From positions 1-64,000 of the forward strand of contig JAIUOK010000018.1 of assembly GCA_020161245.1 (NCBI GenBank): a DNA stretch of 64,000 bases, given 5' to 3'. The notes under the pieces are model-generated. The model was given only the letters and a program-made list of their open reading frames with translations. It was not told the origin of the DNA and made no database searches. Shown here piece by piece: positions 1-64,000 of this stretch. A program made the position numbers and the translations under genes. Source of the stretch: Actinomycetota bacterium. Its GTDB lineage: Bacteria > Actinomycetota > Actinomycetes > S36-B12 > CAIYMF01. Numbering within the stretch: the first letter of the stretch is position 1; every line of letters begins with the position of its first letter.

Positions 1-315
1 GGCACCGTCACCAGCCAGCAGTACGGCGGCCAGGTCGGCAACATCCTCGGCCTGCCCGTGTTCGTCTCCGGCAACGTGCCCAACAACCTGGGCGCGGGCA
101 CCAACGAGACGCGCATCATCGTCGCCGACTTCCGGGACGCCTTCCTCATGGAGGAGACCGACGCCGGCCCCGCGCAGATCCGGTTCGACGCCCCGCTGTC
201 GTCCACCCTCGGCGTGCGCCTGCTCGCCTACGGCTACTCCGCCTTCGCGTCCGGCCGCCAGCCGTCCGCCATCTCCGTCGTCTCCGGCACGGGCCTGATC
301 GTCCCGGCGCTGTAG
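1..315 (+). CDS. Phage major capsid protein, HK97 family (C-terminal fragment)
   Basis: The frame is open from the first base, so the gene begins outside the window; 104 codons and a TAG stop are visible. The C-terminal pattern is typical of HK97-fold major capsid proteins: G-L-P-V-F-V-S-G-N-V-P, then a G-A-G-T-N-E-T loop, a middle strand ending F-L-M-E-E, R-L-L-A-Y-G-Y-S-A-F, and a final S-V-V-S-G-T-G-L. Such proteins build icosahedral phage or encapsulin-like shells. No portal, protease or tail gene follows, so this is the downstream edge of a prophage or a remnant. Family confidence is good; whether the gene is intact cannot be judged. Confidence 0.8.
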   Translation, partial: GTVTSQQYGGQVGNILGLPVFVSGNVPNNLGAGTNETRIIVADFRDAFLMEETDAGPAQIRFDAPLSSTLGVRLLAYGYSAFASGRQPSAISVVSGTGLIVPAL

Positions 316-490
316 CGGCCCACTGACCGCGGCGTTCCGGGCCCCCCCCTTCCCCGGACGCCGGCCCTCGCACCGGGCGCGGAGTTGTGACCCGCAGGAG
401 GTGCCAGGGGGATCGACGGGAGTGGACTCCCCGGGGATCCCCACCGCCAGGCCCGCGCGCGTGCCCTGCTCCTCAGCCGCTCCGCGCGCG

Positions 491-507
491 GGTCTGGCAC
501 ACAGACC
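491..507. other. Small perfect hairpin
   Basis: GGTCTG at 491-496 is complementary to CAGACC at 502-507 around a 5-nt loop. It directly abuts the longer hairpin at 507-549, giving a tandem stem-loop. Confidence 0.6.
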
Positions 508-549
508 AGCACCGCCCCCGTGTGTACGAGGCACGCGGGGGCGGTGCTG
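507..549. terminator. Strong stem-loop, probable bidirectional terminator
   Basis: An 18-bp stem runs from 507-524 to 532-549 with a 7-nt loop and a single G-U-type mismatch; the arm begins CAGCACCGCCCCCG. It lies downstream of the phage capsid fragment and upstream of the next gene. There is no clear U-tract, as is usual in high-GC actinobacteria. Confidence 0.65.
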
Positions 550-640
550 CTGCGCGGACGGGGCCCCACGGCAAGACCGTCCGGAGATTGCTCGGCCGAA
601 ATCCCTCGACGCGGCGCTTCCCCCTGGCAGCATCGGCCGG

Positions 641-1816
641 GTGGGGAGTTCCTGGGAAGACCGATTCGAGCAGCATCCAATCTGGACTTTGCAGGCGGAG
701 ATCGACTCGATCATCGCCGCTTTGCCGGTGCCGGACGAGACGGAAGGCAAGGCCGCGATCAGGCGCCTCATCCTGCTGTCGTCAACGATCAATGCACATC
801 GTGATTCCGATGGCGTGCTCTTCACCTCGGCGATGATTGACAACGTCTACAGCCCGCTGCAGACGTACGTAATGCCGGAGCTTCGACAGTTCGCGGCTGA
901 CCCGGGCGTGAACGGCGCGTCACTCAACAGCGCGGCAACGTCCATAGATCTTGTACTCGAGCCGCTTGCGCTATGGCCTGACCCGGCCGCCGAGGGCGGC
1001 GCGGCTCTGGCGGCCGCGGAGGCCGTCCGCCGCTACGACGAGTCCGTTGCCGTCGCAGTCGAATCCCTGAGGGAGCGCGTTACGCAGGCGGAGGCCGAGG
1101 TTGCGACTCTCAAGGCCAGCACCGATGCCCAGTCCAAGAGCGTCGAAGACCTCACCAAGCAACTGACCGACGGCGCTGCGGAGGAGATCAGGGCGGCCGC
1201 AGACAGGCTGGTGCAGGACAACGCCGACATTACTGAGCCGACGCGCGAGGACATGCGGGCGACGCTGCGACAGGCGCGAGAGGACGCCAAGCTGATCGAC
1301 ATTCTCAAGATCAGCTCGCAGAAGACCTCCTCGGCCTTCTCCCGCTGGGCGATCGCGGAGGACTACGGTCGAAATGCGCGCAACAAGGCCGTTAGCGGCT
1401 GGGTGTGGGATGTTCTCGGGTTTCTCGTCGGTGGCGTTGCACTGGCGATCCTTCTGTGGCATTTCTTCCAGCCGAGCGCCAGCAGCAACGACTCGGTACC
1501 GGTGGGGATTACGCGCCTGGCGATCTCAGTGGCGGCTGTCGGTCTCGCGACACTCTGCTTCCGCCGAGGCCGCGACAATCACCAGGAGAGCCGCATCTCC
1601 AAGCGAGCCGAGATCCGATTGAAGACGGCGGAGACGTTCCTGGCCAACCAGGACCCCGAGGTTCAGGCGGCTGTACTCGAGGGCATGGCTGAGCGCATCT
1701 ACTTGCGCGGGCAGTTGGACCCCGACGCTGATGAGCCGGAGGAAAACCTGAGGACCCTGATCGCCCGGGTGACGGCCCGCAGGGACAAGTCGGCACCTGC
1801 CGCTTCCACCGAGTAG
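641..1816 (+). CDS. Coiled-coil protein with two C-terminal membrane helices, function unknown
   Basis: The product is 391 aa from the GTG at 641. I preferred this start because codons upstream of it look non-coding and cross the 507-549 hairpin. Residues 1-120 are soluble. A heptad-like, Glu/Ala/Lys-rich coiled coil spans about 130-185. Two hydrophobic helices lie near 252-280 and 288-308, separated by a short Ser/Asn-rich loop, and a charged cytoplasmic tail follows. I recognise no catalytic motif. Codon use is softer than in the rest of the window, with more A/T third positions. With the adjacent capsid fragment this suggests horizontally acquired DNA. A membrane-anchored phage-encoded or phage-defence protein is possible but unproven. 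Confidence 0.6.
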   Translation: MGSSWEDRFEQHPIWTLQAEIDSIIAALPVPDETEGKAAIRRLILLSSTINAHRDSDGVLFTSAMIDNVYSPLQTYVMPELRQFAADPGVNGASLNSAATSIDLVLEPLALWPDPAAEGGAALAAAEAVRRYDESVAVAVESLRERVTQAEAEVATLKASTDAQSKSVEDLTKQLTDGAAEEIRAAADRLVQDNADITEPTREDMRATLRQAREDAKLIDILKISSQKTSSAFSRWAIAEDYGRNARNKAVSGWVWDVLGFLVGGVALAILLWHFFQPSASSNDSVPVGITRLAISVAAVGLATLCFRRGRDNHQESRISKRAEIRLKTAETFLANQDPEVQAAVLEGMAERIYLRGQLDPDADEPEENLRTLIARVTARRDKSAPAASTE

Positions 1817-1943
1817 ACCATGCTCCGGGTGGGTGACCCTTGCTCAGGTCAAGCGACGTCGCCCGCCGACCACGCCCGCGGGCGCTACGGAAACCGACGG
1901 GCGCCGACCACACCAGGACGACCCCCGACGGCCCGAGCACAAT

Positions 1944-1990
1944 GACAGAGGCGCCCGTCCCCGCTAACTCCGGGGACGGGCGCCTCTGTC
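1944..1990. terminator. Perfect 20-bp stem-loop between convergent genes
   Basis: Arms 1944-1963 and 1971-1990 are perfectly complementary over 20 bp (GACAGAGGCGCC at the outer end) with a 7-nt loop. The element lies between the convergent genes 641-1816 (+) and 2001-2498 (-), the position of a shared bidirectional terminator. Confidence 0.85.
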
Positions 1991-2000
1991 GTGCGCTGGC

Positions 2001-2498
2001 TCAGGCGATGGCGGCCGTCCGCGCCCGCTCGGCCTCGACCAGCGCGTCGAGCAGCCGCAGGTAGCCCTCTCGCTGCCAGATGATCCAGTGGTCGATGCGG
2101 GCCTCGTGCCAGTCGCGTTCCGGCACCCGGGGGGCGACGAACCGGGTCAGCCCACCCCGTGCGCTCTTCGACGGGGACCCTTCGCCGAACGGCTCGCCGG
2201 GGATCGCGCGGCGGAGCCGGCACCACCCCAGGGAGGCCGTGAGGACGCCGGACTCCGGGTCGGGCTCCACGACGACCTCGCCGCGCTCGAGCTTCATCGC
2301 GTCGTAGCGGTACACCGCCGTCACCAGCTGGTCAGCGAGCCGGTAGGCGTCCTCCGGGCTCACGGTCGCGACCACGCGCCCCGCCGTGGTGTGCGTGGTC
2401 CAGATCTCGACGTTCCACGCCGTGGTGACGACCTGCACCTCGTTCCAGCCCTCGACCTCGTTGTCGACGTGCATCCACACGTTGGTCTCCTCGGACAT
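2001..2498 (-). CDS. Hypothetical protein
   Basis: The product is 165 aa, starting at an ATG with a purine-rich stretch (GAAGGGAA) upstream. It is a soluble, mildly acidic protein. The N-terminal half is beta-rich with several Trp residues (W-M-H-V, E-G-W-N-E-V, V-E-I-W-T-T). The C-terminal half has an I-I-W-Q-R-E-G helix followed by L-L-D-A-L. There is no signal peptide, membrane segment or known active-site motif. It converges on the coiled-coil gene across a strong terminator and sits at the accessory edge of the window. I do not recognise the family. Confidence 0.6.
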   Translation of the reverse strand: MSEETNVWMHVDNEVEGWNEVQVVTTAWNVEIWTTHTTAGRVVATVSPEDAYRLADQLVTAVYRYDAMKLERGEVVVEPDPESGVLTASLGWCRLRRAIPGEPFGEGSPSKSARGGLTRFVAPRVPERDWHEARIDHWIIWQREGYLRLLDALVEAERARTAAIA

Positions 2499-2850
2499 GT
2501 CAGACGGTTCCCTTCACTCCCCGGACTACCTGCCCGGATTCGCTTGGGGGATCTGCGCTTGCAGTGCGGGACTGCACAGCGCTCCCGCCTCCGACACCCC
2601 GAAGATGGCAGGCGAGCCCAAGCGCGTGCAGCCCAGCCGCGACCGCGACCGCAAGCAGGACGCCGACGGCTCCTGAGCGGCGCCGCCGGTCCCGCCTCGA
2701 GGAGGGGACAGCGTTCGCCGTCACCCAGGCGGGGCGGTGAGGGATGCTCACCCGCGTGGCACAACCGGGTGGTTCCCGGAGGTGCGTCCGCGGGGGACCC
2801 GCCGCGTGCGTACCGTGCCTGATCGCCGGGACCCGGCGGAGGAGGAACCC
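2499..2850. other. Intergenic region between divergent genes
   Basis: The 352 bp separate the unknown minus-strand gene from the secreted hydrolase. A TACCGT hexamer near 2810 could be a -10 for the hydrolase, about 35 nt ahead of its start. A 23-codon open frame near 2605-2676 has no other support. Nothing else is recognisable. Confidence 0.4.
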
Positions 2851-4524
2851 ATGGGAGCACGCGTCCGAACGCCGCAGCTGCTTGTGACTGGAGGCGCCGC
2901 TGCCGCAGCGCTCGCCCTCGTCATCGGCGCCGCACCCTCGTCAGCAGCACCCACCACCCCGGCGGCAGCAGCCGCCCGGACGGCGGCCGGAGTGGTCTGG
3001 GGCTCGTGCGAGCCCGGCACCACCGACGAGGTGCTCGAGGCCAACTACGGCATGAAGTGCGGCACGCTCGAGGTGCCGCTTGACCACACCAAGCCCGGCG
3101 GCTCGAAGATCTCGATCGCGGTCTCGCGCATCGAGCACACGGACACGGCCAACTACCAGGGCGTCATCGTCCTCAACCCCGGCGGCCCCGGCGGCAGCGG
3201 CACGGTCATGCCGATCATCAGCCTCTTCGTCGACCCCGCGGTCGCCGCGCAGTACGACTGGGTCGGCTTCGACCCGCGCGGCGTCGGCAACAGCAGCCCT
3301 GCGCTGTCGTGCGACAACGACTACGCCGTGCCGGTGCGCCCGCCGTACGACCCGACCCGCGCGTGGATCGAGAAGGCCTGGCTCAAGCGCGTCACCGGCT
3401 ACGCCAAGGACTGCGGCGCCGCTGCCAGCCCCGAGTTCCTCAAGCACCTCCGCACGATCGACACCGCGGACGACATGGAGTCGATCCGTGAGGCCTTCGG
3501 CGTCGACAAGCTCAACTACTACGGCTACTCCTACGGCACGTACCTCGGCCAGGTGTACGCCTCCCGCTACCCCGAGCGCGTGCGCCGGATGATCCTCGAC
3601 AGCAACGTCGATCCGCGCTACGTGTGGGAGCAGGGCAACCTCGACCAGAACGTCGCCTTCGAGACGACGATGAGCAAGTTCTGGGCCTGGGTCGCCAAGT
3701 ACGACAGCGTCTACCACCTCGGCCGCACGCCGGCGAAGGTGGAGCACCGCTACTACCGCACCCAGCGCGAGCTCAAGGGCTCGCCGGCCGGCGGCCAGAT
3801 CGGGCCGGCCGAGTTCAACGACGTCATCCTCAACGCCGGGTACGCCGAGTTCCTCTGGACCGACGTCGCGGCAGCCTGGTCGGCGTGGGTCAACGGGAAG
3901 GACCCGGCGGGCCTCATCGACTTCTACGGCGACGGCGTGGGCGACAACAGCTACGCGATGTACCTCGGCGTCCAGTGCGTCGACGCGAAGTGGTCCCGCA
4001 GCTGGAAGACCTGGATGCAGGAGAACACCCGTACCGCCCGCAAGGCCCCGTTCGTCACCTGGGGCAACATGTGGTTCAACGCCCCCTGCGCGTTCTGGCC
4101 GGTGAAGGCGAGCACTCCGCAGAAGGTCGGCGACAAGGCCAAGAAGCTGCCGGCGTTCCTGCTGCTCGGCGAGCAGTTCGACGGACCGACGCCCATCTCG
4201 GGCAGCTTCGAGGTGCGCAAGCGGTTCCCGTCCGCGGTGCTCATCGAGACCCTGGGCGGAGCCAGCCACGCGCTGTCGCCGTCGGGCAACCCGTGCACCG
4301 ACGACCGCATCAACGCCTACCTCGCCGACGGCACCGTGCCGGCGCGCAAGCCGGGCAACAAGCGGGCGGACGTGTACTGCCAGGCGCTGCCGCAGCCGGT
4401 CCCGCCCACCCCGGGCCCGACCGCGACGGCGACGGCGTTCAAGGCGGCCAGCAGCCGTGCGGCGCTGGCCGACCGGCTCAAGGCGGACTTCCGCCGTCAG
4501 ATGGCCGCGCTGCAGCACGGCTGA
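2851..4524 (+). CDS. Secreted alpha/beta hydrolase, tripeptidyl aminopeptidase-like
   Basis: The product is 557 aa. The ATG at 2851 follows GGAGGAGG, and an export signal follows it: a short basic N-terminus, then an Ala/Leu core ending in A-P-S-S-A-A-P. The oxyanion region N-P-G-G-P-G-G-S-G and nucleophile motif G-Y-S-Y-G (Ser227) mark a serine hydrolase. Asp444 (E-Q-F-D-G-P-T) and His473 (G-A-S-H-A-L) complete a plausible triad, followed by the conserved N-P-C-x-D and D-G-T-V-P-A-R tail. This layout matches actinobacterial secreted tripeptidyl aminopeptidases of the SlpD/SlpE/Tap type, which trim N-terminal tripeptides outside the cell. The exact substrate is inferred only from family membership. 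Confidence 0.85.
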   Translation: MGARVRTPQLLVTGGAAAAALALVIGAAPSSAAPTTPAAAAARTAAGVVWGSCEPGTTDEVLEANYGMKCGTLEVPLDHTKPGGSKISIAVSRIEHTDTANYQGVIVLNPGGPGGSGTVMPIISLFVDPAVAAQYDWVGFDPRGVGNSSPALSCDNDYAVPVRPPYDPTRAWIEKAWLKRVTGYAKDCGAAASPEFLKHLRTIDTADDMESIREAFGVDKLNYYGYSYGTYLGQVYASRYPERVRRMILDSNVDPRYVWEQGNLDQNVAFETTMSKFWAWVAKYDSVYHLGRTPAKVEHRYYRTQRELKGSPAGGQIGPAEFNDVILNAGYAEFLWTDVAAAWSAWVNGKDPAGLIDFYGDGVGDNSYAMYLGVQCVDAKWSRSWKTWMQENTRTARKAPFVTWGNMWFNAPCAFWPVKASTPQKVGDKAKKLPAFLLLGEQFDGPTPISGSFEVRKRFPSAVLIETLGGASHALSPSGNPCTDDRINAYLADGTVPARKPGNKRADVYCQALPQPVPPTPGPTATATAFKAASSRAALADRLKADFRRQMAALQHG

Positions 4525-4531
4525 CACGAGC

Positions 4532-4573
4532 ACGTGGAGGGACGGCCGCCTGCCCGCGGCCGTCCCTCCACGT
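4532..4573 (+). terminator. Terminator hairpin after the secreted hydrolase
   Basis: A perfect 18-bp stem (4532-4549 with 4556-4573, arm ACGTGGAGGGACGGCCGC) with a 6-nt loop begins 7 nt past the hydrolase stop codon. Confidence 0.85.
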
Positions 4574-4602
4574 TCGTGCGGGGACGCGGGGCCGACGTCC
4601 AG

Positions 4603-4608
4603 TAGCGT
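4603..4608 (+). promoter_or_regulatory. -10 hexamer TAGCGT, leaderless start
   Basis: TAGCGT ends 7 nt before the GTG at 4616. Transcription would begin at the start codon, which favours this start over the upstream in-frame codons that overlap the terminator. Confidence 0.5.
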
Positions 4609-4615
4609 CGTCGGC

Positions 4616-5197
4616 GTGACCGACGTCCGCCCCGCAGTCCCGGACGACCACGACGTCGTGGTCGACACCGTCGCCCGCGCGTTCGTGGGCGACCCCGCCT
4701 GGGAGTTCATGCTCGGCCCGGACCGCTACGACCTCTCGCTGGAGTTCGCGCACACCCTGCTCGTGCCCCGGCTCGAGCTCGGCACGGCGTGGGTCGCCGA
4801 GGATGGCCTGGCCGTGGCGATGTGGGACCGCGCCGACGACGGCCCGCGTCGCGACATGAGCGGCTGGTGGGAGGCGTTCGCGGCGACGGTGGGCCCCGAG
4901 GTCGCGGCCCGCGTGGAGGCCTATGACGCGGCTGTGAAGGCCGTGGCACCGGCCCGGCCGTACTGGTACCTCGGCGTGCTGGCCACGCATCCGGACCACC
5001 AGGGCCGCGGGCTGGCGACCGCCGTGGTGCGGCCCGCGGTCGAGCGCGCGGCCGAGGACGGCTGGGACTGCTGGCTGGAGACCTCGAAGGTGCGCAACAA
5101 GCGCTTCTACCAGGGGCTCGGCTTCGTCCAGGAGGTCGAGGCGCCGATCCCCGGGGGCCCGCCCACCTGGTGGATGGGGCGCCCGCACCAGGCCTGA
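4616..5197 (+). CDS. GNAT family N-acetyltransferase
   Basis: The product is 193 aa and starts with GTG right after a -10-like hexamer. A single GNAT fold is visible: the beta4 strand Y-W-Y-L-G-V-L-A is followed by the acetyl-CoA pyrophosphate loop H-Q-G-R-G-L-A (Q/R-x-x-G-x-A motif). The C-terminal L-E-T-S-K-V-R-N-K-R-F-Y-Q-G-L-G-F is the usual Tyr-containing end. The acceptor is unknown and neighbours give no pathway hint. Confidence 0.8.
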   Translation: MTDVRPAVPDDHDVVVDTVARAFVGDPAWEFMLGPDRYDLSLEFAHTLLVPRLELGTAWVAEDGLAVAMWDRADDGPRRDMSGWWEAFAATVGPEVAARVEAYDAAVKAVAPARPYWYLGVLATHPDHQGRGLATAVVRPAVERAAEDGWDCWLETSKVRNKRFYQGLGFVQEVEAPIPGGPPTWWMGRPHQA

Positions 5198-5254
5198 CCT
5201 GGCTCGAGCGCGTCTCGTGCCGACCGGGTGAGCGGGGCCGGCCGCCGGACCCGT

Positions 5255-5260
5255 TAGCCT
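5255..5260 (+). promoter_or_regulatory. -10 hexamer TAGCCT ahead of a 31-aa ORF
   Basis: TAGCCT ends 6 nt before the ATG at 5267, the same spacing as at larger genes in this window. It is the main support for expression of the very small membrane ORF. Confidence 0.5.
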
Positions 5261-5266
5261 GCGCGC

Positions 5267-5362
5267 ATGGTCTTCACCCTCGTCGTGATCTTCTTCGTGC
5301 TCATCGCCGTGCTCGGCGTCGTCGGCTACCGCACCATCAAGGGCCGCAACCACCACCGCTGA
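5267..5362 (+). CDS. Small single-pass membrane protein, 31 aa
   Basis: This short frame begins M-V-F-T-L-V-V-I-F-F-V-L and continues with a hydrophobic core of about 20 residues. It ends with a basic tail (K-G-R-N-H-H-R), a positive-inside single-span topology. It starts 6 nt after a TAGCCT hexamer and ends just before the ligase gene on the other strand. No family can be assigned from so short a sequence. It could be a regulatory micropeptide or an accessory subunit. Confidence 0.5.
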   Translation: MVFTLVVIFFVLIAVLGVVGYRTIKGRNHHR

Positions 5363-5384
5363 TCCGCCGCGCCCCGGCGGTGCG

Positions 5385-6479
5385 TCAGCGCTGGAGGACG
5401 TCGGCGAGGTCGTACCGCACCGGCCGCTCGAGCTGCTCGTACGTGCACGACCCCGGCTCGCGGTCCGGGCGCCACCGCTTGAACTGCGTGGTGTGCCTGA
5501 ACCGGTTGCCCTCCATCGCGTCGTAGCCCACCTCGACGACCAGCTCGGGCCGCAGCGGGTGCCAGTCGAGGGTCTTGCCGGCGCTCCACCGCGACACCGC
5601 CCCGGGCAGCCGCTGCGACTCGTGCGCGGCCGCATCGGCCCAGGCGGCCCACGGGTGCTCGTCGTCCTCGCCGACCGCCAGGACGGAGAGCTGCTCGACG
5701 AGCTCGGCCCGCCTGGCCATGGTGAACGACGCGCAGACACCCACCGACTGCAGGACGCCGGCGTCGTCGTACAGGCCCAGCATGAGCGAGCCCAGCAGTT
5801 CCTGCCCCTGGGGACCCTTCTGCTTGTGGGAGCGCCATCCCGCCACGACGCAGTCGGCCGTGCGCGCGTGCTTCACCTTGAGCATCACGCGCTTGTCGGG
5901 GGAGTAGGGCATCGAGAGCGGCTTGCACACCAGCCCGTCGAGGCCCGCTCCCTCGAAGGCCTCGAACCAGCGGCGCCCCTCGTCGGCGTCGTCGCTGACG
6001 CGCGTGAGGTGCACCGTCCCGCCGACGCCGCCGAGCTCGCGCTCGAGCAGCGCGCGCCGCTCGGAGAACGGCCGGCCCATGAGGTCGTCGTCGCCGAGAG
6101 CCAGCAGGTCGAACGCGACGAACGACGCCGGCGTCTCCTCGGCCAGCATCCGCACCCGGCTCTCCGCCGGGTGGATGCGGTTCTGCAGGCCCGGCCACGA
6201 CAGACGGTCGTCCTGCACCACCACGACCTCGCCGTCGACGACGCAGCGCGGCGGGAGCTGCTCCTTGAGCGCCTCGACCAGCTCCGGGAAGTACCGGGTC
6301 AGCGGCCGCTCGTTGCGGCTGCCGAGCACGACGTCGTCGCCGTCGCGGAACACGATGCAGCGGAAGCCGTCCCACTTGGGCTCGTAGACGAGGCCGCCCG
6401 CCACCGAGTCCGGCGCGGGGACACCGGGCACCGGCTTCGCGAGCATCGGCTTCACCGGCGGCATGACGGGCAGCTGCAT
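5385..6479 (-). CDS. ligC: ATP-dependent DNA ligase, LigC-type
   Basis: The product is 364 aa. The adenylation motif E-P-K-W-D-G-F-R places the nucleophilic Lys at residue 35. Motif III/IIIa elements follow (V-V-D-G-E-V-V-V, S-F-V-A-F-D-L-L-A), then motif IV (D-G-L-V-C-K) and motif V (M-L-K-V-K-H). An OB-fold C-terminal part ends with R-H-T-T-Q-F-K-R-W-R-P-D. There is no polymerase, nuclease or primase fusion and no ku gene adjacent, which fits the stand-alone LigC group of actinobacteria rather than LigD. It seals nicks using ATP, probably in repair. The start at 6479 follows a CAGGCT hexamer by 6 nt; a longer upstream frame is not needed. Confidence 0.85.
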   Translation of the reverse strand: MQLPVMPPVKPMLAKPVPGVPAPDSVAGGLVYEPKWDGFRCIVFRDGDDVVLGSRNERPLTRYFPELVEALKEQLPPRCVVDGEVVVVQDDRLSWPGLQNRIHPAESRVRMLAEETPASFVAFDLLALGDDDLMGRPFSERRALLERELGGVGGTVHLTRVSDDADEGRRWFEAFEGAGLDGLVCKPLSMPYSPDKRVMLKVKHARTADCVVAGWRSHKQKGPQGQELLGSLMLGLYDDAGVLQSVGVCASFTMARRAELVEQLSVLAVGEDDEHPWAAWADAAAHESQRLPGAVSRWSAGKTLDWHPLRPELVVEVGYDAMEGNRFRHTTQFKRWRPDREPGSCTYEQLERPVRYDLADVLQR

Positions 6480-6485
6480 GCCCCG

Positions 6486-6491
6486 AGCCTG
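6486..6491 (-). promoter_or_regulatory. -10-like CAGGCT for the DNA ligase gene
   Basis: Read on the minus strand, CAGGCT lies 6 nt upstream of the ligase ATG at 6479. This is the (T/C)A-type variant of the hexamer. Confidence 0.4.
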
Positions 6492-6630
6492 GCACAGGCG
6501 AGGCTCACCAGGGCGGCCGCGCGGGATGTGGGACGCCGCCTCCACCTGCCGGTCCGATCGGCCGCGCCGCGCCGGGCGTCCCTCCACGCGGTTGACCCGG
6601 CTCCGGATCGGCGGAGAGTAGGGCCCGTGA

Positions 6631-6652
6631 GCGCCCGCCACCGGGCGGGCGC
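6631..6652. other. Hairpin upstream of the phosphate permease
   Basis: GCGCCCGCC (6631-6639) pairs with GGCGGGCGC (6644-6652) around a 4-nt loop, 18 nt before the permease start. It could be a leader structure affecting translation, but this is weakly supported. Confidence 0.35.
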
Positions 6653-6670
6653 GCCGACTGGGGATGGGTC

Positions 6671-7825
6671 GTGGACCTCGGGCTCCTCGCGGCCGTGGCG
6701 GTCGTGGCACTCGCCTTCCTGTTCGACTTCACCAACGGCTTCCACGACGCGGCGAACTCGGTGTCGACCGTGGTCGCCACCCGGGCGCTGCCGGCGCGCT
6801 GGGCCGTGTGGTTCTCGGCCCTGTTCAACGTGCTCGCCCTCTTCGTCGTCGGCACCGCCGTCGCGAGCACCGTGGCGACGACGGTGAAGCCCGGCGTCGC
6901 GGGTGTCGCGGTGGTGTTCTCGGCCCTCGTCGCGGCGATCTCCTGGAACTACGCGACATGGTGGATCGGCATGCCGTCGTCGTCCAGCCACGCGTTGATC
7001 GGCGGGCTGGTCGGCGCCGGCCTCGCCGCAGGCGGCCTCGACGCGATCACCTGGGGAAGCGTCGAGAAGGCGGCGCTGGCGATCGTCGTCAGCCCGCTGG
7101 TCGCGTTCGGGATCGCGTTCGTCGCGATGCGCGCAGTCGACGCGCTGCATCGCCGGACGAGGCTGGACGACGCGAGCCCGGCGCTGCGCTGGATCCAGCT
7201 CGGGTCCGCTGCCGCGGTGTCCTTCGGCCATGGGGCCAACGACGCGCAGAAGACGATGGGGGTCGTCGCCGCGCTGCTGGTCGGGACGGGGCACCTCGCT
7301 GTGAACGGGAGCGGCAGCATCGATGTCCCGTTCTGGGTGGAGGCGGCGGCCTACGTCTCGATCGCGGCCGGCACCGTGTGGGGCGGCTGGAAGATCATCG
7401 AGACGATGGGCCTGCGCATCACCCGGCTGCGGCCGCAGTCGGCGGTGGCGGCCAATATCGGCGCGCTCACGGCGATCTTCGGCGCCACCGGGGTGGGCGC
7501 TCCGATCTCCACGACGCAGGCCGCCGCGTCATCGGTGGCGGGATCCGGTCTCTCGTCCGGGGCGGGGGTGCAGCTGCGGGTGCTCGGCGAGATGGTCGTC
7601 GCCTGGGCCGTGACGCTGCCCGTCACCGTGGCCCTCGCCTTCGGCGTCCAGCACCTCACCGCCCTTCCGGGCGCGTGGTCGGTGCTGGCGGTCGGCTCCC
7701 TCGTGGTCGTTGTCGGCTCGCTCATCGTGTGGGCCATGAGGCACTCCCTCGACGCCGACGATCTCGAGGCCGAGCTGCCGAGCGCCGACGTCGTGCTGGC
7801 CCAGGCGGTCGACGCGACCGCCTGA
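6671..7825 (+). CDS. Inorganic phosphate transporter, PiT family
   Basis: The product is 384 aa and almost entirely hydrophobic. Both PiT signature repeats are present: G-F-H-D-A-A-N-S-V-S-T-V-V-A-T-R near the N-terminus and G-H-G-A-N-D-A-Q-K-T-M-G in the second half. The paired W-W-I-G-M-P-S-S-S-S-H-A and G-A-P-I-S-T-T-Q-A-A segments, also typical of the family, follow each repeat. PiT proteins import metal-phosphate by H+ symport. The GTG start gives an N-out helix immediately. No PhoU-like DUF47 protein is adjacent, unlike many PiT operons. Confidence 0.9.
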   Translation: MDLGLLAAVAVVALAFLFDFTNGFHDAANSVSTVVATRALPARWAVWFSALFNVLALFVVGTAVASTVATTVKPGVAGVAVVFSALVAAISWNYATWWIGMPSSSSHALIGGLVGAGLAAGGLDAITWGSVEKAALAIVVSPLVAFGIAFVAMRAVDALHRRTRLDDASPALRWIQLGSAAAVSFGHGANDAQKTMGVVAALLVGTGHLAVNGSGSIDVPFWVEAAAYVSIAAGTVWGGWKIIETMGLRITRLRPQSAVAANIGALTAIFGATGVGAPISTTQAAASSVAGSGLSSGAGVQLRVLGEMVVAWAVTLPVTVALAFGVQHLTALPGAWSVLAVGSLVVVVGSLIVWAMRHSLDADDLEAELPSADVVLAQAVDATA

Positions 7826-7831
7826 GCCCGG

Positions 7832-7837
7832 CAGAGT
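7832..7837 (+). promoter_or_regulatory. -10-like CAGAGT for the kinase gene
   Basis: CAGAGT ends 6 nt before the ATG at 7844, within the 18-nt gap after the permease gene. The sequence match is weaker than at most other sites. Confidence 0.3.
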
Positions 7838-7843
7838 CGGGGG

Positions 7844-8506
7844 ATGCGCGCCGACGTCGTGGGGTGGATCGCCTCGCTCGTGCCCGTAAGAGAGTGGCAC
7901 GTGCGGGTCGCCGTCGACGGCGGTGACGGGGCCGGCAAGACCTGGCTCGCCGACGAGCTCGGTGAGGCCCTTCGCGCGCTCGGCCGACCGGTGGTGCGCG
8001 TGGGGGTCGACGACTTCCACCGCCCGCGGGCCGAGCGGTACCGCCGCGGCCGGCAGTCGCCCGAGGGGTTCTGGCTCGACTCGTTCGACTACGCGCGCCT
8101 GCGCAGCGACGTCCTGTCGCCGTTCGGGCCCGGCGGCGACGGCCGCTACCGCGACCGTGCGCATGACCTGGCCTCGGATGAGCTGCTCGACCCGCCGTGG
8201 CGGCAGGCGCCCGACGGCGCGGTCCTGGTGCTGGACGGGCTGTTCCTGCACCGCGACGGGCTGGCCGGCCTCTGGGACCTCTCGGTCTTCATCGAGGCGA
8301 GCGATGCCTCGCGGTTCGCGCGGATGGCGTCGCGCGACGGCACCCCCGACGATCCGGACGATCCCGCCAACGCCCGCTACCTCGGCGCGCACCGCCTCTA
8401 CGTCGCGGCGTGCGACCCCGCCTCCCGCGCCGACGTCGTCGTCGACAACACCGAACCCGAGCGCCTCCGGGTCGTCCGCGGCCGGCTCAGGGGAGGGCTC
8501 GAGTAG
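7844..8506 (+). CDS. Uridine kinase-like P-loop kinase
   Basis: The product is 220 aa. The Walker A motif G-G-D-G-A-G-K-T-W-L is followed by V-G-V-D-D-F-H-R-P-R-A, the substrate-binding D-D-F-H signature of the uridine kinase/phosphoribulokinase group. The Walker B-like strand A-V-L-V-L-D-G-L-F-L-H and a lid region R-M-A-S-R-D-G-T follow. The protein probably phosphorylates a nucleoside or a related small molecule. The substrate is not determined by sequence; members of this group are often annotated simply as uridine kinase. Confidence 0.75.
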   Translation: MRADVVGWIASLVPVREWHVRVAVDGGDGAGKTWLADELGEALRALGRPVVRVGVDDFHRPRAERYRRGRQSPEGFWLDSFDYARLRSDVLSPFGPGGDGRYRDRAHDLASDELLDPPWRQAPDGAVLVLDGLFLHRDGLAGLWDLSVFIEASDASRFARMASRDGTPDDPDDPANARYLGAHRLYVAACDPASRADVVVDNTEPERLRVVRGRLRGGLE

Positions 8507-8569
8507 CAGTGCGGCTGCTCGGTGTCGTGGTCTCGAAGCCGGACATCCGCACTGTTGCTCGCGAACCCG

Positions 8570-9337
8570 CTAGGGGCGGACGTAGCGCAGGAAGAGGGAG
8601 CCGTCGTCCTCGAGCAGGTGGGCGAGGCGCATCGGCCGCGGGGAGTCCGGCAGCGAGGCGCCCTCGAGGATGCGTGGCACGTCGTCCTCGCCGAGGTAGC
8701 TGCCGCCGGCGAGGAACGGCGAGACCGTGAGCAGCAGCTCGTCGAGCAGGTCGTGGGCCGCGAGGTCGGCCAGCAGGCTCGGGCCGCCCTCGGCATGGAT
8801 CCGCACGAGCCCCCGTGCGTGCAGCTGCGCGACGGCGTCGCGGAGGTCGACGTCGTGGCCCCCGGCGACGATCACGTCGGCCACCTCGGCGGCCGCGTCG
8901 CGCAGCGCGGTGTCGGACGACTCGCAGGTGATGACGAGGGGCCGGGCCGCGGTGTCGGTGAAGCGGGGGGAGTCCAGATCGAGGCGCATCGAGCGGCTCA
9001 CGATGGCCAGCGGCGGCACGGGCGCCTGGCCCGCGGCGGCTCGTCGCTCGGCGAAGTCGGGCTTGGGCCGCGCGGGCTTGTAGTCCTCCTCGCGGACCGT
9101 CCCGGCGCCAGCCAGCACGACGTCGGCGAGCCCGCGGAGCCGGCCGAACACGCGGCGGTCGGCGGGCGAGCCGATCGACTTCGACAGACCCTCCCGCCCG
9201 GCGGCGGCGCCGTCGACGGTCGACACCATGTTCGCGCGCAGCCAGGGCGCCGGCGCGGGCCAGCCGGGCCACGCGTAGGCGCCGTCGAGGTCGAGGTCGG
9301 TCAGGTCGTCGCGGAGGTCGGGCAGCAGCATGCGCAC
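8570..9337 (-). CDS. Pyrimidine reductase family protein (RibD C-terminal domain)
   Basis: The product is 255 aa with a DHFR-like fold: R-A-N-M-V-S-T-V-D-G-A near residue 35, then G-R-L-R-G-L-A-D-V-V-L-A-G-A-G-T-V-R-E, the core of RibD reductase domains. The C-terminal H-A-E-G-G-P-S-L-L-A-D-L motif binds NADPH. No deaminase domain is fused and no other rib gene is adjacent, so it is either a free-standing riboflavin-pathway reductase or a related NADPH reductase. The GTG start at 9337 lies 7 nt after CAGGAT; an in-frame ATG sits two codons later. Confidence 0.8.
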   Translation of the reverse strand: MRMLLPDLRDDLTDLDLDGAYAWPGWPAPAPWLRANMVSTVDGAAAGREGLSKSIGSPADRRVFGRLRGLADVVLAGAGTVREEDYKPARPKPDFAERRAAAGQAPVPPLAIVSRSMRLDLDSPRFTDTAARPLVITCESSDTALRDAAAEVADVIVAGGHDVDLRDAVAQLHARGLVRIHAEGGPSLLADLAAHDLLDELLLTVSPFLAGGSYLGEDDVPRILEGASLPDSPRPMRLAHLLEDDGSLFLRYVRP

Positions 9338-9344
9338 GCGGTCG

Positions 9345-9350
9345 ATCCTG
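9345..9350 (-). promoter_or_regulatory. -10-like CAGGAT deciding the reductase start
   Basis: On the minus strand CAGGAT is 7 nt from the GTG at 9337 and 13 nt from the in-frame ATG at 9331. The spacing favours the GTG. Confidence 0.45.
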
Positions 9351-9370
9351 CCGCGAGCGCGGGCATGCCG

Positions 9371-9622
9371 CTACGCGCGGGGGCGGGCCAGCGCGGTGAA
9401 GATCATGACGATGATGGCGGCGATCACGACCTGGGCGGCGAAGGTGGCCCAGAAGCCCCAGCCGGCCCAGGAGCCGAGCGCGAGCCCGAGGCCCGCGCCG
9501 ACGATGCCGATGAGCATGGTGAGCAGGCAGCCCACGGGTTCGTTGTTCCGCACCACGATGCGCGCCAGAGCCCCGATGATGAGCCCGACGAAGATTCCGG
9601 AGATGATGCCGCCGATTTCCAT
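9371..9622 (-). CDS. GlsB/YeaQ/YmgE family membrane protein
   Basis: The product is 83 aa with three hydrophobic helices. It begins M-E-I-G-G-I-I-S-G-I-F-V-G-L-I-I-G-A-L-A-R, the hallmark G-x-x-x-G-rich first helix of transglycosylase-associated (GlsB) proteins. A G-L-A-L-G-S-W-A-G-W middle loop follows. These small inner-membrane proteins are linked to general stress, with no defined enzyme activity. It is divergent from the PPK2 gene with 30 bp between starts, so the two promoters overlap. Confidence 0.85.
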   Translation of the reverse strand: MEIGGIISGIFVGLIIGALARIVVRNNEPVGCLLTMLIGIVGAGLGLALGSWAGWGFWATFAAQVVIAAIIVMIFTALARPRA

Positions 9623-9628
9623 GGCGTC

Positions 9629-9634
9629 ATCCTG
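9629..9634 (-). promoter_or_regulatory. -10-like CAGGAT for the GlsB gene
   Basis: Read on the minus strand, the hexamer ends 6 nt before the GlsB ATG at 9622. It lies inside the 30-bp divergent interval shared with the PPK2 gene. Confidence 0.45.
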
Positions 9635-9652
9635 ACGCACGGGAGGCCGCGC

Positions 9653-10531
9653 ATGGGCGACAACCACGGGTCCCGCAAGGCAGCTGCTCCGACCCCCGCC
9701 CAGGTGGCGGACGCCGTCGCGTTCCGGCCCGGCGACCTGCTCGCCGACCGCGACACCCGCGACACGTCGACCGCGCCCGGCGACCGTGAGGCCACCGAGG
9801 CCGCGACCTCCGCGCTCGTGGAGGAGCTCGCGCAGCTGCAGGAGGCGCTCTACGCCGAGGGCGTCGGCGGCGGTCACCGGTCGGTCCTCCTGCTGCTGCA
9901 GGGGATGGACACCTCGGGCAAGGACGGCACGGTGCGCCGCGTCGTCGGCGCCATGAACCCTGCGGGCGTCCGCATCGTGTCGTTCAAGAAGCCCACGCCG
10001 GAGGAGCTGCAGCACGACTTCCTCTGGCGCATCGACAAGCAGCTGCCCCAGGCGGGCGAGGTGGTGGTCTTCAACCGCTCGCAGTACGAGGACGTGCTGG
10101 TGGTCCGGGTGCACAACCTCGTGCCCGAGGCCGAGTGGTCGACGCGGTACGACACCATCAACGAGTTCGAGCGACGGGTCGTCGACACGGGCGTCCACCT
10201 CGTCAAGGTGATGCTGCACATCTCCAAGGCGGAGCAGAAGCAGCGGCTCGCCGAGCGACTCGAGGACCCGACCAAGCACTGGAAGTACAACGTCGGCGAC
10301 CTCAAGGAGCGGGCGTTCTGGGACGACTACCAGGCCGCCTACCAGGATGCGCTCACGCGCTGCTCGACGACATCGGCGCCGTGGTACGTGGTGCCCGGCG
10401 ACCGCAAGTGGTACCGCGACTGGGTGGTGGCCAACCTGCTCGTCGACGCGCTGCGCGACATGGCGCCTCGCTACCCGGCGGCCGACTTCGACGTCGCCGA
10501 GCAGCGCCGCGCCGTCGCAGCGCTCGAGTAG
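9653..10531 (+). CDS. Polyphosphate kinase 2 family protein
   Basis: The product is 292 aa. The Walker A loop G-M-D-T-S-G-K-D-G-T begins near residue 84. It is followed by the PPK2 core F-K-K-P-T-P-E-E-L-Q-H-D-F-L-W-R, the Walker B-like V-V-V-F-N-R-S-Q-Y-E-D-V-L, and the lid R-L-E-D-P-T-K-H-W-K-Y. PPK2 enzymes transfer phosphate between polyphosphate and nucleoside mono- or diphosphates. The class (NDP, NMP or both) cannot be fixed by eye. The ATG at 9653 has GGGAGG upstream. The phosphate permease a few genes away makes a loose phosphate-storage theme possible. Confidence 0.85.
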   Translation: MGDNHGSRKAAAPTPAQVADAVAFRPGDLLADRDTRDTSTAPGDREATEAATSALVEELAQLQEALYAEGVGGGHRSVLLLLQGMDTSGKDGTVRRVVGAMNPAGVRIVSFKKPTPEELQHDFLWRIDKQLPQAGEVVVFNRSQYEDVLVVRVHNLVPEAEWSTRYDTINEFERRVVDTGVHLVKVMLHISKAEQKQRLAERLEDPTKHWKYNVGDLKERAFWDDYQAAYQDALTRCSTTSAPWYVVPGDRKWYRDWVVANLLVDALRDMAPRYPAADFDVAEQRRAVAALE

Positions 10532-10539
10532 GCCGTCGC

Positions 10540-10545
10540 TAGGTT
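10540..10545 (+). promoter_or_regulatory. -10 hexamer TAGGTT for the YihY gene
   Basis: TAGGTT ends 6 nt before the ATG at 10552, with a G6 spacer that could also act as a weak ribosome site if transcription starts further upstream. Confidence 0.45.
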
Positions 10546-10551
10546 GGGGGG

Positions 10552-11589
10552 ATGAGCGAGGAGCCGGGCCGCCGCCGCTCGCTCGAGGACGCCCTGTGGC
10601 GCAAGGTCGATGCCGCGACCGAGTCCTGGACGCCGGAGCAGAGCAGGCGCATCTCCTCCCTCGCCGAGGGCGTCGGGCTCGGCGCGCGCGTCGCCATCTC
10701 GACCAGGCTCACCGGCCTCGCCGCCGAGATGGCCTTCTGGGGGATCTTCGCGTTGCCGTGGGTGCTGCTCGGCGCGGTCGCGGGCTTCGCGTGGGTGCAG
10801 GCCCAGCTCGGCCTCGACGTCCTCGAGCAGCTTCAGCAGCTCATCCTCGAGACGGCGTCGCGGGTGCTGACCGCGGAGGTCGTCACCGACTTCGTCGAGC
10901 CGCTCGTCAACGAGCTCTTCGACTACGGGTCCACCGGGCTGTCGCTGCTGTCGTTCCTCGTGGCGCTCTGGGCCGGGTCGCGGCTGGTCGCCACGGCGGT
11001 GCAGGGCATCGTGATCGTCAGCGGCGAGCGCTACGCCGGCTACGCCCGCACGCGGGCCCGCTCGCTGCTGATCTACGGCGTCGGCCTGCTGCTGCTCGTG
11101 CCCATCACCGTCGTGGTGCTGGTGGGCCCGGCCCTGTTCGCCGGTCTGTTCGGCGGAGCGGGCGCGGTCATCACCTGGGTGCTGTCGCTGGCGATGATCA
11201 TGGCTGTGGTGGTGGCGCTCTACCAGTCGGCGATCACGCCGCGCCGCACCGTGCGGCAGACCCTGCCCGGCGCCGCGCTGGCGGTGGGCGGCTGGGTGCT
11301 GGGCTCGCTGGGGCTGCGCATCTACCTGCAGACGTCGTTCGAGCGCGGGTCGCTCTACGGCATCGTGGGGGCGCCCATCGCGATCATGCTGTGGGGCTAC
11401 CTGACCTCGTACGTCGTGCTGCTCGGAGCGCTGCTCAACCGCGTGCTCGAGGAGTGGCGCGAGGTGCCCGGGCACCCCGTGCTGTCGGACCGGCTACGGC
11501 GCCTGCTCCGGCCGGGTCACGCGGACGACGTCGCCCCGGCGGATCGCGCCGGCCCGCACGACGCGGGTGTTGATCCCGCGCAGCCGTAG
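10552..11589 (+). CDS. YihY/virulence factor BrkB family membrane protein
   Basis: The product is 345 aa with six or so hydrophobic helices after a charged N-terminus. Landmarks are R-L-T-G-L-A-A-E-M-A-F-W (the conserved A-A-x-x-A-F helix), the G-S-R-L-V-A-T-A-V-Q-G segment, and the C-terminal Y-G-I-V-G-A-P-I-A-I-M-L-W-G-Y with L-G-A-L-L-N. This is the YihY fold. Members were once called RNase BN, which is wrong; their function remains unclear. The last 32 codons overlap the 3' end of the convergent MOSC gene by 96 bp. Confidence 0.85.
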   Translation: MSEEPGRRRSLEDALWRKVDAATESWTPEQSRRISSLAEGVGLGARVAISTRLTGLAAEMAFWGIFALPWVLLGAVAGFAWVQAQLGLDVLEQLQQLILETASRVLTAEVVTDFVEPLVNELFDYGSTGLSLLSFLVALWAGSRLVATAVQGIVIVSGERYAGYARTRARSLLIYGVGLLLLVPITVVVLVGPALFAGLFGGAGAVITWVLSLAMIMAVVVALYQSAITPRRTVRQTLPGAALAVGGWVLGSLGLRIYLQTSFERGSLYGIVGAPIAIMLWGYLTSYVVLLGALLNRVLEEWREVPGHPVLSDRLRRLLRPGHADDVAPADRAGPHDAGVDPAQP

Positions 11590-12087
11590 GAACCGGCCCT
11601 CCGGCGTCGCGGTGAGGCGCAGCGCGTCGACGCCGAAGCGCGCGGAGAACTTCGCGCAGCCGGTGTGCGGAGCAGCCGTGACCTCGAGCGCCGCGTCGCC
11701 GAAGTCGAGCACCGTGCCCGTGGGCAGGTTCTCCGTGCTGAGGTCGAGGTCGACGTAGACCTGGTCGCCCGCGAGCGGTACGCGGTCGTCGGCGGCGGCG
11801 ACGAGCCGGGCCGCGCGGATGTTCATCACCGTCACCTGGGCGTCCGGGTTCGGGCCGCCGTCGGGCGTGCGGCTGCTCCCGCGCTCCACCCAGGTGTCGC
11901 CCACGAGGCCGAGCGAGAGGTCCGCCGCCACCTCGTCGTGCAGCTCGCGCTCGTCGACCGCGGGCCGCAGGACGATCAGCTCGACCGTGCCGCCGTCGGA
12001 CGGCGACTTCCGGACGTCGTCGAGGCCGGCGGCGAGCGCTTCGGCGTCGACGTGGAACGGCTCGTGCTCGGGCGGCGCAGGCTGCAT
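11494..12087 (-). CDS. MOSC domain-containing protein
   Basis: The product is 197 aa. The MOSC beta-barrel pattern is visible: an N-terminal G-L-V-G-D-T-W region, N-I-R-A-A-R-L-V-A, G-D-Q-V-Y-V-D-L-D-L-S-T-E-N-L-P-T-G, and the conserved cysteine in P-H-T-G-C-A-K-F. In MOSC proteins this cysteine ligates the molybdenum cofactor or carries sulfur. There is no ferredoxin or YiiM-type fusion. Its final codons overlap the YihY gene on the opposite strand. Confidence 0.8.
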   Translation of the reverse strand: MQPAPPEHEPFHVDAEALAAGLDDVRKSPSDGGTVELIVLRPAVDERELHDEVAADLSLGLVGDTWVERGSSRTPDGGPNPDAQVTVMNIRAARLVAAADDRVPLAGDQVYVDLDLSTENLPTGTVLDFGDAALEVTAAPHTGCAKFSARFGVDALRLTATPEGRFLRLRGINTRVVRAGAIRRGDVVRVTRPEQAP

Positions 12088-12093
12088 CCCCCG

Positions 12094-12099
12094 ATCCTG
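12094..12099 (-). promoter_or_regulatory. -10-like CAGGAT for the MOSC gene
   Basis: On the minus strand the hexamer is separated by 6 nt (CGGGGG) from the MOSC ATG at 12087. Confidence 0.45.
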
Positions 12100-12136
12100 C
12101 CCGACGGGGGCGGACCCGTTCGACCGGGTATCGGGG

Positions 12137-13327
12137 TCAGACCGTGACCGGCACGGTGTCGTAGCCGCGCAGCACGAACGTGCCGCGCTGCTGTGCGGGC
12201 CCGGCCTCGTGCAGCGACGGGAAGCGCTCGGCGAGCATCGGCAGCGACTGCTGCATCTCGAGCCGGGCGAGCGGGCCGCCCAGGCAGAAGTGGATGCCGG
12301 CGCCGAACGCGATGTGCGGGTTGGGGTCGCGGCCGACGTCGAACGAGTCGGGATCGGCGAACACCGCGCCGTCGCGGTTGGCGGAGCCGAGCAGGGCAGC
12401 GACCTTCTGGCCCTCCGCGATCGTGACGCCGCCGACCTCGACGTCGGCGAGCGCCGTGCGCTCGAACAGCGCCGACGGCGTGTCGTAGCGCAGCATCTCC
12501 TCGACCGCGGTGGTGGCCAGCCCCCAGGGGTCGGCCACCACGCGGTCCCACTGGTCGCGGTGCTGCAGGAGTGCCACGAGGCCGTTGCCGAACCCGTTCA
12601 CCGTCGCCTCGTGCCCGGCGTTGAGCAGCAGGACGACGGTGGCGGCCAGCTCGTGCGCGGTGAGGCGGTCGCCCTCGGCCTCCACCTGGGCCAGGTGCGT
12701 GACGAGGTCGTCGCCCGGCTCGGTGCGACGGCGCTCGACGAGCTCGTCGACGTAGGCGGCGAACTCGCGGCACGCGACCTCGGCAGCGGCGTCGTCCTCG
12801 GGCGTGCGGTCGTACTCGTACATCTTCACGATCGCCTGCGACCAGGGGCGCAGCGGGCCGATCTCGTCGTCCGGCACGCCGAGCAGGTCGGCGATCACGA
12901 GGACCGGCAGCGGCTCGGCGTAGTCGGCGATCGCGTCGAACGAGCCGGTGCTGTCGAGCTTGGCCTGGCAGTCGTCGAGCAAGGCGGCGCACAGCTCCTG
13001 GATGCGCCCGCGCCGCGACTCGATGTTGCCTCGTGCGAACGCCGCCGCCACCAGGCGGCGCAGGCGCGTGTGCTTGGGCGGCTCGTTCTCCAGCAGCGCG
13101 TCGGCGTGCAGCCAGTTGAACGTCTCCCAGGCGTCCTCGGGCACGCGTGCGCGCCAGATGCGCCCGAGCGCCCGGTCGCGCAGCACGGCGTTGGCGTCCT
13201 CGTGCCGGAAGGCCAGCCACATGCCGAGGCCGTCGTCCCAGACCGGGCGCCCCAGCGCGCGCATGCGCTCGAAGGCGGGGTACGGGTCGGCGATGACGGC
13301 AGGGTCGGTGATGTCGAAGTCGGCCAT
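12137..13327 (-). CDS. Cytochrome P450
   Basis: The product is 396 aa, typical of soluble bacterial class I P450s. Motifs in order are the I-helix oxygen-activation stretch L-N-A-G-H-E-A-T-V-N, the K-helix E-x-x-R (E-E-M-L-R), and the heme loop F-G-A-G-I-H-F-C-L-G-G with ligand Cys348. An electron-transfer partner is not encoded nearby. The substrate is unknown. The gene follows the nitronate-monooxygenase-like gene after 23 bp on the same strand, and a TAGGGT hexamer in that gap suggests it can also be expressed alone. Confidence 0.9.
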   Translation of the reverse strand: MADFDITDPAVIADPYPAFERMRALGRPVWDDGLGMWLAFRHEDANAVLRDRALGRIWRARVPEDAWETFNWLHADALLENEPPKHTRLRRLVAAAFARGNIESRRGRIQELCAALLDDCQAKLDSTGSFDAIADYAEPLPVLVIADLLGVPDDEIGPLRPWSQAIVKMYEYDRTPEDDAAAEVACREFAAYVDELVERRRTEPGDDLVTHLAQVEAEGDRLTAHELAATVVLLLNAGHEATVNGFGNGLVALLQHRDQWDRVVADPWGLATTAVEEMLRYDTPSALFERTALADVEVGGVTIAEGQKVAALLGSANRDGAVFADPDSFDVGRDPNPHIAFGAGIHFCLGGPLARLEMQQSLPMLAERFPSLHEAGPAQQRGTFVLRGYDTVPVTV

Positions 13328-13335
13328 GACGAGCG

Positions 13336-13341
13336 ACCCTA
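13336..13341 (-). promoter_or_regulatory. -10 hexamer TAGGGT for the P450 gene
   Basis: Read on the minus strand, TAGGGT ends 8 nt before the P450 ATG. It sits in the 23-bp gap after the upstream gene, so P450 may have its own promoter. Confidence 0.4.
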
Positions 13342-13350
13342 GACCCGGCG

Positions 13351-14784
13351 TCAGGCGGTGGCGCCCTGCCCCTCCAGCCACCGCACGGCGGCGTCGGCGG
13401 TCCACCCGTCGGGGTGCGCGGCCAGCAGGACGCGTGCGCCCTCGAGGTCGTCGCCGAGGGTCACGAGAGGCAGCTCCTCGGCGCCCTTGCGCACCTGCCC
13501 GATGCCCACGCTGGCGCAGAGCGCATTGCACAGGCACACGCGGCCCTCGGCATCGGCGGCGTCGCCGCCCTTGCGCACGTACATGGCGATCGGCTCGGCC
13601 GGGCAGCGGTAGTCGACCTCGCCGTCCTCGCCGAGGAACGGCTGCCGCAGGTGGCCGAGGTCGCAGACCGCCGTGCGCCGGGATCGCAGCGGGATGTCCG
13701 ACAGCGTCCCCTCGAGCTGCGCCACCTTGAACGGGAAGCCGGTGGGTGAGGCGTGGGCGTCGGTGCGCGTCTGCAGCGTGCCGTCGTCGATCTGGTCGAG
13801 CAGGGCGTCGCGCAGCTCGTCGGTGAAGCCCGAGTCGCGCGACAGCGCGAACAGCGTGCCCACCTGGATGCCGGAGGCGCCCAGGGCGAGGGCCTCCTGC
13901 AGCTTCTCGGGGGTGCCGAAGGAGCCCGCCATCCAGAACGGCAGGCCCAGGTTCACCAGCGCTGCGGTGTCGACGGCGTCGCGGGGGCCGTAGACCGGCT
14001 GCCCGAGGTCGTCGAGGACCAGCTTGCCCCGAGGCGGTGCGTTGTGGCCGCCGGCCGTGGGCGCCTCGATGACGAACCCGTCGGGGCGGGTGGCCTCCGA
14101 GCGGGCGAGGTACGACGCGAGGACGTGGCTGGACACGATCGCGAGGAACGTCGGGCGCGCGGGTGCGGGCAGCTGCGCGCCGAGGACGGCTTCGGGGTCG
14201 AAGGCGATGGCGAACGATTCCTCGCCGGCGTCGGCGACGTCGACCGGCAGGGAGGTGGGGCGGCCGGCGGCGAGGTCGTCGAGCATCGCCGGGATGTGGG
14301 CCGGGATGCCCGCGCCCATGAGCACGGCGTCGACGCCGGCCAGCATCGCGCCGTACGCCGCGGCGGGGGTGGTGAGCTGGATCTTCTCGAGGTAGTTGAT
14401 GCCGACCTTGCCGTCGTGGCCCTCGCGCGCCAGCCACACCTCGACGAAGTTGCCGACGACGATCAGCCGCTGCGCGCGCACGCTGGGGTCGAGCGCGGGC
14501 CGCGAGGTCGGCTTGTAGGGGGCGTCCGGTGCCTTGCCGCCCTCGATGTAGTAGCGCTCGAGAACCTCGTCGGCGATCCCGGGCAGCGGGAAGGCGGCGA
14601 GTGCGCGACGCACGTCGCCGTCGGGGTCGCCGTCCTGCAGCCGGCGGGCGACGACGATGTCGAGGGCCGTGCCGCTCACGACGCCGAGGCCGCCGGCGCC
14701 GGCGACGCGGTTGGCCAGTCGCCACGAGGACACGGCGACGCCCATGCCGCCCTGGATGACGTGGGGGAGGGTCGCGCTGGTCAT
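13351..14784 (-). CDS. Nitronate monooxygenase-like flavoprotein
   Basis: The product is 477 aa with a TIM-barrel FMN fold. The N-terminal V-I-Q-G-G-M-G-V-A-V-S-S and A-G-A-G-G-L-G-V-V-S match the 2-nitropropane dioxygenase/FabK superfamily. E-A-P-T-A-G-G-H-N, P-F-W-M-A-G-S-F-G and G-I-Q-V-G-T are phosphate/FMN-binding positions. It is longer than classic nitronate monooxygenases (about 330 aa). The extra C-terminal part carries a cysteine cluster R-V-C-L-C-N-A-L-C-A-S, reminiscent of the PfaD-like branch, so the natural substrate is uncertain. CAGGAG precedes the ATG, and a 26-bp palindrome lies just upstream. Confidence 0.75.
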   Translation of the reverse strand: MTSATLPHVIQGGMGVAVSSWRLANRVAGAGGLGVVSGTALDIVVARRLQDGDPDGDVRRALAAFPLPGIADEVLERYYIEGGKAPDAPYKPTSRPALDPSVRAQRLIVVGNFVEVWLAREGHDGKVGINYLEKIQLTTPAAAYGAMLAGVDAVLMGAGIPAHIPAMLDDLAAGRPTSLPVDVADAGEESFAIAFDPEAVLGAQLPAPARPTFLAIVSSHVLASYLARSEATRPDGFVIEAPTAGGHNAPPRGKLVLDDLGQPVYGPRDAVDTAALVNLGLPFWMAGSFGTPEKLQEALALGASGIQVGTLFALSRDSGFTDELRDALLDQIDDGTLQTRTDAHASPTGFPFKVAQLEGTLSDIPLRSRRTAVCDLGHLRQPFLGEDGEVDYRCPAEPIAMYVRKGGDAADAEGRVCLCNALCASVGIGQVRKGAEELPLVTLGDDLEGARVLLAAHPDGWTADAAVRWLEGQGATA

Positions 14785-14809
14785 GGTGGCTCCTGGGGTC
14801 CGGCCGGCT

Positions 14810-14835
14810 AACCGTCGGTTACGTTACCGTAGGTT
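14810..14835. promoter_or_regulatory. TetR-type operator-like 26-bp palindrome
   Basis: Half-site AACCnnCGGT is mirrored around a central ACGT, with 20 of 26 positions symmetric. The centre lies at 14822/14823 and the right edge of the gene's start codon is 26 nt away. Size, symmetry and position fit a TetR-family repressor site controlling the nitronate-monooxygenase-like gene and perhaps the P450. No regulator gene is adjacent. Confidence 0.6.
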
Positions 14836-14929
14836 CGTCGGACGGTGCCGGTGCTCCGAGCAGGTCGCGGCAGCGCGTCGCCGAGCGGTCGGGCGGCATC
14901 GCCGGGCGGTCCCGGGCCTGACGGCGGCG

Positions 14930-15967
14930 TCAGGCCGTGCGCGCCGCCACGAACGCGGCCACCTCGTCGAGGGCGCGACGCGCCTCCTCGCGCGAGAGGT
15001 CGCGCTGGTACTCGTGGCCGAGGCCCGTGCCCTCGGGGAAGAACAGGGTGGTGACGGGGACGCCGAGCCCGGCGAGGTGCGCGGCGAACGTGCGCGAGTG
15101 GACGTCGGTGAGCGGGTCGTCGTCGCCCCCGGACACGAACGTCGGGGGGAAGGCCGCGGTGGCGTGCACGGCGGCCGACATGAGGTCGAGCTGCTCGCGC
15201 GACGGCGACCGCACGCCGGTGTAGGCGTGCAGGATCGTGCCGACGCCCCACCGCAGGAACCGGATCGGCGCGACCCGCCCGCGCTCGGCGAACTCGGCGA
15301 GGTCGTAGAAGCCGCAGAACAGCACGACGGCGCGCAGCGACTCCGGCGCGACCACGGGCGCGACGCCGACGAGGGCCGCGTACTCCGGGCTGGTGACGAT
15401 GGTGGCGATCTGGCTGGCCACCTGGGCGCCGGCGCTGTCGCCGGCGAGGACGAGCCGGTGCGGGTCGACGCCGAGCTGGTCGGCGTTGGCGACCAGGTGC
15501 GCGAGCGCCGCCGTCACGTCGACGACGGGGGCCGGGTATGCCGCACGCGGGGCGAGCCGGTAGTCCAGCGACACCACGGCGAAGCCGCGCCGGGCGAGCA
15601 GCGAGCAGAACACCGAGACGTCGTGCCGGCTGCCCGATACGAAGCCGCCGCCGTGCACCCACACGATCGTCGGCAGCGGCCCCTCGGCCGTGGCCGGGCG
15701 GTGCACGTCGAGCAGCGCGCCCTCGTCGCCCTTGCGGTACTGCACGCCCTCGACCACGACGACGTCGCTCGGGCGCAGCGACTCGGCCTCGGCCGCGGTG
15801 CGGGCGGCGTCGCGGTCGAACAGCTCGCGGATCACACGTGCGCCGGGCCCCGGCGCCAGCTCGCGCACGAGCCACGCGGCCCCTGCCACGCCACCTGCGA
15901 TCCCGACCGCCCAGGGCCAGGCCGACGACCGTCCGCGCAGCGCCCCGTCGCCGATCCCGTCGCTCAT
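14930..15967 (-). CDS. Alpha/beta hydrolase, HSL-type esterase/lipase
   Basis: The product is 345 aa. An N-terminal hydrophobic helix (W-A-V-G-I-A-G-G-V-A-G-A-A-W-L-V) suggests membrane anchoring. The oxyanion motif V-H-G-G-G-F-V-S-G and nucleophile motif G-D-S-A-G place it in the hormone-sensitive-lipase (family IV) esterases. The acid is likely in D-D-D-P-L-T-D and the base in G-L-G-H-E-Y-Q. It hydrolyses short-chain or membrane esters; the substrate is unknown. Its ATG follows TACTGT by 6 nt. Confidence 0.85.
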   Translation of the reverse strand: MSDGIGDGALRGRSSAWPWAVGIAGGVAGAAWLVRELAPGPGARVIRELFDRDAARTAAEAESLRPSDVVVVEGVQYRKGDEGALLDVHRPATAEGPLPTIVWVHGGGFVSGSRHDVSVFCSLLARRGFAVVSLDYRLAPRAAYPAPVVDVTAALAHLVANADQLGVDPHRLVLAGDSAGAQVASQIATIVTSPEYAALVGVAPVVAPESLRAVVLFCGFYDLAEFAERGRVAPIRFLRWGVGTILHAYTGVRSPSREQLDLMSAAVHATAAFPPTFVSGGDDDPLTDVHSRTFAAHLAGLGVPVTTLFFPEGTGLGHEYQRDLSREEARRALDEVAAFVAARTA

Positions 15968-15973
15968 GGCGCG

Positions 15974-15979
15974 ACAGTA
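15974..15979 (-). promoter_or_regulatory. -10 hexamer TACTGT for the esterase gene
   Basis: Read on the minus strand, TACTGT ends 6 nt before the esterase ATG at 15967. Confidence 0.45.
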
Positions 15980-16044
15980 GGACCGCGGCGGGCCGTCGTC
16001 ATCGGAACGCGCCGAGCCGGGCTGTCACCACGCGGGGCTGCCGC

Positions 16045-16332
16045 TCACCGCGTCCACTCGCCGTCGGTCCACGACACCTCGCCGTCGAAGCAGGGCTGCA
16101 TCCGCGTCGCCCACCACTCCGCCTGCGCCGGGTCGTCGGACAGCGCCGCGTAGCTCTCGCGGTCGCGGAAGCGGATCGCGGCGACGACGGTCGTCCCGTC
16201 GTCGGAGCGCAGCACCGACTGCCCGACGTACCCGGGGAGCGAGGCGCCGCGCTGGGACTCCCAGTCGGCGACCACGGCCTCGACCTGCTCGAACGGGACG
16301 GCCAGCCGTCCGGTCATCACGGTCCCGTACAT
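16045..16332 (-). CDS. Small antibiotic-biosynthesis-monooxygenase-like protein
   Basis: The product is 95 aa, with GGAGG upstream of the ATG. It begins M-Y-G-T-V-M-T-G-R-L and contains V-A-A-I-R-F-R-D-R-E-S-Y and E-W-W-A-T-R-M. These are alternating strands and helices expected of a dimeric alpha/beta-barrel (ABM/ferredoxin-like) protein. No catalytic residues can be assigned, so this is a fold-level guess. It stands alone between the esterase and the tRNA cluster. Confidence 0.55.
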   Translation of the reverse strand: MYGTVMTGRLAVPFEQVEAVVADWESQRGASLPGYVGQSVLRSDDGTTVVAAIRFRDRESYAALSDDPAQAEWWATRMQPCFDGEVSWTDGEWTR

Positions 16333-16394
16333 GCGCCACCTCCAGCCCCCCGTCGTGTGGGACTGGCTACGCCTGCGCGGGCGCCGGGTCAACA

Positions 16395-16420
16395 GCCCGG
16401 ACGGGCCCGCCCGTCCGGGC
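16395..16420. terminator. 11-bp perfect hairpin after the tRNA cluster
   Basis: GCCCGGACGGG (16395-16405) pairs with 16410-16420 across a CCCG loop. It is the second of two stem-loops downstream of the minus-strand tRNAs. Confidence 0.6.
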
Positions 16421-16435
16421 CAGGGGGACGACGAA

Positions 16436-16460
16436 GGCCCCGTCCCTGCGGGACGGGGCC
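16436..16460 (-). terminator. Terminator hairpin directly after tRNA-Val
   Basis: A perfect 11-bp stem (GGCCCCGTCCC, 16436-16446 with 16450-16460) closed by a 3-nt loop begins 6 nt beyond the encoded CCA of tRNA-Val. Confidence 0.75.
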
Positions 16461-16466
16461 TGTCGA

Positions 16467-16542
16467 TGGTGGGCGATACAGGAATCGAACCTGTGACCTC
16501 TTCCGTGTCAAGGAAGCGCGCTAGCCCCTGCGCCAATCGCCC
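16467..16542 (-). tRNA. tRNA-Val (GAC)
   Basis: A full cloverleaf with acceptor GGGCGAT/ATCGCCC. The anticodon loop TTGACAC gives anticodon GAC. The T-loop is GGTTCGAATCC. The discriminator is A, and the CCA end is encoded (16467-16469). It is the last tRNA of the cluster. Confidence 0.95.
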
Positions 16543-16564
16543 TTGATGCTCCTCGGAGCGACCG

Positions 16565-16635
16565 AGGTGGAGACGGGATTTGAACCCGTGTACACGGCTT
16601 TGCAGGCCGTTGCCTCGCCTCTCGGCCACTCCACC
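16565..16635 (-). tRNA. tRNA-Cys (GCA)
   Basis: Acceptor GGTGGAG/CTCCACC; anticodon loop CTGCAAA reads GCA. The U discriminator is the expected identity base for tRNA-Cys. CCA is not encoded. Confidence 0.95.
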
Positions 16636-16639
16636 GAGC

Positions 16640-16657
16640 AGACCTCGTGCGAGGTCT
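16640..16657. other. Inter-tRNA hairpin
   Basis: AGACCTC and GAGGTCT pair around GTGC in the 26-nt spacer between tRNA-Gly and tRNA-Cys, a plausible processing structure in the polycistronic tRNA precursor. Confidence 0.5.
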
Positions 16658-16661
16658 TCCG

Positions 16662-16734
16662 AGCGGACGACGGGACTCGAACCCGCGACCCTCACCTTGG
16701 CAAGGTGATGCGCTACCAACTGCGCTACGTCCGC
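16662..16734 (-). tRNA. tRNA-Gly (GCC)
   Basis: Acceptor GCGGACG/CGTCCGC; anticodon stem CACCT/AGGTG with loop TTGCCAA, anticodon GCC. The discriminator is U, and CCA is not encoded. It is the first gene of the minus-strand cluster Gly-Cys-Val. Confidence 0.95.
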
Positions 16735-16830
16735 GTTGCAGGCTCGGGGTCGCCCCCTCGCTTGCGGGACGAAACCATAACCCATGGTCGCGGCACTCTC
16801 CAAAGCGGGCCCCGGCGCGCGGCGATCCGT

Positions 16831-16836
16831 CAGGAT
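16831..16836 (+). promoter_or_regulatory. -10-like CAGGAT deciding the arginase-family start
   Basis: CAGGAT ends 7 nt before the GTG at 16844 and overlaps the alternative ATG at 16835. The GTG is therefore the better start. Confidence 0.45.
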
Positions 16837-16843
16837 GCCCGTC

Positions 16844-17812
16844 GTGAGCGAACCCCTGAGCCCCAGCGGGAACGGCGCCGAGGCCCACCCGGACCCGTAC
16901 GCCCCCGGCCTGCCCTACGACCCGTCGTGGCCGCGGGCCGGGTCGTGGCTGGGCCGCGAGACGGCCGACCACGCCGGCGACCCGTCGCTCGACGTCGCCC
17001 TGCTGGGGGTGCCGGCCTGGCGCACGTCGCTGTCGCCGACCGGTGCCCACGCGACCCCGGCCGCCGTGCGGCAGGCCCTGCTGCGCTACTCCACCCACGG
17101 CCACGGGCTCGACCTCGACGCGCTCGTGGCCGCCGATCTCGGCGACGTCGACGAGCCCGACGGCCCCGAGGGCGAGGCCCGCACAGCAGCGCTCGTGTCC
17201 GACGCCGCAGCCCGCGCGAGGCTCGTGGTGGCGGTCGGCGGCGACAACTCGATCACCTATGCCGTGGCCCGCGCCGTCTGGGGCGAGCAGCTCGCGACCG
17301 CCGGACTGGTGACCCTCGACGCGCACTACGACCTGCGCGACGGAATCAGCAACGGGTCGCCGGTGCGGCGCCTGCTCGAGGCCGGCCTCGACGGCTCGCG
17401 TGTCGTGCAGATCGGGATCGCCGACTTCGCCAACTCCCGCGTGTACGCCGACCGGGCCCGCGGCGCCGGCATCACGGTCGTCAGCCGCGACGACGTCGCC
17501 GAGCGCGGCATCGCCGCCGTCGTCGCCGAAGCGCTGGAGATCGCGGGGGCGGCCGGCGGCCCTGTGCACGTCGACCTTGACGTCGATGTGTGCGACCGCG
17601 CCGTCGTGCCCGGGTGCCCGGCATCGGCGCCGGGCGGTCTGTCGGCCCACGAGCTGCGACGGGCGGCGTACCTGCTGGCGCGCGACCCGCGGGTTGCCTC
17701 GCTCGACCTGGCCGAGGTCGATGCGACAGCCGACGCGCCGGACCAGCGCACCGTGCGGCTCGCCGCGCTCTGCGTGCTCGAGGCCGCGGCCGGTCTCGCG
17801 GCGCGCGCCTGA
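16844..17812 (+). CDS. Arginase/agmatinase (ureohydrolase) family protein
   Basis: The product is 322 aa. The three metal-site motifs of ureohydrolases are present: V-G-G-D-N-S-I-T, D-A-H-Y-D-L-R-D, and H-V-D-L-D-V-D-V-C-D. The first motif has Asn where classical arginases have the manganese ligand His (GGDHS), so the metal site or substrate may differ. Formimidoylglutamase, agmatinase or guanidino-acid hydrolase are all possible; no histidine- or arginine-degradation gene is adjacent to decide. It converges on the CapA-like gene with one base between stop codons. Confidence 0.8.
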   Translation: MSEPLSPSGNGAEAHPDPYAPGLPYDPSWPRAGSWLGRETADHAGDPSLDVALLGVPAWRTSLSPTGAHATPAAVRQALLRYSTHGHGLDLDALVAADLGDVDEPDGPEGEARTAALVSDAAARARLVVAVGGDNSITYAVARAVWGEQLATAGLVTLDAHYDLRDGISNGSPVRRLLEAGLDGSRVVQIGIADFANSRVYADRARGAGITVVSRDDVAERGIAAVVAEALEIAGAAGGPVHVDLDVDVCDRAVVPGCPASAPGGLSAHELRRAAYLLARDPRVASLDLAEVDATADAPDQRTVRLAALCVLEAAAGLAARA

Positions 17813-17813
17813 C

Positions 17814-18887
17814 TCAGGACGGCCGCGAGGCCAGCCCGGTGCAGCCGTGCAGCGAGGCGACGTCGGCGAGCACGGCCCGGGCCGCGCTGCCGGACAGCCG
17901 GTGCGGCAGCCAGTCGACGCGGCTGTGCGCCGACGGTGCGAACGACGACGACACGGCGCGCCCGCCCTGCACGTTCACGGTGAGCAGGCCCGAGCGCCCC
18001 TCGCGCACGCTGTTGGCGGAGTACCAGACGAAGTTGCCGAGCCCGTGGCTGACGAACGTGCGGCCCCGCCACCCCTGTCCGAGCAGCACGTGGGCGTGCG
18101 ACGTGACGACGATGTCCGCACCGGCCCGCGCGAGCACGGACGCCGTCGACACCTGGCGGCCCGTGGGGCAGACCTGCCGCTCGATGCCGCCGTGCAGGTA
18201 CACCACGACGACGTCGGCGCGTGCCGACCACGTGCGGACCGCGCGCTCGAGCCGGTCGCGGTAGCCGACCGCCGAGGCGATGCCCGGATGCGTCGACGTC
18301 GCCGAGAACGCCGACGTCGTCCAGTCGGGCACATCGGTCGCGCCGAAGAACGCGATGCGCGTGCCGCGGACGTCGACGACGTAGGGCGCGAACGCCTGCG
18401 CAGCATCGCGGCCAATCCCCACGACGCCGATGGGCGACCGATCGACCGCGCGCAGCGTGTCGGCGAGCCCGACGCCGCCGTAGTCGACGGCGTGGTTGTT
18501 GGCCATCGTCACGACGTCGACGCCGGCACCCTTGAGGGCCTGCAAGGCCATCGGCGTGGTGCGGAAGTGGTAGTGCTTGGGCGCCTCGGTGCCACGGCTG
18601 GTGATCGCCGTCTCGAGGTTGACCATGGTGACGTCGGCCGCGCCGACCCAGGGGCGCAACGACGCGAGGCCGGTGGGGGACAGGCGCGACGCGAGCCGGC
18701 CCTCGAAGTGGACGTCGCCGGCGAACGAGATCGTCACCGGGCCGCCGGGCTGCGGGTGCGCGGATGCCCGTGGAGCGGGCGCGCCCCCGGGCGGCTCGGG
18801 CGCTGTCATCGCAGCGGCGGGCGACGCGGCCAGCGCCAGCGCCGCGCACGCGGCACCGGCGGCCAGCAGTCGCCGCGACGTCCCCAC
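17814..18887 (-). CDS. Secreted CapA family (metallophosphatase-like) protein
   Basis: The product is 357 aa. A GTG start at 18887, 6 nt after TACGGT, gives a clean export signal with an Ala/Leu core ending A-S-P-A-A-A. The CapA/PgsA fold motifs run in order: S-F-A-G-D-V-H-F-E, V-N-L-E-T-A-I, M-A-N-N-H-A-V-D-Y-G, Y-L-H-G-G-I-E, and V-T-S-H-A-H-V-L-L-G. The pattern of Asp/Asn/His residues is that of calcineurin-like metal sites. Members act in poly-gamma-glutamate export or as cell-surface phosphatases. No capB or capC is adjacent, so a capsule role is unlikely. Confidence 0.8.
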   Translation of the reverse strand: MGTSRRLLAAGAACAALALAASPAAAMTAPEPPGGAPAPRASAHPQPGGPVTISFAGDVHFEGRLASRLSPTGLASLRPWVGAADVTMVNLETAITSRGTEAPKHYHFRTTPMALQALKGAGVDVVTMANNHAVDYGGVGLADTLRAVDRSPIGVVGIGRDAAQAFAPYVVDVRGTRIAFFGATDVPDWTTSAFSATSTHPGIASAVGYRDRLERAVRTWSARADVVVVYLHGGIERQVCPTGRQVSTASVLARAGADIVVTSHAHVLLGQGWRGRTFVSHGLGNFVWYSANSVREGRSGLLTVNVQGGRAVSSSFAPSAHSRVDWLPHRLSGSAARAVLADVASLHGCTGLASRPS

Positions 18888-18893
18888 GGGCCG

Positions 18894-18899
18894 ACCGTA
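18894..18899 (-). promoter_or_regulatory. -10 hexamer TACGGT for the CapA-like gene
   Basis: On the minus strand it ends 6 nt before the GTG at 18887. It is back to back with the pabB promoter within a 59-bp divergent interval. Confidence 0.45.
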
Positions 18900-18932
18900 G
18901 CCGGAGCACGGGCCGGGTCGCCCGGCATGGCG

Positions 18933-18938
18933 TAGCGT
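18933..18938 (+). promoter_or_regulatory. -10 hexamer TAGCGT for pabB
   Basis: TAGCGT ends 8 nt before the GTG at 18947 and supports that start over longer upstream frames running into the CapA-like gene. Confidence 0.45.
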
Positions 18939-18946
18939 CCGGGGCC

Positions 18947-19978
18947 GTGCCCGAGCAGCCGCGCGACGCCGAGAGCGCAGTCGCGCATCTGGGCGGCCGC
19001 ACGGCGACCGGCCTGCTCGAGGTGAGGTCGGACCTCGCCGCTCTCGAGGGTGGCGGCTGGTGGGCCGTGGTGCTGCCCTACGACGGGCCGCCGGTGCTCG
19101 CCCGCTTCGCCCACGTCGATGCTGGGCCGGCACCCGCCGGCGCCTGGACGGGCCCGGACCGCGGCAGCTGGACGTCGTCGGCCTCGCGCGGCGGCTATCT
19201 GCGTGCGGTCGAGGAGGTGCGCTCCCGGATCGCGGCCGGCGATGTCTACCAGGCCAACGTGTGCCGGGTGCTGTCCGCGCCGCTGCCCGATACGGCGAGC
19301 GCCGACGTCGGCGGCCTCTCGGCCCTCCTGCGCGCGGGCAACCCGGCCCCGTACGCCGGCTTCGTGCGGCTCCCGGACCACGGCGTGCACGTGGCGACCG
19401 CGTCGCCGGAGCTGTTCCTGAGGCGCGAGGGCGACGTCGTGGAGAGCGGCCCGATCAAGGGCACCGGCGCCACGGCCGACGACCTCGTGCCCAAGGACAC
19501 CGCCGAGAACGTGATGATCGTCGACCTGGTGCGCAACGACCTCGGCGCCGTGTGCGAGACAGGGAGCGTCACCGTGCCGCGGCTGCTCGAGGTGGAGGAG
19601 CACCCCGGCCTCGTGCACCTGGTGTCGACCGTGCGCGGCACGCTGCGGCCCGGCACCACCTGGGGGCAGATCCTGGCGGCGTCGTTCCCGCCCGGGTCGG
19701 TCACGGGGGCGCCGAAGTCGTCGGCGCTGCGGATCATCGCCGAGGTGGAGATCGCGTCGCGCGGGCCGTACTGCGGCGCAGTCGGCTGGATCGACGCCGA
19801 CGCCGGCACGGCCGAGCTGGCGGTGGCCATCCGCACCTTCTGGCTCGACGGCGGCACCGTGCGGTTCGGCACGGGCGCCGGCATCACGTGGGGGAGCGAC
19901 GCGGCCCGCGAGTGGGACGAGACCGAGCTCAAGGCCGCCACGCTGCTGCGCGTGGCGTCCGGCACCTGGCCGGGCTGA
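18947..19978 (+). CDS. pabB: Aminodeoxychorismate synthase component I
   Basis: The product is 343 aa. The chorismate-binding core is clear: R-I-A-A-G-D-V-Y-Q-A-N, A-T-A-S-P-E-L-F-L-R, the P-I-K-G-T loop typical of PabB (anthranilate synthases usually have P-I-A-G-T), D-L-V-R-N-D-L-G, and S-V-T-G-A-P-K. It lacks a glutamine amidotransferase domain, so a separate PabA/TrpG must supply ammonia. The next gene is a PabC-like lyase 61 bp on, giving a p-aminobenzoate (folate) pair. Confidence 0.85.
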   Translation: MPEQPRDAESAVAHLGGRTATGLLEVRSDLAALEGGGWWAVVLPYDGPPVLARFAHVDAGPAPAGAWTGPDRGSWTSSASRGGYLRAVEEVRSRIAAGDVYQANVCRVLSAPLPDTASADVGGLSALLRAGNPAPYAGFVRLPDHGVHVATASPELFLRREGDVVESGPIKGTGATADDLVPKDTAENVMIVDLVRNDLGAVCETGSVTVPRLLEVEEHPGLVHLVSTVRGTLRPGTTWGQILAASFPPGSVTGAPKSSALRIIAEVEIASRGPYCGAVGWIDADAGTAELAVAIRTFWLDGGTVRFGTGAGITWGSDAAREWDETELKAATLLRVASGTWPG

Positions 19979-20025
19979 CCCCGGAGCCGGGCGGGGCGGT
20001 CCCGGGGAGGGCGGCCGGAGCGTGG

Positions 20026-20031
20026 CAGGCT
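20026..20031 (+). promoter_or_regulatory. -10-like CAGGCT for the pabC-like gene
   Basis: CAGGCT ends 8 nt before the GTG at 20040 and overlaps the alternative upstream GTG at 20022, favouring the later start. Confidence 0.35.
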
Positions 20032-20039
20032 GGACGCCC

Positions 20040-20885
20040 GTGAGCCCTGCGAACCGCTTCTGGGTCGGCCACGGCCTCGTCGACCGCGCCGAGGCCGTCG
20101 TATCGGTGCTCGATCACGGGCTCACCGTGGGCGACGGCGTCTTCGAGACGCTGCTCGTCCGCGACGGCTCGCCGTTCGCCCTCACCCGGCACCTGCGTCG
20201 GCTCGAGCGGTCGTGCGCGGGCCTCGGCATCGTGGGGCCGGACGAGGCGCGGGTGCGCGAGGCGGTGGCCGCCGTCGTCGACGACGCCGGCGAGGCGGCC
20301 TCGCGAGCGCGGCTGCGGATCACCGTGACCTCAGGCCCCGGGCCGCTCGGCAGCGAGCGCGGCGACGCGGAGGCGACGCTCGTCGTGACTCTGACGCCGG
20401 CGAAGGCCTGGGCCGCCACGTCGTCGCTGGCCACCGTGCCCTGGGTGCGCAACGAGCGCTCGGCCGTCGCGGGCCTGAAGACCACGTCGTACGCCGAGAA
20501 CGCCATCGCCCTGGCCGAGGCTCATCGGCGCGGTGCGTCCGAGGCGGTCCTGGCCGACACGCAGGGCCGGCTCTGCGAGGGCACCGGCAGCAACGTGTTC
20601 GTCGTCGTCGACGGCGAGCTGCTCACCCCGCACCTGCGCTGCGGAGCGCTCGCCGGCGTCACCCGCGAGCTCGTCCTCGAGTGGGCGCCCGCCGTCGTCC
20701 CGGTGCGCGAGGCCGACCTGCCGATGGGCGTCCTCATGGCGGCCGACGAGGTCTTCATCACCTCGTCCACCCGCGACGTGCACCCCGTCGACCGCATCGA
20801 CGACCGCGAGCTCGCGGTAGGGCCCGTGACCCGCGAGGTTGCCGACGAGTTCGCCCGCCGCGCCGCCCTCGACGTCGACCCGTGA
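20040..20885 (+). CDS. pabC: Aminotransferase class IV, probable aminodeoxychorismate lyase
   Basis: The product is 281 aa. PLP fold IV features are present: D-H-G-L-T-V-G-D-G-V-F-E-T near residue 25, R-H-L-R-R-L-E-R-S, and the Schiff-base lysine in G-L-K-T-T-S-Y-A-E-N. The cofactor-binding L-C-E-G-T-G-S-N-V-F and E-V-F-I-T-S-S-T-R follow. Branched-chain and D-amino-acid aminotransferases share this fold. The neighbouring pabB makes 4-amino-4-deoxychorismate lyase, which releases p-aminobenzoate for folate, the best call. Confidence 0.75.
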   Translation: MSPANRFWVGHGLVDRAEAVVSVLDHGLTVGDGVFETLLVRDGSPFALTRHLRRLERSCAGLGIVGPDEARVREAVAAVVDDAGEAASRARLRITVTSGPGPLGSERGDAEATLVVTLTPAKAWAATSSLATVPWVRNERSAVAGLKTTSYAENAIALAEAHRRGASEAVLADTQGRLCEGTGSNVFVVVDGELLTPHLRCGALAGVTRELVLEWAPAVVPVREADLPMGVLMAADEVFITSSTRDVHPVDRIDDRELAVGPVTREVADEFARRAALDVDP

Positions 20886-21028
20886 GGACCCGCCGGATCT
20901 GAGCTGCGCCTGCTCGAGGCCGACGGCCCCTCGCCCGGCCAGCGGCGTCCGCGGCGTCGGGGCGGCCCGCGGCCGGGTGGTGCCCGCGTGTCCGTCCGAG
21001 GGCGCTGCGACGGAGGCTCGCGGGCGCT

Positions 21029-21034
21029 TAGGGT
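21029..21034 (+). promoter_or_regulatory. -10 hexamer TAGGGT for kynA
   Basis: TAGGGT ends 8 nt before the kynA GTG at 21043, in the 157-bp gap after the pabC-like gene. Confidence 0.45.
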
Positions 21035-21042
21035 GCGGGCTC

Positions 21043-21912
21043 GTGAGCGAACAGTCGAGCGCCTCCGAGCAGGGCGCGGCCGCCACGTCGGCCGCAGTCA
21101 CCTACGCCTCCTACCTGGAGGTGCCCGGGCTCCTCGGCCTGCAGCACCCCCGGAGCCGGCAGGCCGACGGCCTGCCCGAGCACGACGAGCTCCTCTTCAT
21201 CACCATCCACCAGGTCTACGAGCTCTGGTTCAAGCAGATCCTCCACGAGCTGCGCGGCGACGAGTCGCGGCCCGGCGAGGGCGGCGTCCAGGGCGCGCTC
21301 GCCGACGACGACGCCTACGCCGCGATGTCGCTGCTGGGCCGCGTGCTGACGATCCTGAAGACGCTCGTCGCACAGGTCGACGTCCTGGAGACCATGACGC
21401 CGCTGCAGTTCAACTCCTTCCGCGCCCGGCTGGAGTCGGCCAGCGGCTTCCAGTCCGGGCAGTTCCGCGAGCTCGAGGCCGTCCTCGGCCGCCGCGACCC
21501 GCGGCTGCTCACCACTGCCGTCCCCGGCGACCCCATCTGGGACCGCGTCCGGGCCGCGGTGCAGCGCCCGTCCGTCTGGGGCTCCTACCTGCGCTTCCTG
21601 GCCGGCCGCGGCCACGCCGTGCCGCAGTCCGTCCTCGACCAGGACCCGTTCCTGCCCTACGAGCCCGACGAGGGCGTCCGGCACGCGCTGGTGACGGTCT
21701 ACCGGGGCGACGACGCGGCGGCGCTCATCGCCGAGCGCCTCGTCGACCTCGACGAAGGCCTGCAGGAGTGGCGCTACCGCCACGTGAAGATGGTCGAGCG
21801 CACCATCGGGCACAAGCAGGGCACGGGCGGCAGCAGCGGCGCCGCCTACCTCGCCAGCACCCTGTTCACCCCGCTGTTCCCCGACCTCTGGGACGTCCGC
21901 GCCCAGTTCTGA
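21043..21912 (+). CDS. kynA: Tryptophan 2,3-dioxygenase
   Basis: The product is 289 aa. TDO signatures are evident: Y-L-E-V-P-G-L-L-G-L-Q near the N-terminus, H-D-E-L-L-F-I-T-I-H-Q-V-Y-E-L-W-F-K-Q, F-R-A-R-L-E-S-A-S-G-F-Q-S, and the C-terminal W-R-Y-R-H-V-K-M-V-E-R-T-I-G with the proximal heme His, then G-T-G-G-S-S-G. The enzyme opens the indole ring of L-tryptophan to N-formylkynurenine using heme and O2. No kynU or formamidase gene is adjacent, so the rest of the pathway lies elsewhere or is absent. Confidence 0.92.
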   Translation: MSEQSSASEQGAAATSAAVTYASYLEVPGLLGLQHPRSRQADGLPEHDELLFITIHQVYELWFKQILHELRGDESRPGEGGVQGALADDDAYAAMSLLGRVLTILKTLVAQVDVLETMTPLQFNSFRARLESASGFQSGQFRELEAVLGRRDPRLLTTAVPGDPIWDRVRAAVQRPSVWGSYLRFLAGRGHAVPQSVLDQDPFLPYEPDEGVRHALVTVYRGDDAAALIAERLVDLDEGLQEWRYRHVKMVERTIGHKQGTGGSSGAAYLASTLFTPLFPDLWDVRAQF

Positions 21913-21995
21913 CCCGCCCTGGTCGGGATGAAGGTTCCCTTCGTTCAATAGACCCGTCGTTTCTGGACATTCACGGTTCCAGGCCCGGTCTGCGT

Positions 21996-22087
21996 GGCGG
22001 TCCCGATCCGACGGTCTCGCGGTTCGTGGCGTCGTCGGCCTGGCGGTCTCGGTCCGAGGGTCTGCCGATCCGTGGCGTGGTCTGGCC
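21996..22087. repeat. Two degenerate 46-bp tandem repeats
   Basis: Units 21996-22041 and 22042-22087 both start GGCGGTCnCGnTCCGA and share CGTGGCGT. They agree at 35 of 46 positions. The pattern does not preserve a reading frame that looks coding. Confidence 0.6.
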
Positions 22088-22100
22088 GACCCTGCGGGTC

Positions 22101-22172
22101 GGAGGGGCGGCGGTGGTCCCGTCGGGTGCGCGGCAGGCTTGATCGCCCCCGCCGGGACACCGCCGCCCCTCC
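22101..22172. repeat. Long bulged inverted repeat
   Basis: Arm GGAGGGGCGGCGGTG plus TCCCG (22101-22121, one bulged G) is complementary to 22153-22172 over 20 bp around a 31-nt loop. It could form a very stable RNA hairpin or cruciform. Confidence 0.6.
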
Positions 22173-22367
22173 TCCCCGTGCCGTTCGCCAGCTGTCACAT
22201 GCGGGCGGGGCCTGCCTGTCGGTCGTGGGTCGGGTTTCGCTGTGGGGGAGGGACAGACCCTGCGGGTCCCGGGCGGACGGGCTACGCCCGGCGCCCGGTC
22301 CCCGCGCTGTCGCTCTCGGCCGTCGCTTCGCGTCGTGGGCGGCGTCGGGGCGCTGAGGCTGGAACGA

Positions 22368-22430
22368 CCGGTGGGGTGGAGCAGCTGTGCGGGACGGGTA
22401 TCCGGACCGCACAGCGCTCCACCCCACCGG
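22368..22430. terminator. Bidirectional terminator between kynA and the SsgA-family gene
   Basis: A 15-bp outer stem (arm CCGGTGGGGTGGAGC) and 8-bp inner stem (CTGTGCGG) are separated by a 2/1-nt internal loop, with a 14-nt apical loop. It ends 26 nt from the stop of the convergent minus-strand gene. Confidence 0.75.
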
Positions 22431-22456
22431 GGCCGGGCGCTGGTGATGGCGCAGGG

Positions 22457-22864
22457 TCAGCGCGAGTCGAGCAGCGCGGCGAGCTCCGCGTCGAGGTCGA
22501 TGCGTGCCAGCTCGGTGCCACGGGGGACCTGCTGGTAGGTGGAGCGCAGGAACTCGCCGACGGCATCGAGGTCGGCCTCGAGCAGCGCGCTGCCGTTGGG
22601 GCTGGCCAGCGACAGGTAGAGGATCCGCTCGCGGCCGGTCACGACCGGCCAGACGGCGACGTCGCCCTCGCCCGCGGGGCCGGCGAGGCCCTCCTCGAGC
22701 AGGTCGCGGCCGAAGACCCAGGTGACCTCGCCGTCGGGGGTGACGAACACGGCGGTGACGGCCCACGGGTCGCTCGCCGAGTAGGCGAAGCGGACCGGCA
22801 CGGTCTCCGAGCGGTCGCCGCCCAGCACCAGGCGCAGCGAAAGATCAGCACGGACGGGCATCAT
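22457..22864 (-). CDS. SsgA family sporulation/cell division protein, SsgB-like
   Basis: The product is 135 aa, the usual SsgA-like length. Conserved stretches are V-R-F-A-Y-S-A-S-D-P-W-A-V-T-A-V-F, W-V-F-G-R-D-L-L-E-E-G-L, G-E-G-D-V-A-V-W-P, and L-A-S-P-N-G-S-A-L-L-E. SsgA-like proteins occur in morphologically complex actinobacteria; SsgB recruits FtsZ to future septa. The neighbouring TIGR02611 gene and the nearby thrS region are in keeping with the ssgB neighbourhood of streptomycetes, so an SsgB-type role is likely. Two adjacent ATGs are possible starts; AAGGAG lies upstream. Confidence 0.85.
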   Translation of the reverse strand: MMPVRADLSLRLVLGGDRSETVPVRFAYSASDPWAVTAVFVTPDGEVTWVFGRDLLEEGLAGPAGEGDVAVWPVVTGRERILYLSLASPNGSALLEADLDAVGEFLRSTYQQVPRGTELARIDLDAELAALLDSR

Positions 22865-22945
22865 CGAACGAGTCACTCCTTCTCGGCGGCGCACGGTCCG
22901 TGCACTGCAGATGAGATGCAGGAGGCCCCCTCGCGGATGCCCGCT

Positions 22946-22951
22946 TAGTGT
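22946..22951 (+). promoter_or_regulatory. -10 hexamer TAGTGT for the TIGR02611 gene
   Basis: TAGTGT ends 7 nt before the GTG at 22959, in the 94-bp interval divergent from the SsgA-family gene. Confidence 0.45.
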
Positions 22952-22958
22952 GTGAGTC

Positions 22959-23426
22959 GTGGCACAGGACGACAACGACATCGCGGGCGAGCACGCGCAC
23001 GCCGGTCCGAGTGACGCGGACGACATCGACGAAGGCCGCGTCTTCGGCCCGCTCGACCGCCTCCGCCACTGGTCGTTCCAGGGCACCCGGGCTCGGCGGC
23101 TGTTCTGGCGGACGACGGTGCTCATCGTCGGCGCTTCGCTGCTCGTGCTGGGCGTCGTCATGCTCGTGTTCCCCGGTCCCGGCTGGGCGGCGATCATCCT
23201 GGGGCTGGTCGTGCTCGCGTCGGAGTTCGCCTGGTTCAACCGTGTGCTGCACCCGGTACGACGGATGGCCGACAAGGCCGCCCAGGCTGCGCTCGACCCC
23301 CGTCGGCGCACGATGAACCTCATCATCGGAGCCGTCGTCATCGTGATCATCGCGGCCGTGGCGTGGTGGTACTACGTCACCTACGGGCTGTCGCTGGACG
23401 GTGTGCGGTGGCTGCCGGGCATCTGA
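22959..23426 (+). CDS. TIGR02611 family transmembrane protein (PGPGW motif)
   Basis: The product is 155 aa. An acidic N-terminal tail is followed by the helix T-T-V-L-I-V-G-A-S-L-L-V-L-G-V-V-M-L-V. The diagnostic F-P-G-P-G-W-A-A-I-I-L-G-L comes next, then a basic loop and a last helix N-L-I-I-G-A-V-V-I-V-I-I-A-A-V-A-W-W. Function is unknown. The gene is divergent from the SsgA-family gene, and the same pairing in other actinobacteria hints at a cell-envelope or division link. Confidence 0.8.
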   Translation: MAQDDNDIAGEHAHAGPSDADDIDEGRVFGPLDRLRHWSFQGTRARRLFWRTTVLIVGASLLVLGVVMLVFPGPGWAAIILGLVVLASEFAWFNRVLHPVRRMADKAAQAALDPRRRTMNLIIGAVVIVIIAAVAWWYYVTYGLSLDGVRWLPGI

Positions 23427-23470
23427 TCCGGCGCAGGCTCGCCCGGTTCGGAGCACCCCGGGCGCTTTGG

Positions 23471-23476
23471 TAGAGT
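23471..23476 (+). promoter_or_regulatory. -10 hexamer TAGAGT upstream of tRNA-Val(CAC)
   Basis: TAGAGT ends 12 nt before the mature tRNA 5' end, leaving a short 5' leader for RNase P. Confidence 0.4.
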
Positions 23477-23488
23477 CGCGTCCCGCAC

Positions 23489-23560
23489 GGGCGATTGGCG
23501 CAGTGGTAGCGCGCTTCGTTCACACCGAAGAGGTCACTGGTTCGAACCCAGTATCGCCCA
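23489..23560 (+). tRNA. tRNA-Val (CAC)
   Basis: Acceptor GGGCGAT/ATCGCCC; anticodon arm CTTCG-TTCACAC-CGAAG, anticodon CAC. The T-arm is GGTTCGAACCC and the discriminator A; CCA is not encoded. The acceptor and part of the D-arm match the GAC isoacceptor at 16467-16542. Confidence 0.95.
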
Positions 23561-23567
23561 CCGTGCG

Positions 23568-23596
23568 AAGGGCCCCCGCGGATCGCGGGGGCCCTT
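23568..23596 (+). terminator. Terminator hairpin after tRNA-Val(CAC)
   Basis: A perfect 13-bp stem (arm AAGGGCCCCCGCG) with a 3-nt loop starts 8 nt beyond the tRNA. The descending arm ends in CCCTT. Confidence 0.85.
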
Positions 23597-23720
23597 GCGT
23601 CGTTCCGGACGCCGGTCCGCGCGGCGCTCAGCGGACACGACCCCCGGCTGCCCTGGTGGCCGGCCCGGGGCTGACGTAGCGTCGCGAGCACGACGGGGCA
23701 GGTCGATCGGGAGGGACACC

Positions 23721-24971
23721 ATGACGACCCACGCGAACCGCATCGTGCGGACGGCGACCGTGCTCGCCGCCTCCGCGGCCCTCGGGCTCGGCCTGGTGCA
23801 GGCCTCCTCGGCCGCCCCGCTGCCGGAGCGCGCGACCGGCGCCCCGGCGGTTGCGACGGCGCCGACGGCGGTGCCCGCGCAGAACCTCCGCGTCGTGCCG
23901 CGCCGCGTGCTCGGCGGGCTGGTGGCGCCGGTGCTCGTGACGTCGGCGCGCGACGGCTCCAGCAGGCTCTATGTCGTCGAGAAGGCCGGGCGGATCCGCA
24001 CGGTCAGCGGCAGCACCGTCACCGGTACGTGGCTCGACATCCGCGGGATCGTGGCCGACAGCGGCGAGCAGGGGCTGCTCGGCCTCGCGTTCCCTGCGGG
24101 CTTCCAGACCTCGCGCTACTTCTACGTCACCTACACGCGGTCGGACGGCGCTCTGGTGCTGGCCCGGTTCCGCGCCCCGAGCGCGACGTCGGCCCGCGTC
24201 AGCGCGAGCACCCGCCAGACGATCCTGGTGGTGCCGCACCCGACCTACCAGAACCACAACGGGGGCAACATCGCCTTCGGGCCGGACGGGTACCTCTACC
24301 TCGGCACCGGCGACGGCGGCGGTGGCGGCGACCCGTTCGCCAACGCCCAGAACCGCACGAGGCTCGGCGGCAAGATGCTGCGGATCGATGTGCGCAAGGC
24401 GTGCGGCACGCGGGCCTACTGCATCCCGCCCACCAACCCGTACGCGTCGTCGACGACGTTCCGCAAGGAGATCTGGCTGACCGGCCTGCGCAACCCCTGG
24501 CGCTGGTCGTTCGACACCAACGGCGACCTCTACCTCGCCGACGTCGGCCAGGACCGCCGCGAGGAGATGACGCTGCTGCGCGCCGGCCAGCAGTCGGGCC
24601 GCAACCTCGGTTGGTCCTGCCGCGAGGGCTCGCTGATCTACAACGCGTCGCGCTGCCGCACCGGCACGACCTACCGGGCGCCGTCCCTGCAGCTGTGCCA
24701 CCCGAGCGTGCCGTCGACTCAGTGCATGGGGCTCGGCGAGTCGATCACGGGCGGGTTCGTCTATCGCGGCACGGCCTACCCGGACGCCGCTGGGCTCTAT
24801 GTGTTCGCCGACTTCGTGACCGGCAAGATGTGGGGCTGGCGGCCGTCGCAGGCACCCACGGCAGCGAGCAACCTCGCCAGGGTCACGGGGTTCGGGCTGT
24901 CCGACAGCCGCGAGCTGTTCGCCGTCACCATCGACGGCGGGCTGTACCGGATCCGGTTCGCGGCGGCGTAG
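23721..24971 (+). CDS. Secreted PQQ-dependent sugar dehydrogenase-like protein
   Basis: The product is 416 aa. The ATG follows GGGAGGG and begins an export signal (T-V-L-A-A-S-A-A-L-G-L-G-L). A six-bladed propeller of the soluble glucose/aldose dehydrogenase type is indicated by G-E-Q-G-L-L-G-L-A-F, H-N-G-G-N-I-A-F-G-P-D-G-Y-L-Y-L-G-T-G-D-G-G, G-L-R-N-P-W-R-W-S-F-D, and D-V-G-Q-D-R-R-E-E. These enzymes oxidise sugars outside the membrane using PQQ and calcium. Cofactor use is inferred; HHIP-like relatives without enzyme activity exist. A TAGCGT hexamer lies about 40 nt upstream. Confidence 0.85.
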   Translation: MTTHANRIVRTATVLAASAALGLGLVQASSAAPLPERATGAPAVATAPTAVPAQNLRVVPRRVLGGLVAPVLVTSARDGSSRLYVVEKAGRIRTVSGSTVTGTWLDIRGIVADSGEQGLLGLAFPAGFQTSRYFYVTYTRSDGALVLARFRAPSATSARVSASTRQTILVVPHPTYQNHNGGNIAFGPDGYLYLGTGDGGGGGDPFANAQNRTRLGGKMLRIDVRKACGTRAYCIPPTNPYASSTTFRKEIWLTGLRNPWRWSFDTNGDLYLADVGQDRREEMTLLRAGQQSGRNLGWSCREGSLIYNASRCRTGTTYRAPSLQLCHPSVPSTQCMGLGESITGGFVYRGTAYPDAAGLYVFADFVTGKMWGWRPSQAPTAASNLARVTGFGLSDSRELFAVTIDGGLYRIRFAAA

Positions 24972-25098
24972 AACCGCCGCGAGAGGGGCGCGCCCCCGCC
25001 GCTAGGCTGGCCGGGCCAACCCCGGCGCCTCGTACCCGCCGGGCACCCACGGGTCCGACCCCTCGTCACGGCCGGCCCACGAGCACCCGGGAGACCCC

Positions 25099-27102
25099 GT
25101 GCCCCAGATCACCGTCCGCGACATCGAGGGGCACGAGGAGCTCCGCGAGGTGCCCGAGGGCACCACCGCGGGAGAGGTCTTCACCGACCGCAGCGTCGTC
25201 GTCGCACGCGTCGACGGCCAGCTGCGCGACCTCGCCTACATCGTGTCCGGCGGCGAGGTGCTCGAGCCGGTCCCGGTCGACACCGAGGACGGCCGCGCGG
25301 TGCTGCGCCACTCCACTGCGCACGTGCTCGCCCAGGCGGTGCAGCAGATCTTCCCGGAGGCCAAGCTCGGCATCGGCCCGCCGATCAAGGACGGCTTCTA
25401 CTACGACTTCGACGTCGAGCGGCCGTTCACCCCGGAGGACCTCGCGGCCCTCGAGAAGCGCATGCAGGACATCATCAAGTCCGGCCAGCGCTTCCACCGC
25501 CGCGTCGTCTCCGAGGACGAGGCGCGCGCCGAGCTCAGCCACGAGCCGTACAAGCTCGAGCTCATCGGCCTCAAGGGCGGCAGCGCCGAGGACATGGGCG
25601 ACGTCATGGAGGTCGGCGGCGCCGAGCTCACCATCTACGACAACCTCGACGGCAAGACCGGCGAGCGGGCGTGGTGCGACCTGTGCCGCGGCCCGCACGT
25701 GCCCACCACTCGGGTGATCCCGGCGTTCAAGCTCATGCGCTCCGCCGCCGCGTACTGGCGCGGCAGCGAGAAGAACCCGATGCTGCAGCGCATCTACGGC
25801 ACCGCGTGGGAGAGCCGCGACGCGCTCAAGGCGCACCTGGCCTTCCTCGAGGAGGCCGAGAAGCGCGACCACCGCCGCCTCGGCTCCGAGCTCGACCTGT
25901 TCTCCTTCCCCGAGGAGATCGGTTCCGGCCTGGCCGTGTTCCATCCCAAGGGCGGCGTCATCCGCCGGGAGATGGAGCACTACTCGCGCCTGCGCCACGA
26001 GGAGGCGGGCTACGAGTTCGTCAACACCCCCCACCTGACCAAGGGGCAGCTCTACGAGATCTCCGGGCACCTCGACTGGTACGCCGAGGGCATGTACCCG
26101 CCCATGGAGCTCGATGCGGAGTACGGGCCGGACGGCGAGCTGAAGAAGGCCGGCCAGAAGTACTACATGAAGCCGATGAACTGCCCCATGCACAACCTGA
26201 TCTTCGGGGCGCGCGGGCGGTCCTACCGCGAGCTGCCGCTGCGGCTGTTCGAGTTCGGCACCGTGTACCGCTACGAGAAGTCCGGCGTCGTGCACGGCCT
26301 CACCCGGGCGCGCGGCTTCACCCAGGACGACGCGCACATCTACTGCACCCAGGAGCAGATGGCCGACGAGCTCGACTCGCTGCTCACCTTCGTCCTCGAC
26401 CTGCTCCGCGACTACGGGCTCGACGACTTCTACCTCGAGCTGTCGACCAAGGACCCCGTGAAGTTCGTGGGCAGCGACGACGTCTGGGAGAAGGCCACGG
26501 AGACCCTGCGCGAGGCGGCCGAGCGGCAGAAGCTCGAGCTCGTGCTCGACCCCGGCGGCGCCGCGTTCTACGGGCCCAAGATCTCCGTGCAGGCGCGCGA
26601 CGCGATCGGCCGCACCTGGCAGATGTCGACCATCCAGGTCGACTTCAACCTGCCCGAGCGGTTCGGCCTGGAGTACACCGCGGCCGACGGCTCGCGCCAG
26701 CGCCCGGTGATGATCCACCGCGCGCTGTTCGGCTCGATCGAGCGCTTCTTCGCCGTCCTGCTCGAGCACTACGCCGGAGCGTTCCCCGCGTGGCTCGCGC
26801 CTGTGCAGGTGATGGGCATCCCGATCACCGACGGCCACGTCGAGTACCTGCAGGACGTCGCTGCGCAGCTGCGGGCTCACGGCATCCGCGTCGAGGTCGA
26901 CACCTCCGACGACCGCATGCAGAAGAAGATCCGCAACGCGCAGAAGCAGAAGGTGCCCTTCATGCTCATCGCGGGCGACGACGACGTCGCCGCAGGCGCG
27001 GTGTCCTTCCGCTACCGCGACGGCAGCCAGAACAACGGCGTCCCCGTCGCCGAGGCGATCGCCGAGATCCGCGACGCCGTCGACCGACGCGTGCAGGTGT
27101 GA
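25099..27102 (+). CDS. thrS: Threonyl-tRNA synthetase
   Basis: The product is 667 aa. An N-terminal TGS domain is followed by the editing domain ([16 protein letters not shown]). The class II catalytic core includes the zinc ligand Cys362 in [10 protein letters not shown] and motif 2 F-R-Y-E-type [13 protein letters not shown]. The anticodon-binding domain starts near [10 protein letters not shown]. It charges tRNA-Thr and clears mischarged Ser. TAGGCT near 25005 implies a leader of about 80-90 nt; no T-box features (AUG anticodon-like stems, TGGNACC motif) are seen in it. Confidence 0.97.
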
Positions 27103-27104
27103 CC

Positions 27105-27620
27105 ATGGCCGCGACGGGAAGCGACGCGTGGGACCGGCTCTGGACCCCCCACCGCATGGCCTACATCAAGGGTGAGAACAAGCCCACCCACGACGAGGCC
27201 GGCGACGAATGCGCGTTCTGCCGTGCGCCGTCCCTCGAGGGCGAGGACAGCCTGGTCGTCGCCCGGGGCGAGCACGTGTTCGCCGTCCTCAACCTCTACC
27301 CCTACAACGCGGGCCATCTCATGGTGTGCCCCTACCGCCATGTGGCCGACTACACCGATCTCACAGACGACGAGGTGGTCGAGCTCGCGGCGTACACGCA
27401 GCGGGCGATGCGCGCTCTGCGGGCGGCGTCCGGGGCGCAGGGCTTCAACATCGGGATGAACCAGGGCCACATCGCGGGTGCCGGCATCGCCGGGCACCTT
27501 CACCAGCACATCGTCCCGAGGTGGGGAGGCGACACGAACTTCATGCCGGTCGTCGGCGCCACCAAGACCATGCCGCAGCTGCTCGAGGCGACGCGCGACC
27601 TGCTGATCGCCGTCTGGTAG
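27105..27620 (+). CDS. HIT family nucleotide-binding protein
   Basis: The product is 171 aa and begins two bases after the thrS stop. The catalytic triad H-L-H-Q-H-I-V (His131, 133, 135) and upstream V-L-N-L-Y-P-Y-N-A-G-H-L-M-V are those of actinobacterial AP4A phosphorylase/HIT proteins, which cleave diadenosine polyphosphates. C-A-F-C-R-A near residue 38 may help bind zinc. Position directly after thrS and before the PI-lipid cluster matches the conserved actinobacterial order. Confidence 0.88.
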   Translation: MAATGSDAWDRLWTPHRMAYIKGENKPTHDEAGDECAFCRAPSLEGEDSLVVARGEHVFAVLNLYPYNAGHLMVCPYRHVADYTDLTDDEVVELAAYTQRAMRALRAASGAQGFNIGMNQGHIAGAGIAGHLHQHIVPRWGGDTNFMPVVGATKTMPQLLEATRDLLIAVW

Positions 27621-27653
27621 CGCGACCCGTCGGGCCGGGGGGAGGATCGTGGC

Positions 27654-28067
27654 ATGGCCGCTCTGACGTCGACGTCGCCGGTGCTCGTGTTCGACGGCGA
27701 CTGCGCGTTCTGCACGACGTCGGTGCTGTGGCTGCACCAGCAGTTCCCCGACGCGTTCGAGCTGACGCCGTACCAGCGCACCGACCTCGCCGCCCTGCAG
27801 CTCACGGCCGAGGAGTGCCACGCCAAGGTGCAGTGGATCGGCGACCCCGCCGACCCGGCCGCAACCCGGCGCGAGGGGCACGAGGCCGTGGCTGCGCTGG
27901 TGCGCACCGGGGGGCGCCGCCGGGGCGGCGCCGTGGGCCGGCTGTGGTCCGCGGCCGGCGCCGTCGCCGTCGTACCGCCCGTGTCGTGGGTCGCCGCAGG
28001 CGTCTACCGCTGGGTGGCCGCCAACCGCAGCCGCCTGCCGGGCGGCACGCCCGCCTGCGCGCTCTGA
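27654..28067 (+). CDS. DCC family thiol-disulfide oxidoreductase-like protein (DUF393)
   Basis: The product is 137 aa. The signature V-F-D-G-D-C-A-F-C-T-T-S-V-L-W-L gives the C-x-x-C pair, with the D-x-D-C-x-x-C pattern that names the family. Y-Q-R-T-D-L-A-A-L and a late A-A-G-V-Y-R-W-V-A-A-N-R follow. Redox activity is inferred, not established for most members. GGAGG lies 8 nt before the ATG. Confidence 0.8.
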   Translation: MAALTSTSPVLVFDGDCAFCTTSVLWLHQQFPDAFELTPYQRTDLAALQLTAEECHAKVQWIGDPADPAATRREGHEAVAALVRTGGRRRGGAVGRLWSAAGAVAVVPPVSWVAAGVYRWVAANRSRLPGGTPACAL

Positions 28068-28074
28068 GAACGAC

Positions 28075-28119
28075 GGAGCCGGCAGCCGCAGGGGATGCCC
28101 CCGAGCGGCTGCCGGCTCC
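28075..28119. terminator. Bidirectional terminator between the DCC gene and the EF-G-like gene
   Basis: A perfect 15-bp stem (arm GGAGCCGGCAGCCGC) encloses a 15-nt loop that itself contains GGGG-ATG-CCCC. It fills the 58-bp gap between two convergent stop codons. Confidence 0.85.
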
Positions 28120-28125
28120 TCGACG

Positions 28126-30285
28126 TCAGTGCGCGTGCGCCGTGGCGGCGTCCTCCTGCACCTTCTTGGCCACCTGCGGCGGCATCGGCTCGTGGCCGAT
28201 GTAGGTGCGGGCGAACGTGGCCGTCCCGTGCGAGAGCGACCTCAGCTCGATGGCGTACCGGGTGAGCTCGAGCTGGGGCACCTCGGCGGTGATCTGGGTG
28301 CGACCGGTGCCGACGGGCTCGCTGCCCGCCACGCGTCCGCGACGTCCGGAGAGGTCGCCCATCACGGCTCCGACGTACTCGTCGGAGACCAGCACGGTGA
28401 TCCGGTCGACCGGCTCGAGCAGCGAGACGGACGCCGCGGCAGCGGCCTCCTTGAGCGCGAGCGAGCCCGCCTGCTGGAAGGCCATGTCGGACGAGTCGAC
28501 GGAGTGGGCCTTGCCGTCGACCAGCGTCACGCGGATGTCGATGACGGGGTAGCCGGCGGCGACGCCCTTCTCCATCTGCGCCCGCACGCCCTTCTCGACG
28601 CTCGGGATGAACTGCCGGGGCACGGCCCCGCCGACCACCTTGTCGACGAACTCGAAGCCCGATCCCGAGGGCAGCGGCTCCACCTCGATGTCGCAGACGG
28701 CGAACTGGCCGTGCCCGCCGGACTGCTTCACGAGCCGGCCGTGGCCCTTGCCGGGTCCGGCGAAGGTCTCCCGCAGCGATACCCGCAGCGGGACGGAGTC
28801 GACCGCGACGCCGTAGCGGTTGCGCAGGCGGTCCAGCAGCACGTCGACATGCGCCTCGCCCATGCACCACAGCACGAGCTGGTTGGTCTCGGGGTTGCGC
28901 TCGAGCCGCATCGTCGGGTCCTCGGCCACGAGGCGCGCGAGCCCGGAGGCGAGCTTGTCGTCGTCGGCCTTGGAGTGGGCGACGATCGCGACCGGCAGCA
29001 GCGGGTCGGGCATGATCCACGGCTCGACGAGCAGCGGGCTGTCCTTCTCCGACAGCGTGTCGCCGGTCTCGGCGCGGCTGAGCTTGGCCACCGCGACGAT
29101 GTCTCCGGCGACAGCCTTGGTGATGGTGCGCTGCGCCTTGCCGAGCGGCGAGGAGAGCGCGCCCACGCGCTCGTCGACGTCGTGGTCCTCGTGCCCGCGG
29201 TCGGGCGCGAAGTGGCCGGAGACGTGCACGGTCGCGTCGGGGGTCAGCGTGCCGCTGAAGATCCGCACGAGCGAGATGCGGCCGACGTACGGGTCGGTCG
29301 TCGTCTTGACGACCTCGGCGCACAGGGGGCCCGAGGGGTCGCACTCCAGCGGGCCGCGGGGCTCGCCGCCAGGGGTGGTGACCGCAGGCAGCGGGTGCTC
29401 GAGCGGCGACGGGAAGCCGCGCGTCATGACCTCGAGCAGCTCGAGGGTGCCGAGTCCGCCGGGGGACGGGGCCGCGCCGAGAACCGGGTAGAACGTGCCG
29501 CGTGCGACGGCCGTCTCGAGGTCGGCGATGAGCGTGTCGATGTCGATGTCCTCGCCGCCGAGGTAGCGGTCCATGAGGGTCTCGTCCTCGGACTCCGCGA
29601 TGATCCCCTCGATGAGGGCGCCGCGCGCCGACTCGATGAGCGGGAGGTGCTCGGCGTCGGGCGCCTTCTCCACGCGCGCGCCGGAGGTGTAGTCGTAGAC
29701 CTTCTGCGACAGCAGCCCGATGAACCCGGCGGCGCTGCCGTCGTCGGCGTGCATGGGGAGGTACAGCGGGAGCACCCCGTCGCCGAAGACGCGCTGGCAG
29801 ATCGCCACGACGTCGTCGAAGTCCGCGCGCTCCTTGTCGAGCTTGGTGACGACCACGGCCCTGGGCATCCCGACGGCGGCGCACTCCTCCCAGAGGAGCT
29901 GGGTCGCGCCGTCGACGCCGTCCACGGCCGAGATGACGAAGAGGGCGGCGTCCGCCGCCCTCAGGCCGGCCCGGAGGTCGCCGACGAAGTCCGCGTACCC
30001 GGGGGTGTCGACCAGGTTGACCTTGATGCCGTCGAACTCGAGCGGGGCCAGTGCCAGGCCCACGGAGCGCTGCTGCCGCAGCTCGGCCTCGTCGAAGTCG
30101 GAGACCGTGGAGCCGTCCTCGACCCGGCCGGCGCGGGGGATGGCCCCGGCCGCCACGAGCAGCTGCTCGACCAGCGTCGTCTTGCCGGACCCGGAAGGGC
30201 CGACCAGGACCACGTTTCTGATCACGTCGGGCCGGTCGGCCTCCGGTGCTCTTCCGGCGGCCCCTGGGTTGTTCTTGTCGGCCAT
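28126..30285 (-). CDS. Elongation factor G-like GTPase (EF-G2 type)
   Basis: The product is 719 aa from an ATG preceded by GGAGG. The P-loop G-P-S-G-S-G-K-T spans residues 29-36 and G3 is D-T-P-G-Y-A-D-F. G4 reads T-K-L-D instead of N-K-x-D, a feature of the EF-G-like branch rather than housekeeping FusA. Domains II-V follow, with R-L-V-A-E-D-P-T in domain III and G-G-A-V-P-R-Q-F-I-P in domain IV. A translation, ribosome-rescue or stress role is possible; the actinobacterial paralogue is not the essential translocase. No ribosomal genes are adjacent. Confidence 0.88.
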   Translation of the reverse strand: MADKNNPGAAGRAPEADRPDVIRNVVLVGPSGSGKTTLVEQLLVAAGAIPRAGRVEDGSTVSDFDEAELRQQRSVGLALAPLEFDGIKVNLVDTPGYADFVGDLRAGLRAADAALFVISAVDGVDGATQLLWEECAAVGMPRAVVVTKLDKERADFDDVVAICQRVFGDGVLPLYLPMHADDGSAAGFIGLLSQKVYDYTSGARVEKAPDAEHLPLIESARGALIEGIIAESEDETLMDRYLGGEDIDIDTLIADLETAVARGTFYPVLGAAPSPGGLGTLELLEVMTRGFPSPLEHPLPAVTTPGGEPRGPLECDPSGPLCAEVVKTTTDPYVGRISLVRIFSGTLTPDATVHVSGHFAPDRGHEDHDVDERVGALSSPLGKAQRTITKAVAGDIVAVAKLSRAETGDTLSEKDSPLLVEPWIMPDPLLPVAIVAHSKADDDKLASGLARLVAEDPTMRLERNPETNQLVLWCMGEAHVDVLLDRLRNRYGVAVDSVPLRVSLRETFAGPGKGHGRLVKQSGGHGQFAVCDIEVEPLPSGSGFEFVDKVVGGAVPRQFIPSVEKGVRAQMEKGVAAGYPVIDIRVTLVDGKAHSVDSSDMAFQQAGSLALKEAAAAASVSLLEPVDRITVLVSDEYVGAVMGDLSGRRGRVAGSEPVGTGRTQITAEVPQLELTRYAIELRSLSHGTATFARTYIGHEPMPPQVAKKVQEDAATAHAH

Positions 30286-30397
30286 ATCGATCGCCTCCAG
30301 CGTCGTTGCCGATGGATCGTGGCCCCGACTCTTCTCCTCGGCTCCCCGCGAGGCAACCGCTTCGCCCGATACGTCCGCAGTTACGCTCGTCACCGTC

Positions 30398-31024
30398 ATG
30401 CTGAACAACGCCGCCGCCCGCAAGGCCGTCTCCGGAGCCGTCGACCCGCTCGCACGGGGACTGCTCCGCATCGGCCTGTCCCCGGACGCCGTCACCGTGA
30501 TCGGCACCGTGGGCACCTGCGCCGCTGCGCTGTGGTTCTTCCCCCGCGAGCAGTGGGTCGTGGGCACGCTCATCATCACAGCGCTGGTGATCAGCGACCT
30601 GCTCGACGGGACGATGGCGCGGATGTCGGGCCGCTCGGGCCCGTGGGGCGCGTTCCTCGACTCCACCCTCGACCGCGTGGCCGACGGCGCGATCTTCGGC
30701 GGTGTCGTGCTGGGTCTCGCCCACGCCGGCGACATGCTGTCGGCCGCGGCCGCGCTGCTGGCCCTCGTCGGCGGCGGTGTCGTGTCGTACGCCAAGGCCC
30801 GTGCGGAGAGCATCGGCGTCGAGTGCAACGTCGGCATCGCCGAGCGCGCCGAGCGGATCATCGTGCTGCTGCTGGCCGTGTTCCTCACCGGCCTCGGCGT
30901 CCCGTACGTGCTGCCGGTGGCCGTGTGGCTGCTCGCCGCGCTCACGTGGATCACCGTGGGCCAGCGGATCCTGCACGTGCGTCGCCAGTTGCGCACCGTC
31001 GCGACCCCGGAGGACGCCGCGTGA
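30398..31024 (+). CDS. pgsA: Phosphatidylinositol phosphate synthase
   Basis: The product is 208 aa with about six membrane helices. The CDP-alcohol phosphotransferase motif is complete: D67-x2-D70-G71-x2-A74-R75-x8-G84-x3-D88-x3-D92. In this position, upstream of a PIM acyltransferase and pimA, it makes phosphatidylinositol phosphate from CDP-diacylglycerol and inositol phosphate, the first step to PI and PI mannosides. A TACGCT hexamer lies 10 nt before the ATG. The next gene overlaps by four bases (GTGA), so the lipid operon is translationally coupled. Confidence 0.9.
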   Translation: MLNNAAARKAVSGAVDPLARGLLRIGLSPDAVTVIGTVGTCAAALWFFPREQWVVGTLIITALVISDLLDGTMARMSGRSGPWGAFLDSTLDRVADGAIFGGVVLGLAHAGDMLSAAAALLALVGGGVVSYAKARAESIGVECNVGIAERAERIIVLLLAVFLTGLGVPYVLPVAVWLLAALTWITVGQRILHVRRQLRTVATPEDAA

Positions 31025-31935
31025 GCCAGATCGCCGACCAGCTGACGTCCTGGGGGTTCGGCGCCGGCTGGTCGGTCGTGCGGCGCATGCCCGACCCGGT
31101 CGCCTACGCCACCTTCGAGCGCCTCGCCGACACCGCCTGGGCCCGCCGCGGGCCGTCGGTGCGCAGGCTCGAGTCGAACCTGCGCCGCGTCGTCGGGCCG
31201 GAGCCGTCGGAGGACGAGCTGCGGGTGCTCTCGCGCGCCGGCATGCGCTCCTACCTGCGCTACTGGTGCGACGCCTTCCGGCTCCCCGGCTGGAGCCGCG
31301 AGCGCATCGTCGAGTCGATCGGGATCATCGACGACCACCACCTCGCCGACGGCCTCGCCACCGGCCGCGGGGTGGTCGTCGCGCTGCCCCACATGGGCAA
31401 CTGGGACCACGCCGGCGCCTGGGCCACCCTCGCGCACTCGCCCGTGGTCACCGTGGCCGAGCGGCTCAAGCCCGAGGATCTCTACGAGAAGTTCCTCGCG
31501 TTCCGCCGCGGCCTCGGCATGGACGTCATCCCGCTCACCGGCGGCGAGCCGCCGTTCCCCTACCTCGCCGACAAGCTCAAGGGCGGCGCGCTCGTGGCGC
31601 TGCTGGGCGACCGCGACCTGGGGCGGTCGGGCGTCCCGGTGCAGTTCTTCGGGGCGAAGGCCAAGATGCCCGCCGGCCCGGCGGCCCTCGCCGTCGACAC
31701 CGGGGCGGTGCTGATCACCGCGCAGCTCTACCTCGAGGACGGCCGCAACTGGGTGCGCTTCCAGAGCCCGGTGGACGTCCCGCAGGAGGGGGAGCGGTCG
31801 CGCCGCATCTTCCGCACCACGCAGCTGGTCGCCGACAAGTTCGAGGAGGGCATCGGCGCCCGCCCGGCCGACTGGCACATGATGCAGCGGCTGTGGGTCG
31901 ACGACCTCGACCCCGCCAAGGCGCCGAAGGAGTGA
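31021..31935 (+). CDS. Phosphatidylinositol mannoside acyltransferase
   Basis: The product is 304 aa. The acyltransferase H-x4-D motif is P-H-M-G-N-W-D (His124, Asp129), followed by L-L-G-D-R-D-L and K-M-P-A-G-P-A-A-L-A, as in LpxL/HtrB-type and mycobacterial PatA enzymes. The start overlaps the PIP synthase stop, and pimA follows after 7 bp. In this context it acylates the mannose of PIM1/PIM2 on the cytoplasmic membrane face. Confidence 0.9.
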   Translation: MSQIADQLTSWGFGAGWSVVRRMPDPVAYATFERLADTAWARRGPSVRRLESNLRRVVGPEPSEDELRVLSRAGMRSYLRYWCDAFRLPGWSRERIVESIGIIDDHHLADGLATGRGVVVALPHMGNWDHAGAWATLAHSPVVTVAERLKPEDLYEKFLAFRRGLGMDVIPLTGGEPPFPYLADKLKGGALVALLGDRDLGRSGVPVQFFGAKAKMPAGPAALAVDTGAVLITAQLYLEDGRNWVRFQSPVDVPQEGERSRRIFRTTQLVADKFEEGIGARPADWHMMQRLWVDDLDPAKAPKE

Positions 31936-31942
31936 CGGGCCG

Positions 31943-33112
31943 ATGAAGGTCGGCATCGTCTGCCCCTACGACTGGTCGTCGCCGGGCGGTGTGCAGGTGC
32001 ACATCCGCGACCTCGCGGTCGCGCTGCGGCGCCTCGGCCACACGGTGTCGGTGCTGACGCCGTCGGAGGACGACGACCTCGACCTCCCGCCGTACGTCGT
32101 CTCGACGGGCGGCGCCGTATCGCTGGCGTACAACGGGTCGCGGGCCAAGATCGCCCTGGGGCCGATCGCGACCCGACGGGTCCGCAAGTGGCTGCGCGAG
32201 AACGAGTTCGACGTCCTCCACATCCACGAGCCGCTGGCGCCGAGCCTGTCGATCCTGTCGTGCTGGGCCGCCCGGGGGCCGATCGTGGCCACCTGGCACT
32301 CGTCGATGGAGCGGTCGCGGCTGCTCGCAGCCGGCTTCTCGATCGCGCAGACGGCGCTCGAGAAGGTGTCGGCCCGCATCGCGGTCAGCGAGGCGGCGCG
32401 CCAGACGCTCGTCGAGCACATGGGCGGCGACGCCGTCCTCATCCCCAACGGCGTCGACTGCTCGCTGTTCGGCGAGGGCGAGCCGCTCGACGGCTGGCCC
32501 GGCGACGGCGGCTCGCTGTTCTTCATCGGCCGCATCGACGAGCCGCGCAAGGGCCTGCAGGTCCTGCTCGCGGCGATGCCCGCGATCATCGCCGCGCACC
32601 CCGGCGTGCGCCTGCTCGTGGCCGGACCGGGCGAGGTCGAGGAGATCCGCGGCGACCTCGAACCCGAGGTGGCCGAGCACATCACGTTCCTCGGCCTCGT
32701 CGACGAGGAGACCAAGGCGCGCGCCTTCCTGTCGGCCGACATCTACGTCGCGCCCAACACCGGCGGCGAGAGCTTCGGCATCGTGCTCCTCGAGGCGATG
32801 GCGAGCGGCACTCCGGTGCTGGCCAGCGACCTCGAGGCGTTCCGCCGCGTCACGGCTGAGGGCCGCGCGGGCGCGTCGTTCGCCAACGAGGACCCCGACG
32901 ACCTGGCGCGCGCGGCGATCGCGCTGCTGTCCGACCGCGACGAGCGGTCCCGGCTCGCGGCCGAGGGCCGGATCCGCGCCCGCGAGTTCGACTGGGAGAC
33001 CGTCGCCAAGCGCATCGTCGAGGTGTACGAGTCGGTGACGGTGACAGGGGAGAAGGTCACCGAGGACCTGCGCGGCCAACTCGTCGGCCGCCTGGCGCGC
33101 GGAGGCGGCTGA
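31943..33112 (+). CDS. pimA: Phosphatidylinositol alpha-mannosyltransferase
   Basis: The product is 389 aa, GT-B fold, GT4 family. It begins M-K-V-G-I-V-C-P-Y-D-W-S-S-P-G-G-V-Q-V-H, the PimA donor/acceptor signature. F-I-G-R-I-D-E-P-R-K-G-L (GT4 phosphate-binding) and the E-x7-E motif in G-G-E-S-F-G-I-V-L-L-E-A follow. It transfers mannose from GDP-mannose to phosphatidylinositol. The stop codon overlaps the next ATG by one base. Confidence 0.92.
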   Translation: MKVGIVCPYDWSSPGGVQVHIRDLAVALRRLGHTVSVLTPSEDDDLDLPPYVVSTGGAVSLAYNGSRAKIALGPIATRRVRKWLRENEFDVLHIHEPLAPSLSILSCWAARGPIVATWHSSMERSRLLAAGFSIAQTALEKVSARIAVSEAARQTLVEHMGGDAVLIPNGVDCSLFGEGEPLDGWPGDGGSLFFIGRIDEPRKGLQVLLAAMPAIIAAHPGVRLLVAGPGEVEEIRGDLEPEVAEHITFLGLVDEETKARAFLSADIYVAPNTGGESFGIVLLEAMASGTPVLASDLEAFRRVTAEGRAGASFANEDPDDLARAAIALLSDRDERSRLAAEGRIRAREFDWETVAKRIVEVYESVTVTGEKVTEDLRGQLVGRLARGGG

Positions 33113-33684
33113 TGGATCTCGTCGTCGTCGTCGACATCCTGCTGGTCGTGCTGCTCCTGGGCACGATCACCGTCTACCTGTCGTCGCTGGCGGGCCGTAT
33201 CGACCGGCTCCACCGCAAGATCGAGACGGCCCACGCCGCCCTCGACGCCCAGCTGCTGCGCCGCGTCGTCGCGGCCCAGGACCTCGCCTCGGCCGGGTTC
33301 ATGGACCCCGCGTCCGCGCTCGTCCTGTCGTCGGCGGCGCAGTCCGCGCTCGTCGCCGACGAGGAGGACGACGCGCAGCGCTCGCTGGCCGAGAGCGAGC
33401 TGACGCGCACGCTCGGGGCGGTGCTCGCGACCCGCGAGGACGCCGACGAGCTCGTCGCCGACGCCGGCCCCGATGCCGCGGTCGCGGGCCAGCTGCTCGA
33501 CGAGCTCGCCGTCGCGTGCCGCCGGGTGGAGCTCGCGCGGCGCTTCCACAACGACGTCGTCCGCAGCTGCGTCGCCCTGCGCCGCCGCCGCCTCGCCCGC
33601 TGGTTCCGCCTCGCCGGCCACACGCCGATGCCGGGCCCGATCGACTTCGACGACACGCCCCCGCCCGGGCTCGCCGGTCGCTGA
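33112..33684 (+). CDS. Membrane-anchored LemA-like protein in the PIM operon
   Basis: The product is 190 aa. The N-terminal helix V-V-V-V-D-I-L-L-V-V-L-L-L-G-T-I-T-V-Y-L anchors a long helical domain. I-D-R-L-H-R-K-I-E-T-A-H-A-A-L-D-A-Q-L-L near residue 30 and A-R-R-F-H-N-D-V-V-R near 140 resemble the helical core of LemA proteins. It is the last gene of the PIM operon, translationally coupled to pimA. Function is unknown; a link to PIM-containing membrane is inferred from position only. Confidence 0.65.
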   Translation: MDLVVVVDILLVVLLLGTITVYLSSLAGRIDRLHRKIETAHAALDAQLLRRVVAAQDLASAGFMDPASALVLSSAAQSALVADEEDDAQRSLAESELTRTLGAVLATREDADELVADAGPDAAVAGQLLDELAVACRRVELARRFHNDVVRSCVALRRRRLARWFRLAGHTPMPGPIDFDDTPPPGLAGR

Positions 33685-33696
33685 GACACGACCGCT

Positions 33697-33702
33697 TACC
33701 CT
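33697..33702 (+). promoter_or_regulatory. -10-like TACCCT for the DUF3048 lipoprotein gene
   Basis: TACCCT lies 49 nt upstream of the GTG at 33752, leaving an untranslated leader that includes GGGAGA as the ribosome site. Confidence 0.35.
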
Positions 33703-33751
33703 CGTCGTAGAGGCCGGCGTCAAGCAGCGGGCCCGACGAGGGAGACCACCG

Positions 33752-34825
33752 GTGCGCGCGAGCTCGACCAGCATCACCCGGCTCGCGGCCGCGGGGGCGG
33801 TGGCCGCCCTCGCGCTGGCCGGCTGCGCCAGCGGAGGCGAGGCGCCCGCCGCCACGACGTCCCCGTCCACGACCTCGGCGTCCCAGCCGGCCGAGCAGAC
33901 CGCCACCCCGACCCCGAGCCCCACGATCGCTGAGAACGCGTCGCCGCTGTCGGGCCGGCCCGGCGGCGAGGGCAAGCGGGTGCTCATCGTCAAGTACGAC
34001 AACACGCCCAACGCGCAGCCGCACTCGGGCCTGACCAAGGCCGACGTCGTCTACGTCGAGGAGGTCGAGTACGGCCTCACCCGCATCGCGGCCGTGTTCT
34101 CGACATCGCTGCCCAGGACTGTCGGCCCGGTCCGCAGCGCCCGCATCTCCGACCTCGAGCTGTTCGCCAACTACCAGGACGCCGCCTTCGCCTACTCCGG
34201 CGCCCAGCACCGGCTCCGCCCCCTGATCGCGGCGTCGGACCTCGTGGACGTCTCGGGCGACAAGGGCCCCTACGGGTACTTCCGAGACGGCAGCCGCCCC
34301 GCGCCCTACAACTTCATGGGCCAGCCGGAGAAGCTGCTGCAGCGGGCGAAGGGGTCGGCGGTCGCGCAGGACATCGGCTTCCAGTTCTCCCTCGACGCCC
34401 CGGCCGACGGCCGCGCTGTGAGGGCCGTCAAGGCCAGCTACCCCTCGTCGTCGGCCAAGTTCGTCTGGAACTCCTCCGCCAAGCGGTTCGACGTCTACCT
34501 CAACGGCCGGCCGGCGCGGGCGACCGAGGGCGGCACCCAGCGCGCCACCACCGTGGTCGTGCAGTACGTGAAGCAGTACGACTCCGGGTTCGGCGACAAG
34601 TTCGGCGGACGCACGCCCAAGGAGGACACCGTCGGCACCGGCTACGGCTGGGTGCTGCGCGACGGCCAGGCCTACAAGGTGCGCTGGACCCGCGACGACG
34701 AGTCGGCCCCCACGCTGTTCGTGGGGGAGGACGGCCAGGTCGTGCCGTTCAAGCCGGGCCAGGTGTGGGTCGTGCTGGTCAACCGCAAGGAGCCGGCCAC
34801 CTTCGCCTGGGCCAAGGCGTCCTGA
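33752..34825 (+). CDS. DUF3048 domain lipoprotein (YerB-like)
   Basis: The product is 357 aa. A lipoprotein signal ends in the lipobox L-A-G-C (Cys25), followed by a Thr/Ser/Pro-rich linker to about residue 65. The DUF3048 core follows: L-S-G-R-P-G, P-H-S-G-L-T-K-A-D-V-V-Y-V-E-E-V-E, G-P-V-R-S-A-R-I-S-D, then a C-terminal half with Y-G-W-V-L-R-D-G-Q-A-Y-K-V-R-W. YerB-type proteins are extracytoplasmic with unproven function. It stands between the PIM operon and the pyridoxal phosphate operon. Confidence 0.85.
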   Translation: MRASSTSITRLAAAGAVAALALAGCASGGEAPAATTSPSTTSASQPAEQTATPTPSPTIAENASPLSGRPGGEGKRVLIVKYDNTPNAQPHSGLTKADVVYVEEVEYGLTRIAAVFSTSLPRTVGPVRSARISDLELFANYQDAAFAYSGAQHRLRPLIAASDLVDVSGDKGPYGYFRDGSRPAPYNFMGQPEKLLQRAKGSAVAQDIGFQFSLDAPADGRAVRAVKASYPSSSAKFVWNSSAKRFDVYLNGRPARATEGGTQRATTVVVQYVKQYDSGFGDKFGGRTPKEDTVGTGYGWVLRDGQAYKVRWTRDDESAPTLFVGEDGQVVPFKPGQVWVVLVNRKEPATFAWAKAS

Positions 34826-34918
34826 GGCCGGACGGCGTACGGGCGGGGCGCTCCACGTCGTCCACCTGACCTGCGCGGACGCTCCCGACCGGCCCGGAGG
34901 CGCCGCGTCGTCGGCCCG

Positions 34919-34924
34919 GTATCC
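34919..34924 (+). promoter_or_regulatory. -10-like TATCCT upstream of pdxS
   Basis: TATCCT is the most AT-rich hexamer in the gap after the lipoprotein gene and would give a leader of about 70 nt before the pdxS ATG. Confidence 0.35.
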
Positions 34925-34999
34925 TGACGCTGGACGCCGTCGCCGGCGCCCGTCGTACCAGCCCGTGACAGGGTGCCCCCATCGACTCCGAGGTCCGTC

Positions 35000-35908
35000 A
35001 TGTCGTCGCAGAACGAGTCCACCGCCCCCGAGGTCGGCACCGCCCGCGTGAAGCGCGGCATGGCCGAGATGCTCAAGGGCGGCGTCATCATGGACGTCGT
35101 CACGCCCGAGCAGGCCAAGATCGCCGAGGACGCCGGCGCCGTCGCCGTCATGGCCCTCGAGCGGGTCCCCGCCGACATCCGCGCGCAGGGCGGAGTGTCG
35201 CGCATGAGCGACCCCGACATGATCGACGGCATCATCGCCGCCGTCTCCATCCCCGTGATGGCCAAGGCGCGCATCGGCCACTTCGTCGAGGCGCAGGTCC
35301 TGCAGTCGCTCGGCGTCGACTACATCGACGAGTCCGAGGTGCTCACGCCGGCCGACTACGCCAACCACATCGACAAGTGGCCCTTCACGGTGCCCTTCGT
35401 CTGCGGCGCGACCAACCTCGGCGAGGCCCTGCGCCGCATCAACGAGGGCGCGGCCATGATCCGCTCCAAGGGCGAGGCCGGCACCGGCGACGTCTCGAAC
35501 GCGACCAAGCACATGCGCACGATCCGCGCCGAGATCAACCGGCTGTCCTCGATGGCCGAGGACGAGCTCTACGTCGCCGCCAAGGAGCTGCAGGCCCCCT
35601 ACGACCTCGTCGTGGAGACCGCGCGCCTCGGCCGTCTGCCCGTCGTCATGTTCACCGCGGGCGGCATCGCCACCCCGGCCGACGCCGCGATGATGATGCA
35701 GCTCGGCGCCGACGGTGTGTTCGTGGGCTCGGGCATCTTCAAGTCCGGCAACCCGGCCGAGCGCGCCAACGCGATCGTGCAGGCCACGCTGCACTACGAC
35801 GACCCGTCGATCGTGGCGAAGGTCAGCCGCGGGCTCGGCGAGGCCATGGTCGGCATCAACGTCGCCGACCTGCCCGTGCACCACCGCCTCGAGGACCGTG
35901 GCTGGTGA
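35000..35908 (+). CDS. pdxS: Pyridoxal 5'-phosphate synthase, lyase subunit
   Basis: The product is 302 aa, a TIM barrel. [16 protein letters not shown] and [12 protein letters not shown] are highly conserved. The Schiff-base lysine in [10 protein letters not shown] is Lys89. G-G-I-A-T-P-A-D-A and V-G-S-G-I-F-K-S bind phosphate. It condenses ribose 5-phosphate, glyceraldehyde 3-phosphate and ammonia from PdxT into PLP. The start is the ATG nearest the conserved N-terminus. Confidence 0.96.
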
Positions 35909-36528
35909 ACCCCACCCCCGTCGGGGCTGACGTCCTCGTCGGGGTCCTCGCCCTCCAGGGCGACTTCCGCGAGCACGAGCACGCGCTGGCCGCGTGCGGC
36001 GCCGCCACGCGCCGCGTGCGGACGGTCGAGGACCTCGAGGGGATCGACGCCCTCGTCGTCCCGGGCGGCGAGTCCACGACCATGAGCAACCTCGCGCTGC
36101 GCTGGGGGCTGATGGAGCCGCTGCGCGCGCTCGTCCGCGGCGGCCTGCCGGCGTACGGCTCCTGCGCGGGGATGATCATGCTCGCCGACCGGATCGAGGG
36201 CGGCCGCCCCGACCAGGAGACCATCGGCGGGCTCGACGTCACCGTCCTGCGCAACGCCTTCGGCCGGCAGGTCGACTCCTTCGAGGCCGACATCGCGATG
36301 CTGGCCTTCGGCGCGGAGCCCGTGCACACGGTGTTCATCCGGGCGCCCTGGGTCGAGCAGGCGGGCCCCGGCGTCGAGGTGCTCGGCACGGTCCCCACGG
36401 GTCCGGCCGCCGGTAGGATCATCGCGGTCCGGCAGGGGCGCCTGCTCGCGACCTCCTTCCACCCCGAGCTGACCGGGGACGCGCGCATCCACAGGTACTT
36501 CCTCGAGATGGTGAGAGAGCAGGCATGA
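35905..36528 (+). CDS. pdxT: Pyridoxal 5'-phosphate synthase, glutaminase subunit
   Basis: The product is 207 aa. The class I glutaminase triad is visible: Cys87 in G-S-C-A-G-M, and His and Glu in F-H-P-E-L-T. The glutamine-binding V-P-G-G-E-S-T-T-M region is also present. It feeds ammonia to PdxS. GTGA overlaps with pdxS upstream and ATGA with yebC downstream show a coupled three-gene operon. Confidence 0.95.
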
Positions 36529-37277
36529 GCGGCCACTCCAAGTGGGCGACCACGAAGCACAAGAAGGCCGCGATCGACGCCAAGCGCGGCAAGATGTTCG
36601 CCAAGCTGATCAAGAACATCGAGGTCGCGGCCCGCACGGGCGGCGGCGACCCCGCGGCGAACCCGACGCTGTACGACGCCATCTACAAGGCGAAGAAGAG
36701 CTCGGTCCCCAACGACAACATCGACCGCGCGGTCAAGCGGGGCTCGGGCGCCGAGGCCGGTGGCGCCGAGTACGCCACCATCATGTACGAGGGCTACGGC
36801 CCCAACGGCGTCGCCGTGCTCATCGAGTGCCTCACCGACAACCGCAACCGCGCGGCTGCCGAGGTGCGGGTCGCGATGACCCGCAACGGCGGCTCCATGG
36901 CCGACCCGGGCTCGGTGGCCTACCTGTTCTCCCGCCGCGGCGTCGTCATCGTGCCGAAGAACGGCCTGTCCGAGGACGACGTCCTCGGCGCCGTCCTCGA
37001 CGCGGGCGCCGAGGAGGTCAACGACCTCGGCGAGGCCTTCGAGGTCGTCTCCGCCGCCACCGACCTCGTCGCCGTCCGCACGGCCCTGCAGGACGCCGGC
37101 ATCGACTACGAGTCGGCCGACGCCGTGTTCCTGCCGAGCATGCAGGTGCCCCTCGACGAGGACGGCGCCCGCAAGATGTTCAAGCTCATCGACGCCCTCG
37201 AGGACAGCGACGACGTCCAGAACGTCTACGCCAACTTCGACGTCAGCGACGAGATCATGGAGAAGGTCGACGCCTGA
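36525..37277 (+). CDS. YebC/PmpR family protein
   Basis: The product is 250 aa. It begins [15 protein letters not shown], the family start. [31 protein letters not shown] and the acidic C-terminal A-N-F-D-V-S-D follow. Family members act as transcription regulators or, as shown more recently, relieve ribosome stalling. Its constant place just upstream of ruvC is shared by most actinobacteria and many other bacteria. Confidence 0.95.
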
Positions 37278-37310
37278 CCCACCCCGCGCCCCCCTCCTCA
37301 GGTGGTTTGC

Positions 37311-37433
37311 GGTGAAGGTGCCCCCACTTGCGATAGAAGCAAGTTTTCCGCCCCAGGCTGTCCACAGGCGCTTCCGCTGTGGACAGCCTGGGGCGCTCGT
37401 CTTGCTTCTATCGCAAGCAGGGGGCCCTTCACC
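37311..37433. repeat. 123-bp near-perfect palindromic element upstream of ruvC
   Basis: Nested complementary blocks: 37311-37318 with 37426-37433 (8 bp), C5/G5 at 37321-37325 with 37420-37424, 37327-37343 with 37401-37417 (17 bp, arm CTTGCGATAGAAGCAAG), and 37349-37367 with 37377-37395 (19 bp). Short internal loops separate them, with a 9-nt apical loop, giving about 50 paired bases. Each 17-bp arm is itself a mini-hairpin (CTTGC...GCAAG). It lies 33 bp after the yebC stop and before the ruvC promoter. It could terminate yebC transcripts, form a cruciform, or be a mobile palindromic repeat. Confidence 0.9.
37358..37386. other. Pair of inverted DnaA-box-like sequences
   Basis: CTGTCCACA (37358-37366) and its mirror TGTGGACAG (37378-37386) differ at one base from the actinobacterial DnaA box TTGTCCACA. 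They face each other within the inner stem of the palindromic element. Binding is unproven; the match could be a by-product of the palindrome. Confidence 0.4.
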
Positions 37434-37502
37434 CGGAAAGCCGGAGGGGCGGTCCGGCGGGGCGTTCGGCGTGGCGCGGGGGTGCTGGCGTTCGGGCGTG
37501 GT

Positions 37503-37508
37503 TAGGAT
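37503..37508 (+). promoter_or_regulatory. -10 hexamer TAGGAT of the ruvCAB promoter
   Basis: TAGGAT directly abuts the SOS box, so bound LexA would cover the promoter and transcription start. Confidence 0.6.
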
Positions 37509-37524
37509 CCGAACACCTGTTCGG
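37509..37524. promoter_or_regulatory. LexA (SOS) box of ruvCAB
   Basis: CCGAAC-acct-GTTCGG is a perfect palindrome matching the actinobacterial SOS box core CGAAC-N4-GTTCG. It lies 36 bp before the ruvC start. LexA control of ruvC is known in mycobacteria, so damage-inducible expression of the Holliday-junction resolvasome is expected here. Confidence 0.9.
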
Positions 37525-37560
37525 GCGTGGTGCCCGGCGCTGGCGGGCGGAGCTGTGGCA

Positions 37561-38148
37561 GTGCGCGTGCTGGGCGTGGACCCCGGTCTGACCCGGTGCG
37601 GCGTCGGCGTCGTCGACGGCGCGCCCGGACGCCGGCTCACCCTGGTCCACGTCGACGTGATCCGTACCGATCCCGGTCTCGACCTCGCCAGCCGGCTGCT
37701 GCTCGTCGAGCAGGGGGTCGAGGCGCTGCTCGACGCCACCCGGCCCGACGCCGTGGCCGTCGAGCGGGTCTTCAGCCAGCACAACGTCCGCACGGTCATG
37801 GGCACGGCCCAGGCCGGCGCCGTCGCGATCGCCGCGGCCGCGCGGCGCGGCATCCCCGTGGCGCTGCACACGCCGAGCGAGGTCAAGGCCGCCGTCACCG
37901 GCCAGGGCCGGGCCGGCAAGGAGCAGGTCACCGTCATGGTCACGCGCCTGCTCGCCCTCGACGCCGCGCCGCGCCCGGCCGACGCCGCCGATGCACTGGC
38001 CCTGGCCATCTGCCACCTGTGGCGCGGCGACTCCGCCTCGCGCCTGGCCGCCGCAGCCGCGGCTGCCCCGAAGCCGCGCATCCCGCGCACGGCCGCCGCG
38101 GTCCGGTCCGCCCAAGCGCCCGGCCGTACCCCGAGGGCGGCCTCGTGA
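37561..38148 (+). CDS. ruvC: Holliday junction resolvase RuvC
   Basis: The product is 195 aa. The RNase H-like acidic residues are seen in V-L-G-V-D-P-G (Asp7), A-V-E-R-V-F, and [10 protein letters not shown]. The GTG at 37561 has GGAG 8 nt upstream; another in-frame GTG two codons earlier sits too close to it. RuvC cuts four-way junctions moved by RuvAB. It is the first gene of ruvCAB, with a GTGA overlap into ruvA. The C-terminal 25 residues form an Ala/Pro/Arg-rich tail. Confidence 0.95.
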
Positions 38149-38750
38149 TCGCGTTCGTCCGCGGCCCCGTCGTCCACGCCGGCGCCACCACCGCGGTGCT
38201 CGACGTCGCCGGCGTCGGCTACGAGCTGCAGTGCACGCCGTCCACCGCTGCCGGACTGCGGATCGGCCACGAGACCACGCTGCACGCCACGCTGGTGGTG
38301 CGCGAGGACTCCATGACGCTGTTCGGCTTCGCCGACGCCGACGAGCGGGCCGTCTTCGAGACCCTCCAGACCGTCACCGGCGTGGGGCCGCGGCTCGCAC
38401 TCGCGCTGCTGTCGGTGCACAGCCCCGACGCCCTGCGCCGCGCGGTCGCCGCCGAGGACGTCACGGCGCTCACGAAGGTGCCCGGGGTCGGGCGCAAGGG
38501 CGCGCAGCGGCTGGTGCTCGAGCTCAAGGACAAGCTCGGCCTGCCCACCGGTGCGGGCGGCGCCGCGGCCGCCGCGGCCCCGACCTCAGGGCCCGCGTGG
38601 CAGCCGCAGGTCCACTCGGCGCTCGTCGGCCTGGGCTGGTCGGCCAAGGAGGCCGACGCCGCGGTGGCGGCTGTGGCAGAGCAGGTCGAGCCCGACGCCG
38701 ACGTCGCCACCGTGCTGCGCCTGGCCCTGCGCTCCCTGGACCGCGCATGA
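38145..38750 (+). CDS. ruvA: Holliday junction DNA helicase subunit RuvA
   Basis: The product is 201 aa. The OB-fold N-terminus ([16 protein letters not shown]) carries two helix-hairpin-helix motifs ([21 protein letters not shown]). A Gly/Ala linker leads to domain III ([11 protein letters not shown]), which contacts RuvB. It shares overlapping start and stop codons with both neighbours. Confidence 0.95.
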
Positions 38751-39874
38751 CCTACGACGACGGCTCCTACGACGCCAGCCCCGACGACCGCCTCGTCGCG
38801 CCCGAGGCCGGCTCGGAGGAGGCCGCGCTCGAGTCGGCGCTGCGTCCGCGCACCCTCGACACGTTCATCGGGCAGCAGCGGGTCAAGGACCAGCTCGGCC
38901 TGGTGCTCGAGGCGGCGGTGGCCCGTGGCCGGGCGGCCGACCATGTCCTGCTGGCCGGCCCGCCGGGGCTGGGCAAGACCACGCTGTCGATGATCATCGC
39001 GGCCGAGCTCGGCGTGCCGCTGCGCGTCACGAGCGGTCCCGCGCTGCAGCACGCCGGCGACCTCGCCGCCGTCCTGTCGAGCCTGGTGCCCGGCGAGGTG
39101 CTCTTCCTCGACGAGATCCACCGGATGTCGCGGGCCGCCGAGGAGATGCTCTACCTCGCGATGGAGGACTTCCGGGTCGATGTGATCGTCGGCAAGGGCC
39201 CGGGAGCCACGGCCATCCCGCTCGATCTGCCTCCCTTCACCCTGGTGGGCGCGACCACGCGCGCCGGCCTGCTGCCGGGCCCGCTGCGCGACCGGTTCGG
39301 CTTCACCGCTCACATGGACTTCTACGACGCCGCCGATCTCGAGCGGATCCTGGTGCGCTCGGCCGCGCTGCTCGACGTCCCGCTCGACTCCGACTCCGCC
39401 GCCGAGATCGCCTCGCGCAGCCGGGGCACCCCGCGCGTGGCCAACCGGCTGCTGCGCCGGGTCCGCGACTACGCCCAGGTGCGCGGCGAAGGCCACGTCG
39501 ACTTCGCCGTCGCGCAGGCGGCCCTCGCGCTCTACGAGGTCGACGAGATCGGCCTGGACCGCCTCGACCGCGCCGTGCTCGACGCCCTGCTGCGCCGGTT
39601 CGGGGGCGGCCCGGTGGGGCTGTCCACCCTGGCGGTGGCTGTGGGGGAGGAGTCCGAGACCGTCGAGACGGTCTGCGAGCCGTTCCTCGTGCGCGCCGGT
39701 CTGCTGGCCCGCACCCCGCGCGGGCGCGTGGCCACACCTGCGGCGTGGGTGCACCTCGGGCTCGTCCCCCCGGTCGGCTCGGCGGCCGCGGTCCAGGCGG
39801 CGATGCTGCCCTTCGACGCCGCGGGCGACGACGACGCCTCCGCCACCGGCGACGAGGCCGGTCCGCAGGCCTGA
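38747..39874 (+). CDS. ruvB: Holliday junction branch migration ATPase RuvB
   Basis: The product is 375 aa. Walker [11 protein letters not shown] lies near residue 70, Walker B F-L-D-E-I-H-R near 120, sensor 1 G-A-T-T-R-A-G, and the arginine finger in P-L-R-D-R-F-G. A winged helix follows, with R-T-P-R-G-R-V-A-T at its end. RuvB hexamers pump DNA through RuvA-bound junctions. An acidic C-terminal tail of about 30 residues extends past the usual length. Confidence 0.96.
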
Positions 39875-39925
39875 GCCCCCTCCCGGGCCCCCGCGCAGCG
39901 GTCCGGGCACCGCTCGGCGGCGCTT

Positions 39926-39931
39926 AGGATC
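39926..39931 (+). promoter_or_regulatory. -10-like TAGGAT upstream of yajC
   Basis: The hexamer sits in the 99-bp gap after ruvB, 42 nt before the yajC start. The Sec genes may therefore be expressed independently of the SOS-controlled ruvCAB promoter. Confidence 0.4.
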
Positions 39932-39973
39932 GACGACGACGCCGCGACCGCCGGCGGGAGACGAGAGACCACC

Positions 39974-40333
39974 ATGGACGGCGGCACCCTCACCGCGCTG
40001 CTCCCCCTGATCGTCATCGCGGGGGCCTTCTACTTCCTCATCATCCGGCCAACGCAGCGCCGCCAGCGCGACCAGCTCGCGGTGGTGAACGCGCTCGCCC
40101 CGGGGGCCCGCGTGATGACCACCGCCGGCCTGTTCGGCACCGTCGTCGAGGTCGACGACAGCGAGGTGTCGCTCGAGATCGCCCCCGGGGTGGTCGTCCG
40201 CTACGTCAAGGCCGCCATCGCCAAGGTCGTCGAGCCCGCCCCGGACGCCGAGGGAACCGCTCCCGCGGCCCCCGCGTCCGACGCTGAGGCCGGCCGGCCG
40301 ACGATCCTCGACGACGACACGAAGGCCCCGTAA
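39974..40333 (+). CDS. yajC: Preprotein translocase subunit YajC
   Basis: The product is 119 aa. One N-terminal membrane helix (L-L-P-L-I-V-I-A-G-A-F-Y-F-L) is followed by the family signature I-I-R-P-T-Q-R-R-Q-R. The compact domain G-A-R-V-M-T-T-A-G-L-F-G-T-V and I-A-P-G-V-V-V-R-Y comes next, then an acidic tail. It associates with SecDF and YidC at the translocon. GGAGA precedes the ATG. Confidence 0.92.
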   Translation: MDGGTLTALLPLIVIAGAFYFLIIRPTQRRQRDQLAVVNALAPGARVMTTAGLFGTVVEVDDSEVSLEIAPGVVVRYVKAAIAKVVEPAPDAEGTAPAAPASDAEAGRPTILDDDTKAP

Positions 40334-40531
40334 CGGGCCTCGGGTGACGGGGGCGGCGCCCGCGTCGTCCATACTTGCGTGGCACGGCCCCCGGTCGTGC
40401 CGCCCGCGGGCTCGCGCCCGCACGGACCACGGCGGCCCCAGGCCGCCTCGAGAAGCCCGCGCATGCGGGCGCGACAGTCCCGGCAGCGCGCCTCCCAGGG
40501 CGGGCTGCGGGGGCGCACGGGAGACACGACG

Positions 40532-42370
40532 GTGGCAGCACCGACCCAGGCCGGCGGCCGTCCAGGACGCACGCTGGCGATCCTGGGCCTGCTCACGCTG
40601 GCCCTCATGGTGTGGACGTTCTGGCCCGGCCAGCAGCACACGCCCAAGCTCGGCCTCGACCTCCGCGGCGGCACCCAGGTCATCCTGACGCCGACGTCGG
40701 CCACGGGCGGCGGCGCCATCACCGACGACCAGCTCAAGCAGACCGTCGAGATCATCCGCCAGCGCGTCGACGGCTTCGGCGTGGCCGAGGCCGAGGTGAC
40801 CACCCAGGGCAGCGGCAGCAGCGCCACGATCGTCGTGTCGATCCCGGGAGCCACGAACGAGAAGGTCCTCGAGACCCTCTCGACGACGGCCAAGCTCGAC
40901 TTCCGGCCGGTCATCACCGTCGACTACGGCAGCCAGGCCGTCACCCCGACGCAGAGCCCGAGCCCGTCGGCGTCGGGGTGGTCGACCGCCAGCCCGTCGC
41001 CGTCGGCGTCCGCCTCCGCGGGCTCCGGCAGCGCATCGCCGAGCCCGTCGGCTTCCGCGTCGGCCTCGGGCCAGGGCGCGCCGGTGCCCAACGCCGATTC
41101 GGCTTCCCCGAGCCCCTCAGCGTCCGCCTCCGGCAGCGCGTCGCCGAGCCCGTCGGCATCGGCCTCCGGCGGCGTCACGACGGCCGAGGGCGGCCTGCCC
41201 CCGATCCAGTCGCCGAAGAACGACGCCGCGTTCCAGAAGGCGTTCACCGACATCGACTGCTCCGAGACCGGCGCCCTCAAGGGCGGCCCGACCGACCCGA
41301 AGCTCTACCTCGCCACCTGCTCGGTCGACGGCGGCCTCAAGTACCTGCTCGACCCTGCCGCGGTCGAGGGCACCGAGATCAGCAGCGCGTCGGCTACGCT
41401 CGCCCAGCAGGGCGTCGGCTGGGAGGTTCAGCTCAGCTTCACCCCCGAGGGCGCCCAGCAGTTCGCCGAGGTGACCGGCAAGCTCGCGCAGCAGCCGTCG
41501 CCGCAGAACCAGTTCGCGATCACCCTCGACGGCCTCGTGCAGTCCTCGCCGTACGTGAGCTCGGCGATCCTCGGCGGCAACGCCACGATCAGCGGCTCGT
41601 TCACGGCCGAGGAGGCCAAGGCCCTCGCCAACGTCCTCAAGTACGGCTCGCTGCCGGTCTCGCTCGAGGTCTCGCAGGTCGAGCAGCTCTCGCCGACCCT
41701 CGGCGAGGACCAGCTGCGCGCCGGCATCCTCGCCGGTGCGCTCGGCCTCCTGCTCGTCGTGCTGTGGCTGCTGTTCTACTACCGGGCCCTCGGGCTGGTG
41801 GCCACGGCATCGCTGGTCGTCGCCGCACTGTGGACCTACTGCCTGCTCGTGGTGCTCGGCCGCACGATCGGCTACACGCTCTCGCTGGCCGGCGTGGCCG
41901 GTGCGATCGTCGCCATCGGCATCACCGCCGACTCGTTCGTCGTGTACTTCGAGCGACTGCGCGACGAGCTGCGCGACGGCCGCACCTACCGCCAGGCCGG
42001 CGACATCGGCTGGGTCCGGGCCCGGCGCACGATTCTGGCCGCCGACTTCGTCTCCATGCTCGCGGCCGTGGTCCTGTACTTCCTGTCGGTCGGAAGCGTC
42101 CGCGGCTTCGCGTTCACGCTCGGGCTCACGACCCTGGTCGATGTGCTGGTCGCGTTCGCCTTCACGCGTCCGCTGGTCGCCGTGCTCCTGCGCACCAAGG
42201 CGATGACCTCGGGCAAGATGTGGACCGGGCTCTCGCCCGACCACGTCGGCGGCAAGATGCTCGAACGTGCCACGGGCAGCGTGGTGGTGCCCGACGACGA
42301 CGCCCCTGCGCCCCGCCAGACGCTCGCGGCTGCGCGTGCCGCCGCTCGTGACGCCGAGAAGGAGATCTGA
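40532..42370 (+). CDS. secD: Protein translocase subunit SecD
   Basis: The product is 612 aa from a GTG with GGGAGA upstream. Helix 1 is followed by the G-L-D-L-R-G-G-T-Q motif, a large periplasmic P1 domain, P-T-L-G-E-D-Q-L-R-A-G-I-L-A-G, and five C-terminal helices with G-I-T-A-D-S-F-V-V-Y-F-E-R. The P1 domain is interrupted by an insert of about 80 residues of Pro-Ser-Ala repeats (codons near 40930-41180). SecDF uses the proton gradient to complete export. The terminal base of its stop codon is the first base of secF. Confidence 0.94.
   Translation: MAAPTQAGGRPGRTLAILGLLTLALMVWTFWPGQQHTPKLGLDLRGGTQVILTPTSATGGGAITDDQLKQTVEIIRQRVDGFGVAEAEVTTQGSGSSATIVVSIPGATNEKVLETLSTTAKLDFRPVITVDYGSQAVTPTQSPSPSASGWSTASPSPSASASAGSGSASPSPSASASASGQGAPVPNADSASPSPSASASGSASPSPSASASGGVTTAEGGLPPIQSPKNDAAFQKAFTDIDCSETGALKGGPTDPKLYLATCSVDGGLKYLLDPAAVEGTEISSASATLAQQGVGWEVQLSFTPEGAQQFAEVTGKLAQQPSPQNQFAITLDGLVQSSPYVSSAILGGNATISGSFTAEEAKALANVLKYGSLPVSLEVSQVEQLSPTLGEDQLRAGILAGALGLLLVVLWLLFYYRALGLVATASLVVAALWTYCLLVVLGRTIGYTLSLAGVAGAIVAIGITADSFVVYFERLRDELRDGRTYRQAGDIGWVRARRTILAADFVSMLAAVVLYFLSVGSVRGFAFTLGLTTLVDVLVAFAFTRPLVAVLLRTKAMTSGKMWTGLSPDHVGGKMLERATGSVVVPDDDAPAPRQTLAAARAAARDAEKEI
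40954..41172 (+). repeat. Low-complexity Pro/Ser/Ala repeats inside secD
   Basis: Degenerate repeats based on GAGCCCGTCGGCNTC encode P-S-P-S-A-S-A units. Two nearly identical blocks, around 41022 and 41129, share GGCAGCGCnTCGCCGAGCCC. Length variation by replication slippage is likely. Confidence 0.8.
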
Positions 42371-43527
42371 TGTCCCGCCTCGGCACCATCGCCCACCAGC
42401 TCTACAGCGGCGAGGTCTCCTACGACTTCGTCGGCAAGCGCCGCCGCTGGTACGCGGTCTCCGCCGTCTTCCTCGTGCTCGCGCTCGTCGGCCTGCTCGG
42501 CCGCGGGCTCAACACCGGTATCGAGTTCCAGGGCGGCTCGGAGTTCGTCGTCCCCAACACCACCGCCACGGTGGAGCAGGCGCGCACGTCGGCGGAGGCC
42601 GCGGGCCTGACCGACCCCGTCGTCACCCAGGTCGGCGGCGACACCATCCGCATCCAGTCGACGCCGCTCACGCCGGCCGAGTCGGCAGAAGTCACCGCCC
42701 AGCTCGCCGACGACCTCGGGGTGCCGTCCTCGACGATCGGCGTCCAGCTCGTCGGCCCGTCATGGGGCGCCGACATCACCCAGCGCGCGCTGCAGGGCCT
42801 GGTGGCCTTCCTGGTGCTGGTGACGATCTTCCTGGCGTTCTACTTCGAGTGGCGGCTCGCCGTCGCTGCGCTCATCGCGCTGCTGCACGACCTGCTCATC
42901 ACCATCGGCATCTACGCGCTGACCGGCTTCGAGGTCACGCCGGCCACGGTGATCGGCGTGCTGACGATCCTCGGCTTCTCGCTCTACGACACCGTGGTCG
43001 TGTTCGACAAGGTCAAGGAGAACACCCGCGGCATCACCGCGAGCAACCGCGTGACCTACAGCGAGGCCGCCAACCTCGCGCTCAACCAGACCCTGGTGCG
43101 CTCGATCAACACCTCGATCGTGGCGCTGCTGCCGGTCGCGGCGATCCTCATCATCGGGGTCGGCTTGCTCGGCGCCGGCACGCTCAAGGACCTCTCGCTC
43201 GCGCTGTTCATCGGCACGGCGGCGGGCACCTACTCGTCGATCTTCATCGCGACGCCGGTGGCCGCCCAGCTGCAGGAGCGCCGGCCCGAGATGAAGGCGC
43301 TCGCCGCACGTGTGGCAGCACGTCGTTCCGGCCAGGAGGGCCGGGCCCGCCGCAAGGGGTCGTCGTCGGCCGGCGCCACCACGACGCTCGTGGCAGACGA
43401 GATCGGTGACGGCGCCGAGCACGGCACGATCGCCGAGCAGATGTCGGGCACGGCAGCGCCGGTGCAGTCCGGTCCGCGCGCGCAGCCCAAGCGCAACCAG
43501 ACCCGGTCGCAGCGCAAGAAGCGCTGA
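42370..43527 (+). CDS. secF: Protein translocase subunit SecF
   Basis: The product is 385 aa with six helices. G-I-E-F-Q-G-G-S-E-F matches the SecF G-(I/L)-D/E-F-x-G-G motif. L-G-F-S-L-Y-D-T-V-V-V-F-D-K-V-K-E-N is the conserved helix 4 region, and N-Q-T-L-V-R-S-I-N-T-S follows. A basic Lys/Arg/Gln-rich tail of about 80 residues ends the protein. It pairs with SecD; apt starts on the last base of its stop. Confidence 0.95.
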   Translation: MSRLGTIAHQLYSGEVSYDFVGKRRRWYAVSAVFLVLALVGLLGRGLNTGIEFQGGSEFVVPNTTATVEQARTSAEAAGLTDPVVTQVGGDTIRIQSTPLTPAESAEVTAQLADDLGVPSSTIGVQLVGPSWGADITQRALQGLVAFLVLVTIFLAFYFEWRLAVAALIALLHDLLITIGIYALTGFEVTPATVIGVLTILGFSLYDTVVVFDKVKENTRGITASNRVTYSEAANLALNQTLVRSINTSIVALLPVAAILIIGVGLLGAGTLKDLSLALFIGTAAGTYSSIFIATPVAAQLQERRPEMKALAARVAARRSGQEGRARRKGSSSAGATTTLVADEIGDGAEHGTIAEQMSGTAAPVQSGPRAQPKRNQTRSQRKKR

Positions 43528-44063
43528 TGCCCGGCCTCGAGGAGCTGCTCGACGCCCGGATCCGGTCGGTCCCCGACTGGCCCGTGCCGGGCGTGACGTT
43601 CCGCGACATCACGCCGCTGCTCGCCGACCCCGCAGGCATCCCCGCGGTCGTCGACGGCATCCGCGCCGGGCTCGACGCGCTCGGGATCGCCGACGCGGAC
43701 ATGGTCGCCGGCATCGAGGCGCGGGGGTTCGTGCTCGGGGCGCCGCTCGCCGTCGCCCTCGGCTGCGGCTTCGTGCCCGTCCGCAAGCAGGGCAAGCTGC
43801 CCGGCGCCGTCCACTCGGCCAGCTACGACCTGGAGTACGGGCAGGCCACGCTCGAGGTGCAGGTGGACGCGGTCGCGGCCGGGCACCGCGTCGTGCTCGT
43901 CGACGACGTGCTCGCCACCGGCGGCACCGCGGCCGCGGCCGCCGAGCTGCTCCGCGCCGCCGGCGCCCACGTCGTGGCTCTGGCCGTCCTGCTGGAGCTC
44001 CCGGCGCTCGCCGGACGCTCGCGCCTCGACGGGCTCCCGCTCGTCGCCCTGCGCGCGGTGTGA
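43527..44063 (+). CDS. apt: Adenine phosphoribosyltransferase
   Basis: The product is 178 aa. It begins with the R-S-V-P-D-W-P-V-P-G-V-T-F-R-D-I-T hood region. G-I-E-A-R-G-F-V-L-G and the PRPP-binding V-L-V-D-D-V-L-A-T-G-G-T-A identify Apt. It salvages adenine to AMP. Location between secF and relA is the usual actinobacterial arrangement. Confidence 0.95.
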   Translation: MPGLEELLDARIRSVPDWPVPGVTFRDITPLLADPAGIPAVVDGIRAGLDALGIADADMVAGIEARGFVLGAPLAVALGCGFVPVRKQGKLPGAVHSASYDLEYGQATLEVQVDAVAAGHRVVLVDDVLATGGTAAAAAELLRAAGAHVVALAVLLELPALAGRSRLDGLPLVALRAV

Positions 44064-44160
44064 CGCACCGCCCGCGGCCACGGCACCGCGTCGACCCGGG
44101 TTCGGCACCGCGCCGGGACTAGGCTCGGGCCGCACGCGCACGGTTCGCGAGGAGGTCCGG

Positions 44161-44802
44161 ATGCCCGACCCGGTGGTCGACGTCGACGACCTCGGCGGAG
44201 CGGGCCCCGACGAGGTGCCGCCCCCGGTGTTCGTGCGCCGGCACACCGGCGCCTACATCGAGATGCTGCTGTCGAGCCTGCTGTCGCTGACGGCGTCGCT
44301 GGTGCTCTCCGTCGAGGCCTGGCTGCTGGCGCAGGACCCCGGCGCGATCTTCAGCTGCGACATCAACAGCAAGATCTCCTGCGGCACCGTCGCCGAGTCG
44401 TGGCAGGCCACCCTGCTCGGCTTCCCCAACGCCTACCTCGGGCTGATCTTCGAGCCCATCGTGATCACCCTGGCCGTGGCGTCGCTCGGCGGCGTCCGCT
44501 TCCCGCGGTGGTTCATGCTCGGCGCGCAGGGCCTCTACACGATCGCGATCGCGTTCGCGTACTGGCTGTTCCTGCAGGCCTACTTCGTCATCGGCGCGCT
44601 GTGCCCCTGGTGCCTGCTCGTCACCGCGGCCACCACTCTGGTGTGGGCGTCGATGTTCCGGGTCAACGTGCTCGACGGCCACATCCGGTTCGGCTCGGCG
44701 CAGCCGAAGGTCGTGCGCGCGCTGCGCCTCGGGGTCGACACCGGCGTCGTCCTCATCGTCCTCGCGGTGATCGCGGCGATGGTCGCCTACCGCTATCTGT
44801 GA
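44161..44802 (+). CDS. Vitamin K epoxide reductase family membrane protein
   Basis: The product is 213 aa with four to five helices; GGAGG precedes the ATG. The active C-x-x-C is C-P-W-C (Cys148, Cys151) and the loop pair is Cys66 and Cys74 (S-C-D-I-N-S-K-I-S-C). The motifs match bacterial VKOR, which reoxidises DsbA-like proteins using quinone. A DsbA partner is not in the window. A TAGGCT hexamer near 44120 is a likely -10. Confidence 0.88.
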   Translation: MPDPVVDVDDLGGAGPDEVPPPVFVRRHTGAYIEMLLSSLLSLTASLVLSVEAWLLAQDPGAIFSCDINSKISCGTVAESWQATLLGFPNAYLGLIFEPIVITLAVASLGGVRFPRWFMLGAQGLYTIAIAFAYWLFLQAYFVIGALCPWCLLVTAATTLVWASMFRVNVLDGHIRFGSAQPKVVRALRLGVDTGVVLIVLAVIAAMVAYRYL

Positions 44803-44896
44803 CGGCGCGCCGCCGCGGCCGGGCACCGGAGCGCGGCCGGAGCGGGTCCGCCCGTAGACTGGGCCGCCACAGCCGAGCAGGTGGCGAGGAGGCCGG

Positions 44897-47212
44897 GTGG
44901 CCGAGGACGTCGTAGCGCAGGGCGCGGACGCGCCCTCCGCCGCTGCGCCCGCCCAGCCCGACACCCGCTCGCCGGCCTTCCAGGCCACCAGCCTGCGCTC
45001 GCGCCTCCCGCGCATCTCCTCGCGACGAGCCGGGCAGCGCGGGGGAGCGCACCCCGAGCTCGAGCCGCTGCTGCGGACGGTGAAGCAGTACCACCCCAAG
45101 GCCGACCTCTCGATCCTCGAGCGCGCCTACGAGCAGGCCGCGTACCTGCACCGCGACCAGCACCGCCGCAGCGGCGACCCCTACATCACGCACCCGCTGG
45201 CCGTCGCGACGATCCTGGCCGAGCTCGGCACCACGCCCGCCACGCTCGCCGCCGCGCTGCTGCACGACACCGTCGAGGACACCGAGTACAGCCTCGACGC
45301 GCTGCGCGAGGACTTCGGCGACGAGGTCGCGGCGCTCGTCGACGGCGTCACCAAGCTCGACAAGGTGAAGTACGGCCAGGCCACCGCCGCCGAGACGGTC
45401 CGCAAGATGGTCGTGGCGATGGCCAAGGACATCCGCGTTCTGGTGATCAAGCTCGCCGACCGCCTGCACAACATGCGCACGCTGCGCTGGATGCCGCCGG
45501 CCAAGCAGGAGCAGAAGGCACGCGAGACCCTCGAGATCTACGCGCCGCTGGCCCACCGCCTCGGCATGAACACGATCAAGTGGGAGCTCGAGGACCTCGC
45601 CTTCGCCACGCTCTACCCGAAGATGTACGACGAGATCGTGCGCCTCGTCGGGCAGCGGGCGCCGGAGCGCGACGAGTACCTGCAGCAGGTCATCGCGGCG
45701 GTGAAGACCGACCTCGACTCCGCGAAGATCAAGAACACGGTCACCGGCCGGCCGAAGCACTACTACTCCGTCTACCAGAAGATGATCGTGCGCGGCCGCG
45801 ACTTCGCCGACATCTACGACCTCGTCGGCATCCGCATCCTCGTGGAGTCCGTGCGCGACTGCTACGCCGTCCTCGGCGTCATCCACGCGCGGTGGAACCC
45901 GGTCCCCGGCCGGTTCAAGGACTTCATCGCGATGCCCAAGTTCAACATGTACCAGTCGCTGCACACCACGGTGATCGGGCCGACGGGCCGTCCCGTCGAG
46001 CTGCAGATCCGCACGATGGACATGCACCGCGCCGCCGAGTACGGCGTCGCCGCGCACTGGCGCTACAAGCAGGGCTCGGTGGGCGGCAAGCAGGGCCCGG
46101 ACGACATGGCCTGGCTGCGCCAGCTGCTCGAGTGGCAGCGCGAGACCGAGGACCCCGACGACTTCCTCGACTCGCTGCGCTACGACCTCGGCTCCAGCGA
46201 GGTCTTCGTGTTCACGCCCAAGGGCGACGTTGTGGCCCTGCCCGGCGGCTCGACGCCGGTCGACTTTGCGTACGCCGTCCACACCGAGGTGGGGCACCGC
46301 TGCGTGGGCGCACGCGTCAACGGCAAGCTCGTGCCGCTCGAGTCGTCGCTCGACTCGGGCGACGTCGTCGAGGTGTTCACCTCCAAGGCCGAGAACGCCG
46401 GGCCCAACCGCGACTGGCTGCAGTTCGTCAAGAGCCCCCGCGCGCGGTCGAAGATCAAGGCCTGGTTCTCCAAGGAGCGCCGCGAGGAGGCGGTGGAGAA
46501 CGGCAAGGACGCCATCACCCGCGCCATGCGCAAGGCCGGGCTGCCGCTGCACCGGCTGCTCTCGGCCGGTGCGCTGCAGGGCCTGCTCGCCGAGCTGCAC
46601 CTCTCCGACGTCACCGCGCTCTACGCCGCGGTGGGCGAGGGCCGGCTCTCGGCGCAGACGGTCGTGCAGCGGCTCGTCGCCGCGCACGGCGGCGAGGACG
46701 GCGCCACCGAGGACCTCGCCGAGTCCGTCACCCCCACCAAGATCGCCAGCGGCAAGGCGCGCCCGCAGGGCGACCCCGGCATCGTGGTCGACGGCGACGA
46801 CGACGTCTGGGTCAAGCTGGCGCGCTGCTGCACCCCGGTCCCCGGCGACGACGTGCTCGGCTTCGTCACCCGCGGCCACGGCGTCTCCGTGCACCGCACC
46901 GACTGCGTCAACGTCGCCTCGCTTCAGCAGGAGCCCGACCGCATCGTGCCGGTCACGTGGTCGCCCAAGGCCTCCAGCGTCTTCCTGGTCAACATCCAGG
47001 TCGAGGCGCTCGACCGCAGCCGGCTGCTCTCCGACGTCACCCGTGCGCTGTCCGACCAGCACGTCAACATCCTGTCGGCGTCGGTGAGCACCACCCGCGA
47101 CCGGATCGCGCTGTCGCGCTTCACCTTCGAGATGGCCGACGCAACCCACCTCGGCTCGGTCCTCAAAGCCGTCCGAGGCGTCGAGGGCGTCTACGACGTC
47201 TACCGCGTGTAG
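44897..47212 (+). CDS. relA: RelA/SpoT family (p)ppGpp synthetase/hydrolase
   Basis: The product is 771 aa from a GTG with GAGGAGG upstream. The HD hydrolase site L-L-H-D-T-V-E-D-T (His123, Asp124) is intact. The synthetase domain ([23 protein letters not shown]), TGS (V-F-V-F-T-P-K-G-D) and C-terminal ACT domain ([10 protein letters not shown]) follow. It is thus a bifunctional Rel enzyme setting the stringent-response alarmone level. The stop lies 3 bp from that of the convergent DUF349 gene, leaving no room for a terminator. Confidence 0.96.
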
Positions 47213-47215
47213 GCC

Positions 47216-48982
47216 TCAGCCCGAGAACTCGGCTGCGGCGCGCTCGGCGGCCTCGAGGAGGGCCTTCGTGGTCGCGATCCGGCCCTCGGCGTCGGCGGCC
47301 TTGCGGTCGTTGCCCGCTGCAGCGGCGGCGTCGCGCTCCTTCTCCAGCTTCGCCAGCGACGCGCGGAACTGAGCGACGGTGTCCTCGGCGCGTGCGCGGG
47401 CCTCGGGGTTGGTGCGGCGCCACTGCTCCTGCTCGCCCTTGCGAACCGCGTCCTCGACCCGGCGCAGCCGGCCCTCGATGCGCTCCTTGTCGCCGCGCGG
47501 CACGTGGCCGACCTGCTCCCAGCGCTCGTGGATCGAGCGGAGGGCGGCCTTCGCCGACTTGAGGTCGGAGGTATCGATGGCCTCGGCCTCGGCGAGCAGG
47601 GCCTCCTTGGCGGCGAGGTTCTCCGCGTAGCCCGCGTCGCGCTTGCCCAGCTCGGCGTTGCGCGCGGCGAAGAAGGTGTCCTGCGCCGTGCGGAAGCGCT
47701 GCCAGAGCGCCTCCTCGTCGGACTTGCCGGCGCGGCCGGCGGCCTTCCAGCGCGCCATGAGGTCGCGGTAGGCCGACGCGGTGGGCCCCCAGTCGGTGGA
47801 GCCCGAGAGTGCCTCGGCCTCGGCGACGAGCGACTCCTTGACCTGCTTGGCGTCGCTGCGCTCGCTGTCGAGGCGGGCGAAGTGCTGGCGGCGGTGCTTG
47901 TCGAACTGCGAGCGCGCGTGGCTGAACCGCTTCCACAGCGCCTGCTCCCCGGCGCGGTCGGCGCGCGGGGCGCCCTTCCACTCCTCGAGCAGCTCCTTGA
48001 ACCGCTCGCCGGTCGCCTTCCACTGAGTGGATGCCGCGAGGCTCTCGGCCTCGACGACGATCTTCTCCCGGGCCTCGAGCGCGGCGGCCTTGGCCTTGGC
48101 GCGCGCCTCGGCGGCGACGGCCCGCTTCTCCTGCACGAGGGTGTCGAGGGCGGCGACGCGCGCCTTGAGCGACGCGAGGTCGCCGACCATCGACGGCGAG
48201 TCGAGGGACTCGGTGGCCCGCTTGACGACGGCGGCGGCCTGCTCCGGCGAGGCCTTGCCCTCGGTGAGGCGGCGGGTGGCGAGGCTGACCTCGACCGAGA
48301 GGTCGTCGAACTTGCGCACGAAGAAGGCGAGGCCCTCCTCGGGCGTGCCGGCGGCCCACTGGCCGACGACGTGCTCGCCCTCGTCGGTACGGACGTGGAC
48401 GTTGCCCTCGTCGTCGACCCGGCCGAAGGTGGCCGAGTCGGTGGGGCGGTCCTCGTGGGACTCCTCCTCGGCCGGGGCGGCAGCGGCGGGTGCGGGCGCC
48501 GCGCCCGAGGCGACCGGCCGCGGGGGCGCCGGGCGCACGGTCCCGGCCAGGGCGGCGGGGCTGGGGCGCGGGCCGGGCCGCGGCACCGGGGGAGCCGCGG
48601 CTGCGGGCTCGGTGGCCGTGGTCTGCTCGGCGGCGGCGTCCGGCTCCTGCGCCGCAGGAGCCTCGGCGGACGTCTCGCCGGCAGGAGCCGCAGCAGCGGG
48701 CTCCTCCGCAGCAGTGGGCTCGGCGACGGCGGCAGCCTCAGCAGCGGGTGCCTGGTCGGCAGCGGGCTCGGCGGCCGAGGCCGGCTCCTCGACGGCGGGA
48801 GCGTCAGCGGCGTCGTCAGCGGCTGGCTCTGCGGCTGGAGCGTCCTCCGGTTCCGCGGCTGCGGCCGGGGCGGCGTCCGCCGGGGCGGGTGCCACCTCGG
48901 GTGCGGCGACGGGCTCGGGCTGGACGTCGGCCGGGGCCTCGGGCTCGACCTCGGGGGTCGGGTTCTCGGTGCTGTCGCTCAC
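47216..48982 (-). CDS. DUF349 domain-containing protein
   Basis: The product is 588 aa from the GTG at 48982, with GAGGAG 11 nt upstream; a GTG at 48994 overlaps that site. The first 170 residues are Ala/Pro/Glu-rich and disordered. The rest is a charged helical array of DUF349 repeats, each with a W-K-A-x-G-R-A-G/P-like turn and L-W-x-R-F core (L-W-K-R-F-S-H-A-R, L-W-Q-R-F-R-T-A-Q). Coiled-coil character is strong. Function is not established. Its position between relA and a cyclophilin gene is conserved among actinobacteria. Confidence 0.82.
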   Translation of the reverse strand: MSDSTENPTPEVEPEAPADVQPEPVAAPEVAPAPADAAPAAAAEPEDAPAAEPAADDAADAPAVEEPASAAEPAADQAPAAEAAAVAEPTAAEEPAAAAPAGETSAEAPAAQEPDAAAEQTTATEPAAAAPPVPRPGPRPSPAALAGTVRPAPPRPVASGAAPAPAAAAPAEEESHEDRPTDSATFGRVDDEGNVHVRTDEGEHVVGQWAAGTPEEGLAFFVRKFDDLSVEVSLATRRLTEGKASPEQAAAVVKRATESLDSPSMVGDLASLKARVAALDTLVQEKRAVAAEARAKAKAAALEAREKIVVEAESLAASTQWKATGERFKELLEEWKGAPRADRAGEQALWKRFSHARSQFDKHRRQHFARLDSERSDAKQVKESLVAEAEALSGSTDWGPTASAYRDLMARWKAAGRAGKSDEEALWQRFRTAQDTFFAARNAELGKRDAGYAENLAAKEALLAEAEAIDTSDLKSAKAALRSIHERWEQVGHVPRGDKERIEGRLRRVEDAVRKGEQEQWRRTNPEARARAEDTVAQFRASLAKLEKERDAAAAAGNDRKAADAEGRIATTKALLEAAERAAAEFSG

Positions 48983-48997
48983 TGCGCTGTTCACTCC

Positions 48998-49870
48998 TCA
49001 GCCGGCCGGCGTCTCGCTGGTCGTGGCCTTCGTGATGACGATGGGCTGTGCAGGCTGTCCGTCGCCGCTGCCGTTCGCCGTTCCGGCGGCAGCGACCTTC
49101 TCGACGACGTCGAGCCCGGACACCACTGTGCCCCAGATCGTGTAGTCAGGTCCGAGGGTTGTGTCCTTGTAGACGATGAAGAACTGGCTGCCCGCGGTGC
49201 CCGGGCCCGCGTTCGCCATCGCCACGGTGCCCCGGGGGTAGTTGTTGGCGCCGTCTGCGGGCAGGTTCTCGTCGGGCACGGTGTAGCCCGGGCCGCCCGT
49301 GCCGTCGTTGTTCGGGCTGCCGCACTGGAGCACGAAGATGCCCTCGGTGGTGAGCCGGAAGCACGAGCTGTCGGTGTAGAAGCCCTGGCTGACGAGGAAC
49401 GCCATCGACGACGTGGTCTTCGGGGCCTTGGCGGGGTCGACCGTCTCGATCACGATGTCGCCGCAGTTCGTGGCGAGGGTGATCGTGGCGGGGGCCGCGA
49501 GGGTCCCGGACGGCGGCGCCGACCAGGTCTGGGTCTTCACCGTGGGCTCGGGCGGGGTGGTGCAGCCGGCGACAGAGGTCGTGGTCGACGGCGAGGGCGA
49601 CGACGACGTGGAGCCCGACGGCGAGGCGCTGGGGCTGACGCTGGTCGACGCCGACGGGCTCGACGACGACGTGCCGTCGGCCACCTGGTCGCTGCCACGG
49701 TTGGTGAGCAGCAGGGCGACGACGGCGCCGACCACGACGACGAGCGCCGCCACGACCGCCAGGACCTGGTTGCGGCGCCGGCGCGCGGCGTCGCGCTCGA
49801 CCCGGCGCGCCTGCTGGCGCTCGTACTTGGCGCGCGCGAGCTCGCGCTCGCGCTTGTTGCTGCTCGCCAC
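48998..49870 (-). CDS. Membrane-anchored cyclophilin-type peptidyl-prolyl isomerase
   Basis: The product is 290 aa. A strongly basic N-terminus (R-E-R-E-L-A-R-A-K-Y-E-R-Q) is followed by a helix V-L-A-V-V-A-A-L-V-V-V-V-G-A-V-V-A-L-L, a Ser/Pro/Thr linker, and a cyclophilin domain with N-N-Y-P-R-G-T-V-A-M-A-N-A and G-S-Q-F-F-I-V-Y. The catalytic Arg region appears altered (S-S-C-F-R-L-T), as in the extracytoplasmic actinobacterial group. It probably helps fold exported proteins. GGAG precedes the GTG. Confidence 0.88.
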   Translation of the reverse strand: MASSNKRERELARAKYERQQARRVERDAARRRRNQVLAVVAALVVVVGAVVALLLTNRGSDQVADGTSSSSPSASTSVSPSASPSGSTSSSPSPSTTTSVAGCTTPPEPTVKTQTWSAPPSGTLAAPATITLATNCGDIVIETVDPAKAPKTTSSMAFLVSQGFYTDSSCFRLTTEGIFVLQCGSPNNDGTGGPGYTVPDENLPADGANNYPRGTVAMANAGPGTAGSQFFIVYKDTTLGPDYTIWGTVVSGLDVVEKVAAAGTANGSGDGQPAQPIVITKATTSETPAG

Positions 49871-50126
49871 GCCTGCAGCTCCTGATCCGTCGTCCCTGCC
49901 GGGCCGACGTCCTCGGCGGCCCGCCCGCGCTCCCGCGCCCGAGCGAGTCTAGGCAGTGCCGCCGGGCCGGGGCGGGAGCGGGGCGTGCGGGCGCGGCGCA
50001 GCGCCGCTGGTCAGCGCCCCGGCTCAGGGGCCCGGGCGGCGAGATACGAGGACGGGCCTGCTCGCCGCGGCCGGTAGGCTGCCGGGGCCGGGCAGGAGCC
50101 CGTCGGACCGCCAGGAGGGACGCAGC

Positions 50127-50846
50127 GTGCTCGTCGTGGGCTTCCCGGCCGGCCCCTGGGGCACCAACTGCTACGTCGTCGCGACCGGTGCGGGCCAGGA
50201 GTGCCTCGTGGTCGACCCCGGCAAGGACGCCGCGCCCGGCGTCGAGGAGGCGGTCCGCGAGCACGGGCTCAAGCCCGTCGCCGTCCTGCTCACCCATGGC
50301 CACATCGACCACGTGTGGTCGGTGGTGCCCCTGTGCGGCGCCCACGAGGTGCCGGCGTGGATCCACCCGGACGACCGGGCCATGCTCGCCGACCCGCTGG
50401 CAGGCATCAGCGCCCAGACCGCCGCGATGCTCGAGTCCATGACCGACGGCCGGCTGCAGGCGGGGGAGCCCGAGGACATCCGCGAGCTGGCCGACGGCGC
50501 CGTGCTGGAGCTCGCCGGGCTCCGGCTCGTGGTGGACCACGCCCCGGGTCATACCCGCGGGTCGGTGATGTTCCGCCGCGAGGCCGACGTCGAGCTTCCG
50601 CCCGTCCTGTGGTCGGGCGACGTCCTGTTCGAGGGCTCGATCGGCCGCACCGACCTCCCGGGCGGCGACCACGCGGCGATGCTCGACAGCCTCGTCCGCA
50701 CGGTGCTGCCCCTCGACGACGAGACCGTCGTGCTCCCCGGGCACGGCGGCACCACGACCATCGGTCGCGAGCGCGCGGCCAACCCGTACCTGACCGCCCT
50801 CGCGGGGCGCTCGGCCGGACCGGCCGCCCCCTCGCGCGGCCTGTAG
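50127..50846 (+). CDS. MBL fold metallo-hydrolase (glyoxalase II-like)
   Basis: The product is 239 aa; CAGGAGG precedes the GTG. The metal motif T-H-G-H-I-D-H-V is followed by [29 protein letters not shown] and L-P-G-H-G-G. These are all diagnostic of the YcbL/glyoxalase-II-type hydrolases. The thioester substrate is not defined. It lies 12 bp upstream of hisS in a likely operon. Confidence 0.88.
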
Positions 50847-50858
50847 GAGACCTCTCGC

Positions 50859-52229
50859 ATGGCCAAGATCGCCCCGCTGTCCGGGTTCCCGGAGTGGCTG
50901 CCCGCCGAGCGCATCGTCGAGCAGCAGGTCCTCGACACCGTCCGCGGCGTGTTCGAGCTGCACGGCTTCGCCGGTATCGAGACCCGCGCGGTCGAGCCGC
51001 TCGAGCAGATGCTGCGCAAGGGCGAGATCGACAAGGAGGTGTACGTCCTGCGGCGTCTGCACGCCGAGGGCGACGAGCCGGACGCCGGTCTCGGGCTGCA
51101 CTTCGACCTCACCGTGCCGTTCGCGCGCTACGTGCTCCAGAACGCAGGCCACCTCGAGTTCCCGTTCCGCCGCTACCAGATCCAGAAGGTCTGGCGCGGC
51201 GAGCGGCCGCAGGAGGGCCGCTTCCGCGAGTTCACCCAGGCCGACATCGACATCGTCGACCGCGACGCCCTCGCCTTCCACCACGAGGTCGAGGTGGCGC
51301 TGGTGATGGCGGAGGTGTTCCGAGCGCTGCCGTGCCCGCCGGCCGTGATCCTGGTGAACAACCGCAAGCTCGCCGAGGGGTTCTTCCTCGGCGCCGGCGC
51401 TGCCGACGCCGCCGCGGCGCTGCGCGCGATCGACAAGCTCGACAAGATCGGCGCGGCCAAGGTCGCCGCTCTGCTGGAGTCGGACGCCGGCCTTTCGGCC
51501 GAGGGCGCGCAGAAGTGCCTCGCACTGGCGTCGATCCGCAGCGCCGACGTCTCGTTCGTCGAGCAGGTGCGCGCGCTCGGCGTCGAGCACCCGCTGCTCG
51601 ACGAGGGCCTCGAGGAGCTCGCCGCCGTCATCGCGGCTGCGCAGGCGCGGATGCCGGGCGCCGTGGTGGCCGACCTCAAGATCGCCCGTGGCCTCGACTA
51701 CTACACGGGCACGGTCTACGAGACGCAGCTCGTCGGCTACGAGTCGGTCGGCTCGGTCTGCTCCGGTGGGCGCTACGACGCGCTCGCGAGCGACGGCAAG
51801 GCCACGTACCCCGGTGTCGGCATCTCGCTGGGCGTCTCGCGCCTGGTGTCGGTGCTGCTGGGCAAGGGGCTCGTGCGGGCCAGCCGCTCGGTGCCCACGG
51901 CCGTGCTCGTCGCGGTGTCGTCCGACGAGGGCCGCACGGCGTCCGAGGACGTCGCCGCGGCCCTGCGCGCACGGGGCATCAGCACCGAGGTCGCACCCGC
52001 AGCCGCGAAGTTCGGCAAGCAGATCCGCCACGCCGACCGGCGCGGCATCCCGTTCGTCTGGTTCGTCGCGGACGACGGCACCCACTCGGTCAAGGACATC
52101 CGCTCCGGCGAGCAGCTCGACGCCGACCCGGCGTCGTGGGCTCCGCCCGCGGACGACCTCCGTCCGACCGTCACCCTGGTGGCCGGCCCCGTCTCGGCCG
52201 GCACCGACAGCGAGGAGAGCACGTCGTGA
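50859..52229 (+). CDS. hisS: Histidyl-tRNA synthetase
   Basis: The product is 456 aa; GGAGA lies upstream of the ATG. Class II motif 1 and 2 regions ([10 protein letters not shown] and [17 protein letters not shown]) and the histidine A motif [13 protein letters not shown] are present. The C-terminal anticodon domain ends before a GTGA overlap with aspS. It charges tRNA-His. Confidence 0.96.
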
Positions 52230-54019
52230 TCCGCACCCACACAGCCGGGAGCCTCCGCTCCGAGCACGTCGGCCAGACCGTCACCCTGGCCGGCTGGGTT
52301 GCCCGCCGCCGCGACCACGGCGGCGTGGCCTTCCTCGACCTGCGCGACGCGTCCGGCGTCGTCCAAGTCGTCGTGCGCGATCCCGAGGTCGCCCACCCGC
52401 TGCGCAACGAGTTCTGCGTCAAGGTCGTCGGCCAGGTGTCGGCGCGCCCCGAGGGCAACGCCAACGCCGACCTGCCCACCGGCGACGTCGAGGTGGTCAC
52501 CGAGACCCTCGAAGTGCTCTCGGTCGCGGCGCCGCTGCCGTTCCCGATCGACGAGCACGTCGAGGTGGGCGAGGAGGCGCGCCTGCGCTACCGCTACCTC
52601 GACCTTCGCCGCAGCGGACCCGGCAGCGCAATCCGCCTGCGCAGCCGCGTGAACCGCATCGCCCGCGACGTGCTCTACACGCACGACTTCGTGGAGATCG
52701 AGACGCCGACCCTCACGCGGTCGACGCCGGAGGGCGCGCGCGACTTCCTCGTGCCGGCCCGTCTGCAGCCCGGCAGCTGGTACGCCCTGCCGCAGAGCCC
52801 GCAGCTGTTCAAGCAGCTGCTCATGGTCGCCGGCATGGAGCGCTACTTCCAGATCGCGCGCTGCTACCGCGACGAGGACTTCCGCGCCGACCGGCAGCCC
52901 GAGTTCACCCAGCTCGACATCGAGATGAGCTTCGTCGACCAGGACGACGTCATCGGCGTCGGCGAGGCCGTGGTCTCGGCGCTCTGGCGCGAGATCGGAC
53001 ACGAGATCGCCCTGCCGATCCCGCGGATGACCTACGCCGACTCGATGGCCCGCTATGGCAACGACAAGCCCGACCTGCGCTTCGGCCAGGAGCTCGTCGA
53101 GCTCACCGACTACTTCACCGACACGCCCTTCCGCGTGTTCCAGGCGCCGTACGTGGGCGCGGTAGTCATGCCCGGCGGCGCCTCGCAGCCGCGCAAGCAG
53201 CTCGACGCCTGGCAGGACTGGGCCAAGCAGCGCGGCGCGCGCGGCCTCGCCTACGTGCTCATCCAGGAGGACGGCGAGCTCGGCGGGCCGGTCGCCAAGA
53301 ACCTGTCCGACGCCGAGCGGGAGGGTCTGGCCGAGGCCGTCGGCGCGAAGCCGGGCGACTGCGTGTTCTTCGCGGCGGGGGAGACCACGCCGTCACGTGC
53401 GCTGCTCGGTGCCGCGCGCCTCGAGATCGGCAGGCGCTGCGGCCTCATCGACGAGTCGGCGTGGTCGTTCGTGTGGATCGTCGACGCGCCGCTGTTCGAG
53501 CCGTCGTCGAAGGCCGTCGAGTCCGGTGACGTCGCCGTCGGCGCCGGTGCCTGGACGGCGGTGCACCACGCCTTCACCTCGCCGAAGCCGGAGTGGATCG
53601 ACCGGTTCGAACAGGACCCGGGCGCAGCCCTCGCCTACGCCTACGACCTCGTCTGCAACGGCAACGAGATCGGCGGCGGGTCGATCCGTATCCACCAGCG
53701 CGACGTGCAGCAGCGCGTCTTCGCGATGATGGGCCTCGGCCCGGAGGAGCAGCAGGAGAAGTTCGGCTTCCTGCTCGACGCCTTCGCCTTCGGCCCGCCC
53801 CCGCACGGCGGCATCGCCTTCGGCTGGGACCGCATCACCGCCCTGCTGTCGGGCAGCGACTCGATCCGCGACGTGATCGCGTTCCCGAAGACCGGCGGCG
53901 GGCAGGACCCGCTCACCGGCGCGCCCGCGCCGATCAGCCCCGAGCAGCGTGCCGAGGCCGGCGTCGACTACGTCCCCGAGGACGGGGACGACGAGGCCGC
54001 GGAGGCCGGCGAAGCCTGA
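52226..54019 (+). CDS. aspS: Aspartyl-tRNA synthetase
   Basis: The product is 597 aa. An N-terminal OB anticodon domain ([16 protein letters not shown]) is followed by class II motifs: [24 protein letters not shown], and the motif 3 region [13 protein letters not shown] insertion makes it the bacterial long form. Whether it also charges tRNA-Asn cannot be told here. It overlaps hisS by four bases. Confidence 0.96.
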
Positions 54020-54039
54020 TCGCCGCGCTCGTACTAGGG

Positions 54040-54080
54040 CGGGGGCCGGTCAGCGCGCGACGAGCGCGCACCGGCCCCCG
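54040..54080 (+). terminator. Terminator hairpin after aspS
   Basis: CGGGGGCCGGT (54040-54050) pairs with 54070-54080 and an inner GCGCGC pair (54053-54058 with 54064-54069) closes a 5-nt loop. It lies 20 nt past the aspS stop. Confidence 0.8.
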
Positions 54081-54214
54081 TCGCACGTGCTGGGGCCGCG
54101 GATCGCGCCGCCGTCCCTAGCCCCGACGGGCGTGCCCTCTGGCGCCGATCCGGGCATCCCGCCTCATACTGGACGCTTCCGCGGAACCGCCGCGGGAGTG
54201 CGAAGGAGCGTCAC

Positions 54215-56593
54215 GTGCCCGACCCCGTTGACGGAACCGACGTCCCGGGTCTGCCGACCGGTCTGCCCGAGCCGGCAGTCGGCCCCGTCGTGTCGCCCCT
54301 GCACGGCCGCCGCGACAACCCCGACGAGCTCACCCGCAAGCCGCTGGCGTTCTGGGACCGCATCAAGCTGCTGCTGTTCTTCGGCATCGCCTTCGAGCTC
54401 ATCGCCTGGGCGCAGGCGTCGAACAACCCGCTGCTCGACGTCTCGGCCGCCGAGCGCGCCACGGCCGCCACCGGCTTCGGCCAGATCCTGCTCGTGCTCA
54501 TCGTCCTCGAGGCCCTGCGCCAGATCCACTTCGTGCTCGCCGAGAACGTCGCCGCCTACCACCAGCTGTGGGTGCGCGCCTTCGCCCGCACCGAGCGGCT
54601 CTCCGGCCGGTTCAACCCCTGGACCCGCTACCGCATCGCCCGGGTGATCAAGTGGGTCGTCGGCCTCGCGGTTATCGCGATGGTGCTCTCGGCCTTCTCC
54701 GGGCTGCCGCCGATCATGGCGCTGTTCAAGGTGCCGGCGTGGTTCATCGGGCAGCTGCCGATGATCCTGCAGCTGGTGCTCTACCTGTTCATCGCCGTCG
54801 CTCAGTTCGCGATGATCTTCTACTTCCTGTCGCGCGGCGGGGTCGACGTCTACTTCCCGGACGACGTCAAGACGCGCTTCTCCGACGTGTGGGGCCAGGA
54901 CCACGTGCTCGAGCGCGTCCGCGAGAACGTCGTGTTCCTCGAGAACCCCGAGGCCATCGAGGAGAAGGGCGGCTACGTCCCTGGCGGCATCCTGCTGTGG
55001 GGGCCGCCCGGCACCGGCAAGACGCTGCTGGCCGAGGCCGTCGCCGGCGAGACCGGCAAGCCCTACGTCTTCGTCGACCCGGGCGCGTTCATCAACATGT
55101 TCTTCGGGGTGGGCGTCCTCAAGGTCAAGAGCCTGTACCGCAAGCTGCGCAAGCTGTCGCTGAAGTACGGCGGCGTGATCGTGTTCTTCGACGAGGCCGA
55201 CACCCTCGGCAGCCGCGGCGGTGCGGTGAGCCAGGCCCGCCGCGTGTCGCTCGAGGGCGGCGTCCCCTCGTTCGAGGCGTCGACCCTGCCCGCGTGCAAC
55301 GGCGAGCACTACGTCTCGGCGACGACACAGAAGCTGCTCGCCGACCTCCGCTTCGAGGAGGCGCAGCGCCAGCTGTTCGTGCCCACCGGCACCAACGGCG
55401 GCGGGGGCATGGGCGGCGGCATGGGCACGCTGCAGGCCCTGCTCACCGAGATGTCGGGGCTGAAGAAGCCGCGCGGCTTCGTCAACCGCGTCATCCGGCG
55501 CACCCTGGGCATGCGGCCGAAGCCGCCGCCCAAGTACCGGATCCTGCACATCATGGCGACGAACATGCCCGACTCGCTCGACCCGGCGCTGCTGCGCCCG
55601 GGCCGCATCGACCGGATCTACCGGGTGGGCTACCCCTCCAAGGAGGGGCGCATCGAGACCTTCCGCAACTACCTCGACCGCATCAAGCACGAGGTCACGT
55701 CGGAGCAGGTCGAGAACCTCGCCACCATCTGGCCCAACGCCACGGGCGCGATCATCAAGGACGCCGTCAACGAGGCGCTCGTCATCGCGATCCGCGACGG
55801 CCGCGACACCGTGACCTACCGCGACCTGATCAAGGCCAAGTCCATGAAGGACAACGGCCTGCCGGACGGCGGCCAGTACGTCGACCGCGAGCGGCACTCG
55901 ATCGCGCTGCACGAGGCCTGCCACGCCGTCGCCATGTACCGGCTGCAGCACTCGCACGTCATCGACACCGCGACCATCGAGCGCCGCGGCGACGTCGGCG
56001 GGTTCGTCGCGCCGGTGCCGATCGAGGAGCAGATGTTCAAGTGGCGCACCGACGTCGAGATCGACGTCATGACGTTCCTCGCGTCGCTCGCGGGCGAGCG
56101 GTTGTTCTACGACGGCGACAACACCTCGGGCGTGGGCGGCGACATGCGGCAGGCGACCAGCCTCGTCACCCAGCACATGCTGTCGGCCGCGATGGGCGAC
56201 ACCCTGCGCTCGTTCGGCGCCTTCTCGAACATCACCATGGGCGTGCCGTACGAGGGCCAGACCGCCGACGCCGTCGAGGCCAAGCTCCGCGAGCTCTACG
56301 ACCGCACCGTCGAGCTGCTGCAGGAGAACCGGCGCGAGGTGCTCGCCGTCGCGCATGCGCTGGAGGCCCACAAGACGCTGTCGGGCGAGGACGTCGTCGC
56401 CGTGATCGAGGGCGGCGTCGGGCCGCTCGTCGACGGCCGCGGGTACGTCGAGCCGGCTTTCGTGTCCGCGCTCGAGGACTACCACCGGCGTGCCGTCGAG
56501 GCCCACAAGGTGGCCCACGAGCGGCGTCCGGCCCTGCCCTCGCTGCCCACCCCCGTCGCCGCAGCCACCCGCGGTGCCTCCGAGGACTCCTGA
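54215..56593 (+). CDS. FtsH-like AAA ATPase/zinc protease with extended N-terminal membrane domain
   Basis: The product is 792 aa; AAGGAG lies upstream of the GTG. Four hydrophobic helices (about residues 48-215) replace the usual two of FtsH. Walker A G-P-P-G-T-G-K-T starts at residue 263; the pore loop is F-I-N-M-F-F-G-V-G, and Walker B is V-I-V-F-F-D-E-A-D. An insert of roughly 80-90 residues, with a Gly-rich run G-G-G-G-M-G-G-G-M-G, separates Walker B from the A-T-N-M-P sensor and R-P-G-R-I-D-R arginine region. The M41 site is H-E-A-C-H (His566, His570), with the third zinc ligand likely Asp643. All catalytic residues are present, so an active membrane protease distinct from housekeeping FtsH is expected. 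Confidence 0.85.
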   Translation: MPDPVDGTDVPGLPTGLPEPAVGPVVSPLHGRRDNPDELTRKPLAFWDRIKLLLFFGIAFELIAWAQASNNPLLDVSAAERATAATGFGQILLVLIVLEALRQIHFVLAENVAAYHQLWVRAFARTERLSGRFNPWTRYRIARVIKWVVGLAVIAMVLSAFSGLPPIMALFKVPAWFIGQLPMILQLVLYLFIAVAQFAMIFYFLSRGGVDVYFPDDVKTRFSDVWGQDHVLERVRENVVFLENPEAIEEKGGYVPGGILLWGPPGTGKTLLAEAVAGETGKPYVFVDPGAFINMFFGVGVLKVKSLYRKLRKLSLKYGGVIVFFDEADTLGSRGGAVSQARRVSLEGGVPSFEASTLPACNGEHYVSATTQKLLADLRFEEAQRQLFVPTGTNGGGGMGGGMGTLQALLTEMSGLKKPRGFVNRVIRRTLGMRPKPPPKYRILHIMATNMPDSLDPALLRPGRIDRIYRVGYPSKEGRIETFRNYLDRIKHEVTSEQVENLATIWPNATGAIIKDAVNEALVIAIRDGRDTVTYRDLIKAKSMKDNGLPDGGQYVDRERHSIALHEACHAVAMYRLQHSHVIDTATIERRGDVGGFVAPVPIEEQMFKWRTDVEIDVMTFLASLAGERLFYDGDNTSGVGGDMRQATSLVTQHMLSAAMGDTLRSFGAFSNITMGVPYEGQTADAVEAKLRELYDRTVELLQENRREVLAVAHALEAHKTLSGEDVVAVIEGGVGPLVDGRGYVEPAFVSALEDYHRRAVEAHKVAHERRPALPSLPTPVAAATRGASEDS

Positions 56594-56599
56594 CCTACC

Positions 56600-56651
56600 C
56601 GCTCTGGATGGGTGAGCGACGCCTATAGCCGTCGCTCACGCATCCAGAGCG
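56600..56651. repeat. Palindromic repeat, copy 1 (overlaps the 3' end of the GNAT gene)
   Basis: A 52-bp hairpin element with 22-bp arms (21 matches; arm begins CGCTCTGGATG) and an 8-nt loop containing CTATAGC. It is 48/52 identical to the copy at 57482-57533. The right arm encodes the last residues and the TGA stop of the minus-strand acetyltransferase. Confidence 0.9.
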
Positions 56652-57466
56652 ACGCCCTCCGGGAGGCGCCCAGTGGTGCTGCCCCGCTCGCGGACGAAGC
56701 CGAGCGAGGTGTAGAGCCGGGCGGCCGCGATGTTGTCGGCGTACGCGTCGAGGGTGACCGCGGACGCGCCGGCGTCGAGCGCGTCGCGGGTGACGGCGGC
56801 GCAGAGCAGCCGGGCCAAGCCCCGTCCGCGCCGCTCCGGGTGCGTGGCGACGTCATTGAGATGGGCCGCGCCCGAGCGCTGCCGGGTGACGGCCACCATG
56901 CAGGCCAGGCCGCCGGTGCCGGCGAGGCCGCCGTCCGGGTCGGCGATCACGGCCCAGCGGACGACGCGCGGGTCGCCCGCCGGGTAGGGGGCGTCCGGCG
57001 ATGCCAGGTCGAGGAGCGCCTTGAGCCTGGGGTCGTCGGCCGGCAGGTCCTCGACGACGCCGTCGGGCACCGCCACGGCAGGCCGCTCCAGCGTCGCCCA
57101 GCAGTCCCAGTCGGACACCTCGGCGGGCCGCAGCGCCTCCGGCACGAGCGGCATGCCGCCGCGCGGCACGGTGATCCCTCGCACGGGGTCGCCCTCGCCG
57201 GCCGCTGCCACGAGCTCCAGCACGAGGTCGACCCCCGCAGCCACATGGTCGGGATCGGCCGGGTCCGCGGCCAGCGCGTGGACCCAGCGCAGGCCCTTCC
57301 AGGGGTGCCGGGTGAGGAGCGCGGCCGCGGTGCCGGGCAGGGCCCGGACCTGCTCGAAGGAGCCCGGGTCGAGGTCGAACCGCACGAACCGGCTGTCGGG
57401 CAGCGCGGCCAGGAGCTCGGCGTGCAGCGCGAGCTGGACGTCGTCGGGAGCGGGAGCCACGGCCAC
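56636..57466 (-). CDS. GNAT family N-acetyltransferase with N-terminal extension
   Basis: The product is 276 aa from a GTG. Residues 1-130 form an N-terminal domain without clear motif (W-K-G-L-R-W-V-H-A-L-A). The C-terminal GNAT domain shows H-L-N-D-V-A-T-H-P-E-R-R-G-R-G-L-A-R-L-L with the acetyl-CoA loop R-R-G-R-G-L-A, and Y-A-D-N-I-A-A-A-R-L-Y-T-S-L-G-F. The substrate is unknown. The gene is bracketed by two copies of one palindromic repeat, and its C-terminal A-L-D-A plus stop are encoded by copy 1. Confidence 0.8.
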   Translation of the reverse strand: MAVAPAPDDVQLALHAELLAALPDSRFVRFDLDPGSFEQVRALPGTAAALLTRHPWKGLRWVHALAADPADPDHVAAGVDLVLELVAAAGEGDPVRGITVPRGGMPLVPEALRPAEVSDWDCWATLERPAVAVPDGVVEDLPADDPRLKALLDLASPDAPYPAGDPRVVRWAVIADPDGGLAGTGGLACMVAVTRQRSGAAHLNDVATHPERRGRGLARLLCAAVTRDALDAGASAVTLDAYADNIAAARLYTSLGFVRERGSTTGRLPEGVALDA

Positions 57467-57481
57467 ACCCCATCACGGACC

Positions 57482-57533
57482 CGCTCTGGATGCGTGAACG
57501 ACGTCCATAGCCGTCGCTCACGCATCCAGAGCG
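57482..57533. repeat. Palindromic repeat, copy 2 (overlaps the rarA promoter)
   Basis: Same 52-bp element in the same orientation as copy 1. Here complementarity extends to 29-bp arms (57475-57503 with 57512-57540, one mismatch) around an 8-nt loop. Its last base is the first base of the rarA -10 hexamer. Confidence 0.92.
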
Positions 57534-57539
57534 GGTCCG

Positions 57540-57545
57540 TAGGGT
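57540..57545 (+). promoter_or_regulatory. -10 hexamer TAGGGT for rarA
   Basis: TAGGGT ends 7 nt before the GTG at 57553, favouring this start over the GTG at 57544 that lies inside the hexamer. Confidence 0.5.
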
Positions 57546-57552
57546 GGGGCGC

Positions 57553-59007
57553 GTGACGGCGAGCCTGTTCGACGAGGGGTCGGCGCCCTCGCGCGCCGGG
57601 GCGCCCCTGGCCGTGCGGATGCGCCCGCGCACCCTCGACGAGCTCGTCGGCCAGCGTCATCTGCTCGAGCCCGGCAGCCCGCTGCGGCGGCTGGTATCCG
57701 GATCGCAGGACGGCCGCGCCGGCGTGACCAGCGTGATCCTGTGGGGGCCGCCCGGCACCGGCAAGACCACCCTGGCCACGCTGGTGAGCACCTCGACCGG
57801 ACGCCGGTTCGTCGAGTTGTCGGCGGTCACCGCGGGCGTCAAGGACGTCCGGGAGGTCGTCGAGCGCGCCCGGGACGCCCTGGCGATGCAGCACCAGGGC
57901 ACCGTGCTGTTCGTCGACGAGGTGCACCGCTTCTCCAAGACGCAGCAGGACGCCCTGCTGCCGGCTGTCGAGAACGGCTGGGTCACCCTCGTGGCGGCGA
58001 CCACCGAGAACCCCTCGTTCTCGGTCATCTCCCCGCTGCTGTCGCGCTCGCTGGTGCTCACGCTCGCGCCGCTGACCGACGACGACGTCCGGGACCTGCT
58101 GCGCCGCGCCGTCGAGGACCCGCGCGGCCTCGACGGCACCGTCGAGCTCTCCGCCGAGGCGGAGGACCACCTGCTGCGCGTGGCCGGGGGAGACGCCCGC
58201 CGCGCGCTCACCAGCCTCGAGGCGGCCGCGGGCGCCGCGCTCGACGCGGGCTCCGGCGTGGTCGACCTGCAGGCCGTCGAGCGGGCCGTCGACCGCGCCG
58301 CGCCGAGGTACGACCGCGACGGCGACCAGCACTACGACGTCATCAGCGCGTTCATCAAGAGCTGCCGCGGCAGCGACGTCGACGCCGCGCTGCACTACCT
58401 GGCCCGGATGCTCGAGGCGGGGGAGGACCCCCGCTTCATCGCCCGGCGCCTCATCATCCTGGCGAGCGAGGACGTCGGCATGGCCGATCCGTCGGCCCTG
58501 CAGGTGGCGGTGGCCGCCGCCAACGCAGTCCAGCTCATCGGCCTGCCGGAGGGCCGGCTGACCCTCGCCCAGGCCACGGTGCACATCGCGCTGGCCCCCA
58601 AGTCCAACGCCGTCACGCTGGCGATCGGCGCCGCCGAGGCCGACGTGCGCCGCGGGCTCATCGGACCGGTGCCGGCCCACCTGCGCGACAGCCACTACGC
58701 CCGCGCCCAGGACCTCGGGCACGGCGTCGGCTACGTCTACCCCCACGACGTCCCGGGGGGCGTCGCGGCCCAGCAGTACGCCCCGGACCAGGCCGAGGGC
58801 CGTCGCTACTACCACCCGACCCGCTACGGCGCCGAGGCCCGGTACGCCGACATCGCCGACCGTCTGCAGGTCGCCCTAGGGCACCAGGCACCGCCGGAGC
58901 AGAAGCCGGAGGAGCGCGACGCGGCTGCGCAGGTAGGGTCGGACGGCGCGGCGGAGGAGCCGCGCGAGCCGGCTGCGGAGCCGGGGGCGACCGACGGGAA
59001 GGGGTGA
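57553..59007 (+). CDS. rarA: Replication-associated recombination protein A (AAA ATPase)
   Basis: The product is 484 aa. It begins with [16 protein letters not shown], the RarA/MgsA/WRNIP1 start. Walker [11 protein letters not shown], Walker [17 protein letters not shown] and A-A-T-T-E-N-P-S-F follow. The C-terminal tetramerisation region has [21 protein letters not shown]. It acts at stalled replication forks with SSB. Position upstream of alaS is typical for actinobacteria. Confidence 0.93.
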
Positions 59008-59013
59008 GCGGGC

Positions 59014-59325
59014 GTGAAGCGCCTGTTCTGGCTCGGCGTCGGCGCGGCCGCGGGCTACTACGCCGCCAAGCGCGGCGACGAGGCCCTCGAGCGCGCCCGC
59101 GAGCGCGGGCTGGTGGGCAACGTGACCCTGGCCGCCGCCACCGCCCAGAAGGCCGCGGCCACCGCCACCCGCACGGCCGCCGCACTGGGCGAGAAGGCCC
59201 GGGCCGCCGCCGACGCGCAGACCGCCCCGGCCCCGACCGCGGAGCCGACGCCGGCCCCCCGCACGAGCCCGGCCCCCAGCAGCCCGAGCACCAGCCCCAG
59301 CACCAGCCGAGAGGTCCGACCCTGA
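59014..59325 (+). CDS. Small alanine-rich membrane-associated protein
   Basis: The product is 103 aa. The N-terminus K-R-L-F-W-L-G-V-G-A-A-A-G-Y-Y-A-A-K-R is a short hydrophobic helix of the kind found in a small conserved actinobacterial protein upstream of alaS (DUF6167-like). An Ala-rich helix follows, then a Pro/Thr/Ser-rich tail (S-P-A-P-S-S-P-S-T-S-P-S-T-S). Function is unknown. Its TGA overlaps the first base of alaS. Confidence 0.65.
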   Translation: MKRLFWLGVGAAAGYYAAKRGDEALERARERGLVGNVTLAAATAQKAAATATRTAAALGEKARAAADAQTAPAPTAEPTPAPRTSPAPSSPSTSPSTSREVRP

Positions 59326-62000
59326 TGGACTCCGCCGAGATCCGCAGCCGCTTCCTGCGGTTCTTCTCCGACCGCGGCCACACGCCGGTGCCGTCGGCGT
59401 CCCTGCTCCTCGACGACCCGACGCTGCTGTTCGTCAACGCCGGCATGGTGCCGTTCAAGCCGTACTTCCTGGGCGAGGCCACCCCGCCGTACCCGCGCGC
59501 CACCAGCGTGCAGAAGTGCGTGCGCACGCTCGACATCGACGAGGTCGGCAAGACGACGCGCCACGCGTCGTTCTTCCAGATGGCCGGCAACTTCAGCTTC
59601 GGCGACTACTTCAAGGAGGGCGCGATCCCGCTGGCGTGGGAGCTGCTCACCTCGTCGCAGGCCGATGGCGGCTACGGCTTCCCCGAGGACCGACTCTGGG
59701 TCACCGTGTACGACGACGACGACGAGGCCCAGGACATCTGGCACCGCGTCGCGGGCATCCCGCTCGAGCGCATCCAGCGGCGCGACGCCAAGGACAACTA
59801 CTGGTCGATGGGAGTCCCCGGCCCGGGCGGCCCCTGCTCGGAGATCTACTACGACCGCGGCCCGGAGCACGGGCTCGAGGGCGGGCCCGTCGCCGACGAG
59901 GACCGCTACCTCGAGGTGTGGAACCTCGTCTTCATGCAGGAGGAGCTCTCCGCCGTCCGCAGCAAGACGGACTTCGACGTCAAGGGCCCGCTGCCGGCGA
60001 AGAACATCGACACCGGCATGGGCCTCGAGCGCATGGCTGCGCTGCTGCAGGGCGTCGAGAACATCTACGAGATCGACACCACGCGCCTCATCCTCGACCG
60101 CGCGAGCGCGCTGTCGGGGGCCCGCTACGGCGCCGACCACGACGACGACGTGCGCCTGCGCGTCGTGGCCGACCACGCCCGCACGGTCGCCTTCCTCATG
60201 CAGGACGGCGTCCTGCCGGGCAACGAGGGCCGTGGCTACGTGCTGCGCCGCATCCTGCGCCGCGTCGTGCGCAACATGCGTCTTCTCGGCTCCGGCGACC
60301 CCGTCATGGGCGAGCTGATCCGGGCCTCGGTCGAGGCGATGGGCCCGCAGTACCCCGAGCTCGAGCAGGACCTCGGCCGCCTGGTCTCCATCGCGGAGAA
60401 CGAGGAGTCGGTCTTCGCCGAGACGCTGCGCACCGGCACGACGCTGTTCGACACCGCGGTGTCCGACCTGCGCAAGGCCGGCGGCACCACCCTGGGCGGC
60501 GACGCCGCCTTCCAGCTCCACGACACGTACGGCTTCCCGATCGACCTCACCCTCGAGATGGCCGCCGAGAAGGGCATCGAGGTCGACCAGGAGGGCTTCC
60601 GCCGGCTCATGACCGAGCAGCGGCAGCGCGCCAAGGCCGACGCGAAGGCCCGCAAGGCCGGCCTCACGCCCGTGACCGTCTACAAGGACGTCATGGACGC
60701 CGCCGGCACCACGACGTTCACCGGCTACGACGAGGTCGTCAGCGAGGGCACGCTGCGCGGGCTGCTCGTCGACGGCGAGGACGTCCGCTCGGCCCGCGAG
60801 GGCACCGACGTCGAGGTCGTGCTCGACCGCAGCCCGTTCTACGCCGAGGGCGGCGGCCAGCTCGCCGATGCCGGCGTGATCACCCTGGCCGACGGCTCGG
60901 TCGTCGAGATCTCCGACGTCCAGCAGCCCGTGCCCGGCCTGTACGTCCACCGGGGCCGCGTCCTGACGGGCGAGGCGGTGGTGGGCACCGGTGCCGTGGG
61001 CGCCGTCGATCTCGAGCGCCGTCGCGCGATCTCCCGCGCGCACACCGCCACGCACCTGGTGCACAAGGCCTTCCGCGAGGCCCTGGGCGAGACCGCCACG
61101 CAGATGGGCTCGGAGAACAGCCCCGGCCGGTTCCGGTTCGACTTCCCGTCGGCCTCGGCCGTCCCGGCGTCGGTGATGGCCGACGTCGAGGCCCGGGTCA
61201 ACGACGTCCTCGCCGAGGACCTCGCCGTCACCGCCGAGTACATGACGCAGGACGCCGCCCGTGCGTCCGGCGCGATGGCGCTGTTCGGCGAGAAGTACGG
61301 TGACCGCGTCCGCGTGGTCTCGGTGGGCGACTGGGCCCGCGAGCTGTGCGGCGGCACCCACGCCCAGCGCTCGGGCCAGGTCGGTCTGGTGAAGTTCCTG
61401 TCCGAGGGCTCGATCGGCACCGGCGTGCGCCGCGTCGAGGCGCTGGTCGGCGTCGACGCCTACAAGTTCCTGGCCCGCGAGCACCTGCTGCTCACGCAGC
61501 TGGCCGAGATCGTCAAGGCCCGCCCCGAGGAGCTGCCCGAGCGTGTCGATGCCGCGCTCACGCGCCTCAAGGACCTCGAGCGCGAGATCGCCAAGGTGCG
61601 CTCGGCGCAGCTGGTCGCCAACCTCGAGGGCATCCTCGGCCTCGGCGAGCAGGTGGGCCCGGTCCGGGTCTGGACCTTCGCCGCGCCCGACGGCACCGAC
61701 GCGGCCGGCCTGCGCGAGCTGGTGACCAAGGGCCGCGACGCCGCCCGCCGCGAGATCCCGTCGGTCGTGGTCGGGGCCGCCGTCGGCGACGGCAAGGTGT
61801 CGGTCGTCGCGGCGACCAACGAGGCCGGGCGGCAGGAGGGCCAGTCGGCCAACGCCGTGCTCCAGGCCGCGCTCGCCGTGCTCGGCGGCCGCGGCGGCGG
61901 CAAGGACGACATGGCGCAGGGCGGCGGCACCGAGACCGCGAAGGTCGACGATGCCTTCGCCGCGGTCCGCGCCCACGTCCACGCCACCGTGGGGGCGTGA
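59325..62000 (+). CDS. alaS: Alanyl-tRNA synthetase
   Basis: The product is 891 aa. It starts M-D-S-A-E-I-R-S-R-F-L-R-F-F. The catalytic domain includes F-V-N-A-G-M-V-P-F-K and T-R-H-A-S-F-F-Q-M-A-G-N-F-S-F-G-D-Y. The editing domain carries H-T-A-T-H-L-V-H and C-G-G-T-H zinc ligands, and a C-terminal G-G-R-G-G-G-K-D-D-M-A-Q-G-G region completes the bacterial layout. It charges and proofreads tRNA-Ala. GTGA overlaps with ruvX. Confidence 0.97.
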   Translation: MDSAEIRSRFLRFFSDRGHTPVPSASLLLDDPTLLFVNAGMVPFKPYFLGEATPPYPRATSVQKCVRTLDIDEVGKTTRHASFFQMAGNFSFGDYFKEGAIPLAWELLTSSQADGGYGFPEDRLWVTVYDDDDEAQDIWHRVAGIPLERIQRRDAKDNYWSMGVPGPGGPCSEIYYDRGPEHGLEGGPVADEDRYLEVWNLVFMQEELSAVRSKTDFDVKGPLPAKNIDTGMGLERMAALLQGVENIYEIDTTRLILDRASALSGARYGADHDDDVRLRVVADHARTVAFLMQDGVLPGNEGRGYVLRRILRRVVRNMRLLGSGDPVMGELIRASVEAMGPQYPELEQDLGRLVSIAENEESVFAETLRTGTTLFDTAVSDLRKAGGTTLGGDAAFQLHDTYGFPIDLTLEMAAEKGIEVDQEGFRRLMTEQRQRAKADAKARKAGLTPVTVYKDVMDAAGTTTFTGYDEVVSEGTLRGLLVDGEDVRSAREGTDVEVVLDRSPFYAEGGGQLADAGVITLADGSVVEISDVQQPVPGLYVHRGRVLTGEAVVGTGAVGAVDLERRRAISRAHTATHLVHKAFREALGETATQMGSENSPGRFRFDFPSASAVPASVMADVEARVNDVLAEDLAVTAEYMTQDAARASGAMALFGEKYGDRVRVVSVGDWARELCGGTHAQRSGQVGLVKFLSEGSIGTGVRRVEALVGVDAYKFLAREHLLLTQLAEIVKARPEELPERVDAALTRLKDLEREIAKVRSAQLVANLEGILGLGEQVGPVRVWTFAAPDGTDAAGLRELVTKGRDAARREIPSVVVGAAVGDGKVSVVAATNEAGRQEGQSANAVLQAALAVLGGRGGGKDDMAQGGGTETAKVDDAFAAVRAHVHATVGA

Positions 62001-62515
62001 CCGGGGGCCAGGGCGCCTTCCGGCGGGGGATCCGGATCGGCGTCGACGTCGGCACCGTGCGGGTCGGGGTGGCGCGCACGGACCCCGACGGGGTGCTGGC
62101 CGTCCCGGTCGCCACGCTGGCCCGGCCCAAGGCCGTGGCGGCCCCGCGCACCGACCTCGACGGCGTGGCCGACCTGGTCGCCGAGTACGAGCCCCTCGAG
62201 GTGGTCGTGGGCCTGCCCGTGGCCCTCGACGGCACGGAGGGGCCGGCGGCGGAGGCCGTCCGGGCCTGGGTGACCGACCTCATGGCGGTGCTGGGGAACC
62301 GCGGCACCGCCGTGCCCGTCCGTCTCGTGGACGAGCGGATGACGACCGCCGCCGCGGCCAAGGGGCTGAGGGCGGCCGGGCGCGACACCCGCTCGAGCCG
62401 TGCCGTGGTCGACCAGGCCGCGGCTGTCATGATCGTGCAGCACGCGCTCGACGCCGAGCGTGCCCAGGGCGCCCCGCCGGGCGCGCTGGTCGACACCCCG
62501 GAGGACACCGCATGA
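61997..62515 (+). CDS. ruvX: Holliday junction resolvase-like protein / 16S rRNA processing nuclease (YqgF)
   Basis: The product is 172 aa. RNase H-like motifs are present: I-G-V-D-V-G-T-V-R-V-G-V-A-R, V-V-V-G-L-P-V-A-L-D-G-T-E-G, L-V-D-E-R-M-T-T, and a final D-Q-A-A-A-V-M-I-V-Q. The family includes enzymes implicated in pre-16S rRNA processing. The conserved alaS-ruvX-mltG-aroE order is intact, with overlapping starts and stops on both sides. Confidence 0.92.
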   Translation: MTGGQGAFRRGIRIGVDVGTVRVGVARTDPDGVLAVPVATLARPKAVAAPRTDLDGVADLVAEYEPLEVVVGLPVALDGTEGPAAEAVRAWVTDLMAVLGNRGTAVPVRLVDERMTTAAAAKGLRAAGRDTRSSRAVVDQAAAVMIVQHALDAERAQGAPPGALVDTPEDTA

Positions 62516-63600
62516 GCCAGCTCGGACTCGGGATGGACTACGACGACGAGCCGCGCGCCCGTCGCCGCCGGTCCTCGGGCCCGCTCGCGGTGATCATCGC
62601 CGTGCTCATGCTCGGCGGCGTGGCCCTCGCCGGCTACCTCGGCATCCGCGCCCTCACCGGCGGCGGCTCGGCCGACGACTACGCCGGCAGCGGCACCGGC
62701 TCGGTGACCGTCGTCGTGGAGAAGGGCGACTCCCTCACGGCGATCGGCCGGACCCTGGCCGCCGCGGGCGTTGTGGCGTCGTCCGACGCGTTCGTGTCGG
62801 CCGCGGCCGCGAACCCCAAGGCCGAGAGCATCACTCCGGGCGCCTATGCGCTCAAGGAGGGCATGAGCGGCGAGTCGGCCGTGGCCCTGCTGCTCGACCC
62901 CGCCTCGCGGGTCGTGGAGAAGGTCGTCATCCCCGAGGGCCTGCGCGTCAGCGAGATCATCCCCGTCATCACCAAGGCCACCGGCCTCACGGAGGACGAG
63001 GTCAAGGACTCCCTGTCGCGGGCGGGCAAGCTCGGCCTCCCGGCCTACGCCGAGGGCGAGGTCGAGGGCTTCCTGTTCCCGGCCACCTACGAGTTCCAGC
63101 CGGGCGCCAGCGCCGACCAGGTGGTCAAGGCCATGCTCACCCGCTTCAACCAGGCGGCGGACGCGGTCGACCTCGAGGCGGCCGCCAAGAAGCGCGGGAT
63201 CACGCCCAAGGACGCCGTGATCATGGCCAGCCTCGTGCAGGGCGAGAGCGCCCCGGAGGACTACGACAAGGTCGCCCGGGTCATCTACAACCGCATCGAC
63301 GACGACATGCGCCTGCAGTTCGACTCGACCGTGAACTACGCGCTGGGCACCAGCGAGATCCAGCTCTCCAAGGACCAGCTGGCCACCGACAGCCCCTACA
63401 ACACCTACCGCTACAAGGGCCTGCCGCCCGGGCCGATCGGCTCGCCCGGCGAGCAGGCGCTCGAGGCGGTGCTGGCCCCGGCCAAGGGCACCTGGCTGTA
63501 CTTCGTGGCCACCGACCCCGCCAACGGCGTGACCGAGTTCGCCACGTCGTACGACGACTTCCTGGTCCTCAAGCGCAAGTTCCAGGCGAATGCGGGCTGA
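62512..63600 (+). CDS. mltG: Endolytic murein transglycosylase MltG
   Basis: The product is 362 aa. A basic cytoplasmic N-terminus (R-A-R-R-R-R-S-S) and one membrane helix lead to a LysM-like subdomain (V-V-E-K-G-D-S-L-T-A-I-G-R-T-L). The YceG catalytic domain has the putative catalytic Glu245 in V-Q-G-E-S, R-V-I-Y-N-R-I, and L-Q-F-D-S-T-V-N-Y-A-L-G. It cuts nascent glycan strands to end their synthesis. The last 11 bases overlap aroE. Confidence 0.93.
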   Translation: MSQLGLGMDYDDEPRARRRRSSGPLAVIIAVLMLGGVALAGYLGIRALTGGGSADDYAGSGTGSVTVVVEKGDSLTAIGRTLAAAGVVASSDAFVSAAAANPKAESITPGAYALKEGMSGESAVALLLDPASRVVEKVVIPEGLRVSEIIPVITKATGLTEDEVKDSLSRAGKLGLPAYAEGEVEGFLFPATYEFQPGASADQVVKAMLTRFNQAADAVDLEAAAKKRGITPKDAVIMASLVQGESAPEDYDKVARVIYNRIDDDMRLQFDSTVNYALGTSEIQLSKDQLATDSPYNTYRYKGLPPGPIGSPGEQALEAVLAPAKGTWLYFVATDPANGVTEFATSYDDFLVLKRKFQANAG

Positions 63601-64000
63601 GGACGCCGGTCCTCGCCGCGCGGCGGTGCTCGGGCACCCGGTCGCGCACTCCCTCTCGCCCGTCCTGCACCTTGCCGCCTACGCAGGCCTGGGCCTGGCG
63701 TGGAGCTACGAGCGCTACGACGTCGACGAGGCCGGCCTGCCGGCCTTCGTCGAGGGGCTCGACGGATCCTGGGCCGGCCTGTCGCTGACGATGCCGCTCA
63801 AGGAGGTCGTGCGGCCTCTGCTCGACCGCGTGGATCCCGTCGCCCACCTCACCGGGGCCGTCAACACCGTCGTGCTGGGGCCCGAGGGCCGGTCCGGCTG
63901 GAACACCGACGTCGAGGGCGTGTCCGTGGCGCTCGACGAGCAGGGCGCCGGTACCGGGCCGTCCGCCGTCCTGGGCGGCGGAGCCACCGCCCGCTCGGCG
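63590..64000 (+). CDS. aroE: Shikimate dehydrogenase (N-terminal part)
   Basis: The first 137 codons are visible and the gene runs off the right edge. It starts with an ATG inside the mltG 3' end. The shikimate-binding motif G-H-P-V-A-H-S-L-S-P, catalytic Lys71 in L-T-M-P-L-K-E, N-T-V-V and Asp107 in W-N-T-D-V-E-G are all in place. The nucleotide-binding loop L-G-G-G-A-T-A-R begins at the edge. It reduces 3-dehydroshikimate to shikimate with NADPH. Confidence 0.92.
   Translation, partial: MRAEDAGPRRAAVLGHPVAHSLSPVLHLAAYAGLGLAWSYERYDVDEAGLPAFVEGLDGSWAGLSLTMPLKEVVRPLLDRVDPVAHLTGAVNTVVLGPEGRSGWNTDVEGVSVALDEQGAGTGPSAVLGGGATARSA

Follow-up and report, generated by a model that had tools for sequence, protein, structure and literature searches.

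Palindromic repeat families dispersed in an actinobacterial genome and their association with a bracketed, nuclease-like gene

The palindrome between yebC and ruvC

The window analysed here is a stretch of 64,000 nucleotides from the genome of an Actinomycetota bacterium. Between the stop of yebC (37277) and the start of ruvC (37561) it carries a near-perfect palindrome at 37311-37433, which a first-pass annotation had picked out and which proved to be real. Its two arms, 37311-37367 and 37377-37433, are 57 nt long each, 84% complementary and separated by a 9-nt centre. Furthermore, when folded as RNA the element forms one long hairpin of -113.2 kcal/mol, compared with -57.9 +/- 4.3 kcal/mol for shuffled sequences (z = -12.8), and none of the 200 shuffles was equally stable. 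A search with the palindrome for known RNA families returned only sub-threshold miRNA matches, because it folds as a long hairpin. The 17-mer CTTGCGATAGAAGCAAG has just two copies in the window (0.01 expected), which are inverted and both lie in the palindrome. The stretch homologous to other copies exceeds the ends of the palindrome by a few bases (~37305-37440), and at its edge a weak TTnC precedes GGTGAAG. The features of the locus are the following:

37311-37433, no strand: palindromic element, an inverted pair of family-1 arms (fold, complementarity, both arms homologous to 47 other arms)
37305-37367, plus strand: left arm (TTTGCGGTGAAGGTGCCCCCACTTGCGATAGAAGCAAGTTTTCCGCCCCAGGCTGTCCACAG; match to the R1 sequence model, E 2.2e-19)
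37377-37440, minus strand: right arm, inverted copy (match to the R1 sequence model, E 2.7e-19)
37327-37343, plus strand: inner hairpin of the left arm, stem CTTGC/GCAAG, loop GATAGAA (genomic copies; stem compensation between species)
37401-37417, minus strand: inner hairpin of the right arm (genomic copies; stem compensation between species)
37350-37394, no strand: inner inverted pair GCCCCAGGCTGTCCACAG ... CTGTGGACAGCCTGGGGC
37510-37523, plus strand: LexA-type box CGAACACCTGTTCG in the ruvC promoter-like region, outside the palindrome (read in the sequence)

The palindrome lies upstream of the ruvC promoter-like region, whose LexA-type box is also found in several congeners.

Dispersed arms in the genome of the window and in its congeners

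The genome of the window (G000, 4.3 Mb) was compared with those of ten congeners (G001-G010). The genome-wide search for copies that the first-pass annotation had proposed returned many of them: 49 family-1 arms were found in G000 with the R1 sequence model, and the 17-mer at up to two mismatches occurred at 46 places, against none for a reversed control pattern. An assembly artefact is excluded, as more than 30 further places, spread over many contigs, carry near-identical arms. Neither is it an element conserved at this locus only: the family is dispersed in its own genome, and none of the ten congeners has a family-1 element in the yebC-ruvC gap. Both observations support a non-autonomous mobile palindrome, which had been one of the earlier suggestions.

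The family-1 arms are alike over about 50 bp, as GGTGAAGGTGCCCC-nn-CTTGCGATAGAAGCAAG-nnnn-GCGCCCCAGGCTGTCCACAG. The unit of the family consists of TGAAnGTGCCCC, 2 nt, a hairpin (stem nnTGC/GCAnn, 5 bp; loop GnTAGnn), about 5 nt and CGCCCCA..TGnnTCCACAG, and it occurs mostly as an inverted pair. Regarding the layout in G000, there are close inverted pairs with ~75-130 bp between the hairpins, such as the one in the window, spaced convergent pairs 0.7-3.9 kb apart, and single arms. Most copies are downstream of genes, many of them just past stop codons; with gene calls trained on yebC and ruvB seeds, the 33 classifiable elements fell into 21 tandem, 10 convergent and 2 divergent gaps, the gene gaps of the window being 21 tandem, 7 convergent and 9 divergent. 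In five G000 arms the outer part is an alternative module, which has a hairpin of its own. This module, CCCCTACTGG...CCAGCGGGGGCCCAT, was seen on contigs C16, C64, C79 and C92 of G000, and in tandem in the yebC-ruvC gap of G001.

The spaced pairs bracket genes, as the attC-like sites of integrons would do in mobile gene cassettes. We rejected this candidate, as the order purC-galE-purS is ancestral in relatives that have no arms there. Spaced pairs around ordinary native genes such as galE do not fit a simple insertion model either, and neither a target-site duplication in the flanks of the arms nor a mobility event as such was observed. In G000 and the congeners, the strand that enters an arm from outside is strikingly rich in C and poor in G, and a T-tract (TTnC) marks the point where it meets the arm; this flank looks like a 3' region of the Rho type or like a preferred target. 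Two single arms have neighbours of a different kind. One lies beside an island-like region with deviating codon use (G000:C3:3000-9584), which contains a helicase/primase-like gene and a gene for a DUF4143-type ATPase, and the other, at a contig end, adjoins a gene for an integrase-like protein that appears to belong to the tyrosine type (G000:C89:1-1600).

The exact arm was absent from the 59 relatives searched. In 257 Gb of genome contigs the exact 17-mer had 30 matches with about 30 expected by chance, and therefore the exact arm is confined to this organism or its nearest kin. Diverged arms were nevertheless recovered with the R1 model in G002, G006, G007 and G009 (44, 32, 67 and 57 arms, respectively), the other congeners having 0-2: G001, G003, G004, G008 and G010 gave 0-1 weak matches, and G005 only 2 with this G000-based model, yet it has matching arms beside the nuclease-like gene described below. 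The arm consensus is species-specific in each genome. Four parts of the arm are invariant or nearly so across species: TGAAnGTGCCC, nCCCC, the TAG in the loop and the inner stem, which reads TGC/GCA except in G005 (GGC/GCC). Two outer stem pairs vary between species yet stay paired, in 100 and 102 of the 121 arms from six genomes; shuffled controls averaged ~50 and did not exceed 65 and 64, respectively. The exception to this compensation is found in G002, where 15 of 24 arms have G opposite A at one of the pairs.

Some arm sites are common to species, namely hspR-clpB and topA-methyltransferase in G000 and G002, and three sites in G000 and G009. The arms at such shared intergenic sites match the consensus of their own species, which suggests either hotspots or concerted evolution.

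The bracketed nuclease-like gene and its paralogs

One gene per genome is recurrently bracketed by the arms. In G000 it is G000:C40:512-1525, which encodes 338 aa and has murA and small genes as neighbours. Close homologs (55-58% identity) occur in G002, G005, G006, G007 and G009 and in none of the remaining five congeners, and in all six genomes the gene is flanked on both sides by the genome's own arm family. An upstream arm precedes it by ~55-110 bp, and other arms lie at or just past its stop codon. The presence of the gene tracks that of the arms: every congener with many arms has it, and it is missing where the arms are missing. Its location changes, with some of the neighbours named directly from the sequence. 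It lies between dusB and glyS in G005 and G006 and at further sites in G000 and G002; G007 and G009 share a different site, with the same neighbours on either side but the gene in opposite orientations. The tree of these proteins does not contradict mostly vertical descent.

The encoded protein is predicted to be a DNA-binding nuclease that combines an AbiEi-type winged helix with a Vsr/MTES_1575 (EDxHD-like) domain. Among 16 homologs, the N-terminal AbiEi_4 winged helix (PF13338) was matched in 14 and the C-terminal MTES_1575 in 9, the C-terminal domain of the homologs being of MTES_1575 or DUF559 type, with a Vsr-type nuclease profile. The AbiEi models of PADLOC match all 16. The residues E215, D248, E259-x-D261 and H266 are invariant in these 16 proteins, and E-D-(E/Q)xD-H is retained in nearly all of the 51 homologs of the wider set considered next. 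Profile matches to PDB entries were weak and suggestive only (PvuRts1I and Vsr-like proteins, E 0.1-0.3), including that of the C-terminal part to 3r3p (E ~0.3), an endonuclease from a mobile intron.

At a cutoff of E <= 1e-20, 63 of the 297 genomes in a class-wide search had homologs. One weak homolog was present among 72,556 plasmid records, and none in the phages searched. At 34 of 51 homolog loci there were flanking inverted repeats that beat all 200 shuffles, each with a sequence of its own, in which TAG or CTATAG usually stands close to the loop of the hairpin. In the control, 2 of 55 window genes had such repeats, one of them being a gene that family-3 palindromes bracket (see below). 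The other 17 homologs had no flanking inverted repeat by this test, at least two of them being misses of the test: in G000 the downstream arm lies outside the 240-bp test window, and in the case of G007b the flanking repeats are direct rather than inverted. As we had predicted beforehand, the repeats that flank the paralogs G000:C79 and G001:C62 are dispersed in those genomes, 32 and 40 times respectively; they were found in none of ten other genomes. Across the homologs, loss of the active site and loss of the repeats were not significantly correlated (Fisher p = 0.59). In G013 and G016, one paralog pair has neither the active-site residues nor flanking repeats, and the intact paralog there has repeats; this joint loss is suggestive only.

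Repeats of the paralogs also occur in the window:

21929-21952, plus strand: degenerate family-2 arm (TGAAGGTTCCCTTCGTTCAATAGA), the repeat that brackets the paralog G000:C79:51579-52541 (3 mismatches to the pattern)
56597-56651, plus strand: family-3 palindrome (GGATGGGTGAGCGACGCCTATAGCCGTCGCTCACGCATCC), also found upstream of a third paralog, G000:C59 (sequence match)
57475-57540, plus strand: second family-3 palindrome (sequence match to the first)

The window thus has members of three nuclease-paralog repeat families, since copies of families 1, 2 and 3 are all present. The two family-3 palindromes are near-identical, 55-66 bp long and centred on CTATAG, and they bracket a GNAT-like gene on the minus strand (56636-57466). 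The degenerate family-2 arm lies just past the stop of a gene that ends at 21912.

Interpretation and comparison with known systems

The association between the repeat families and the nuclease-like gene is strongly supported. We consider it probable that dispersed, REP-like palindrome families are tied to the single-copy predicted nuclease gene they bracket, that this nuclease cuts the arms, and that repair spreads them. The winged helix of AbiEi type would recognise the cognate arm, and the nuclease domain would nick or cut it, the substrate probably being a hairpin that is extruded or single-stranded. Arm DNA would then be copied into the break by host repair, bringing arms to new intergenic sites and keeping the copies within one genome alike, and the same process might occasionally move or flip the nuclease gene. 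The dispersal of the arms, their bracketing of the gene, the co-occurrence of the two in genomes, the conserved active-site residues and the changing location of the gene are observations, whereas a role for the nuclease in spreading the repeats is inferred; for binding, cleavage and copying we argue from the analogous REP/RAYT system, in which the enzyme both binds REP DNA in single-stranded form and cleaves it (PMC3733652).

The chief rival to spread by the nuclease is an AbiEi-type regulon, in which the arms would be operators, the AbiEi-like protein an autoregulated transcription factor, and its nuclease domain incidental or devoted to defence. Winged helices of the AbiEi type bind to inverted repeats of 23 bp in the promoters of their own genes (PMC7319586), and the arm ~55-110 bp before the gene, together with the PADLOC matches of all 16 members, would suit such a role; binding without mobility is possible, since repressors that act on inverted repeats are known among the AbiEi relatives. 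However, arms also lie at or just past the stop codon of the gene, the copies are mostly in tandem or convergent gaps near 3'-ends (21 and 10, with 2 divergent), near-identity over ~50 bp exceeds what an operator needs, and the sets of sites differ between species, most orthologous sites being without the element. We hold the regulon to be rather unlikely. A MITE or REP family moved by some other, conventional transposase, with the nuclease gene as a passenger or captured gene, seems distinctly improbable to us. The elements are compact, intergenic and built of inverted repeats, as is typical of MITEs and REPs (PMC3733652), and our genome-wide transposase search covered PF01797 only. Nevertheless, the RAYT/Y1 transposase is missing from all 11 genomes, G000-G010, where the positive controls were found; moreover, the association recurs class-wide with differing repeats and distant paralogs, and the prediction about the repeats of the C79 and C62 paralogs held, which is not expected of a passenger.

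The remaining explanations bear mainly on the yebC-ruvC copy. The first-pass annotation had considered an extreme terminator. A palindrome that terminates transcription or stabilises mRNA at yebC and other genes, and that was spread by ordinary duplication, would be in keeping with the very stable hairpin and with the many copies just past stop codons. Such a role is possible as a side effect, but as a general explanation it is very improbable: the single arms form a 5-bp hairpin only, which is unable to terminate in this manner, there are merely ~50 arms in 4.3 Mb, and neither their dispersal nor the bracketing of one gene family is accounted for. We strongly disfavour, as close to negligible, the idea that the element is a cruciform or Holliday-junction-like substrate of the RuvABC proteins encoded next to it. 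The palindrome does adjoin ruvC and its perfect segments are able to extrude, and hence the earlier proposal of a functional link; however, other copies lie beside unrelated genes such as clpB, topA, purC and murA, the ten congeners keep ruvC without this palindrome in the yebC-ruvC gap, and the ruvC promoter with its LexA-type box is outside the element. The copy between yebC and ruvC is most likely a passive insertion, and it may also terminate yebC transcription or stabilise the yebC RNA.

Returning to the nuclease-driven spread, we are evenly divided on a wider form of it, in which there would be a class-wide counterpart of REP/RAYT in Actinomycetes, of independent origin. Nucleases with an AbiEi-type winged helix and an EDxHD-type domain would cut hairpin repeats and, through copying repair, spread and homogenise them in a homing-like way, with several nuclease-repeat pairs coexisting per genome, at least three of them in the organism of the window. 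Our search of the literature for this protein family together with palindromic repeats found nothing relevant; subscription papers and bioRxiv preprints were largely outside that search, and a prior description is possible. To our knowledge, RAYT is the sole dedicated enzyme class known for REP-type palindromes. If the proposal is true, a second, unrelated enzyme type has its own repeats, and domesticated repeat-enzyme pairs have more than one origin. A large set of actinobacterial genes that currently carry the label 'AbiEi antitoxin' or 'DUF559' would then have a function open to testing, and candidate sequence-specific hairpin nucleases would become available. Furthermore, AbiEi calls in surveys of defence systems may contain genome-repeat systems, and this caution is worth taking into account.

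Among the known systems, REP/REPIN elements with their RAYT (TnpA-REP), the 'REPtrons' of the GTAG super-family, are alike in many respects. They too are short intergenic palindromes, often inverted dimers with a bias to the 3'-side of genes, and they form species-specific families, each with one single-copy enzyme gene bracketed by its own repeats; they are chromosomal and missing from most relatives. REP/REPIN-RAYT proper is nonetheless ruled out by the missing Y1 transposase. The partner here is an AbiEi-type winged helix with a Vsr-like nuclease instead of a Y1/HUH transposase, and there is no GTAG (or CGTC) tag at the foot of the hairpin, which is preceded by TGAAnGTGCCCC and has a GnTAGnn loop (121 arms, six genomes). 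CGTC-tagged REPs are also tagged palindromic repeats reported without a dedicated transposase, none having been found in a survey (PMC3733652), but their stems of 8-9 bp, loops of 4-5 nt, CGTC tag and mainly alphaproteobacterial distribution are not shared by the arms. MITEs are likewise non-autonomous inverted-repeat elements in intergenic DNA; here, however, with PF01797 as the transposase family searched genome-wide, no parent insertion sequence with these ends and no target-site duplication was found, and arms also occur singly. The AbiEi antitoxins of type IV toxin-antitoxin systems share the N-terminal winged helix and the upstream inverted repeats, whereas the proteins described here have a C-terminal Vsr/MTES_1575-like nuclease domain and their repeats lie also downstream and genome-wide. 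Finally, the EDxHD or Vsr-like homing endonucleases (e.g. I-Bth0305I, 3r3p) have the same E-D-ExD-H constellation, whereas the genes found here lie outside introns and inteins and are associated with dispersed palindromes.
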